A stretch of DNA of 37,036 bases, from positions 1 through 37,036 of the forward strand of contig CAMEEX010000012.1 of the NCBI GenBank assembly GCA_945915235.1. Direction: 5' to 3'. The position numbers and the translations under genes are program-made. Shown in pieces: positions 1-37,036 of this stretch. Each line of letters begins with the position of its first letter. Positions within the stretch are counted from its first letter, which is position 1. Below the pieces are notes generated by a model. It made no database searches and had not been told where the DNA came from. It was given only the letters and a program-made list of their open reading frames with translations. The DNA comes from an uncultured Clostridia bacterium (lineage in GTDB: Bacteria; Bacillota; Clostridia; Lachnospirales; Lachnospiraceae).

Positions 1-50
1 AAAATACGCAGATTAATATATTAAAATTGTTGATTTTACACAAACGATAA

Positions 51-78
51 TTGACTTTTCAACAGGTTATTATATAAT
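51..78 (+). promoter_or_regulatory. Sigma-A-type promoter of the ATPase-HEPN cassette
   Basis: TTGACT at 51-56 and TATAAT at 73-78 are separated by 16 bp. The predicted start is near 85, leaving a short leader to the ATG at 111. The first gene's SD, GAGGTG, lies at 98-103. This gives the cassette its own promoter. Confidence 0.75.
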
Positions 79-110
79 ACAACTATAGTTAATTAAAGAG
101 GTGACGTTTT

Positions 111-1358
111 ATGATTTTGGAATATACTTGTGAAAATTATAAATCGATAAAAGATAAGATTATATTTTCGATGATTGCATCTAAAGATAATTCCTTTTCA
201 GAATTATTGATACCATTTGACGGAGTACAGATAAACAGAGTGGCATCTATATATGGTGCAAATGGTTCCGGAAAGACGAATGTTATGGACTCTTTAGGCT
301 TTTTGACTTTTTTGATATGCAATAGCAATAATTTTCAACCGGGAGATAAAATTCAACAGCCTTATCATAGATTATGTGGTTCACAGGTTCCCACAAGTTT
401 TAGTATTCAATTTATAAAAAATGGCGTACGTTATGCTTATGGACTTTCTTACACTGTGGAACAGGTGATTTCGGAATATCTTTATTATTTTCCAAATGGG
501 AAACAGGCAAAAATTTTTGACAGAAATCAGGATACGATAACATTTGGGGAAAAATTTAGAAAAGATTTTGAAAGCGTATTAAATTTTTCAAAACCTAATA
601 AATTGTTTTTGTCAGTTTCTGCAAATTATTCAGCGGTAAAGGAAAGTGAGATAGTATTTTTGTTTTTTAAAGAAGATATTATTTTTTATCCTCAGCCGGT
701 GTTTAATAATTGGCTTGAATACTCCATCGAAAAATTGACAAATGATTCTAATCTGAAAAAATTATTTGTTGAATTTATGAATTCTACAGGAAATACGATA
801 AAAAACATAAATACTAAGTATGAAAAATCCAAAATTACACCTGATATTCTGCCGATGAATATGCCGGACGCATTGAAAAAACTGCTTATACATGGCGAAG
901 ATGCGACAAAAATTGAGGCACAGATAGATTATGGATTGTTTAAAATAAATCTGGAAGAAGAGTCTAAGGGTATACAAAAAATGTTCGAGGTATTTTGTCC
1001 GTTGATGAATATTATATTAATGGATAAAGTGCTGGTATGGGACGAGATAGAAACGAGCCTTCACCCTCAAATAGTTAATGAGATTTTAAGATTGATTTTA
1101 CACGGAAAAGCTGATTCAAAGGCACAGCTCATTTTCAGCACGCATGATACTAATTTGTTGGATTTGACAAGGTTCAGGAGAGACCAGATATGGTTCACCG
1201 AATTAAATTCGTCAAGAGCAACCGATTTGTATTCTTTGGCAGAACTAAAGAATGTAAGAAAAGATGAGAATATAAGCAAGGGATATTTAAGCGGCAAGTA
1301 CGGTGCAATACCATTTATCCATAACCCACTAAAGTTTCCGGCAGAGGAGGAGGGTTGA
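111..1358 (+). CDS. AAA15-type (RloA/AbiLi/AriA-like) ATPase
   Basis: A 415-aa ABC/SMC-like AAA ATPase of the AAA_15/AAA_21 class, soluble with no signal peptide. Walker A is GANGSGKT (about residues 49-56). A signature-like ESKGIQKMF segment lies at about 283-291, Walker B is VLVWDEIETSLHP (about 306-318) and the switch/H-loop is IFSTHD (about 342-347). The insertion between Walker A and the signature is lineage-specific. ATPases of this type pair with effector nucleases in defence systems, for example AriA with the TOPRIM protein AriB in PARIS, or AbiLi/RloA with RloB. Here the partner is a HEPN protein whose start codon overlaps this stop, so the two are translationally coupled. The gene is much more AT-rich than the surface-polysaccharide block that follows, suggesting acquisition. 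The ATPase call is firm; the defence role is inferred from partner and context. Confidence 0.85.
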   Translation: MILEYTCENYKSIKDKIIFSMIASKDNSFSELLIPFDGVQINRVASIYGANGSGKTNVMDSLGFLTFLICNSNNFQPGDKIQQPYHRLCGSQVPTSFSIQFIKNGVRYAYGLSYTVEQVISEYLYYFPNGKQAKIFDRNQDTITFGEKFRKDFESVLNFSKPNKLFLSVSANYSAVKESEIVFLFFKEDIIFYPQPVFNNWLEYSIEKLTNDSNLKKLFVEFMNSTGNTIKNINTKYEKSKITPDILPMNMPDALKKLLIHGEDATKIEAQIDYGLFKINLEEESKGIQKMFEVFCPLMNIILMDKVLVWDEIETSLHPQIVNEILRLILHGKADSKAQLIFSTHDTNLLDLTRFRRDQIWFTELNSSRATDLYSLAELKNVRKDENISKGYLSGKYGAIPFIHNPLKFPAEEEG

Positions 1359-2065
1359 TGCAGCAGACAGAGGAGAGAAATCTTGAACTTTCACCAAGAA
1401 TTGTAAATACAAGGGACAGACGGCGAAATCATGCTATCCAATTTGAACTTGGAGAGATTACGGCAAGATTTGAAAATAATGTTTCTTCTATCAAGGCACA
1501 GTTTGGGCTGGTCGAACAGCTCGAGAATGATGGCAACCTGCAATATAAAGATATTTTGCGTTCTCAGATAGTATTTCTTGATAGCGCTTTTGACTTCTTT
1601 ATGCATGAAATTACTAAATTCGGCATGGTGCAGATATTTCAGGGTATTTGGGAAAAGACAGAAAAATATAATAACTTTGCAATTCGTTTAGGAGATATCT
1701 CTGACGTTTTGCAAAATCCTGAACAGGAAAACTGGTTTTTAGATATTGTGAATGATTCATATGCCGAAGATACTTTTATGAGTGCGGACACAGTTATTTC
1801 TCAGTTGAAGCTGATAGGGCTGAAATGGCAGAATATAGCGGATAGGGCGTTCTTTGAGCAGGGTTCGACAATTTCGACAAAAGATAAATTTAAGGGAACA
1901 TTGAATTCTTTGTTTTTACGCAGAAATCAGATTGCACATCAGGCAGACTGTCGCCATGAGACCGGTGATAAAATAGATATTGATAGAGAATTTGTTGAGA
2001 GCTATATAGATAATATAGAAAATATTGTACATGCAATCATTGATGAAATAGCGGCAAAAGCTTAA
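1358..2065 (+). CDS. HEPN-domain putative ribonuclease (RiboL-PSP-HEPN-like)
   Basis: A 235-aa, mostly alpha-helical protein. Near the C-terminus it carries LFLRRNQIAHQAD, containing the HEPN RNase signature R-N-x3-H (R189 to H194). The preceding helix, with ILRSQIVFLDSAFDFFMHEI, resembles the first helix of the RiboL-PSP/MAE_28990-type HEPN proteins. I use the ATG at 1358, which overlaps the ATPase stop as TGATG and has a GAGGAGG SD 7 nt upstream; a TTG at 1355 is less likely. HEPN proteins are metal-independent RNases common in toxin and abortive-infection systems. I infer this is the effector and the upstream ATPase is sensor or regulator. The HEPN assignment is good; the exact subfamily and target are unknown. 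Confidence 0.75.
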   Translation: MQQTEERNLELSPRIVNTRDRRRNHAIQFELGEITARFENNVSSIKAQFGLVEQLENDGNLQYKDILRSQIVFLDSAFDFFMHEITKFGMVQIFQGIWEKTEKYNNFAIRLGDISDVLQNPEQENWFLDIVNDSYAEDTFMSADTVISQLKLIGLKWQNIADRAFFEQGSTISTKDKFKGTLNSLFLRRNQIAHQADCRHETGDKIDIDREFVESYIDNIENIVHAIIDEIAAKA

Positions 2066-2089
2066 TATTAATAAAAGTGACCTTACATA

Positions 2090-2140
2090 AAAAGATTTCA
2101 TACATAGTGCGCCATAATGCTATGTGTGAAATCTTTTTTT
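2090..2140 (+). terminator. Intrinsic terminator after the HEPN gene
   Basis: A long stem pairs 2090-2107 with 2120-2137 with one G-U pair and a 12-nt loop, and the right arm runs into seven T. Because the left arm begins with A residues, it could also act on the opposite strand. It closes the ATPase-HEPN cassette. Confidence 0.85.
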
Positions 2141-2201
2141 GCTTTTGAGGCTTACCCGTGAATTTTACTCTGGATAAAACTTATGATACTGAGTTGCTCT
2201 A

Positions 2202-2230
2202 TTGCTAAATACAAGAAAATAGGGTATAAT
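2202..2230 (+). promoter_or_regulatory. Promoter of the O-acetyltransferase genes
   Basis: TTGCTA at 2202-2207 and TATAAT at 2225-2230 are separated by exactly 17 bp. The predicted start near 2237 leaves a ~75-nt leader before the MBOAT ATG. Confidence 0.75.
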
Positions 2231-2245
2231 TTCCTACAAAGTGGG

Positions 2246-2291
2246 TATGCCTGCCCTTTGGCAAAATCAGTGTTTTCGGAGGGCATGCCAG
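2246..2291 (+). promoter_or_regulatory. Leader hairpin upstream of the MBOAT gene
   Basis: In the 5' leader, TGCCCT at 2252-2257 pairs with AGGGCA at 2280-2285, and the inner AAAA/TTTT tracts can extend the stem imperfectly. It ends about 10 nt before the SD (AGGAAAGG). It could affect translation or be incidental; no riboswitch class is recognised. Confidence 0.35.
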
Positions 2292-2310
2292 TAGGAAAGG
2301 AAATATATAA

Positions 2311-3717
2311 ATGGTTTTTTCGTCTACGGTATTTTTATTTTTGTTTTTGCCGGTGGTTATCGCGGTTTATTATAATCCCTTCATAAAAAAGAGGGGTTTT
2401 CGCAATATAGTCTTACTTCTGGCGAGTCTTTTTTTCTACGGCTGGGGTGAGCCGGTGTTCGTTTTCCTTATGATTTTGTCAATTATTATGAACTGGGCAT
2501 TCGGTCTTATGGTTGATGGCATGAGAAAAAAGGGAAGTACGCGCGGAATGAAGCTTGGAATGATTTTATCCGTGGTGTATAACCTTGGACTTATGTTCAT
2601 CTTCAAGTACTTGACCTTTGTGACCAAGAATATAAGCTATCTTGTCCACAATGACAGCATAGTTGTAAATATTGCCCTTCCAATCGGAATATCCTTCTTT
2701 ACCTTCCAGCTCATGTCGTATGTGTTCGATGTGTATTACGGCACGGCGAAGGTGCAGAGAAATATTCTATATGTAGGGCTGTATGTATCAATGTTTCCTC
2801 AGCTTATCGCGGGACCGATTGTCAGATATGAGACGGTTGCAGATGAGATTGAGAACAGGGTCGAGAACAGGGAGGAGTTTGCAGAAGGGTTCGGCAGGTT
2901 CGTCGTGGGTCTTGGCAAGAAGATACTTATTTCAAACTATGTCGGAAAAATCGCCGATATAGCGTTTGCGACGGAGGGCGGAATGTCCGTTGCGATGGCA
3001 TGGCTCGGCGCGATAGCTTACACCCTGCAGATTTATTTTGATTTTTCGGGTTACTCGGACATGGCAATCGGACTTGGAAGAATGTTCGGTTTCCACTTTC
3101 TTGAGAACTTTAATTTTCCGTATGTATCGAAGTCGATAACTGAGTTCTGGAGAAGATGGCATATCACACTCAGCACCTGGTTCAGGGACTATGTGTATAT
3201 TCCTCTCGGCGGAAACAGGGTCAGCAAGGGCAGACATATATGGAATATTTTTGTCGTGTGGTTCCTGACGGGTGTATGGCACGGTGCCAACTGGACGTTC
3301 ATTTGCTGGGGACTGCTGTACTTTGTGCTTCTCATGTTCGAGAAGCTCACCGGCTTTCACAAGAAGAACGGCTGGTACATGCATGTGTACACCATGTTCT
3401 TTGTCATCATCGGCTGGGTGCTTTTCAGGGCTGACAGCATAACGGCGGCGGGAAGCTACATGGGAAACATGTTCGGAATAGGTGCGACAGGCTTCATTGA
3501 CGGCACATTTATCGACTGCATCAAAAATTCGGCGGTCGTGCTCGTTGCGGCGGTTATTTTCTCGTTCCCTGTCGTGAAGAAGGTCGGGGAGCTGCTTGAG
3601 AGCAGGCAGACGCTCAAAAATGTGCTCGCCTCGGTCTGCATGGTGGCAGTATTTATTGCAGCGCTTCTCATATGCATCAAGGCGACCTACAACCCGTTCA
3701 TCTATCTGAATTTCTAG
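2311..3717 (+). CDS. MBOAT-family membrane O-acetyltransferase (AlgI/DltB-like)
   Basis: A 468-aa polytopic protein with roughly ten or more membrane segments and the MBOAT core. SKSITEFWRRWHITLSTWFRDYVYIPLGGNR (about residues 273-303) is the AlgI/PatA-type hallmark. GVWHGANWTFICWG (about 326-339) carries the conserved membrane-embedded histidine needed for acyl transfer. Family members move acetyl groups from cytoplasmic donors across the membrane onto polysaccharide or peptidoglycan. The length is usual for the AlgI group. The next gene, 13 nt downstream, encodes the typical extracytoplasmic partner, so the pair should act as a two-component polymer O-acetylase. The polymer substrate is not evident, though glycosyltransferase genes lie downstream. 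Confidence 0.9.
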   Translation: MVFSSTVFLFLFLPVVIAVYYNPFIKKRGFRNIVLLLASLFFYGWGEPVFVFLMILSIIMNWAFGLMVDGMRKKGSTRGMKLGMILSVVYNLGLMFIFKYLTFVTKNISYLVHNDSIVVNIALPIGISFFTFQLMSYVFDVYYGTAKVQRNILYVGLYVSMFPQLIAGPIVRYETVADEIENRVENREEFAEGFGRFVVGLGKKILISNYVGKIADIAFATEGGMSVAMAWLGAIAYTLQIYFDFSGYSDMAIGLGRMFGFHFLENFNFPYVSKSITEFWRRWHITLSTWFRDYVYIPLGGNRVSKGRHIWNIFVVWFLTGVWHGANWTFICWGLLYFVLLMFEKLTGFHKKNGWYMHVYTMFFVIIGWVLFRADSITAAGSYMGNMFGIGATGFIDGTFIDCIKNSAVVLVAAVIFSFPVVKKVGELLESRQTLKNVLASVCMVAVFIAALLICIKATYNPFIYLNF

Positions 3718-3730
3718 GGAGGATTTATAA

Positions 3731-5095
3731 GTGGGAAAAAAAATATACAGAGTTACCGCGCTGTGCTGCATGGGAATACTCTTTGTGATGTTCATATTCA
3801 TTCTCGCAAGACTTGTTGTGAAGAATGTGGTTTATGAAAAGTTTGGGATATACAATCCGCTGGTCGCATTTTTCCTTGAGGGCGACAACGATGTGACGGT
3901 CGAAGACGATGGAAGCGGCTCGATAAAGATAGACTGGGCGAGCATATATCCGTATGCGAAGGAGGATATATACGTCAACATAAGTAAGAATATGAGCCCG
4001 CTTGAGAAATATACCTCACTTGTGGGGAAAGTTAAGGCTCAGGCTGAGTGGTATGCGACGGACGGGCTTCCGATGCAGACGAAGCTCACCGAGCTGGCAG
4101 CAGGCTACGAGGGACTTATTGGCTGGAAGGTGCAGGAGGAGGACTATGACGCGGTCATAACCCTTAGAAACGGCTACCTCACCTGCATAAGCCCTGTGAG
4201 AGACGACAGCGTTATCGGGGAGATTACCGACAGCATAATGGGATTTAAGGATTTCCTCGATGAGAGGAATATAAATCTTATGTATGTCATGGTGCCGTTC
4301 CTTGTAGACACCGTGGACAGCGAGCTTCCGCTCGGAATAACCGATGCGAGCAACGACAACGCCGACAGACTGATTGAGAGCCTTGAGAAAAATGGAGTCG
4401 ACAATCTGGACCTGAGGGTGTGTGAGAAGGAGGACGGCATAAGCCATTATGACATGTTCTACCGCACCGACCATCACTGGAACGCGAGGGCGGCAGTGTG
4501 GGCAAGCGGGCGCGTGGCGCGCAGAGTGTCGGAGCTCTACGACTATGAGTACACTCCTGAGCTTTTTGATATCAATAATTACACGAGCAGAATATACGAG
4601 AAGGTATTCCTCGGAAGCTACGGCAGAAGGGTAACACTCAGCAAGGCTTCGCCGGAGGATTTTGAGATATTGTACCCGAAAAATGACATGACCTATCATC
4701 TCGTGATGCCTGAACGTCAGATTGACACGACAGGAACTTTTGACGAGGTGTTCATTGATTACGATAAGCTCAAGATTACCGACTATTATGAGATGGATGC
4801 CTACAGCGCATATGTCACACTAAGAAGCTATGTGGCAGTGATTGAGAATGAGAACGCGGTAAATCCTGACAAGAAGATACTCATTCTCAGGGACTCCTTC
4901 GGAAACAATTTTGCTCCATACTTTGCACAGCAGTACGGAACCGTTGAGCTTGTCGATGTGGCGGACTTTACGGGCAGCATAAAGAGCTATATCGAGGAGT
5001 CGAAGCCGGACACTGTGCTTCTTTTGTACAATCCGACAATGATTGAGCCGATAGACTGGAGCTCCTACACGAGCAGCAAGTTCGATTTCAGGTGA
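3731..5095 (+). CDS. AlgJ/AlgX-like SGNH acetyltransferase partner protein
   Basis: A 454-aa protein with an N-terminal membrane anchor (about residues 7-28) and a large extracytoplasmic domain. Residues with YRTDHHWN (about 245-252) give the D-x-H-type motif of AlgX/AlgJ/DltD-like proteins, and ILRDSFGNNF (about 391-400) supplies the expected nucleophilic serine in a GDSF-like setting. Such proteins receive acetyl from an MBOAT partner and transfer it to the polymer. The GTG start at 3731 is chosen because an AGGGAGG SD lies about 7 nt upstream. It follows the MBOAT gene by 13 nt and is almost certainly cotranscribed. Confidence 0.85.
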   Translation: MGKKIYRVTALCCMGILFVMFIFILARLVVKNVVYEKFGIYNPLVAFFLEGDNDVTVEDDGSGSIKIDWASIYPYAKEDIYVNISKNMSPLEKYTSLVGKVKAQAEWYATDGLPMQTKLTELAAGYEGLIGWKVQEEDYDAVITLRNGYLTCISPVRDDSVIGEITDSIMGFKDFLDERNINLMYVMVPFLVDTVDSELPLGITDASNDNADRLIESLEKNGVDNLDLRVCEKEDGISHYDMFYRTDHHWNARAAVWASGRVARRVSELYDYEYTPELFDINNYTSRIYEKVFLGSYGRRVTLSKASPEDFEILYPKNDMTYHLVMPERQIDTTGTFDEVFIDYDKLKITDYYEMDAYSAYVTLRSYVAVIENENAVNPDKKILILRDSFGNNFAPYFAQQYGTVELVDVADFTGSIKSYIEESKPDTVLLLYNPTMIEPIDWSSYTSSKFDFR

Positions 5096-5112
5096 AATGA
5101 TACAATCTGCAA

Positions 5113-5144
5113 AATAAAAATCCGCGAGAGGGAGATTTTTTATC
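5113..5144 (+). terminator. Weak terminator-like hairpin
   Basis: An AAAATC...GATTTTTT arrangement around a GC-containing loop lies in the gap between the acetyltransferase pair and the glycosyltransferase gene. The stem is short and A/T-rich, so read-through is likely. A TTTCGC-N16-TATAGT arrangement at 5177-5204 may be a weak promoter for the next gene. Confidence 0.35.
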
Positions 5145-5221
5145 AGCAAAATTATATAATGTGTGGTTTTATAAAATTTCGCAGTTATCTAGGATAAATA
5201 TAGTAGAAGTGAGGACTAAAT

Positions 5222-6583
5222 ATGAAGGTATTATGGCTTATAAATGCGCCAATACCGGCTCTGTGCGAGCGCGCAGGGCTTCCGGTGCAGGTAAAGGAGG
5301 GCTGGATTGACGGGCTTTACAATTCGCTGATGGCTCTTGTGAAGGAGAAGAAGGTGGACTTTAAGCTTGCCATAGCCTTCCCGCAGTTTGCTAAGAAGGA
5401 GACCATAGAGGGGGAGCTTGACGGCAGCGAGTTCTACGGCTTTTACAAGGAGGAGGACAAGCCCTACAAGTACAACCAGAATGTCGAGGGAAGGCTCAGG
5501 GACATACTTACAAAGGCAGCTCCCGATGTGGTGCATATAGCAGGGACGGAGTATGACCACGCGGCTGCGATGGTGAGGGCGTTTGGCAGACCTGACAGGA
5601 CGGTTGTGTCAATTCAGGGTCTTACGAGTGTGTATGCAAGGCACTACATGGCTGACCTTCCGGTGAGTGTGAGATACGGCTTCACTCTCAGAGACGTGTT
5701 AAAGCTGGATAATCTGTTTTTTGACAGGAAAAAATATTATAAAAGAGGGGCTCTTGAGAAAGAGACCATAAGAGGGGCAGGGCATATTATCGGAAGAACC
5801 GACTGGGATAATATATGCACACGCCTTATAAATCCTACCGCGAAATATTATTATTGCAGTGAAATATTAAGAAAGGACTTCTATGACGGGAGCCGCTGGA
5901 GCGAGGATGACTGCGATAAACATACCGTATTCGTATCGCAGGGCTACTATCCGATTAAAGGACTTCACTACATGCTCGAGGCGCTCAAGGATATAAGAAA
6001 ATTCTACCCGGATGTTAAGCTCAGGGTAGCGGGCGGTGTCAGCCTCAACGATGAAGGCTTTAAAAACAGGCTCAGACAGAAGAATTATCAGCGGTATCTG
6101 TCAAAGCTCATAGAAAAATATAATCTCTCCGACTGCGTGGAATTTCTTCCGCCGTTGAAGGCTGATGAGATGAAGAAAATGTATCTTAAAAGCAATGTAT
6201 TTGTGTCGCCTTCGTCCATAGAAAATTCGCCGAACTCGCTGGGCGAGGCGATGATACTTGGTGTACCGTGTGTTTCCTCGCTGGTGGGCGGTGTCGGAAA
6301 TATGCTTATAGACGGAGTAGAGGGCTTTTTCTACCAGCACGATGCGCCGTATATGCTTGCCTTCTATGTTATGCGGATATTTGAGACACAGGACAGGCAG
6401 AGAGAGCAGTTGGTGTACATGACCGATGCGGCGCAAGCTCACGCACAGCGACTTTTTGACAGAAGGAAAAATGCAGAGCAGATGCTTGAGATATACGGAG
6501 AGGTTAAGTCTGAGGGCAAGGCTGTAAGTACCGCAAGCAATACTCGCGGTATGCAGGGGGATAAGTTTGAAAATGACAACTAG
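5222..6583 (+). CDS. GT4-family (GT-B fold) glycosyltransferase
   Basis: A 453-aa cytoplasmic retaining glycosyltransferase. The N-terminal half is a Rossmann-like acceptor domain (starts MKVLWLINAP). The C-terminal nucleotide-sugar domain shows the GT4 pattern: VSQGYYPIKGLHYMLEAL (about residues 238-255), then the E-x7-E motif in SIENSPNSLGEAMILGVPCVSS (about 330-352). The donor and acceptor cannot be told from sequence. The C-terminal ~25 residues are low-complexity and overlap the next gene. The short spacing to downstream genes suggests surface polysaccharide or glycolipid synthesis with the PTPS-related membrane proteins. The start ATG at 5222 has the SD GTGAGG about 8 nt upstream. Confidence 0.85.
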   Translation: MKVLWLINAPIPALCERAGLPVQVKEGWIDGLYNSLMALVKEKKVDFKLAIAFPQFAKKETIEGELDGSEFYGFYKEEDKPYKYNQNVEGRLRDILTKAAPDVVHIAGTEYDHAAAMVRAFGRPDRTVVSIQGLTSVYARHYMADLPVSVRYGFTLRDVLKLDNLFFDRKKYYKRGALEKETIRGAGHIIGRTDWDNICTRLINPTAKYYYCSEILRKDFYDGSRWSEDDCDKHTVFVSQGYYPIKGLHYMLEALKDIRKFYPDVKLRVAGGVSLNDEGFKNRLRQKNYQRYLSKLIEKYNLSDCVEFLPPLKADEMKKMYLKSNVFVSPSSIENSPNSLGEAMILGVPCVSSLVGGVGNMLIDGVEGFFYQHDAPYMLAFYVMRIFETQDRQREQLVYMTDAAQAHAQRLFDRRKNAEQMLEIYGEVKSEGKAVSTASNTRGMQGDKFENDN

Positions 6584-8900
6584 TATGAATAAAAAGCGTT
6601 GGCTGTGGATTGTCGGTGCAGAGCTGGTTGTCCTTATTGTGCTGGCGGTTGTGATTGCGCTTCCGGGTGTAAATGAGAGCTTTCATGCCACGGATTTTGT
6701 GTACCAGCAGGGAGAGAATGTGGACGGCTCGGCGGTTGCGGGCAGTGACGGCGCACAGGGCGGCTGGTTTATATCGACACCGCAGATAAAGCTCGGCTAT
6801 GGCGTGTACCGCGTGGAGGTCGAGTACGAGAGCACCTCGCAGGAGAGCTTTCTGTATTTTGTGTCCGCGTCCGAGCAGTCGACACAGATAAAGAATATCG
6901 GGCAGTATGCTGCGGGCACGGAGTATTTTAAGACTGACAGGAATAAGCTGTCTACACAAGTGTTTGTAAACAGAGGTGATACCTACTATGCCGGCTGTAT
7001 ATATGGCGGCGACGGGGAGCTTGCGGTCAGGAGCATATCCATAAAAAAGGAGCCCGGCGGGGTATTAAAGGGCTGTCTGATTTATATACTGGCTGCCGCT
7101 GTCGTGGATTTGCTTATTTTGTTTGCAGACAGGAGAAAAAAGGGGCTTGTTGGCGATGAGAGCATAAGGGTATTCTTTGCGCTCGGGCTCACCGTGATAT
7201 TCACTTCGTTCCCTCTCGGAACGGGCTTTCTGGTAAACGGACATGATATGGGCTTTCACCTCGCAAGAATAGACAGCATAAAGAATGGGATACTGTCGGG
7301 TGAGTTCCCTATAAAGCTGTATTCCGACTGGCTGTGCGGAAACGGCTATGCGTCGGGAGTGTTTTACGGTGATGCGCTTCTCTACATTCCCGCGCTCTTT
7401 AGGATAGCAGGGTTTAATCTCATGCAGAGCTACAAGATTTTTGTGTTCCTTTGCAATCTTGCAACCTGTGTGCTTTCGTATTACTGCTTTAAGGGAATGT
7501 CGGGAAGCAAAAAAACGGCTGTCATAGGTGCAGCGCTGTACACGACATCAATCTACAGATTGATTGACATATATGTGCGCGCCTCGGTAGGAGAATACAC
7601 GGCGATGATATTCCTTCCGGTCATAGCTTACGGCATGTACAGAGTCTATTCCGACGATGTGGATTCGGACGGTTTTAAAAAGAACTGGATAATTCCGGTT
7701 ATAGGTTTTTCGGGGATAATCAACTCGCATATTCTGACCTGCGAGTTGACGGGTCTGTTCACCGTGCTGCTGTGCCTTATTATGTTCAGAAAAACATTCA
7801 GTAAAAAGAGATTTATTCTACTGGTGAAGATAGTTATATATACACTTATTGTCAATATCGGCTTTATTCTGCCGTTCGTGCAGTATTTTGTCCGCGGTGG
7901 CATAGTGGCGACGGATATCGACCGATTTTATGCGGGAATACAGCAGTACGGCGCGTTCCTCGCACAGATATTTGAGCCTGTCACTACCTACGCGGGACAG
8001 TCGTCATACATTGACTGGGCGATAAGCGAGTCGATGCCCGTCAATATAGGAGCGGGTCTTGCCTTTGGCGGGGTGGTGCTGTTGTATGTGCTGGTCATGG
8101 GATATGTAAAGAAGAAGGGCGAGAAAACAGCAGCATGGCTTACACTTGCCTTTGCCGCGCTGGCAATATGGATGTCCACCAGCAGTTTTCCATGGAATAT
8201 GTTAAAGAAATCGAGTGGCGTGATGAGCAGTCTGGTCTCGAGCATACAGTATCCGTGGAGATTTCTCAGCATAGCTTCAATAATGCTTGTCATGGGCTTT
8301 ATTCTTGCACTTAAAGCCGTGGAGGACAAAAAAAGACTGTATGTGTGTGCGGGCGCGGTGGTGCTCGCCGTCAATATCTGGCAGGGTGCGGTGCTCATGA
8401 GCAATATCCTGAACAATGCCGAGCCGTACAGAATATATCAGGGCAGCGAAATCGATACAACGCAGGCTGTCACGGGTGCCGAGTATCTTCCGGCGAATAC
8501 ACTTGTGCAGGTATACTCCGCACAGTATGTACTTCCTGACGATGGCATAAGCTGTGATGTGAGCTATAGGGACAATAATTATGTGGAGTGCCATATCACA
8601 AACAGCACAAATGTCGATGGAAGAATTATATTCTCCATGGTGTATTATGATGGCTATACCGCAGTCGATGCTGTCACCGGTGAGAAGCTTGAAGTCTATA
8701 TGGACGGCGGCAAGGTAGCCGTCAATGTAAGCGGCGGTTATTCAGGGGACGTAATCGTGAAATTCTCAGGCTTTGTATCGTGGAAAATAGCGGGTGTGGT
8801 ATCAATTATAGGCTTTTTAATGGTTATGGCAGAATTTATAAAATACAGGACGAAGGCTTATGAAAAATGGAGGCATGAATGGACAAAAAGACGTGGATAA
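6567..8900 (+). CDS. PTPS-related (GT-C-like) polytopic membrane protein, first paralog
   Basis: A 777-aa protein. It has one N-terminal membrane segment (about residues 13-33), an extracytoplasmic beta-rich region (about 40-165), a block of about 10 membrane segments, a second extracytoplasmic domain (about 620-735) and a C-terminal anchor (about 738-758). The segment starting NGHDMGFHLARIDSIKNG (about 223-285) matches the hallmark of the membrane '6-pyruvoyl-tetrahydropterin synthase-related' family (PF10131), whose HD-x3-H loop is reminiscent of the acidic first loop of GT-C lipid-linked-sugar transferases. It is not a pterin enzyme. The TTG at 6567 is best spaced from the SD GCAGGGGG; ATG 6573 is possible. 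It overlaps the GT4 gene by 17 nt. A role in surface glycan synthesis is inferred. Confidence 0.75.
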   Translation: MKMTTSMNKKRWLWIVGAELVVLIVLAVVIALPGVNESFHATDFVYQQGENVDGSAVAGSDGAQGGWFISTPQIKLGYGVYRVEVEYESTSQESFLYFVSASEQSTQIKNIGQYAAGTEYFKTDRNKLSTQVFVNRGDTYYAGCIYGGDGELAVRSISIKKEPGGVLKGCLIYILAAAVVDLLILFADRRKKGLVGDESIRVFFALGLTVIFTSFPLGTGFLVNGHDMGFHLARIDSIKNGILSGEFPIKLYSDWLCGNGYASGVFYGDALLYIPALFRIAGFNLMQSYKIFVFLCNLATCVLSYYCFKGMSGSKKTAVIGAALYTTSIYRLIDIYVRASVGEYTAMIFLPVIAYGMYRVYSDDVDSDGFKKNWIIPVIGFSGIINSHILTCELTGLFTVLLCLIMFRKTFSKKRFILLVKIVIYTLIVNIGFILPFVQYFVRGGIVATDIDRFYAGIQQYGAFLAQIFEPVTTYAGQSSYIDWAISESMPVNIGAGLAFGGVVLLYVLVMGYVKKKGEKTAAWLTLAFAALAIWMSTSSFPWNMLKKSSGVMSSLVSSIQYPWRFLSIASIMLVMGFILALKAVEDKKRLYVCAGAVVLAVNIWQGAVLMSNILNNAEPYRIYQGSEIDTTQAVTGAEYLPANTLVQVYSAQYVLPDDGISCDVSYRDNNYVECHITNSTNVDGRIIFSMVYYDGYTAVDAVTGEKLEVYMDGGKVAVNVSGGYSGDVIVKFSGFVSWKIAGVVSIIGFLMVMAEFIKYRTKAYEKWRHEWTKRRG

Positions 8901-11122
8901 AAATTATTGCCATAGAGGCAGCCATAACAATAGTGCTCATGGTCGCCGCTATATTTCCGTGGGTGGACACGAAATACAGCGCACAGGATTTACAGGACAT
9001 TACGGCTGAGTGTGTGAAGTCGCCTAATGTATTTTTAGGATATGGAACTTACAGATATACTATAGAATATGATACCAACGCTGACACCTCCTTCGCATTT
9101 TTGGAGATGCAGTCCGTAAACGAGCAGGGAAAGCAGCTCATCGGGCATATGGATATGGACGCAGTTTTTCTTTTGCAGGATAGAAACAGCGTTTCGGGTG
9201 AGGCATTTATAAGGCTTCCGGCAAAGGACTATGCGGTGTACGCATACCGTCTTGCCGATGCCTCCCTGACGGTCAAGAGTGTATCAATACAGAAAACTCC
9301 GGGTGGAATTTTTAAGCTCGGAATAATGGCAGCGCTTATAGCTACGGTTGTCGACCTGATTATTCTCTATAACGACAGAAGAAAGCGCGGAACGATAAAG
9401 CAGGGAAGCACGGAGGTGTTTTTCGTGCTTTCCGCGACGGTTATGTTTATCTCAATTCCACTGTTTTTCGGATATTTGATAAACGGACATGACCTTCAAT
9501 ATCACCTGCTTAGAATAGAGGGCATCAAGGACGGGCTGCTCGCGGGCGATTTTCCGATAAAGATACAGTCTAACTGGCTCAGCGGAAACGGTTACGCGAC
9601 AGCGGTATTCTACGGCGATTTGCTGCTGTATATACCTGCCGTTTTGAGGCTGTGCGGCTTCTCGGTGGTGCAGAGCTACAATATATATGTATTCCTGTGC
9701 AACGCAGCAACCTGCGCCATAGCGTACTTCTGTTTTAAGGGCATGGCTGGCAGAAGAAGGACTGCGATGGTCGGTGCCGTGCTCTATACGACTTCAATCT
9801 ACAGACTCCTCGATATCTATGTGAGGTCGTCAGTGGGTGAGTATTCGGCGATGACATTTTTACCTATGATAGCGTACGGTCTGTGGAAGATATACAATGA
9901 CGAATGTGACGCTGAAAATTTCAAGAGAAACTGGATAATACCTGTGCTTGGCTTTACCGGCGTGATAAACACCCATATACTTACCTGCGAGATGGCTGCC
10001 ATATTCACCATTCTGCTGTGTCTTATATTTATTAAAAAGACATTTCAGAAGGAGAGGTTCATCGTGCTTGTCAAGATTGTCGTGTATACGACGGTGCTCA
10101 ACCTTGCATTTTTTGTGCCGTTCTTCCACTATATGTCTCTTGGAAACTTTGTTATAACGTCGAATTCTCCAAGTTATATACAACAGTATGGCGCATATCT
10201 TGGACAGTTGTTTGCGCCTACCATGACTTATTCGGGACTCACCGCGGGTTATCAGGAGGGCATAGCGTCGGAGCTGCCGATAACAACAGGTCTGGGACTT
10301 GTCATGGGTGCGGTGGCACTGCTGTATTCGTTTGCGATGGGATATGTCAAGGACAGGAAGGATAAGGCGGCAGGCATTGTGTTTATCGTGTTTTCCGCGC
10401 TTTCAATATGGTTCTCGACCTATCTGTTCCCGTGGGATTTCATACAGAATATTCACAAAATGTTTATGAAGGTTGTCTCCACGATGCAGTTTCCGTGGCG
10501 TTTCTTAAGCATAGCAAGTATCACGCTTGCGCTGTGCGCGGTGTGGGCGCTGAATCACGTCGATGTTAAAAGCAAGGTTTATAAGTATATAGCGTTAGGA
10601 ATGGTGGCGGTGGCTTTTGTACAGTCGGGATATCTTATCGGAAATGTGATAAATACCTACGAGCCGTTCTTTGTGTACGGAGAGAGCAGATTGGACACCA
10701 CAAGCGTTGTAGGTGCCGAGTATCTCCCGGCGGGGGTTTTGGTCGAGACCTACACAAGCCAGTACGCCCTTGTCGATGAGAACATTGATTACACACAGAA
10801 TTACAGAAACAATAACTATATCGACTGCACGCTCAAAAATGACAGCAATACCTACGGAATAGTGGCATTTTCAATAGTGTACTACGATGGCTACACGGCG
10901 GTTGACAAGGCGACAGGACAGAAGCTTCCGGTATTTGTCAAGGAGGGCAGGCTGTGTGTATATGTGCCGCCTCACTATTCGGGAGATGTCGTGGTAAGCT
11001 TCACGGGCTTTGCGTCGTGGAGAATTGCGACGGTTGTATCTATCATTGCGGCGGTTGTGCTTATCGTTGTTATTGCGGACAGAAAAAAGGTTATATACAG
11101 AAGGTTCAGAAATGGGGGTTAA
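8879..11122 (+). CDS. PTPS-related (GT-C-like) polytopic membrane protein, second paralog
   Basis: A 747-aa protein closely related along its whole length to the preceding protein, with the same order: N-terminal anchor, extracytoplasmic domain, NGHDLQYHLLRIEGIKDG loop (about residues 201-218), conserved NGYATAVFYGD, YTTSIYRLLDIYVRSSVGEY and NWIIPVLGFTGVINTHILTCE segments, a C-terminal extracytoplasmic domain containing YYDGYTAVDKATGQKLPV, and a final anchor. The ATG at 8879 has a TGGAGG SD about 5 nt upstream inside the previous gene, overlapping it by 22 nt. The pair arose by tandem duplication and has diverged most in the N-terminal extracytoplasmic part. They may work as a heterodimer or on different acceptors. 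Confidence 0.75.
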   Translation: MDKKTWIKIIAIEAAITIVLMVAAIFPWVDTKYSAQDLQDITAECVKSPNVFLGYGTYRYTIEYDTNADTSFAFLEMQSVNEQGKQLIGHMDMDAVFLLQDRNSVSGEAFIRLPAKDYAVYAYRLADASLTVKSVSIQKTPGGIFKLGIMAALIATVVDLIILYNDRRKRGTIKQGSTEVFFVLSATVMFISIPLFFGYLINGHDLQYHLLRIEGIKDGLLAGDFPIKIQSNWLSGNGYATAVFYGDLLLYIPAVLRLCGFSVVQSYNIYVFLCNAATCAIAYFCFKGMAGRRRTAMVGAVLYTTSIYRLLDIYVRSSVGEYSAMTFLPMIAYGLWKIYNDECDAENFKRNWIIPVLGFTGVINTHILTCEMAAIFTILLCLIFIKKTFQKERFIVLVKIVVYTTVLNLAFFVPFFHYMSLGNFVITSNSPSYIQQYGAYLGQLFAPTMTYSGLTAGYQEGIASELPITTGLGLVMGAVALLYSFAMGYVKDRKDKAAGIVFIVFSALSIWFSTYLFPWDFIQNIHKMFMKVVSTMQFPWRFLSIASITLALCAVWALNHVDVKSKVYKYIALGMVAVAFVQSGYLIGNVINTYEPFFVYGESRLDTTSVVGAEYLPAGVLVETYTSQYALVDENIDYTQNYRNNNYIDCTLKNDSNTYGIVAFSIVYYDGYTAVDKATGQKLPVFVKEGRLCVYVPPHYSGDVVVSFTGFASWRIATVVSIIAAVVLIVVIADRKKVIYRRFRNGG

Positions 11123-11123
11123 T

Positions 11124-12080
11124 ATGCAGAATTTTGAAAAGGTTGAAAGTATCAGAAAAAATATCTCGTCAGTGATCGTGGGAAAGGACGAGATAATAGG
11201 TCTTATTCTCACGTCGGTGCTCGCGGGTGGACATATCCTTCTCGAGGACGTTCCGGGGACGGGAAAGACGGTGCTTGCGAAGAGCCTCGCGGGAAGTATT
11301 GACGGAGAGTTCTCGAGAGTGCAGTTTACCCCTGACCTTCTTCCGTCGGACGTGACGGGAATTAACTTCTACAACCAGAAGGCGGGAGAGTTTACGCTGA
11401 GAAAGGGACCTGTGTTCGGAAACATCATTCTCGCGGATGAGATCAACCGTGCGACTCCGAGAACGCAGGCGAGCCTTCTCGAGTGTATGGAAGAGCATCA
11501 GGTCACAATCGACGGTGTGACCTACAGGCTTACCGAGCCGTTCGTGGTAATAGCGACACAGAACCCGGTGGAGACAGCCGGAACCTTCCCGCTTCCCGAG
11601 GCACAGCTTGACAGATTTCTTATGAAGCTGTCGATGGGGCTTCCGGACAAGGAGGAGGAGATTAAGATAATGGAGCGTTTTATGGGCGACGTTCCGGGAG
11701 GCAGCAGCGCAAAGCAGGTGAGCGCCGTGTGCACGGCGGAGGACATCGTGGACATGCAGCGGGAAGCGGCGAAGGTCTATGTTCACAAGGCTGTGCTCGA
11801 GTACATAGCGTCGATAGTGCAGGCTACGAGGAAGAACTCTGAAATCAAGCTCGGAATAAGCCCGAGAGGAACGCTCGCTCTTTTGCGCGCAGTCAAAGCG
11901 CACGCGTACATAAACGGAAGAGAGTATGCGGTTCCCGAGGACGTGAAAGCCCTTGCGGTGCCTGTGCTCGCACACAGACTTGTGCTCATGTCATCTTTTG
12001 CGGGAGACGAGGGCAAGAAAAAACTCATAAATGATATCCTGTCATCGACGGAGATCGCAACTGAGGACTGGAGCAGATAG
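11124..12080 (+). CDS. MoxR-family AAA+ ATPase
   Basis: A 318-aa AAA+ chaperone-like ATPase. Walker A is EDVPGTGKTVLAKSLA (about residues 40-55), Walker B is IILADEINRATPRTQASLLECMEE (about 102-125), sensor 1 lies in VIATQNPVE and sensor 2/arginine in the ISPRGTLALLRAVKAHA lid. I start at ATG 11124 because GGGGG lies 5 nt upstream; an in-frame ATG at 11112 has a poorer SD. It sits 1 nt after the second PTPS-related gene and abuts a DUF58 gene, the classic MoxR-DUF58 pairing. MoxR ATPases are thought to remodel or activate envelope-associated VWA/DUF58 complexes; the client here is unknown. Confidence 0.9.
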   Translation: MQNFEKVESIRKNISSVIVGKDEIIGLILTSVLAGGHILLEDVPGTGKTVLAKSLAGSIDGEFSRVQFTPDLLPSDVTGINFYNQKAGEFTLRKGPVFGNIILADEINRATPRTQASLLECMEEHQVTIDGVTYRLTEPFVVIATQNPVETAGTFPLPEAQLDRFLMKLSMGLPDKEEEIKIMERFMGDVPGGSSAKQVSAVCTAEDIVDMQREAAKVYVHKAVLEYIASIVQATRKNSEIKLGISPRGTLALLRAVKAHAYINGREYAVPEDVKALAVPVLAHRLVLMSSFAGDEGKKKLINDILSSTEIATEDWSR

Positions 12081-13208
12081 ATGAGTCTTATTTTGATGGG
12101 CGCTGCGGTGCTGCTCGTAATGCTTGTTATCAGAAAAATATATGTAAAAAACTGGCTCAGGGGGGTTGAGGCGGGAATAGAAGTATCGAAAAACACAACC
12201 TTTCCCGGCGATGAGCTTGTGCTGACCGAGACCGTGGTGAACCGTAAGTGGCTGCCGTTGCCGATGGTCATGGTCAAGTTCGAGGTCGACAGAAGCTTCG
12301 TGTTCGGCAATGAGGTGGTCAACACCAATGTCTCCGATTACTGTTACAAGAATGACGTGTTCTCGCTGCTTTTTTATCAGAAGATAATAAGAAATATACC
12401 GCTCGTGTGCACCAAGAGAGGGTATTTCACAATCGACAGGCTGAATATAGTCTCGACTGACGTGATGATGGACAAGACCCTTGCCGCATATTTCGATGTG
12501 GGAAAGACCATCACGGTGTATCCGGCTGAGGCGGCGTCGGAGGAGGTCGATATTCCGTACCGGCGCATCATGGGTACGGTGCTCACAAGACAGTACACCT
12601 ACGAGGACCCGTTTGAATTTCTCGGCATAAGGCAGTACCAGACCTATGACAGCTTGAAGGACGTCAACTGGACAGCGTCTGCCAAGACCGGTGAGCTCAA
12701 GGTAAATGTCCACGCGCACACGGCGGCGCAGCAGGTCTGCATACTTCTAAATCTTGAGAAGGACGGAGTGTGGGACTACGAGGAGCTGAAGGAAAAAGCC
12801 ATATCCATGGCATGCAGTCTCGCCTGCCGCCTCACAAGGCAGGCTGTGGCGGTCAGTGTGCTCGCAAACGGAAAGGACATTATCACCGGAAATGAGCTTC
12901 TTATAGAGGCGGGCTGTGACGAGGGTCACAGGACGAATATAATGACGGCACTTGCAAGGCTCGACCTGAAAAAGCCGTGCAGGGATTTTGAGGTCGTCAT
13001 AAGGGAGCATATAAAGGAGCTCGGCGATGACATGATATACTGTATGATATCGACGAGCAGAAGAGAGCCTTTGCAGAGATATTTTGCGGGGCTTGCCGCG
13101 CAGAGTGCAGGCTCGCTGTGGATTTATCCGTGCCATAAGAGCTTCGAGAACAATTTCGATTATCTTGGCGACGTCGACGTGGTGCGCTGGGAGGTGGAGC
13201 ATGAGTAA
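12081..13208 (+). CDS. DUF58-domain protein
   Basis: A 375-aa protein with a short N-terminal hydrophobic segment (residues 1-15) that may anchor it to the membrane. The DUF58 core is clear: YEDPFEFLGIRQYQTYDSLKDVNWTASAKTGEL (about residues 174-206), followed by a VWA-like Rossmann region starting at QQVCILLNLE. The ATG directly follows the MoxR stop (TAGATG), so the genes are coupled. DUF58 proteins occur with MoxR ATPases and membrane proteins bearing transglutaminase/DUF4129 regions in many bacteria, but their biochemical role is not established. Confidence 0.88.
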   Translation: MSLILMGAAVLLVMLVIRKIYVKNWLRGVEAGIEVSKNTTFPGDELVLTETVVNRKWLPLPMVMVKFEVDRSFVFGNEVVNTNVSDYCYKNDVFSLLFYQKIIRNIPLVCTKRGYFTIDRLNIVSTDVMMDKTLAAYFDVGKTITVYPAEAASEEVDIPYRRIMGTVLTRQYTYEDPFEFLGIRQYQTYDSLKDVNWTASAKTGELKVNVHAHTAAQQVCILLNLEKDGVWDYEELKEKAISMACSLACRLTRQAVAVSVLANGKDIITGNELLIEAGCDEGHRTNIMTALARLDLKKPCRDFEVVIREHIKELGDDMIYCMISTSRREPLQRYFAGLAAQSAGSLWIYPCHKSFENNFDYLGDVDVVRWEVEHE

Positions 13209-14484
13209 TAGAAAGGTAGACACAAAAAAAGCAGCCGGTAATGCCGTGAGCAGGAATACGGCTGTCGTGTATGTCATCAGAGGTATAGAATTTGTCATGC
13301 AGCTTCTCGTGTTCTCGCTGGCATATATGCTTGTTCTCATCGGCTTTCTGGGGAGAACGGATTTTTCCCCGCTGGTTTGTGCGGCTGTGACCGGCATATC
13401 GATTTTGATTTTGTACATAGTCAGGGGCTGGTGTGAGAACAGGGCTGTCACCATAGCGGCGCATGTGTTTGCGGTTCTGCCCGCACTTATTATCGCGAGC
13501 GATACGATGGCATTGATGTCTTATATCGTTATATATATAGTTATTGTTATATATTCGATAAGCCTCATTCTCAACAAGAAAAACCACACGGACGAACACA
13601 TGCCGATAGGAATGGCGGCGTTCTTCGTGGTGGCGATGATTGTCGGGGGAATTACCGGGCGCGAGGTGATTGAGAGCCGCGCACTGTATTACGGTGCCAT
13701 ATTTATAATGCTTCAGGTTATCTACCACAATCTGAACAATATGAATGACATCATGATTATGAACCATGAGGTGAGCAATTTCCCGGCAAAGCAGATGGTC
13801 GGCGTGAACACGTTCATCATATCGGTAGTTGCGCTCGTGTGCATGGGAGCAATGCTCATAATTAACAATTCCTATGTCTACAGAATGTTGGGCGCGCTCA
13901 AGGATGTCATAATCGCGGCACTGAGGTTCGTAATAGGGTTGATACCGAATGACACGGAGGAGGAGCCGGTTACCTTCGAGCCCGAGGTTGACAGGACGCA
14001 GGGCGACGCTGCGATGCCAGTCGAGTTCGAGAGCGGAGTTGTTCAGGATATATTGAACGGGATAGCCATGATTATAGGTGTTGTGGCTGTCATAGCCGTG
14101 GTCGTATGCATAGCCGTGGCTGTTGTCAGGCTTCTTAAGAAAATTCATGGCAATGACGGAGTTTCAGAGGACATAAAGGAGTTCGTATCGCCCGATGAGA
14201 AGCGCGTGGGTGTGAAGAGAAAAGAGAGAAAGTCCGATTACAGCGCGGACGACGCCATAAGTGTCAGGATAAGAAAGCTCTACAGGCATATGGTGTTAGA
14301 CAAGGCTAAGAAGAGCAAAAAGTCTGTAAACGCATGCCTGACTCCTAAGGAGCTGTCAGGTCAGTATATAACCGCGGGGGCAGATGATGCCACAGTGATA
14401 TACGAGAGGGCAAGATACAGCGGGGAGCAGCTCACCGGGAAAGAGCTTGACAGCATGAAAGAAATTAAGAAAAGACAGAAATAA
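13201..14484 (+). CDS. Membrane protein with C-terminal DUF4129-like domain
   Basis: A 427-aa protein starting at ATG 13201, which overlaps the DUF58 stop (ATGAGTAA); a longer reading frame upstream has no better start. Residues about 20-235 form roughly six to seven membrane segments. An acidic extracytoplasmic stretch (about 240-280) and another membrane segment (about 285-310) follow. The cytoplasmic tail, with DAISVRIRKLYRHMVLDKAKK and later LTPKELSGQY...VIYERARYSGEQLT, resembles the DUF4129 tail found in MoxR/DUF58 operons. The transglutaminase core that often accompanies it is absent. It likely completes a MoxR-DUF58-membrane complex with the two PTPS-related proteins. Confidence 0.7.
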   Translation: MSNRKVDTKKAAGNAVSRNTAVVYVIRGIEFVMQLLVFSLAYMLVLIGFLGRTDFSPLVCAAVTGISILILYIVRGWCENRAVTIAAHVFAVLPALIIASDTMALMSYIVIYIVIVIYSISLILNKKNHTDEHMPIGMAAFFVVAMIVGGITGREVIESRALYYGAIFIMLQVIYHNLNNMNDIMIMNHEVSNFPAKQMVGVNTFIISVVALVCMGAMLIINNSYVYRMLGALKDVIIAALRFVIGLIPNDTEEEPVTFEPEVDRTQGDAAMPVEFESGVVQDILNGIAMIIGVVAVIAVVVCIAVAVVRLLKKIHGNDGVSEDIKEFVSPDEKRVGVKRKERKSDYSADDAISVRIRKLYRHMVLDKAKKSKKSVNACLTPKELSGQYITAGADDATVIYERARYSGEQLTGKELDSMKEIKKRQK

Positions 14485-14497
14485 TATTTTGTTACTA

Positions 14498-14536
14498 TAT
14501 GCCGGCAAACGTGCGGCAGAGATACGGCATAGGGGG
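14498..14536 (+). promoter_or_regulatory. Hairpin abutting the SD of the GGDEF gene
   Basis: TATGCCG at 14498-14504 can pair with CGGCATA at 14525-14531, and a competing stem GCCG/CGGC lies inside. The right arm touches the AGGGGG SD at 14531-14536, so folding could limit translation. It resembles no c-di-GMP riboswitch I recognise. Confidence 0.35.
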
Positions 14537-14543
14537 AAGTTGA

Positions 14544-15695
14544 ATGGGTACATCAAAGAGAAAACGTAAGTCATCGGAAAAGAAGGATTTTGAGAGAAGG
14601 CTGGCACTTTTAAACTGCCGGCGCTCGATGGTGCTTGCAGTGTTTTTGTCGCTGCTGCTTGCGGTATTTTATTTTCTGTGCAGGGGACAGGAACAGGAGC
14701 GGCTGCCGTATTGGTACAGCGCGATGCTGATTGTGATATTTACCATAGAGCTGGCATCGGCGGTTCTGCTCTTCTATATCATAAGGAATGTGCAGGGAAT
14801 GTTGACGACCGCGTACAGGGCATACTATATAGTGACTCTCGCGGCAGCGGTGCCCGTGTCCGTTGCGGACTACACAATGAGCGGAAGCCTGATGACCTAT
14901 GTGCTGTTACTCGGGGCGGCGGTGTTCGTTCCGGTATTGCAGCGGAGTGAACAGACCGTACAACTGGTACTCATGGCTGTCGTCACCACCGTATGCAGTG
15001 TGTGTGCGGCAAAAAACGGAACCCGTGCAGTCGTGGAGTTCGTCGTCATAGGTATACTGGCGATGGCTGCCGGCAGATACGGACAGCAGAGGTTTAGAAG
15101 CTACGAGAAGGGCGCAAATGATAACCGTGGAAAGTATCTGCTGTCAGATGTTGACCCGCTGACGGGGCTCACCAACAAGAGCGGGCTCATAAACACTGCC
15201 GGAATTATGTGGAGATTTTGCGTGAGAAGTCATTCCATGGCAGGCGCGATATTTATAGATGTCGATTATTTTAAGAATTATAACGATACTTTCGGGCATG
15301 AACAGGGCGATGAGACGCTCAAAAGCATAGCAGGAGCGATAGCAGACTGCGCGCGCAGGGACACTGATACTGTGGCAAGAGTTGGCGGTGAGGCGTTCTT
15401 CGTGCTGGTGCAGGGCGTAGAGAAGGAAAATCTGGTCGGTCTTGCGCTCAAAATCAGGTCGGCAATCGCACAGCTCGGGCTCGAGCAGGGGTATAACGGA
15501 ACCTCCAAGTATGTCACCGTCAGCATCGGAGCTGCGTGTGCATATCCTGATAAGGGGGATACCTTCAAAAATCTCTATGAGGCATCGTCCGATGCGATGT
15601 ATCTTGCAAAGGACAACGGACGCAACTGTATCGTGTGCGACGGGGTCGTGTATGGCAGAATGAAAAATGGTATGGGTACGGCGATAGATAATTAA
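14544..15695 (+). CDS. Membrane GGDEF-domain protein with degenerate GGEAF motif
   Basis: A 383-aa protein with about six N-terminal membrane segments (residues ~30-185) and a C-terminal GGDEF domain starting SDVDPLTGLTNKSGLIN (about 202). The metal-binding aspartate is seen in FIDVDYFKNYND. The signature at about 281-285 reads GGEAF instead of GG(D/E)EF, so one active-site acidic residue is alanine. An inhibitory-site RxxD (R272-D275) is intact at the usual spacing. It may have weak or no diguanylate cyclase activity and could act as a c-di-GMP receptor through the I-site. The ATG at 14544 has an AGGGGG SD. Position after the surface-glycan operon suggests a signalling link, which is inference. 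Confidence 0.85.
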   Translation: MGTSKRKRKSSEKKDFERRLALLNCRRSMVLAVFLSLLLAVFYFLCRGQEQERLPYWYSAMLIVIFTIELASAVLLFYIIRNVQGMLTTAYRAYYIVTLAAAVPVSVADYTMSGSLMTYVLLLGAAVFVPVLQRSEQTVQLVLMAVVTTVCSVCAAKNGTRAVVEFVVIGILAMAAGRYGQQRFRSYEKGANDNRGKYLLSDVDPLTGLTNKSGLINTAGIMWRFCVRSHSMAGAIFIDVDYFKNYNDTFGHEQGDETLKSIAGAIADCARRDTDTVARVGGEAFFVLVQGVEKENLVGLALKIRSAIAQLGLEQGYNGTSKYVTVSIGAACAYPDKGDTFKNLYEASSDAMYLAKDNGRNCIVCDGVVYGRMKNGMGTAIDN

Positions 15696-15711
15696 ACAGG
15701 TGGTGTGATAT

Positions 15712-16395
15712 ATGGAATATGAGTATCTTCAGAATATTAATCTTGTCTCTACCATGTTAAGACTTATGCTAGCGCTGATATGCGGAGGGCTTTTAGGGCT
15801 TGAGCGCGGAAAAAAGAAGCGCCCGGCGGGCTTTAGGACGCATATGCTGGTGTGCGTCGGCTCAGCGCTTGCCATGATAACAAACCAGTATATGGCACAG
15901 CAGTACGCCGGAATTGACGCCTCACGAATGGGAGCACAGGTCATAAGCGGCATCGGTTTTCTCGGCGCAGGCACAATCATGGTGACGGGACTGCAGAAGA
16001 TAAGGGGACTTACGACTGCGGCAGGGCTGTGGGTTGTGGCGTGCATAGGGCTTGCCTTCGGCACCGGATTCTACTCAGGTGGAATAATAGCCACGGTTCT
16101 GTGCTATGTCATCAACACCGTGCTTCACCGCGTGGAGACGAGAATGGAGACAAATGCGAGGGTAATAGGAATATATGTAGAGCTTGACGATGTGTCGTAT
16201 GTCGGAAAACTTCTCGAGAAACTGAGACAACTTGACATAAATGTGACAGAGTTCGAGACGGGAAAGGCGCGCATGTCGGATAACCATGTGGGTGTGCTTC
16301 TAGTGGTCAAGCTCGCACATTTTGTGCAGCACTCCGAGGTTATAGAGCAGCTTGAGATGGTTGAGGGAGTGAGCTTCGTGGAGGAAGTGAATTGA
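15712..16395 (+). CDS. MgtC/SapB-family membrane protein
   Basis: A 227-aa protein. The N-terminal ~140 residues hold four to five membrane segments with MgtC hallmarks: LRLMLALICGGLLGLERGKKKRPAGFRTHMLVCVGSALAM (about 16-55), GAQVISGIGFLGAGTIM (about 74-90) and GLTTAAGLWVVACIGLAFG. The soluble C-terminus (about 145-227) looks like the ACT-like domain of this family. MgtC proteins are linked to magnesium limitation and membrane potential or F-ATPase regulation; the specific role here is unknown. The gene begins 16 nt after the GGDEF gene, so the two are probably cotranscribed. Confidence 0.9.
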   Translation: MEYEYLQNINLVSTMLRLMLALICGGLLGLERGKKKRPAGFRTHMLVCVGSALAMITNQYMAQQYAGIDASRMGAQVISGIGFLGAGTIMVTGLQKIRGLTTAAGLWVVACIGLAFGTGFYSGGIIATVLCYVINTVLHRVETRMETNARVIGIYVELDDVSYVGKLLEKLRQLDINVTEFETGKARMSDNHVGVLLVVKLAHFVQHSEVIEQLEMVEGVSFVEEVN

Positions 16396-16421
16396 AAATA
16401 TAATTTCCTGAATGGGATAAG
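16392..16421 (+). promoter_or_regulatory. Possible promoter for the deacetylase gene
   Basis: TTGAAA at 16392-16397 and GATAAG at 16416-16421 are 18 bp apart, overlapping the mgtC-like stop codon. If used, transcription would begin just before the hairpin at 16441, making that hairpin part of the leader. Confidence 0.35.
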
Positions 16422-16440
16422 ACAGAATGAATTTTGTACA

Positions 16441-16487
16441 GACCTTCGGTATATATTTTAGTAGAAATATATACCGGGGGTCTTTTT
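16441..16487 (+). terminator. Terminator-like hairpin that contains the deacetylase SD
   Basis: Positions 16441-16458 pair with 16465-16482 as a continuous 18-bp RNA stem using two G-U pairs, with a 6-nt loop, followed by TTTTT at 16483-16487 and then the ATG at 16488. The right arm includes GGGGG at 16476-16480, the only good SD for the gene. The structure should terminate upstream transcripts and also hide the ribosome site. Confidence 0.75.
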
Positions 16488-17336
16488 ATGTTTGTAAGAA
16501 GAAACAGAAGGTTCAGAAAATTGAAACAGCAGGTCACAGTCGGAAATGTGTCCGATAAGCTGCATATGTTTTTAAAAAAGAATAAGAAGAATGTGGCGGC
16601 GGCTTGTATGCTGCTTTTGCTCGCCGGCATCGCCTATGCCGCGCCGAGAGCCGTCGTGGCTGTGTCACAAAATTCTGCTGCCGCAGCCAAGGAACTGCCG
16701 ATATACTGCGTTGACAGACAGGATAAGGTGGTGGCTCTCACCTTCGATGCTGCCTGGGGCAACGAAGACACACAGAGAATACTGGACATTCTCGAAAAGC
16801 ATGATGTGCAGGTGACATTTTTTGCAACCGGAGGCTGGGTCGAAGCCTACCCTGATGATGTGAAGAAAATTATAGAAGCTGGGCATGCATTCGGTAATCA
16901 CAGTGAAAACCATAAATTTATGACCAAGCTGTCCGACGAGCAGAAGGAGCAGGAGCTTATGAAGGTTCACAACAAGGTAAAGGCTCTGACAGGCTATGAG
17001 ATGTGTCTTTTCAGACCGCCCTACGGAGATTACAATGACTCGGTTGTAAATGTTGCGGGAAGCCTTGGATATTATACGATACAATGGAGCGTCGACAGCC
17101 TCGATTGGAAGGACTACGGTGTGGAGTCCATAATAAAGACCGTGACACAGCACAAAAATCTCGACAGCGGTGCAATTATCCTGATGCACAACGGCGCAAA
17201 GTACACTGCGGACGCGCTCGACAGCGTCATAACAAGCTTAAAGGAGCAGGGCTACAACTTTGTCACCGTCGCACAGCTTATACATACCGGAAAGTATCAC
17301 ATGGATCATACCGGGAAGCAGATTTCAGATGAGTGA
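16488..17336 (+). CDS. Membrane-anchored polysaccharide deacetylase (PdaB-like CE4)
   Basis: A 282-aa protein. A basic N-terminus and a membrane segment (about residues 36-56) precede the NodB-homology domain. Motif 1 is TFDAAWGNE (about 85-93), in which the second aspartate of canonical TFDD is alanine, as in PdaB-like members. Motif 2, HSENH (about 139-143), gives the metal-binding histidines. RPPYGDYN (about 177-184) is motif 3, WSVDSLDW motif 4 and ILMHNG motif 5. These enzymes remove N- or O-acetyl groups from cell-wall glycans. The ATG at 16488 is chosen for its GGGGG SD 7 nt upstream; an upstream TTG would make the hairpin coding and has no SD. It lies just downstream of the mgtC-like gene. 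Confidence 0.88.
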   Translation: MFVRRNRRFRKLKQQVTVGNVSDKLHMFLKKNKKNVAAACMLLLLAGIAYAAPRAVVAVSQNSAAAAKELPIYCVDRQDKVVALTFDAAWGNEDTQRILDILEKHDVQVTFFATGGWVEAYPDDVKKIIEAGHAFGNHSENHKFMTKLSDEQKEQELMKVHNKVKALTGYEMCLFRPPYGDYNDSVVNVAGSLGYYTIQWSVDSLDWKDYGVESIIKTVTQHKNLDSGAIILMHNGAKYTADALDSVITSLKEQGYNFVTVAQLIHTGKYHMDHTGKQISDE

Positions 17337-17344
17337 GTCAGGAG

Positions 17345-17380
17345 GGGAATTTCGTACAGCTATGTATGTGTGAAATTCCC
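17345..17380 (+). terminator. Hairpin after the deacetylase gene
   Basis: GGGAATTTC at 17345-17353 pairs perfectly with GAAATTCCC at 17372-17380. The following sequence is T/A-rich but lacks a clean T tract, so termination efficiency is uncertain. Confidence 0.55.
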
Positions 17381-17400
17381 TATTATGTGATTAATATTAT

Positions 17401-17429
17401 TTGTATTTTATTATAGTATATTATATAAT
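17401..17429 (+). promoter_or_regulatory. Promoter of the AAA-ATPase_like/PD-(D/E)XK gene
   Basis: TTGTAT at 17401-17406 and TATAAT at 17424-17429 are separated by 17 bp. The leader of about 130 nt contains the deacetylase relic. Confidence 0.6.
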
Positions 17430-17480
17430 AATATCAGAGTAAAAAGAGATTTTGCACCTACGGCTAAATAGTAATTGTGA

Positions 17481-17539
17481 CATAATCGCAGTGGAAACCA
17501 TAAATTTATTACCAAGAGTCTGACAGACAGCCGGAGCAG
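17481..17539 (+). pseudogene. Relic fragment of a polysaccharide deacetylase gene
   Basis: About 55 bp closely resemble the stretch of the intact deacetylase gene near 16890-16945 that encodes its metal-binding motif. From AAT at 17484 the relic reads NRSGNHKFITK, against NHSENHKFMTK in the intact gene, with a stop codon just upstream in this frame and drift downstream. One metal histidine codon has become arginine. It is too short to function and probably remains from a duplication or rearrangement. Confidence 0.6.
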
Positions 17540-17569
17540 TATTACAGATAGAACAAGGGGTGAACATAA

Positions 17570-19141
17570 ATGGGTATATATTTTAATCCGGGTAACAGGA
17601 GCTTTGTACAAGCCAGAAACAGCATGATTTATGTGGACAAGACAAAGCTGATAGAATTTCTCAACAGGAGATTGTATACGGAGGATAAGTGCATCGCCCT
17701 GAGTCATGCAAGGCGCTTTGGAAAATCACATGCCGCAGGAATGATTGATGCTTATTACAGCCGGGGCTGTGACTCCGCAGAGCTTTTTGAGGATACCAAG
17801 CTTGCCGGTGATGCAGATTATAAGAAGCACATGAACAAGTACAATGTGATACATCTGGATATTGCTTCGTTTTGGGATGCGTGCAAGGACAATATTATTG
17901 AGAAGATTGTGGAGTATGTATATAAAGATTTCAGGGCTGCTTTTGGTGATGAACTTAATTATGATGACAGATTCAATTATAATCTGATGCAGATATATCA
18001 AAAGACAGGTATTCCATTTGTAATCATTATAGATGAATGGGACTGCATAATCAGAAACAGCGATGACGAGGAACTGATTCATAAATATTTGCAGTTTTTA
18101 CACTCTTTATTTAAGTCGGAGGAAGCAAAATCATTTTTGGCGCTGGCATACATTACCGGAATACTGCCGATAAAGAAGATAAAGGACGAGTCGGCGCTCA
18201 ACAATTTCAGGGAATATACGATGCTAGACTCTTATCCGATTACGGAGTTTTATGGTTTCACCGAAGAAGAGGTAAAGACTCTCTGTGATAAATATGATAT
18301 GGATTTTGAGAGCGCTAAGGCATGGTACAATGGATATTTGATAGACGGGCTTCATATGTACAATCCTAATTCGGTGTCGATGGCTATGGATAGACACAGA
18401 TTTGACTCCTATTGGAAGAATACATCGTCCTTTGCGTCCATAAACACATTCATTACGATGAACTATGAGGGGCTTAAGGACGACATAATGGCAATGTTGT
18501 CTGGCGAAAAGGTGTATGTTAATACCGATACCTTTCAGAATGACCTTTCCACCGTCTCATCGAAGGACGAGGCTGTTACTGCGTTAATTCATCTTGGATA
18601 CTTAGGATATGACAGGGAAGAATACAGTGCCTATATACCGAACTATGAGGTGAAGAAAGCATATCAGGCGGCATTATGTATCGGAAGCTGGCGTGAAATT
18701 GCAAAATCGGTTGGAAAATGCGATGAGCTGTTAAGAGCCACGATAAAGGGCGATGCAGATAAGGTTGCGGAGCTTGTTGAGCTCGCACACGACACATATA
18801 CGTCAGTGCTAAAGTATAATGATGAGAACTCGCTTAGCTGTGTTCTCACTATGGCATATTTCACGGCACCGGCATTTTACAATATCATTAGGGAGATGCC
18901 CGCGGGAAAGGGCTTTGCAGATTTTGTATTTATACCAAGAGCGAATGCAGGAAACAGACCGGCAATGGTGGTGGAATTAAAGTACAATAAATCTGCGGAC
19001 AGTGCGATAAATCAGATTAAGGAAAACCGCTACCATGGAGCATTGTCGGGCTACAGTGACAGAATATTGTTAGTGGGAATTAATTACGATGCGGACGGGA
19101 AGGGCAGTAAGAGGCATACCTGTGTGATTGAGGAAGTGTAA
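17570..19141 (+). CDS. AAA-ATPase_like protein with C-terminal PD-(D/E)XK nuclease domain
   Basis: A 523-aa protein of the AAA-ATPase_like (PF09820) plus PDDEXK_9 (PF08011) architecture. The N-terminus begins GIYFNPGNRSFVQARNSMIYVDKTKLIEFLN. The P-loop variant is LSHARRFGKSHAA (about residues 44-56) and Walker B is FVIIIDEWDCIIRN (about 150-163). The C-terminal nuclease-like domain has FADFVFIP (about 445-452) and VVELKYNKSADSAINQIKENRY (about 466-487), giving the D...ExK...Q pattern. The family is highly expanded in gut Clostridia and Bacteroidetes, and its function is unproven; a mobile or defence-type role is often suspected. The SD AGGGGTGA lies about 9 nt before ATG 17570. A small gene follows after 22 nt. 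Confidence 0.85.
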   Translation: MGIYFNPGNRSFVQARNSMIYVDKTKLIEFLNRRLYTEDKCIALSHARRFGKSHAAGMIDAYYSRGCDSAELFEDTKLAGDADYKKHMNKYNVIHLDIASFWDACKDNIIEKIVEYVYKDFRAAFGDELNYDDRFNYNLMQIYQKTGIPFVIIIDEWDCIIRNSDDEELIHKYLQFLHSLFKSEEAKSFLALAYITGILPIKKIKDESALNNFREYTMLDSYPITEFYGFTEEEVKTLCDKYDMDFESAKAWYNGYLIDGLHMYNPNSVSMAMDRHRFDSYWKNTSSFASINTFITMNYEGLKDDIMAMLSGEKVYVNTDTFQNDLSTVSSKDEAVTALIHLGYLGYDREEYSAYIPNYEVKKAYQAALCIGSWREIAKSVGKCDELLRATIKGDADKVAELVELAHDTYTSVLKYNDENSLSCVLTMAYFTAPAFYNIIREMPAGKGFADFVFIPRANAGNRPAMVVELKYNKSADSAINQIKENRYHGALSGYSDRILLVGINYDADGKGSKRHTCVIEEV

Positions 19142-19163
19142 TATATTTGGAGGAAAAGCATAA

Positions 19164-19385
19164 ATGACCAGAGAGACCTTAGAAAAAAAGCTAAAAGAAG
19201 CCGGAGTTCCTGATTATAAATACAATCTTACAGGAAAAGGAAGAAATGATGAACGTTTGTGTTTGGAAAAAATACGGGGTAAATGGTCTGTTTATTACTT
19301 AGAGAGAGGTGTCAAGACAACGAATGAGTTATTTGACTCGGAAGATGAGGCGTGCCGGTTTGTGTATGCGAGATTGATTGGGTGA
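19164..19385 (+). CDS. Small conserved-looking hypothetical protein
   Basis: A 73-aa acidic/basic mixed protein with no membrane segment. It starts MTRETLEKKLKEAGVPDYKYNL, has a central WSVYYLERGVKTT beta segment, and ends with an acidic helix (FDSEDEACRFVYARLIG). This alpha-beta-beta-alpha pattern resembles small single-domain proteins often found beside polymorphic toxins or nucleases, but I cannot name the family. A GGAGG SD at 19149-19153 and a 22-nt gap from the nuclease-like gene support an operon. Confidence 0.7.
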   Translation: MTRETLEKKLKEAGVPDYKYNLTGKGRNDERLCLEKIRGKWSVYYLERGVKTTNELFDSEDEACRFVYARLIG

Positions 19386-19418
19386 AATGATGTCACCAAC
19401 AAGGTTTGTTTATTTTAT

Positions 19419-19459
19419 AGAGCCGGAAATGCATCTGTGTACATTGCCGGCTCTTTTTG
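19419..19459 (+). terminator. Intrinsic terminator
   Basis: AGAGCCGG at 19419-19426 pairs with CCGGCTCT at 19447-19454, the stem extends through AATG/CATT, and TTTTT follows. It closes the AAA-ATPase_like operon and separates it from the convergent pmbA gene. Confidence 0.85.
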
Positions 19460-19496
19460 TGTTTTGTATTATACTGTATTTAAAATAAGTTGCTGC

Positions 19497-20846
19497 TTAT
19501 TTTCCCGCAATGGTTATTCCCTCCACGAGAATTGACGGTGAGCCGCAGCGCGATGCGCCGAGAGCGAAAGGATTGAACTTTAAATCCTCACCGATTAAGG
19601 ATATATCCTTTAAAAGGGAGAAGAAGTTGCCGGATATCGTAAAGCCCTTTACAGGCTTACCCTTCTTACCGTTTTCAATCTTGAAGCCGCCCGATGAAAG
19701 TGAGAAATCACCTGTTATGGCGTTGGCACCTGCATGCAGACCCTCGACAGATGTGACGTATATTCCCTCTCCGGCAGCGCCAAGCAGGTCATCAAGGGAA
19801 CCTTTTACAGGGTTGATGTAGAAGCTGTAAGGGTGAATGGATACAGGTGATGCGTAGGAAGCCTTTGCGGCATTTCCTGTGGTCTTTACGCCTGCCTTTG
19901 CTGCGGTTGCGAGGTTATATAAAAGGGTGGTCAGCTCGCCTTTCTCAATAACATTCTTAGGATATGTGGCAGCACCCTCGGCATCAAAGGTTCTCTTTAC
20001 AAGAGCGTCCTTGTAGAGAGGGTCATCAGTGAGTGTGAGAATGTCGGCAGCGACCTTGGTGTTCTCCTTTCCTGCTAAGAGGGATAAGCCCTTCTGCGCC
20101 GTGTCAGCACAGAATGCGGAGGAGTAGGTCGCAAGCAATGCAGCCATAACCTTGCTTGAGAATACGACAGTATACTTTCCGCTAGGGACGGAGGTGTAGC
20201 CGATTGTGGATACCGCATCGTCAACTGCCTCTGCCGCTATTTTTGCCGCGTCGAAGTCATCAAGCTTTCCTGAGGCTATGCCCTCGCCATCGTATTTGTT
20301 CTCACCGTCGGAGACAAGTGCAATCGCATAGCTGTAGGAGAAGGATGATGTGTCCTCGAGGTCGAGGCCGTTTGAGTTGCACAGTGCGTATTTGCTGCTG
20401 TCATAACCGGAAGCAGACATGGTTCCATCGACAACGCGGGAGTCCGCTTTGTATACCTCGGACTGAAGCCGGAGAGTGAAATCGGCAAGCTCTGATGAGC
20501 CCGGTTCTGAGCCTTCCGGAGCCTCATAGGATAAGTAGTTGTCGCCTGCCTTGTGAATGAAGGAAGGCTCATCACTTTCAATGGATAGTGCATTCTCCAT
20601 AGAACGTTTTACAAGTGACAGTGCATCCTCGTGAGTCAAATTCTCTGTTGAGGCATAACCTGTTTTGCCATTTACAATACATTTAAAACATACGCCCAGA
20701 GAACTTTCCGAGGTGAAGGTGTTAATTTCGCTCTGGTAAGCCTCAACGCTTGTACCGGAGGATTCTGTATAGTAGAGTTCGTAATCTTTAAGATTATTCT
20801 CCTTCGCTGCGGCTAAGACCGCGTTCTTAAATTCCTGATAGTTCAT
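19497..20846 (-). CDS. pmbA: TldD/PmbA-family protein, PmbA (TldE) subunit
   Basis: A 449-aa protein starting MNYQEFKNAVLAAAKEN. It has the PmbA-type fold without the HExxxH zinc motif present in its partner. Diagnostic stretches include SGKYTVVFSSKVMAALLATYSSAF (mid-protein) and GDFSLSSGGFKIENGKKGKPVKGFTISGN near the C-terminus. PmbA and TldD form a heteromeric metalloprotease complex; the E. coli pair matures microcin B17 and processes CcdA, but the native substrate in Clostridia is unknown. I start at 20846 because GGAG lies 6 nt upstream; an in-frame ATG at 20858 has a less typical SD and overlaps the shared hairpin module. It lies 40 nt downstream of tldD in the same operon. Confidence 0.9.
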   Translation of the reverse strand: MNYQEFKNAVLAAAKENNLKDYELYYTESSGTSVEAYQSEINTFTSESSLGVCFKCIVNGKTGYASTENLTHEDALSLVKRSMENALSIESDEPSFIHKAGDNYLSYEAPEGSEPGSSELADFTLRLQSEVYKADSRVVDGTMSASGYDSSKYALCNSNGLDLEDTSSFSYSYAIALVSDGENKYDGEGIASGKLDDFDAAKIAAEAVDDAVSTIGYTSVPSGKYTVVFSSKVMAALLATYSSAFCADTAQKGLSLLAGKENTKVAADILTLTDDPLYKDALVKRTFDAEGAATYPKNVIEKGELTTLLYNLATAAKAGVKTTGNAAKASYASPVSIHPYSFYINPVKGSLDDLLGAAGEGIYVTSVEGLHAGANAITGDFSLSSGGFKIENGKKGKPVKGFTISGNFFSLLKDISLIGEDLKFNPFALGASRCGSPSILVEGITIAGK

Positions 20847-20847
20847 T

Positions 20848-20886
20848 CTAATCTCCATTCCGCCGCCCTACGGCGACACTAATCTC
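20848..20886 (-). repeat. GC-rich mini-hairpin/SD module flanked by 8-bp direct repeats
   Basis: On the minus strand a GTCGCC...GGCGGC hairpin is followed by GGAATGGAGATT and the pmbA start. The 8-mer GAGATTAG occurs on both sides (20879-20886 and 20848-20855 as plus-strand CTAATCTC). A related hairpin plus the identical GGCGGCGGAATGGAGATT lies directly before capA at 24264-24294. It supplies the pmbA SD. Confidence 0.6.
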
Positions 20887-22266
20887 TTAACGTCCACCGA
20901 CTGTAATCGATGATACTCTGATTAACGGCTGACCGACATTGGTAGGAATGCTTCCTGAGGATGCGCCGCACATACCCTGACCGTGGCGAAGATTTTTGCC
21001 AACCATATCTATGTTCATAAGAATATCCGAGCCTTTTCCGATAAGGCTTGCGCCTCTTACCGGCTCACAGATTTTACCATTTCTCACAACATAGCCCTCA
21101 CTCACGGCGAAATTGAACTGTCCCGTGACAGGGTTTACCGAGCCGCCGCCCATCTTGGCTGCGTACAGACCATATTCGATGGAGCTTATGATATCCTCGT
21201 CGCTGTCATTGCCGGCGGCAATGTAGGTATTGGTCATTCTCGAGGTAGGAGCAAAGGCATAGCTCTGTCTGCGGCTGTTACCTGTAGACTCCATTCCCAT
21301 ACGTCTGCCGTTGAACTTGTCTATCATGTAGGATTTTAATACACCGTTCTCGATGAGGACGTTTCTTCTTGCCGGAGTTCCCTCGTCATCAATATTTATG
21401 GAGCCCCATGCGTTTGGAATGGTGCCGTCATCGATAGCCGTAACCTTGGCTGAGGCAATCTGTGTTCCGAGCTTTCCGGCAAACTGTGAATTTCCGTATG
21501 CGACGCTTGATGCCTCAAGTGAATGTCCGCAAGCCTCGTGGAAGATAACTCCTCCGAAACCGTTCTCTATTGCAACAGGCATATTTCCTGCATTTATGTA
21601 ACCTGCATTTATCATAACCATTGCTTCGCGGGCTGCCTCTATGCCGACCTCCTTAGGATTGTGAAGGTCAAACAGTTCCATTCCGACTCTTCCGCCCGGG
21701 CTGCATGAACCGGTCTGGTTCTCTCCTGCCTTGCTGGCAACCGCCTGTATTCTTATTCTGGAGCGGATTTGTCTGTCCTGTGCGAGAAGTCCATCACTGT
21801 TGGCTATCAAAATCTTGTGGTCTACATCGAGGAAGGAGCCTGTAACCTGAGAAATTCCCTCGTTGTATTCCTTTGCGGCATTATAAGCCTCCCTGAGATA
21901 ATCAATCTTTGTGGAGTTGGCGACTGACACCGGCACAACCTTGATCGGGTGAACGTCACCGAACAACCTCTCGGTGAGATTTACATTGGAAATCACAGGT
22001 GTATCATTAAGTACACCTGCGACCTTTTCGGCACACGCTAAGACCGCCTCAGGAAGGAGGGACGAGGTGCTTCCCGACACGCATCTTAACCCCTTAAAAA
22101 TTCTTATTCCGACACCACTTATCACGGCGTCCTCAATCTTGTCAACCTTAGATGAAACCATGCTGATTGTCTTGCTGTCAGTATGCTCTGCAAAGACCTC
22201 GGCATAGTCGGCACCTGTGGAAAGGGCTTTTTCCAAAGCCGCCTTTATTAAATCCTGTGATAACAT
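20887..22266 (-). CDS. tldD: TldD-family zinc metalloprotease subunit
   Basis: A 459-aa protein. The zinc-binding HEACGH (HExxxH) is at about residues 242-247 in FGGVIFHEACGHSLEASSVA. The conserved DDGTIPNAWGSINIDDEGTPARRNVLIENGVLKSYM segment follows, then GGGSVNPVTGQFNFAVSEGYVVRNGKICEPVRGASLIG, both typical of TldD. Length is normal. With PmbA it should form a cytoplasmic protease complex. A GGGAGG SD precedes ATG 22266. No peptide-precursor or maturase genes lie nearby, so a housekeeping role is more likely than a bacteriocin role. Confidence 0.93.
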   Translation of the reverse strand: MLSQDLIKAALEKALSTGADYAEVFAEHTDSKTISMVSSKVDKIEDAVISGVGIRIFKGLRCVSGSTSSLLPEAVLACAEKVAGVLNDTPVISNVNLTERLFGDVHPIKVVPVSVANSTKIDYLREAYNAAKEYNEGISQVTGSFLDVDHKILIANSDGLLAQDRQIRSRIRIQAVASKAGENQTGSCSPGGRVGMELFDLHNPKEVGIEAAREAMVMINAGYINAGNMPVAIENGFGGVIFHEACGHSLEASSVAYGNSQFAGKLGTQIASAKVTAIDDGTIPNAWGSINIDDEGTPARRNVLIENGVLKSYMIDKFNGRRMGMESTGNSRRQSYAFAPTSRMTNTYIAAGNDSDEDIISSIEYGLYAAKMGGGSVNPVTGQFNFAVSEGYVVRNGKICEPVRGASLIGKGSDILMNIDMVGKNLRHGQGMCGASSGSIPTNVGQPLIRVSSITVGGR

Positions 22267-22311
22267 AAATACCTCCCGAATTTATTTATTGTTTTACCAT
22301 AGCATCACAAT

Positions 22312-22341
22312 TGTATAAAACTTACTCCCTAAGAATAACAA
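22312..22341 (-). promoter_or_regulatory. Promoter of tldD-pmbA
   Basis: On the minus strand TTGTTA (22336-22341) and TATACA (22312-22317) are 18 bp apart, about 45 bp before the tldD ATG. It is divergent from the promoter at 22355-22383. Confidence 0.5.
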
Positions 22342-22354
22342 ATTGGCTGACTAT

Positions 22355-22383
22355 TTGCAAGGAGTTTGTGGAGATGCTATAAT
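22355..22383 (+). promoter_or_regulatory. Promoter directed into the first giant hairpin element
   Basis: TTGCAA at 22355-22360 and TATAAT at 22378-22383 are exactly 17 bp apart, with an extended TGC before the -10. The predicted start at about 22390 coincides with the beginning of the palindromic element. No coding gene follows on this strand, so the product would be a non-coding RNA. Confidence 0.7.
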
Positions 22384-22390
22384 TACAGAA

Positions 22391-22689
22391 TCGGGGTGTC
22401 AAAACATGCTGATTTACTCTGTGAGTGTATAACGTGTTATATTTAGGCATATCGTCTCCGATTGCTCGAAGCGAGATGTTTTAAGAACTCTGATATATTT
22501 TATATAAAGTGCCGCCACCGTTGCAAAACCAGCCCTCCGTGGCTGTTTGCAACTCAGTCAGCCTCCATGCTGACTGTGGCTGGACAGTGAACAGAGTCCT
22601 AAGAACATCTAGGCTTCTCGCAAAAGTCGCAATATGCCTAAATATAACACGTTATACACAATTAAAGTTATAGAGCATGTTTTGACATC
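22391..22689 (+). ncRNA. Giant rod-shaped structured element, copy 1
   Basis: About 300 nt fold end to end. 22395-22410 pair with 22674-22689. 22426-22452 pair perfectly with 22632-22658 (27 bp). Near 22473-22500, GAAGC, AGATGTT and ACTCTG pair with GCTTC, AACATCT and CAGAGT near 22585-22615. At the apex are an unpaired GCCGCCACCG stretch and two hairpins with CTCC-containing loops (about 22523-22556 and 22558-22582). A homologous inverted copy lies at 29941-30245. It occupies most of the 602-bp gap between tldD and capA and contains no credible reading frame. A T7 run near 22720 could end a transcript. Structured RNA is favoured because of the dedicated promoter, but a foldback mobile element remains possible. 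Confidence 0.65.
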
Positions 22690-22781
22690 AAAATACTGAA
22701 GATGTTCAGGTCAAATAGGTTTTTTTATACTTGCCGCGGCCATTATCCTTGTGATGCTTGCTGTGGAAGTTGTTTTATTTG

Positions 22782-22824
22782 ATAAAATAAGGGCGGCAGA
22801 CATTGTCTTTGCCGTCCTTATTTT
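22782..22824. terminator. Likely bidirectional terminator between element 1 and capA
   Basis: Positions 22782-22798 pair with about 22810-22824 as a strong A/T-flanked, GC-cored stem (core GGGCGGCA/TGCCGTCC with a G-U pair). The A-rich left and T-rich right edges suit termination of both capA (minus strand) and any plus-strand transcript from element 1. Confidence 0.65.
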
Positions 22825-22868
22825 GTCTTGTTATAAAATGATTTAAACTGCAAAAGTTCCGGGCAAAG

Positions 22869-24263
22869 CTACTCTACGAACTGCGGGCAGATCTGCCTTG
22901 CGAGGTTCCATAGCCCTTCGACCGTGAACGGATACCACTGATTTACGTTTCTGTAGCCCTCGGCGTACTGGCCGGTGTACGGCTCGGTGAGAATTGCGTG
23001 TCGGGAGGCAAGCTCATCTGTGTAGTCGCTCAAGAAATAGGTAGTCATCTCGGTGCGTCCTGCCGTGTAATGTGTCACAAGAAAATCCATGTCGTAGTCC
23101 GAAATATAGGTTCCAGTGGAGTCCTTTGTGATCGTGACCTCGGCAAAGCCGCCGAGCATTGAATAGTTGTAGTACTGTATCGATATGTAATTGCCGAGAG
23201 AGTAGTATACGAGGGTCTGCCTGCCGTCGGCGGCTGTAACCCATTCGACAGGCTCGACGACATGAGGGTGTGTTCCGATTATAAGGTCTGCGCCGTTGTC
23301 GGCGAAGAACTGAGCCCACTGTTTCTGCTCGTCGGTCTCCTCAAGCATATATTCCGTGCCCCAGTGCGGGTACACGATGACGAAATCAGCCTGCTCGCGG
23401 GCTTTTTTCATGTCCTCGGCAATCTCGGACTTGTGTGCATCGTCCATGAGATTTATGAGGTAAGGCTTGTCGGAAGGGAGGGAGAAGCCGTTGAGACCGT
23501 AGGTATAGTTGAGCATCGCGATCTTTATTCCGTCCTTCTCAACTATCCTTATGGTGTCGCGCTCCTCCTCGCTCTCATTTATTCCGAGAAAGGTCGTGTC
23601 AGGGTGCTTTTCTTTCCAGAAGTGGATAGTGTTCAGCACGCCGACTGTGTCCTTATCCATCGTGTGGTTGCTGGCGTGTAAAATTACGTCAAAGCCTGTG
23701 TCCACGAGCGCATCTCCGAAAGCCTGTGGTGAGTTGAAGGTCGGGTAACTGCTCACGCCAAGCTCCACGCCGCCGAGTATTACCTCCTGATTGGCAACCG
23801 CGATGTCGGCCGCCGCAATCCTGTCTTTCGTGTGTTCAAACACATGCGCGTAATTGTAGCTGCCGTCAGGCTGCAGCGAGCTGTTATGTATTCCGCCGTG
23901 AAGAAGCATATCTCCAACCGCTATGAGATTGATGCTTACCGGAGCGACGGTGGCAGCGGCTTCCGTTGAGACTTCTGTTGTCTCAGTTTCCGTTGTGGCG
24001 CTGTCGTTTTCATCGGTGCCTTTCTCTGCTGTATTCTGACTGTCACCTTGACTATTGGCATTGTTCACTGCGTCAGACGGGTTTTGTACGTCAGATGCCT
24101 GGGTGGAAGAGGTCTCAAGGTAGACCGTGCTGTTGACACCTGATGAGGCACTGTCTGCACAGCCGGAAAGCCCAAGAATACCTGAGAGGTTTATGCACAG
24201 GCAGAGTAAGAGTGCCTGAACGCGCCGTGAGAGTGTCCTTTTTTCCTTATTATAATATCTCAT
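22869..24263 (-). CDS. CapA-family lipoprotein (PGA_cap metallophosphatase-like)
   Basis: A 464-aa protein. A basic N-terminus and hydrophobic stretch end in lipobox LSGC with cysteine 35, predicting an extracellular lipoprotein. A Ser/Thr/Asn-rich linker (about 36-105) precedes the CapA domain: LIAVGDMLLHGGIHN (about 112-126), AVANQEVILGG, a VILHASNHTMDKD box (about 193-205), VIVYPHWGTEY (about 297-307) and IIGTHPHVVEPVEW (about 327-340) with the metal-binding histidines. CapA/PgsA proteins function in poly-gamma-glutamate synthesis or anchoring, but no capBC genes are present here, so this is a stand-alone homolog of unknown substrate. The SD GGAG lies before ATG 24263 in a structured leader. 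Confidence 0.88.
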   Translation of the reverse strand: MRYYNKEKRTLSRRVQALLLCLCINLSGILGLSGCADSASSGVNSTVYLETSSTQASDVQNPSDAVNNANSQGDSQNTAEKGTDENDSATTETETTEVSTEAAATVAPVSINLIAVGDMLLHGGIHNSSLQPDGSYNYAHVFEHTKDRIAAADIAVANQEVILGGVELGVSSYPTFNSPQAFGDALVDTGFDVILHASNHTMDKDTVGVLNTIHFWKEKHPDTTFLGINESEEERDTIRIVEKDGIKIAMLNYTYGLNGFSLPSDKPYLINLMDDAHKSEIAEDMKKAREQADFVIVYPHWGTEYMLEETDEQKQWAQFFADNGADLIIGTHPHVVEPVEWVTAADGRQTLVYYSLGNYISIQYYNYSMLGGFAEVTITKDSTGTYISDYDMDFLVTHYTAGRTEMTTYFLSDYTDELASRHAILTEPYTGQYAEGYRNVNQWYPFTVEGLWNLARQICPQFVE

Positions 24264-24363
24264 AAAATCTCCATTCCGCCGCCGAGCGGCGGCACAAATA
24301 GTAATAGTTCAGCCAGCTGAACTATTGTGATGATATACCGCGCGGAAACCACCGCGCAGTCAT
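24264..24363 (-). promoter_or_regulatory. Three-hairpin structured leader of the capA-like gene
   Basis: Read on the minus strand from a predicted start near 24364, the leader holds three hairpins in a row. The first is GCGCGG...CCGCGC (about 24338-24358). The second is a perfect 10-bp stem with a 4-nt loop (24303-24326). The third is GCCGCC-GCTC-GGCGGC (about 24277-24292). GGAATGGAGATTTT and the ATG follow. Little unpaired RNA remains, so regulation is likely. With the two promoters (24371-24399 and 24539-24567) this accounts for most of the 343-bp gap; nothing else is seen in it. Confidence 0.6.
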
Positions 24364-24370
24364 ATAGTAT

Positions 24371-24399
24371 TTTATACATTAAGGAAGCATTTCAGTCAA
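24371..24399 (-). promoter_or_regulatory. Promoter of the capA-like gene
   Basis: On the minus strand TTGACT (24394-24399) and TATAAA (24371-24376) are separated by 17 bp, with TG immediately before the -10. Confidence 0.7.
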
Positions 24400-24538
24400 T
24401 CAAAATTTAGCCTTGATGCTCTACAAAACACATACTTAATAAATTTAGCCCCATACGTCCGATTTACAAAAAATAATCGGAATATTCAAATGTGTAACTT
24501 AATATAGTAAAGCGATAGCATACAGAAGCAACAAAACA

Positions 24539-24567
24539 TTGAAAACCCGCAATCTGTTTGATATAAT
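24539..24567 (+). promoter_or_regulatory. Promoter of glnA
   Basis: TTGAAA at 24539-24544 and TATAAT at 24562-24567 are separated by 17 bp. The predicted leader is only ~33 nt, leaving no room for the paired hexaloop hairpins that ANTAR proteins bind. Confidence 0.8.
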
Positions 24568-24606
24568 GGCTGATAGTTCAAGTATTATTGTGATGGAGGT
24601 TCAGAA

Positions 24607-25938
24607 ATGAGCAGATACAGCAAAGAGGATATATTAAGACTTGTAGCTGAGGAAGATGTTGAGTTCGTCCGTTTGCAGTTTACAGATGCATTCGGAATAC
24701 TGAAAAATGTGGCGATCACGTCGAGCCAGTTAAAGAGGGCGTTGGACAATAAGATTATGTTCGACGGAGCTTCTATAGATGGTTTTGTGAGGATAGAGGA
24801 GTCGGATATGTATCTGTACCCTGACCTTGACAGCTTTACGATTTTCCCATGGAGGCCGCAGCAGGGCAAGGTGGCAAGGCTTATCTGCGATGTGTATAAG
24901 CCGGACGGAACACCTTTTGAGGGCGACCCGAGGTATATTTTAAAGAGAGTTTTAAAGGAAGCAGCCGATATGGGCTACACCTTCAATGTCGGACCTGAGT
25001 GCGAGTTTTTTCTCTTCGCTTCTGACGAGGCGGGCAGACCTACGACCGACTCCGATGAGCAGGCAGGATATTTTGACCTTGGGCCTAATGATTACGGCGA
25101 GAATGCAAGGCGCGACATGGTTCTCACGCTCGAGGACATGGGCTTCGTGATAGAGGCATCGCACCATGAGGCGGCACCGGCACAGCATGAGATAGATTTC
25201 AAGTATGACGAGGGACTCAAGGTTGCCGATGACATTATGACCTTCAAGCTTGTGGTAAAGACTATCGCGAAGAGACATGGAATGTATGCGACCTTCATGC
25301 CGAAGCCTAAGTACGGGGTGAACGGTTCGGGAATGCATATAAACATGTCGCTGTCAAAGGACGGGAAGAATGCGTTCTGCGACCCTGAGGATAAGCTGGG
25401 GCTCAGCGAGACGGCATATCAGTTCATAGCAGGAATTTTAGAGCATGTGAAGGGTATAACAGCCATCGCCAATCCGCTTATCAACTCATACAAACGACTT
25501 GTTCCGGGCTATGAAGCGCCGGTTTACATTGCGTGGTCGGCGACCAACAGAAGTCCTCTTATACGCATACCGGCGTCGGAGGGCGAGGGGACGAGGGCGG
25601 AGCTCAGAAGCCCGGACCCGACAGCCAACCCGTATCTGGTGCTCGCGGTATGTCTGGCAGCAGGACTCGACGGCATCAGAAGAAAGCTTGCCATTCCACA
25701 GGCTGTCAACAGAAATATCTATGATATGACGGACAGCGAGCGGAGTGAAGCAGGAATAGACAGCCTACCTGAAAACCTTATGGAGGCGGGAATTGAGCTC
25801 GCAAATGACGAGTATCTTAAAAATACACTTGGACCGCACATCACCAGAGTCTACCTTGACAACATAAAGAAGGAGTGGAAGGACTACTCCACACAGGTTA
25901 CTGACTGGGAAATCAAGCAGTATCTTTATAAATATTAA
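24607..25938 (+). CDS. glnA: Type I glutamine synthetase
   Basis: A 443-aa cytosolic enzyme making glutamine from glutamate, ammonia and ATP. The N-terminal beta-grasp region has [21 protein letters not shown]. The catalytic domain shows [10 protein letters not shown] (about 131-140), [15 protein letters not shown] (about 186-200), the ATP-site [13 protein letters not shown] (about 239-251) and [14 protein letters not shown] (about 310-323). The 443-aa length and the absence of the adenylylation-loop insertion fit the GSI-alpha group of Gram-positives, regulated by feedback and DNA-binding proteins rather than adenylylation. The SD GGAGG is in the leader. An ANTAR regulator gene follows after 16 nt. 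Confidence 0.96.
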
Positions 25939-25954
25939 TGTCGAGAGGGTTTGT

Positions 25955-26497
25955 ATGGAAAACATAATAGTTGTGTTTCCTAAGATTGAGGACGGAAAGG
26001 GACTCAAGGGACTTCTTGTGAAGAACGGCTTTCGCGTTGATGTGGTCTGCACGACGGGGGCGTTTGCCCTTGAACATGCACACTCCCTGAGCGGGGGTAT
26101 TGTGATATCGGGTTATAAGCTGCCGGATATGCTGTATCTTGAGCTCAAGGAGAGCCTTCCGCCGCAGTTTGAGCTTCTCCTGCTTGCTTCGGAGAGAGTG
26201 CTCGCGCAGTGTCCGAGCGATATCGTGAGTATATCGATGCCCGTAAAGACGGTGGATTTCGTGAACACCATACACATGATGTTCGAGGCGCAGTACAGGC
26301 GCAGAAAAAGACAGAAGATGCAGCCGACGGTCAGAAACACCGAGGAGCGCAAGCTCATCGATGAGGCTAAAGCGGTTCTGATGGAGCGAAACCACATGAC
26401 GGAGGACGAGGCGCACAGATATATCCAGAAATGTGCGATGGACAGCGGGACGAAGCTTGTCGAGTCGGCGCAGATGGTGCTGAGCTTATATGTATAG
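25955..26497 (+). CDS. ANTAR-domain response-regulator-like antiterminator
   Basis: A 180-aa protein. Residues 1-115 form a receiver-like domain (starts MENIIVVFPKIEDGKGLKGLLVKNGF), but the usual phospho-acceptor aspartate is not obvious; the expected position reads GGIVISGYKLPD. A basic coiled linker (RRRKRQK) leads to the C-terminal ANTAR domain (about 125-180) with ERKLIDEAKAVLMERNHMTEDEAHRYIQKCAMDSG. ANTAR proteins bind paired hexaloop RNA hairpins and prevent termination, often in nitrogen-metabolism genes (NasR, AmiR, EutV). It lies 16 nt after glnA and so is probably cotranscribed. No target hairpin pair is visible in this window. Confidence 0.88.
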   Translation: MENIIVVFPKIEDGKGLKGLLVKNGFRVDVVCTTGAFALEHAHSLSGGIVISGYKLPDMLYLELKESLPPQFELLLLASERVLAQCPSDIVSISMPVKTVDFVNTIHMMFEAQYRRRKRQKMQPTVRNTEERKLIDEAKAVLMERNHMTEDEAHRYIQKCAMDSGTKLVESAQMVLSLYV

Positions 26498-26565
26498 AAG
26501 ACGATTGGTTGTTATCAGGTGTAAAAATATATCAAATGAGATGAAATGGAGATTAGTGTGATAGT

Positions 26566-27492
26566 ATGAAGTTTACAAAAATGCAGGGACTTGGAAATGA
26601 TTATGTGTATGTTGACTGCACAAAGGAGGAGCTCGCGACCCCTGCCGACATAGCGAGGGCTGTGAGCGACAGACATTACGGGATTGGATCCGACGGGCTT
26701 ATCCTTATAAAGCCGTCAAAGGTTGCGGATTTTTATATGGAAATGTACAATGCAGACGGCTCGAGAAGTGCGATGTGCGGAAACGGAATACGCTGTGTCG
26801 GAAAATATGTGTACGATTTCGGGCTTACGGACAAGCTTGACGTGTCGATTGAGACGGCGGCAGGAATAAAATACCTTTCGCTGAGACTTTTGGGCGGACA
26901 GGTGAGAGAGGTCAGGGTAAACATGGGGGCTCCCGTGTTTGAGCCTTCGCTTGTGCCGACAACGCTCGAGGCGACAAGAAAAATAGAGGCTAACGGAATT
27001 GACCTTGCTGCGCCGTTACATGAAGGATATGACAATTCTGTATCGGATAAGGTTCCTGTTGTCCTTGACGCTCCGCTCACTGTCGACGGAAAAGAGTACA
27101 GAGTAAGCTGTGTATCTATGGGAAATCCGCATGTAATAACATATGTCGATGACGAAAAGGCAGTAGATATAGAGAAAATCGGACCGCTTTTTGAGAGCAA
27201 TACAGTATTCCCGGAGCGCACGAACACGGAGTTCATCCGCGTTGCGGACAGACAGAACATCTATATGCGCGTGTGGGAGAGAGGAACCGGTGAGACGCTT
27301 GCCTGCGGAACCGGGGCGTGTGCGTCCGCTGTTGCGACCATGTTAAACGGTCTGTGCGACAGAAGGGTTACGGTACATCTTCTCGGAGGCGACCTTTTCA
27401 TCGAGTGGGACGAGAAGGAAAATGTAGTATATATGACAGGACCGGCGGTCACTGTATTTACCGGCGATTATCCGCTTATAAGTCTTTTGTAA
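26566..27492 (+). CDS. dapF: Diaminopimelate epimerase
   Basis: A 308-aa enzyme converting LL- to meso-diaminopimelate for lysine and peptidoglycan. The start reads MKFTKMQGLGNDYVYVDC. The two catalytic cysteines lie in AMCGNGIRCVGKY (about residues 69-81) and TLACGTGACASA (about 244-255). Length is slightly above the usual ~275 because of a lineage insertion. The gene precedes dapL by 71 nt, consistent with a DAP aminotransferase pathway operon. An AATGGAGATTAG element upstream resembles the SD module before pmbA and capA but lacks the hairpin. Confidence 0.95.
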   Translation: MKFTKMQGLGNDYVYVDCTKEELATPADIARAVSDRHYGIGSDGLILIKPSKVADFYMEMYNADGSRSAMCGNGIRCVGKYVYDFGLTDKLDVSIETAAGIKYLSLRLLGGQVREVRVNMGAPVFEPSLVPTTLEATRKIEANGIDLAAPLHEGYDNSVSDKVPVVLDAPLTVDGKEYRVSCVSMGNPHVITYVDDEKAVDIEKIGPLFESNTVFPERTNTEFIRVADRQNIYMRVWERGTGETLACGTGACASAVATMLNGLCDRRVTVHLLGGDLFIEWDEKENVVYMTGPAVTVFTGDYPLISLL

Positions 27493-27563
27493 GAGGCGTT
27501 TTGATATATTACAGCAATTATTACAGCAATTTCATAAATAACTGAAATATAGGAGGACACAAC

Positions 27564-28778
27564 ATGTTTAAGCTCAATGACAATTATCTCAAGTTACCGG
27601 GAAGTTACCTTTTCTCGACGATAGGAAAGAAGGTAAAGGCATATTCAGAGGAACACCCGGATAAGAAAATCATCCGTCTCGGTATAGGCGATGTGACACA
27701 GCCGCTTGCACCTGCAATCATAAAGGCGCTTCACGGTGCGGTTGACGAGATGGCTGACGCTAAGACTTTCAGAGGCTATGCGCCTGACCTTGGCTATGAA
27801 TTTTTGAGAAACGCAATCGCCGACAACGATTACAAGGCGAGAGGCTGCAATATAGCCGCCGACGAGATATTTGTCAGCGACGGTGCAAAGAGCGACAGCG
27901 CAAACATTCAGGAAATATTAAGCCTTGACAACAAGATTGCGGTGTGCGACCCGGTTTACCCGGTGTATGTTGACTCTAACGTGATGGCAGGAAGGACAGG
28001 CACCTACGATGCCGCAGCACAGACCTGGAGCGATGTGATTTACATGCCTTGCAATGCTGAGAACAATTTTGTGCCGGAACTTCCGAAGGAAACTCCGGAT
28101 GTAATTTATCTGTGCTATCCGAACAACCCTACCGGAACGACACTCACGAAGGATCAGCTTCAGGTGTGGGTTGACTATGCGAACAAGGTTGGCGCATTAA
28201 TCATATATGATGCCGCCTACGAGGCATATATCTCAGAGGAGAATGTTCCGCACACCATCTACGAGTGTGAGGGCGCGAGAAACTGTGCGATTGAGCTTAG
28301 AAGTTTCTCAAAGAACGCGGGCTTTACGGGCGTGCGCCTTGGCTTTACCGTAATTCCGAAGGATATCAAGTGCGGCGACGTGATGCTTCACTCCCTCTGG
28401 GCAAGACGTCACGGCACAAAGTACAACGGCGCCCCTTACATCGTGCAGAGAGCCGGCGAGGCTGTTTACTCGGCTGAGGGTAAGGCGGAGTTGAAGGAGC
28501 AGGTTGCCTACTACATGAAGAACGCCAAGACCATAAAGGACGGACTTGCATCTGCGGGCTACACGGTATTTGGCGGTGTGAATGCGCCATACATCTGGCT
28601 CAAGACACCTGACAACATGAGCTCATGGGATTTCTTCGATTACCTTCTCGAGAACGTGAACATCGTCGGAACACCGGGCTCAGGCTTCGGACCAAGCGGC
28701 GAAGGATATTTCAGACTGACTGCATTCGGCTCATACGATAACACGGTCGAGGCGCTTGAGAGAATTAAAAATATGTAG
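27564..28778 (+). CDS. dapL: LL-diaminopimelate aminotransferase
   Basis: A 404-aa fold-type I PLP aminotransferase converting tetrahydrodipicolinate directly to LL-DAP. MFKLNDNYLKLPGSYLFSTIGKKV and RLGIGDVTQPLAPAIIKALH are typical of DapL. YPNNPTGTTL (about 190-199) binds the substrate/PLP region, and the PLP lysine lies in RSFSKNAGFTGVRLGF (about 247-262). The AGGAGG SD is optimal. With dapF, this shows the aminotransferase variant of lysine synthesis, common in Clostridia and replacing DapC/D/E. Confidence 0.96.
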   Translation: MFKLNDNYLKLPGSYLFSTIGKKVKAYSEEHPDKKIIRLGIGDVTQPLAPAIIKALHGAVDEMADAKTFRGYAPDLGYEFLRNAIADNDYKARGCNIAADEIFVSDGAKSDSANIQEILSLDNKIAVCDPVYPVYVDSNVMAGRTGTYDAAAQTWSDVIYMPCNAENNFVPELPKETPDVIYLCYPNNPTGTTLTKDQLQVWVDYANKVGALIIYDAAYEAYISEENVPHTIYECEGARNCAIELRSFSKNAGFTGVRLGFTVIPKDIKCGDVMLHSLWARRHGTKYNGAPYIVQRAGEAVYSAEGKAELKEQVAYYMKNAKTIKDGLASAGYTVFGGVNAPYIWLKTPDNMSSWDFFDYLLENVNIVGTPGSGFGPSGEGYFRLTAFGSYDNTVEALERIKNM

Positions 28779-28942
28779 CCATCTCTGGGACATGGGGGCT
28801 GACATCGGTGTTCCAAAGCGAATTCTACTTCCAAGGGGTGTTAATTTTCCGCTTTCGGTGTAGTATATTACTCAAAAAGGAAGTGCAGGGAGCCGCGCTT
28901 TAATATAGGTGACGGCATTGTTGCATTGGAATGGAGCATTAT

Positions 28943-29833
28943 ATGGACACAGTAAAGATTGGAAGGTACATTGCACAAAAGAGAAGGGGACTGGGACTTA
29001 CACAGAGGCAGGTGGCAGAGAAGCTTGGCATGAGCGATAAGTCTGTCTCTAAGTGGGAGAGAGGTGTATGCCTGCCGGATGTTTCCGTATACACAGAGCT
29101 TTGCGAAATACTGGGAATAAATCTCAATGAGTTTTTTGCCGGTGAGGATATCCGCGTTGAAGCGATTGTAAAGCAGTCCGAGGACAACATCATACAGATT
29201 GCGACGGACAGCAAGCACAGGCAGAATAAGCTGAAATGTGTGATAGCGCTGCTTCTTGTTATTGTTCTGGCTGCGGGTGCGGTTATTGGGGTAAGGTTGT
29301 ATCTCTTAAACAGACCGCAGAATTATATCTGCGCGGTCGACAGGGAGAGTGTCGAGATGAAGACTGCACAGCTATTGTCAGGGGTAGATGGGGCGTACAT
29401 GTACAAGTATGTGACTACCGACAGCTTCAACTTGTTGACCATCTACATATCCAAGTATGAATCGGGAAAGCTGATAGATAAGGACAGGGTTGAGGTTGTA
29501 TATGATGGCTTAGACTCACCGGAAAATGGAATGATAGTGATTGTTCCTGATTTTGACAGCAACACAATAAGGCTTATCATATCGGATGACTGTGCAAAGC
29601 TCAAAACGGAGATACCGATACTTGATGGAGTGACGGACAGAGGTCATAGTGCAAGAAGCATTGTACAGCTTGAGGGGAAAAAAGCAATAAAATATGATGA
29701 AGAACAGGGCTTGTTTGCGCTAACCTGCGGTAAAAATGCGCTTCGCTCAGAGAGCATAGAGGAGTTGGAAGCCGGAAATGCAAAAGCGGAGAATGATTAT
29801 ACTTATTATCTATCGTTTAAGTTTGGAAAGTAG
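28943..29833 (+). CDS. XRE-family regulator with membrane anchor and extracellular domain
   Basis: A 296-aa protein. The N-terminal HTH (residues ~6-60) reads IGRYIAQKRRGLGLTQRQVAEKLGMSDKSVSKWERGVCLPDVS. A linker (to ~90) leads to one membrane segment (about 94-118, CVIALLLVIVLAAGAVIGVRLYLL) and a ~180-residue extracytoplasmic C-terminal domain of unknown fold. This arrangement suggests a one-component sensor that binds DNA from the membrane; the ligand and targets are unknown. I use ATG 28943, which has GGAATGGAG upstream; ATG 28931 lies inside that SD. It is monocistronic, with a strong terminator following. Confidence 0.8.
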   Translation: MDTVKIGRYIAQKRRGLGLTQRQVAEKLGMSDKSVSKWERGVCLPDVSVYTELCEILGINLNEFFAGEDIRVEAIVKQSEDNIIQIATDSKHRQNKLKCVIALLLVIVLAAGAVIGVRLYLLNRPQNYICAVDRESVEMKTAQLLSGVDGAYMYKYVTTDSFNLLTIYISKYESGKLIDKDRVEVVYDGLDSPENGMIVIVPDFDSNTIRLIISDDCAKLKTEIPILDGVTDRGHSARSIVQLEGKKAIKYDEEQGLFALTCGKNALRSESIEELEAGNAKAENDYTYYLSFKFGK

Positions 29834-29876
29834 CATGTAATAATTATGAATTTACTTGTAAAATTTTACATCTAAT

Positions 29877-29922
29877 AAAGGTATTGATTTGTGGGATATT
29901 CTATAAATCAATACCTTTTTTG
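29877..29922. terminator. Strong terminator after the XRE gene
   Basis: A perfect 14-bp stem pairs 29877-29890 with 29905-29918 and is followed by further T residues. The A-rich left edge means it can also stop minus-strand transcripts leaving the second giant hairpin. Confidence 0.85.
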
Positions 29923-29940
29923 ATACAATTACCTATATAA

Positions 29941-30245
29941 GATTCGGGTGGCAAAGCATGCCAGATATACTTGGCTGTGTATAACGTATTATATTTATGC
30001 ATATCACGACTTTTGGGAGAAGCTTAGATGTTCTTAGAACTCTGCTAAGTCCCTAGCCAAAAGCAGCACGGATGCTGCTTTAGAAGCAATGCATACAAGG
30101 ATGTATGCTTTGCTTCGGTGGCGGACGCATAGAACACCTTAATCAGAGTTATTAGAACATCTTGCTTCGTACAAAGGAGCTGATATGCATAAATATAATA
30201 CATTATACACTCATGGATTAAATGGCATGCTTTGCCACCCGAATC
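29941..30245 (-). ncRNA. Giant rod-shaped structured element, copy 2 (inverted)
   Basis: About 305 nt. 29941-29962 pair with 30224-30245, and 29978-30004 with 30183-30209 (27 bp, one mismatch). AGATGTTCT/AGAACATCT near 30026 and 30160 continues the rod. At the apex are two hairpins with CGGAT- and AGGAT-containing loops (about 30063-30080 and 30085-30116). When this copy is reverse-complemented its apex aligns with copy 1 (CCGCCACCG, then two hairpins with TCC loops, then TGGCT), so the equivalent strand is minus. At least five rod pairs differ from copy 1 on both arms together. It accounts for most of the 563-bp gap before gatC, and no protein is encoded. Confidence 0.6.
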
Positions 30246-30252
30246 TCACATA

Positions 30253-30281
30253 AATATATCTTATCAGATAATGTTTCCGAA
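30253..30281 (-). promoter_or_regulatory. Possible promoter for giant hairpin copy 2
   Basis: On the minus strand TTCGGA (30276-30281) and TATATT (30253-30258) are 17 bp apart, ending 7 bp before the rod. The TATATTTA run aligns with TATAATTA before copy 1. The -35 is poor, so the call is tentative. Confidence 0.35.
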
Positions 30282-30291
30282 TATAATAAAC

Positions 30292-30320
30292 TTGTCTTTA
30301 AAGCAAAAATGTGCTACAAT
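30292..30320 (+). promoter_or_regulatory. Promoter of gatCAB
   Basis: TTGTCT at 30292-30297 and TACAAT at 30315-30320 are separated by 17 bp with a TGC extended -10, giving a ~70-nt leader to gatC. Confidence 0.75.
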
Positions 30321-30396
30321 TAAAAGGATTTAGTTAATTGCAGTATAAAAGTGTATTTTATGGCTGCAAAACAAGGTATATAAGGAGAATACGCAG

Positions 30397-30690
30397 ATGG
30401 CAAATGTTATTACAGACGAAACCATAGAATATGTAGGTATTCTTGCAAAGCTTGAACTCTCCGGCGAGGAGAAGGAAGCTGCCAAGAAGGATATGGGAAA
30501 TATGTTAAATTATATCGATATGCTTAATGAACTTGATACGGACGGGGTTCAGCCAATGTCAAATGTATTTCCGGTTAAGAATGTGTTCCGTGAAGATGTC
30601 GTGACCAACGGCGATGACAGTGAGAATATGCTTGCCAATGCGCCTGAGGAGAAGGATGGCTTCTATGTGGTGCCTAAGACTGTGGAATAA
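30397..30690 (+). CDS. gatC: Aspartyl/glutamyl-tRNA amidotransferase subunit C
   Basis: A 97-aa protein. [50 protein letters not shown] is the GatC pattern, and the C-terminal [31 protein letters not shown] is the usual belt ending in VPK. It holds GatA and GatB together in the amidotransferase that converts Glu-tRNA(Gln) or Asp-tRNA(Asn) to the amidated forms. It is first in the gatCAB operon, with the SD AAGGAGAA. Confidence 0.95.
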
Positions 30691-30747
30691 ATGCAGTGAG
30701 AAACTGTGTTTGCGAAATATATAGTAAATTATGGATTGGAGACAGAT

Positions 30748-32187
30748 ATGGATATTGCGAAGATGACAGCGACAGAGCTTGGCAGAAAAATTAAAGCCAA
30801 AGAGATTTCTGTCCGCGAGGCTGTTGAGGCTGTATTTGACAGAATTAAATCCGTTGAGGGTGAGTATAACTGCTATGTGACACTCTGTGAGGAGCAGGCA
30901 CTTAAGAAGGCGGAAGAGGTTCAGAAAAAGATAGATGACGGTACACTTACAGGACCGCTTGCGGGCGTGCCTGTTGCAATCAAGGACAATATGTGTACGA
31001 AGGGTGTGCTCACAACATGCTCCTCCAAGATTTTGGGTAATTTCAAGCCTACATTCTCATCGGAGGCAGTGTTAAATCTTGAGAAGGCAGGTGCCATAAT
31101 AATAGGTAAGACCAACATGGACGAGTTTGCCATGGGAAGCACCACGGAGACATCGTTCTTCGGACCTACCAAGAATCCGAGAAATCCGGAGTATGTTCCG
31201 GGCGGTTCATCGGGCGGTTCGGCTGCGGCTGTTGCTGCGGATGAGTGCTACTATGCGCTTGGCTCCGATACAGGTGGTTCCATCAGACAGCCAAGCTCAT
31301 ACTGTGGCGTTGTCGGAATGAAGCCTACCTACGGAACGGTTTCGAGATACGGACTTATCGCCTATGGCTCATCACTTGACCAGATTGGACCTATAACCAA
31401 GGATGTCACGGACTGTGCGACAGTGCTTGAGGCTATAGCCTCCTATGATGCGAAGGATTCAACATCCGTAAAGAGAGAGCCGGAGGACTATAAGTTCACG
31501 AAGGCGCTTGTTGAGGATGTCAAGGGACTTAAGATAGGTATTCCGAGAACTTATTTTGGAGAGGGAATCGACGAGGAGGTTAAGGAGAAGGTATTAGCCG
31601 CCGCGAAGGTTCTTGAGAGCAGGGGCGCCATTGTCGAGGAGTTCGACCTTGGACTTGTAGATTATGCCATCCCAGCCTACTATATCATTGCATCCGCTGA
31701 GGCAAGCTCTAATCTTGCACGTTTTGATGGTGTGAAGTACGGCTACAGGACAGAAGATTACGATGGACTTCACAATATGTACAAGAAATCTCGTTCAGAG
31801 GGCTTCGGTGCGGAAGTAAAAAGACGTATCATGCTTGGCTCCTTTGTGCTAAGCTCAGGCTATTATGATGCCTACTATATCAAGGCACTTAAGACAAAGG
31901 CACTTATAAAGAAGGAATTTGACAAGGCATTTGAAAAATATGATATCATCTTAGGTCCTGCGGCTCCTACCACGGCACCTAAGCTTGGTGAGTCTTTATC
32001 CGACCCTATCAAGATGTATCTTGGAGATATATATACAATATCCGTGAACCTTGCAGGGCTTCCGGGAATATGTGTTCCATGCGGAAATGACAAAAACGGA
32101 CTTCCGATTGGTGTACAGTTAATCGGGGACTGCTTCTCGGAAAAGACGCTTATCCGCGCGGCGTATACCTATGAGCAGAGTAGATAG
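30748..32187 (+). CDS. gatA: Aspartyl/glutamyl-tRNA amidotransferase subunit A
   Basis: A 479-aa amidase that releases ammonia from glutamine for GatB. The Lys-cisSer-Ser site is visible: VAIKDNMCTKG with the lysine (about residue 76), and PGGSSGGSAAAVAADECYYALGSDTGGSIRQPSSYCG (about 150-186) with both serines. I start at ATG 30748 (MDIAKMTATELGRKI), which has GGAG 6 nt upstream; an in-frame GTG at 30706 adds 14 unusual residues and lacks a comparable SD. It ends 12 nt before gatB. Confidence 0.96.
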   Translation: MDIAKMTATELGRKIKAKEISVREAVEAVFDRIKSVEGEYNCYVTLCEEQALKKAEEVQKKIDDGTLTGPLAGVPVAIKDNMCTKGVLTTCSSKILGNFKPTFSSEAVLNLEKAGAIIIGKTNMDEFAMGSTTETSFFGPTKNPRNPEYVPGGSSGGSAAAVAADECYYALGSDTGGSIRQPSSYCGVVGMKPTYGTVSRYGLIAYGSSLDQIGPITKDVTDCATVLEAIASYDAKDSTSVKREPEDYKFTKALVEDVKGLKIGIPRTYFGEGIDEEVKEKVLAAAKVLESRGAIVEEFDLGLVDYAIPAYYIIASAEASSNLARFDGVKYGYRTEDYDGLHNMYKKSRSEGFGAEVKRRIMLGSFVLSSGYYDAYYIKALKTKALIKKEFDKAFEKYDIILGPAAPTTAPKLGESLSDPIKMYLGDIYTISVNLAGLPGICVPCGNDKNGLPIGVQLIGDCFSEKTLIRAAYTYEQSR

Positions 32188-32199
32188 GAGGAATATCGA

Positions 32200-33630
32200 A
32201 TGAAAGAATACGAAACCGTCATAGGACTTGAGGTTCATGTAGAACTTGCAACAAAAACTAAGATTTTCTGTGGCTGCTCCACGGCATTTGGCGGAGCGCC
32301 TAATACACATGTATGTCCGGTTTGTTCAGGCATGCCGGGTTCACTTCCGGTTTTAAATAAGCAGGTTGTGGAGTACGCGATGGCAGTGGGACTTGCAACC
32401 AACTGCGAGATTAACCGGAAGAATATTTTTGACCGAAAGAATTATTTTTATCCTGATAACCCACAGAATTACCAGATTTCACAGCTCTATCACCCAATCT
32501 GCCACGACGGCGGCATAGAGATAGAGACTGCCGATGGCGGTAAGAAAACCGTAAGAATACATGAAATTCACATGGAGGAGGACGCTGGAAAGCTTGTGCA
32601 TGACGACTGGGAGGATTGCTCACTTGTCGACTTTAATCGTTCTGGTGTTCCACTCATAGAGATTGTGTCCGAGCCGGATATGCGCTCCGCCGACGAGGTA
32701 ATCGCATACCTTGACAAATTAAGACTTATCATCCAGTATCTTGGAGCCTCAGACTGTAAGCTTCAGGAGGGCTCAATGCGCGCCGATGTGAACCTCTCTG
32801 TCCGCGAGGTTGGAGCGAGCGAGTTCGGAACGAGAACGGAGACAAAAAATCTTAACTCTTTCAAGGCTATCGCGAGGGCGATTGAGGCTGAGAAGAAGAG
32901 ACAGATAGAGATTATCGAGGACGGAGGAAAGGTTGTTCAGGAGACCAGACGCTGGGATGACAACAAGGAGTACTCCTACGCGATGCGCTCTAAGGAGGAC
33001 GCGCAGGACTACAGATATTTCCCTGAGCCGGACCTTGTTCCGGTTGTCATTGATGATGAGTGGCTTAATGCCGTCAAGGCACGCCAGCCTGAATTCAGGG
33101 ACGAGAAGAGGGCGAGATATAAGGCAGAGTTCGATATCCCGGAGTACGATGCGGATATCATCACCAATTCTAAGAAGATGGCGGATATCTTCGAGGCTAC
33201 AACCGCAATCTGCAACAAGCCTAAGAAGGTTTCCAACTGGCTTATGGTCGAGACAATGCGTCTCTTAAAAGATAATTCCATGGAGCCGGAGGACATAAGC
33301 TTCTCACCTGAGAACCTTGCCAAGCTTATTGAGCTTGTCGAGGCAGGTTCAATCAACTCAAGCGTTGCCAAGGAAGTATTTGAGAAGATATTTAAGGAAG
33401 ATATAGACCCTGAGAAGTATGTTGAGGAGAAGGGTCTTAAGATTGTAAACGATGACGGCGCGTTAAAGAGCACCATCGAGGAGATAATAGCAGCCAATCC
33501 TCAGTCCGTTGCCGACTATCACAGCGGCAAGGAGAAGGCGCTTGGCTTCCTTGTCGGTCAGACCATGAAGGCTATGAAGGGCAAGGCAAACCCGGCTAGC
33601 ATAAATAAGATACTTAAGGAGCTGCTGTAG
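32200..33630 (+). CDS. gatB: Aspartyl/glutamyl-tRNA amidotransferase subunit B
   Basis: A 476-aa tRNA-binding kinase subunit. YETVIGLEVHVELATKTKIFCGCSTAFG opens the protein, and CPVCSGMPGSLPVLN shows the zinc-type cysteines with the upstream CGC. RKNYFYPDNPQNYQISQ, HMEEDAGK and DFNRSGVPLIEIVSEPD mark the kinase-like site. The C-terminal YqeY-like tail ends SGKEKALGFLVGQTMKAMKGKANPASINKILKELL. The final codons and stop form the edge of the first unit of the downstream tandem repeat. Confidence 0.96.
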   Translation: MKEYETVIGLEVHVELATKTKIFCGCSTAFGGAPNTHVCPVCSGMPGSLPVLNKQVVEYAMAVGLATNCEINRKNIFDRKNYFYPDNPQNYQISQLYHPICHDGGIEIETADGGKKTVRIHEIHMEEDAGKLVHDDWEDCSLVDFNRSGVPLIEIVSEPDMRSADEVIAYLDKLRLIIQYLGASDCKLQEGSMRADVNLSVREVGASEFGTRTETKNLNSFKAIARAIEAEKKRQIEIIEDGGKVVQETRRWDDNKEYSYAMRSKEDAQDYRYFPEPDLVPVVIDDEWLNAVKARQPEFRDEKRARYKAEFDIPEYDADIITNSKKMADIFEATTAICNKPKKVSNWLMVETMRLLKDNSMEPEDISFSPENLAKLIELVEAGSINSSVAKEVFEKIFKEDIDPEKYVEEKGLKIVNDDGALKSTIEEIIAANPQSVADYHSGKEKALGFLVGQTMKAMKGKANPASINKILKELL

Positions 33631-33900
33631 GCAGAGAAAACTGCCGGAAATAGAAAAAACAGAAGATGATTCAGTCTAAATAGGCGATTGAGATATGCTG
33701 TGGGCAGAGAAAACAGACCGGAAGCATATGAAAACAGAAGATGATTCAGTCTAAATAGGCGATTATGATATGCTGTGGGTAGAGAAAAAAGACCGGAGGC
33801 ATATGAAAACAGCAGATATTTCAGTCCAAAGGTGAGATATTAAATAAAATGGGCAGAGAAAATTCACAGATAACAGAATTTTGGCGGATTTTCTCTGCCC
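33631..33900 (+). repeat. Array of ~74-bp tandem repeats ending in a perfect hairpin
   Basis: The motif GCAGAGAAAA (GTAGAGAAAA in one unit) recurs at 33631, 33704, 33779 and 33853, giving periods of 73, 75 and 74 bp. Units one and two share AACAGAAGATGATTCAGTCT and the following AAATAGGCGATT; unit three is diverged. AGCATAT/ATATGCT inside units can pair. The last partial unit forms a 13-bp hairpin (33851-33863 with 33888-33900). There are no unique spacers as in CRISPR. The remaining gap to 33987 holds two TATAAT hexamers (33909, 33932) without clear -35 boxes. Confidence 0.8.
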
Positions 33901-33987
33901 ATAACAGTTATAATGCGTATATATGGACAGATATAATGCTCAAGTAATAATATATGGAATGATTTTGTGGATAGGGGCGGTAATCGT

Positions 33988-34260
33988 ATGAAAGCAGAAG
34001 AGGTAATAACAGAGACCGCGAAGCTGTGTAAAAGCTTCGGTGCAAACGAAGTGATTTTATATGGTTCAAGGGCAAAGGGGACGAGCAGGGAGCGCAGCGA
34101 TATAGACATAGCGGTATCGGGGGTTGACAATTTCGACGAGCTTGCCGCAATGGTTGAGGAATTGCCCACGCTTTACAGTGTGGATTTATTGAATATTGAT
34201 ACCTGTAGAAATGAATTGTTGTTGGAGGACATCAGGCAATATGGACGAAAAATTCGGTAG
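33988..34260 (+). CDS. mntA: MntA-type nucleotidyltransferase antitoxin
   Basis: A 90-aa minimal nucleotidyltransferase (MNT). EVILYGSRAKGTSRERSDIDIAVSG carries the GS-x10-D-x-D motif (G26-S27, D38, D40) and a further aspartate in SVDLLNID. In type VII toxin-antitoxin systems such proteins AMPylate and inactivate the HEPN toxin. The HepT gene overlaps its end by 20 nt. ATG 33988 is chosen for the GGGGCGG stretch about 8 nt upstream; an in-frame GTG at 33967 is possible. Confidence 0.85.
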   Translation: MKAEEVITETAKLCKSFGANEVILYGSRAKGTSRERSDIDIAVSGVDNFDELAAMVEELPTLYSVDLLNIDTCRNELLLEDIRQYGRKIR

Positions 34261-34648
34261 ACGTTTTAAGTCTTTTTGTAACTCATTAAATGCTTTGGCT
34301 GAGGCAAGGCAGAGAGACCTTTCGGATTCGTTTGTGCTCAGCGGGACAAGTGCCAAGTTCAGTATCACGTTTGATTTGGCGTGGAAGGTTATGAAGGACA
34401 TACTGGTGCAGTATTATGCAATAACAGGCTTTGTGGCAGGCTCTCCGCGGGAAGTATTGCGGGAAGCATTCAAGGCAAACCTAATTTCAGATGACACATG
34501 GATGGAAATGCTTAAGGTGCGAAATGAGCTTGCACATGATTATGACGGAGATATCGTGAGAAGCTATTGCGATATAATAGTGGAAAAATATATTGACTTA
34601 TTTTTTGATTTTGAATCCGTGGTAAAAAAATTATTTGAGTTTAATTGA
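34241..34648 (+). CDS. hepT: HepT-type HEPN toxin
   Basis: A 135-aa helical protein of the HI0074/'nucleotidyltransferase substrate-binding' family. LKVRNELAHDYD contains the full R-x4-H-x-Y motif (R94, H99, Y101): the arginine and histidine are RNase residues and the tyrosine is the AMPylation target in HepT/MntA pairs. The ATG at 34241 overlaps mntA by 20 nt and has GGAGG 12 nt upstream. The module looks intact, so both toxin and antitoxin should be functional. Family members cleave tRNA or mRNA ends; the target here is unknown. Confidence 0.85.
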   Translation: MDEKFGRRFKSFCNSLNALAEARQRDLSDSFVLSGTSAKFSITFDLAWKVMKDILVQYYAITGFVAGSPREVLREAFKANLISDDTWMEMLKVRNELAHDYDGDIVRSYCDIIVEKYIDLFFDFESVVKKLFEFN

Positions 34649-34687
34649 GAAAGCTATAATTGATGAATCTATAATTGAGAAAGCTAT
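34643..34687 (+). repeat. Short tandem duplication at the hepT 3' end
   Basis: AATTGAGAAAGCTAT occurs at 34643-34657 and 34673-34687, and CTATAATTGA at 34654 and 34669. The first copy includes the hepT stop codon. It suggests a recent small duplication. Confidence 0.7.
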
Positions 34688-34698
34688 CAAATAATGCT

Positions 34699-34727
34699 TT
34701 GAAAATTACAGAATAAAATATTATAAG
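34699..34727 (+). promoter_or_regulatory. Promoter of the first GNAT gene
   Basis: TTGAAA at 34699-34704 and TATAAG at 34722-34727 are separated by 17 bp, just upstream of the ATG at 34759. Confidence 0.65.
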
Positions 34728-34758
34728 AGCATGAATTTTATTTAGTGGGAATATCGCT

Positions 34759-35196
34759 ATGAGAATATATGAACTACAGGAGCGCGCCAAACTGCTCCCG
34801 GTTCTAATGGAAATCTGGGAAAATTCCGTGAGGGCGACACATGATTTCCTGTCGGATGGGGAGGTAATTAAGATAAAGGAATATGTCCCACAGGCACTTG
34901 AGGGCGTCGGGCATTTGATAGTGGCGGAGAATGAAGCAGGAAAAATTATTGCATTTATGGGAACTGAGAATGGACGTCTGGAAATGCTCTTTATTTCTCC
35001 ACAGGAGAGAGGAAAGGGCGTTGGCAGGCAGTTGATAAAATACGGCATTGAAAATTATGGAATCAATGAAGTAACCGTAAATGAGCAGAACCCGCAGGCG
35101 GTCGGCTTCTATGTGCACATGGGATTTGTGACATATAAACGAACGGATTATGATGAGGAGGGGAATCCTTATCCGCTGTTGTATATGAAGCTGTAG
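34759..35196 (+). CDS. GNAT-family N-acetyltransferase (YjaB-like)
   Basis: A 145-aa single GNAT domain. GRLEMLFISPQERGKGVGRQLIKYGIE (about residues 74-100) contains acetyl-CoA-binding motif A (R/Q-x-x-G-x-G/A), and NEQNPQAVGFYVHMGFVTYKRTD (about 108-130) is motif B. The WENSVRATHDFLSD N-terminus matches small acetyltransferases such as YjaB. The substrate is unknown. Confidence 0.85.
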   Translation: MRIYELQERAKLLPVLMEIWENSVRATHDFLSDGEVIKIKEYVPQALEGVGHLIVAENEAGKIIAFMGTENGRLEMLFISPQERGKGVGRQLIKYGIENYGINEVTVNEQNPQAVGFYVHMGFVTYKRTDYDEEGNPYPLLYMKL

Positions 35197-35207
35197 AGGT
35201 ATAAATT

Positions 35208-36076
35208 ATGAGGAGAAAAATGTATCTTTCAAGTTTTAAATTTGCAGATGAGTTAAAGGAAGAGTTATTTTTAAATGACATAAAGCGTACCTGCTATCAG
35301 TCCTTCTATCCGTTTGGAGTATTGTCGGCTCACCATTTAGAAAGGCTTGATTTTGAGCCGGTAACAATATTGTACGGAGGCAATGGGAGTGGTAAGTCAA
35401 CTGCTCTCAATATTATATGTGAGAAGCTTAGGCTGCAAAGAGACACACTCTATAACAGGTCGAATTTCTATGAGGACTATCTTCGTATGTGTGACTATGA
35501 GATTGAAGCTGCAATTCCAAAAGAGAGCAGGATGATTACCAGTGACGATGTATTTGATTTTATGCTAATCTTCGTTGCATAAATAATGGAATCAACGTAA
35601 AAAGGGAGGAACTGTTTGAGGACTATCTGAATACGAAATATAGCAAATTCACGATGAAATCACTGGATGATTATGAAGCTCTAAAGAAGGTAAATCTTGC
35701 CAGAAGCAAGACACAGTCTGAATATACAAGGCGGAATTTGATGGGAAATGTGCCGGAACACAGCAATGGTGAGAGTGCATTTATATATTTCAGCGATAAG
35801 ATTAAGGAGAACGCGCTGTACCTCCTTGACGAGCCGGAGAACAGCTTAAGCTCACAAAAGCAGTTGGAGCTTCAGAAATTTTTGCAGGACAGCGCCAGAT
35901 TTTTTGGCTGTCAGTTTATTATAGCTACACATTCGCCTTTCCTTCTGTCAATGAAGGGTGCAAAGATATATGACTTGGACGAAGAGAGAGTCGGCATCAA
36001 GAAATGGACTGAACTGGGGAATGTGAGGGCATATTATGACTTTTTTATGGAACATAGAAGAGAGTTTGGGGAGTAG
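35208..36076 (+). pseudogene. Frameshifted small AAA ATPase gene
   Basis: One gene is split by an apparent single-base deletion near 35566-35568. The first part encodes YGGNGSGKSTALNII (Walker A) and ends prematurely at 35582 after FDFMLIFVA. Restoring one A there gives FDFMLNLRCINNGINVKREELFEDYL in frame with the second part. That part carries the signature-like NGESAFIYF, Walker B LYLLDEPENSLS and the H-loop IATHSPF, ending at 36076. The whole would be about 289 aa, an ABC-like AAA ATPase common as an orphan in Clostridia. The start may be ATG 35208 or 35220; the latter has AGGAG 5 nt upstream. A sequencing error is possible. Confidence 0.75.
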
Positions 36077-36188
36077 GGGCGAAAGAAAATATGTAATAGT
36101 TTTTTCTTTAAAAATTACAAGCGAAAATTTTTTTGATTAAAATATATTCAAACAAAGTTATGGTAACTGTCGGATAGAAGGGAGAAAA

Positions 36189-36644
36189 ATGCCGCAGAAC
36201 AACATTTTTAATAAAGATTTTTTTACACTGGAAAATGAGAGTGTCAGGCTTGAGCTGATTGATACCTATGCCGGAAATGACAAAGAACTGCCGTTTTATT
36301 GGTGGAATATTATCTCAAAATCCCGGAATGTAAATGTGGGAAAGATAAGCTTTAGAATCGGTCACAATTATCACTCATATTATAATGGAAATATCGGCTA
36401 TGAGGTCGATGAGGAGTACAGGGGAAATCATTATGCGCTTCTGGCTTGCCGGCTAATACTGGATGTCGCAAGATATTATGGCATGGATAAGCTGTATTTG
36501 ACATGTGATTTTGACAATGTGGCTTCCTACAAAACTATTGAAAAGCTGGGGGCGAAGTTAATTGAGGAGGTGCAGCCTCCGAAGGACTATGTATTTTACT
36601 ATGAAGGAATGCCGAAACAGAGGATATATGAATTAAAAATATAG
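36189..36644 (+). CDS. GNAT-family N-acetyltransferase
   Basis: A 151-aa GNAT protein. NIGYEVDEEYRGNHYALLACRLILDVARYYG (about residues 77-107) is the RimJ-like motif A region with the GxxA turn, followed by LTCDFDNVASYKTIEKLGAKLIEE (about 112-135). The GGGAGAAAA SD lies just before the ATG. The acceptor cannot be predicted. The 110-bp gap before it is very AT-rich, with no clear promoter identified. Confidence 0.8.
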   Translation: MPQNNIFNKDFFTLENESVRLELIDTYAGNDKELPFYWWNIISKSRNVNVGKISFRIGHNYHSYYNGNIGYEVDEEYRGNHYALLACRLILDVARYYGMDKLYLTCDFDNVASYKTIEKLGAKLIEEVQPPKDYVFYYEGMPKQRIYELKI

Positions 36645-36675
36645 AGACGTTATTGAAACAGAGGATGGTGAAACC

Positions 36676-37036
36676 ATGGTAAATATAAGAAAAGTACAAC
36701 ACGGCGACGAAAACAATCTTGCATACATACAGACCGAGAGCTGGAAGGAGGCGTTCAAGGACATAGTTCCTGCCGACTTGCTCTCAAAATGTACGGTGTT
36801 GGAACGTGCGATCGCAATGTACAAAAAGCTTCTTGATGAAAATAAGGGAAACGGATATATTCTGGAAATTGATGGCAAGCCGCATTGTATAGCATGGTGG
36901 GATGCCTCAAGAGAGAAGGATATGCCGGAATACGCGGAGCTTATATGCATTCATTCGCTCAAGGACAACTGGCATAAGGGTTACGGCGGCATGATGATGG
37001 ACAGGGTGCTTGAGGATGTGAAGGCGTCAGGCTATT
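36676..37036 (+). CDS. GNAT-family N-acetyltransferase, 3' end outside window
   Basis: An open frame from ATG 36676 runs past the window edge, encoding at least 120 residues. It starts MVNIRKVQHGDENNLAYIQTESWKEAFKDIVPADLLSK, the usual N-terminus of acetyltransferases of the YhfO/'WKEAF' type. ELICIHSLKDNWHKGYGGMMMDRVLEDV near the edge is motif A with the G-x-G/A loop (GYGGMM). It lies 31 nt after the previous GNAT gene and may be cotranscribed. GAGGATGG upstream serves as SD. The substrate is unknown. Confidence 0.8.
   Translation, partial: MVNIRKVQHGDENNLAYIQTESWKEAFKDIVPADLLSKCTVLERAIAMYKKLLDENKGNGYILEIDGKPHCIAWWDASREKDMPEYAELICIHSLKDNWHKGYGGMMMDRVLEDVKASGY

What the first reader, a model, noticed from the sequence alone, without database searches (positions are those of the whole stretch)
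22391..30245. Two homologous ~300-nt giant hairpins with compensatory substitutions
The elements at 22391-22689 and 29941-30245 each fold end to end into a rod with an outer arm, a 27-bp middle stem and an inner stem around AGATGTTCT/AGAACATCT. Between copies at least five base pairs change on both sides together: T-A to G-C (22399/22685 vs 29951/30235), A-T to G-C (22404/22680 vs 29956/30230), T-A to C-G (22410/22674 vs 29962/30224), and two inside the 27-bp stem (22436/22648 and 22446/22638). Paired changes indicate selection on, or arm-to-arm maintenance of, the fold. I recognise no described RNA family. A foldback mobile element (MITE-like) is the main alternative.
Basis: seen in the sequence. 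Interest (0 to 1): 0.88.

Follow-up and report, generated by a model that had tools for sequence, protein, structure and literature searches.

The report
Jumping hairpins carrying TwoAYGGAY RNA
The two hairpins are copies of TwoAYGGAY, a catalogued RNA family of unknown function that occurs at least 48 times in this bacterium's genome; sister copies carry the end repeats and 7-base target duplications of a small transposable element, so the RNA is likely spread by transposition and is predicted to bind the regulator CsrA.

Summary
Both ~305-nt hairpins fold end to end, and 0 of 100 shuffles reach either. They are not an undescribed RNA: both contain Rfam RF01731, TwoAYGGAY (105 and 93 bits, cut-off 43), on opposite strands. 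The genome holds at least 48 copies (47, one more). Many copies end in a terminal inverted repeat, GATTHGGGTGTCAAAA, which recurs up to 59 times per genome in 124 of 397 family genomes, also where TwoAYGGAY was not found. Where both ends are readable, copies are flanked by 7-bp direct repeats (16 of 45 copies here, permutation p = 0.0002; 16 of 83 elsewhere, p = 0.00004). The window's own two copies show none. One transposase-bearing unit with both ends, and one with a similar end, look IS1182-like. Double-sided changes abound, but evidence that RNA pairing rather than DNA arm copying maintains them is mixed. Both AnGGA loops survive in 47 of 47 copies; 61 of 64 positive genomes encode CsrA, inseparable from flagella. 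My reading: a transposon-borne, likely CsrA-binding RNA.

The parts
29941..30245 (+). copy 2: whole MITE-like element, upstream of gatC (30397) in the same direction
   Evidence: boundaries set by the inverted tips GATTCGGGTGGC/GCCACCCGAATC
30012..30175 (+). copy 2: TwoAYGGAY RNA core (RF01731)
   Evidence: 105 bits, gathering cut-off 43
29941..29962 (+). copy 2: left terminal inverted repeat
   Evidence: sequence; 2 mismatches to GATTHGGGTGTCAAAA, which recurs across the family
30224..30245 (+). copy 2: right terminal inverted repeat
   Evidence: sequence; 2 mismatches to the same consensus
30068..30073 (+). copy 2: hairpin loop 1, ACGGAT
   Evidence: sequence; AnGGA kept in both loops in 47 of 47 copies
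30097..30102 (+). copy 2: hairpin loop 2, AAGGAT, inside AUACAAGGAUGU
   Evidence: sequence; likeness to the CsrA SELEX consensus is recalled, not tested
22388..22694 (-). copy 1: whole element, upstream of the tldD-like gene (22266-20887, minus; name by eye) in the same direction; one tip degenerate
22461..22624 (-). copy 1: TwoAYGGAY RNA core (RF01731)
   Evidence: 93.4 bits, gathering cut-off 43
22563..22568 (-). copy 1: hairpin loop 1, ATGGAG on the minus strand
   Evidence: sequence, alignment
22535..22540 (-). copy 1: hairpin loop 2, ACGGAG on the minus strand
   Evidence: sequence, alignment
22701..22719 (+). solo B-type end GATGTTCAGGTCAAATAGG next to copy 1, likely a remnant of another element
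   Evidence: sequence; B-type ends
27493..27563 (.). dapF-dapL gap, without an element here; a congener's contig (L244) ends inside the arm and inner stem of such an element just after its dapF stop

Best explanation
Each hairpin is a copy of the known RNA family TwoAYGGAY, dispersed at 48 or more sites in this genome; each is likely a small non-autonomous transposon (MITE) moved by an IS1182-like transposase, and its transcript is predicted to fold into a rod that offers two AnGGA loops to the regulator CsrA. Shown here: family membership, copy number, the common terminal inverted repeat, and 7-bp target duplications in sister copies in this genome and in other genera. Inferred: (1) an IS1182-like transposase acts in trans on the ends, because one transposase-bearing unit has the same ends and another has a similar end; (2) the Rfam strand is transcribed; (3) the RNA binds CsrA, so that the copies together would form a dispersed decoy. 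Untested: transcription, CsrA binding, present-day mobility.
For: RF01731 at 105 and 93.4 bits, cut-off 43; 47 copies in the genome plus one on contig C169 (101 bits); 64 of 397 family genomes positive. Ends: GATTHGGGTGTCAAAA with up to 1 mismatch in 124 of 397 genomes, up to 59 hits per genome, control pattern 0-3 per genome. 7-bp duplications: 16 of 45 examined copies of this genome had readable tips on both sides, 61 of 112 positions matched (3.81 of 7 per copy against a cross mean of 2.47), permutation p = 0.0002, and 7 is the peak length among 2-12; 16 of 83 distinct copies from other genomes had readable tips, 8 of 16 matched at 6 or 7 of 7 (4 perfect) against 1.7% of cross pairs, p = 0.00004 (which corrects for one copy counted twice). 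Presence/absence: a congener (about 85% identical) has the arm of an element just after dapF where this window has none. Transposase: L297 is a 1049-bp unit with both ends exact and a perfect duplication TTAATAG around a DUF772 transposase fragment; two intact 533-aa relatives, 86% and 96% identical to it, have IS1182 as best NCBIfam match. RNA: AnGGA in both loops in 47 of 47 copies, while 6 of 8 pairs of hairpin-1's stem vary among Watson-Crick types. Host: CsrA in 61 of 64 positive genomes versus 149 of 333 negative ones, p = 9e-16; three CsrA genes in this genome.
Against: The window's own two copies show no 7-bp duplication (2 of 7 each). 67 of 83 copies from other genomes lack these tips on one or both sides, and a tip-independent test in 39 copies was only weakly positive (p = 0.027, no perfect 7-mer) and in 50 others near chance (6 of 50 at 6 or 7 of 7 against 5.6% of cross pairs), so other ends or decay must account for many. 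No intact IS with these ends on both sides was found. The L297 fragment scores 38.2 bits against an IS5 model and 35.1 against IS1182, and the intact relatives stay below NCBI's IS1182 cut-off (126.3 and 114.6 versus 270). L324's end differs from the B-type consensus at 3 of 16 positions. Flagellin follows TwoAYGGAY as well as CsrA does (63 of 64), and within flagellin-positive genomes CsrA adds nothing (61 of 63 versus 145 of 150). 7 of 50 copies elsewhere have CACGATG in loop 1 instead of AYGGAY. No clear promoter excess on the left flank (9 of 39 copies, 23%, versus 16% of shuffles). G001 holds 15 copies but no CsrA was found in it (91% complete).
Confidence: 0.66

Rival explanations
1. An inert palindromic MITE: the arms are kept complementary by DNA-level arm-to-arm copying, and TwoAYGGAY looks like a structured RNA only because palindromes covary. 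There is no RNA function.
For: Strict isolated-mismatch counts are near strand-symmetric: G.U:A.C 22:16 in this genome, 26:26 in other genomes. The same ends occur in many genomes where TwoAYGGAY was not found (7 of the 14 genomes with 10 or more tip hits). Derivatives that lost all or part of the core keep the arms.
Against: In 22 non-overlapping nearest copy pairs G.U outnumbers A.C 34:16, and over all copy pairs double changes are rare at 10-15% divergence (3 against 41 single-sided) and rise up to 30-35%, as stepwise RNA compensation predicts. AnGGA loops are invariant while most other unpaired core columns vary. Among genomes with at least 4 tip hits, TwoAYGGAY carriers are flagellated in 10 of 10 versus 11 of 20 (p = 0.013) and CsrA-positive in 9 of 10 versus 10 of 20 (p = 0.049).
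Confidence: 0.22
2. A cis-acting leader or terminator placed next to gene ends, which spread by ordinary duplication and is not a transposon.
For: Both window copies lie upstream of a gene in the same direction (tldD-like, gatC). In this genome the right end lies closer to a gene than the left end in 29 of 36 copies (medians 30.5 and 183.5 nt). Rfam types the family Cis-reg.
Against: The neighbouring genes have all four orientations (11 ++, 10 +-, 9 --, 6 -+); the polarity is weak in other genomes (28 of 47). The 7-bp duplications and the ends shared with core-less repeats need transposition.
Confidence: 0.07
3. The elements are mobile, but moved by another transposase (for example an IS5-, ISNCY-type or unknown enzyme), and the IS1182-like units merely share similar ends.
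For: NCBIfam scores are below every curated cut-off; the L297 fragment's best score is to an IS5 model, and the 533-aa relatives also match ISNCY and IS5 models. IS1272, placed in the IS1182 family, replaces stem-loops and leaves no duplication (passages of PMC5678879), unlike the 7-bp duplication seen here.
Against: L297 has both ends exact and a perfect 7-bp duplication around the transposase fragment; its two scanned intact relatives match IS1182 best and over nearly their whole length.
Confidence: 0.3

Closest known systems
TwoAYGGAY RNA (Rfam RF01731; listed in Weinberg et al. 2010, PMC2864571)
   Same: The model matches over its full length (1-168) in both copies; two AYGGAY-type hairpin loops.
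   Different: The passages read name no mobility; one mentions a further, poorly conserved external stem. Here the core sits in a ~305-nt element with terminal inverted repeats, target duplications in sister copies, and at least 48 copies.
MITEs (non-autonomous DNA transposons with foldback arms)
   Same: Short, no transposase gene, inverted ends, target duplication, high copy number, internally deleted derivatives.
   Different: The interior is a conserved RNA structure with invariant loop motifs rather than a decayed transposase remnant.
CsrB/RsmZ-type CsrA-sequestering sRNAs
   Same: Stem-loops with GGA in the loop; TwoAYGGAY was proposed to bind CsrA by motif matching (PMC4333381, passages).
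   Different: Two sites per RNA, many dispersed genomic copies; binding untested; no homology shown.
IS1182 family insertion sequences
   Same: DUF772-type transposase; the same ends in L297 and a similar end in L324.
   Different: 7-bp duplication here; IS1272 leaves none (PMC5678879, passages); scores below the curated model cut-off.
REP/REPIN palindromes with RAYT transposases (recalled)
   Same: Dispersed intergenic palindromes, some in inverted pairs (for example G009).
   Different: About ten times longer, with target duplications and an RNA core; RAYT genes were not searched for.

Membership tests
Rfam RF01731 TwoAYGGAY | covariance-model score above the gathering cut-off over the full model | tested here: met
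   105 and 93.4 bits versus 43, model 1-168
Rfam RF01731 TwoAYGGAY | two hairpins with AYGGAY-type loops | tested here: met
   AnGGA in both loops in 47 of 47 copies of this genome; GGA found in loop 1 of 27 and loop 2 of 22 of 50 copies elsewhere by a crude finder that failed on many
Rfam RF01731 TwoAYGGAY | cis-regulatory position (Rfam type) | tested here: inconclusive
   right-hand neighbour in sense in 17 of 36, in antisense in 19 of 36 (mechanical ORFs)
MITE | terminal inverted repeats shared between copies | tested here: met
MITE | fixed-length target-site duplication | tested here: met
   7 bp in sister copies; not recognisable at the window's two copies
MITE | high copy number without an own transposase gene | tested here: met
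   at least 48 copies, ~305 nt each
MITE | an autonomous partner with the same ends | tested here: inconclusive
   L297 (truncated transposase, both ends exact) and L324 (frame-disrupted gene, one end, 3 of 16 mismatches); no intact partner
IS1182 family (of the partner) | transposase above the curated model cut-off | tested here: not met
   35.1 bits for L297 (IS5 model 38.2), 126.3 and 114.6 bits for two intact relatives, cut-off 270; hence 'IS1182-like' only
CsrA-sequestering sRNA | CsrA present in the host | tested here: met
   three genes; 61 of 64 positive genomes
CsrA-sequestering sRNA | binds CsrA through GGA loops | not testable with these tools
   loops have the motif; no binding data
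REP/REPIN | RAYT (Y1) transposase as partner | not tested
   no search was made

The most novel reading that the evidence does not exclude
TwoAYGGAY is a mobile CsrA sponge: a transposon whose cargo is a structured decoy RNA, so that each transposition adds CsrA-binding sites. A selfish DNA element would thereby tune, copy by copy, the global regulator of flagella in its hosts.
Probability: 0.3. Interest if true: 0.85.

Novelty: new variant of a known kind. Interest (0 to 1): 0.6.

Why it matters
TwoAYGGAY has been listed as a probable RNA without function since 2010. Placing it inside a transposon would explain its patchy, multi-copy distribution, turns its function into concrete tests (transcription, CsrA binding, transposition), and warns that covariation in high-copy palindromes can come from DNA processes as well as from RNA selection.

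Tried and rejected
Inverted cores: for a while half of the copies seemed to have the core flipped relative to the arms. This was my error, since loci of minus hits were not turned; it vanished after re-orientation.

Own promoter on the left: sigma-70-like sites at score 9 or more in 9 of 39 left flanks (shuffles 16%) and 5 of 37 right flanks (shuffles 6%), no clear left excess (8 and 10 of 47 copies had no anchor or too short a flank). Terminator-targeted insertion: suggested by a few flanks, not general. Clean empty sites: L076 lacks elements at both window sites but synteny is broken there; L213 and L214 compared with congeners in which no element was found gave breakpoints or unalignable flanks; at L238's site this genome has a 72-aa ORF that looks by eye like a helix-turn-helix gene. 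General palindrome-end tests for duplications without tip recognition were weak or negative.

G.U versus A.C: a first count that included misregistered ends gave the opposite sign (117:146, 45 of 47 copies); the alignment-column count gave 44:19; the strict count is near-symmetric. I therefore leave RNA selection on the arms open. The column count leans on a structure predicted from the same sequences, and related copies are not independent. The ratio of double to single changes falls again above 35% divergence, where alignment is poor.

A counting slip found on checking: one search used 89 records of which six were second fetches of copies already in the set, and one readable copy was counted twice; one search repeats the test on 83 distinct copies with the same outcome.

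No match in plasmids. Viral contigs gave no transposase relatives. The transposase search in the plasmid collection gave only distant archaeal matches. In print: 'TwoAYGGAY' (7 papers, passages read in 5), and search listings for IS1182, CsrA/sponge/Clostridia, MITE/structured RNA, MITE/Lachnospiraceae and Rfam/CsrA/mobile element showed me no paper joining TwoAYGGAY to a transposon. Supplements, including that of the 2010 paper, could not be read.
Full report
What is there. Copy 1 (22388-22694, minus strand) and copy 2 (29941-30245, plus strand) are ~305-nt foldback elements. Each folds end to end far better than its shuffles (-143 and -159.9 kcal/mol; 0 of 100 shuffles reach this in either). 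The inner 164 nt of each matches Rfam RF01731, TwoAYGGAY, over the whole model (93.4 and 105 bits, cut-off 43).

Copies. The genome (268 contigs, 3.18 Mb) holds 47 matches, some at contig ends; a 48th at 101 bits lies on contig C169 (L198), so the true number is higher. In the nearest 41 genomes, this one included, 6 are positive, with 2 to 20 copies in the other five. That the family is Lachnospiraceae is inferred from the named relatives. I extracted the 47 copies with flanks. Beyond the Rfam core most have ~70-nt arms that are complementary within a copy but differ between copies.

Paired changes. Over 44 of 47 copies (three with a missing arm dropped), 21 of 31 mid-arm pairs and 6 of 8 pairs of hairpin 1 show two or more Watson-Crick types, each in at least two copies. 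Is this RNA selection or arm copying? Three counts disagree in strength. Alignment columns give G.U 44 to A.C 19 in the mid-arm, but related copies share events. In 22 non-overlapping nearest-neighbour pairs single-sided changes are 34 G.U, 16 A.C and 23 other, against 82 double changes (34:16 has binomial p = 0.015). Over all copy pairs, double changes are rare at 10-15% divergence (3 against 41 single-sided), reach 1.6 times the single ones at 30-35% and fall again beyond that, where alignment is poor. A strict count of isolated mismatches is 22:16 in 44 copies here and 26:26 in 50 copies from other genomes. I call this weak support for RNA pairing, with DNA arm copying not excluded.

Mobility. 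The outermost ends of many copies read GATTHGGGTGTCAAAA or the related B-type GATGTTGAGGTCAAAT. The first, with up to one mismatch, occurs in 124 of 397 genomes and up to 59 times in one genome; the reversed control pattern gives 0 to 3 per genome. In seven of the 14 genomes with 10 or more hits TwoAYGGAY was not found, so these look like the ends of a wider repeat superfamily. Of 45 copies tested in this genome 16 had readable tips (up to 3 mismatches) on both sides; their 7-base flanks match at 61 of 112 positions (3.81 of 7 per copy, cross-copy mean 2.47; permutation p = 0.0002), and 7 is the peak among lengths 2-12. L004 is perfect; so is L005, which lies outside the 16 by its left tip. 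A second set from other genomes: 16 of 83 distinct copies readable (up to 4 mismatches), 8 of 16 match at 6 or 7 of 7 and 4 are perfect, against 1.7% of cross pairs at 6 or more, p = 0.00004 (one search had counted one copy twice). Repeats with the same ends and no RF01731 match also show perfect 7-mers (L277, L297, L322). The window's own copies do not (2 of 7 each); copy 1 has a degenerate tip and lies beside a solo B-type end (22701-22719). Without tip recognition the test is weak (p = 0.027 in 39 copies) or near chance, so the claim rests on copies with these ends; 67 of 83 copies elsewhere lack them on one or both sides.

Gain and loss. A human faecal contig filed as phage (MT838847, L244) is ~85% identical to window 24595-27492 and ends inside the arm and inner stem of such an element, just after its dapF stop, where this window has a 71-nt gap. 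A second such contig (L237) shares an orthologous element with contig C11 of this genome (the C11 copy does not reach the Rfam cut-off), and its arms differ from it by changes on both sides; a third (L238) has an element where this genome has a 72-aa ORF. Derivatives with intact arms and the core partly or wholly deleted exist.

The likely mover. L297 is a 1049-bp unit with both ends exact and a perfect duplication TTAATAG. Its gene matches DUF772. By NCBIfam it scores 38.2 bits to an IS5 model over residues 49-123 and 35.1 bits to IS1182 over residues 48-301, and that similarity stops at the right end, so the gene looks truncated. Intact relatives of 533-535 aa make up most of the 120 listed of 2507 matches; two of them, 86% and 96% identical to the fragment, match IS1182 best (126.3 and 114.6 bits, over residues 46-517), still below the cut-off of 270. 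L324 ends with a repeat that agrees with the B-type consensus at 13 of 16 positions, after an IS1182-like gene whose frame is broken. I found no intact partner. 'IS1182-like' is therefore the most I claim.

What the RNA would do. Both loops keep AnGGA in 47 of 47 copies. In hairpin 1, C, A, G, G, A and G around the loop are invariant in 44 of 44, while stem columns and the loop positions next to GGA vary. GGA in a hairpin loop is the motif that led to the published suggestion of CsrA binding (PMC4333381, passages read). CsrA occurs in 61 of 64 positive and 149 of 333 negative genomes (p = 9e-16); flagellin in 63 of 64 and 150 of 333; the two genes cannot be separated. This genome has one csrA next to fliW and two csrA genes directly before flagellin genes. 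Among the 30 genomes with at least 4 end-repeat hits, TwoAYGGAY carriers are flagellated in 10 of 10 versus 11 of 20 (p = 0.013), so the cargo, rather than the ends, seems to follow such hosts. Phylogeny was not corrected for. Against a general CsrA role, 7 of 50 copies elsewhere have CACGATG in loop 1, one of them in both loops.

Known work. The 2010 survey lists TwoAYGGAY as probably an RNA, probably not cis-regulatory, in human gut, gamma-proteobacteria and Clostridiales (PMC2864571, passage). Rfam 15 added two covarying pairs (PMC11701678, passage), and a 2020 method paper uses it as an example of an extended helix (PMC7657543, passage). A preprint notes the unequal stability of its two hairpins (PMC11661157, passages). 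No paper seen connects it to transposons.

Verdict. The finding is real, the RNA family is known, and the mobile-element reading is well supported. The functional step, a CsrA decoy, is a prediction.

Noticed in passing
window 33656-33805: Two adjacent 75-nt direct repeats, 93% alike, just downstream of gatB, with a third partial unit before them.
   Followed up: no
L237, L238, L244 (MT836195, MT837682, MT838847): GenBank records named 'Bacteriophage sp.' from human faeces carry this element or its arm; L244 carries chromosomal genes (glnA to dapF), so such records look like bacterial contigs filed as phage.
   Followed up: partly
L073, L074, L075 (G000:C2, C27, C54): Two extra csrA genes lie directly upstream of flagellin genes, besides the fliW-linked csrA of L073.
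   Followed up: partly
L014 left flank and L204 right flank: Another palindromic repeat (ACGCAACTATTACCGCC...) abuts or truncates TwoAYGGAY elements.
   Followed up: no
L076, between dapF and dapL (about 5466-5731): A different palindrome-like stretch fills the dapF-dapL gap in a same-genus contig, where L244 has a TwoAYGGAY-type arm and the window has nothing: one gap, three states (read by eye).
   Followed up: no
L052, L066, L070, L071, L160, L178, L179: Loop 1 reads CACGATG instead of CAYGGAYG, a loop variant that lacks GGA; in L179 both loops do.
   Followed up: partly
G009:C47, G009:C33, G380:C152, G054:C123: TwoAYGGAY copies in closely spaced divergent pairs (minus then plus, less than 350 nt between cores).
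   Followed up: no
window 20850-20883 and 24266-24299: A 34-nt repeat with a GC-rich inverted stretch at or just upstream of the start of two minus-strand genes (ORFs 20858-19497 and 24263-22869).
   Followed up: no
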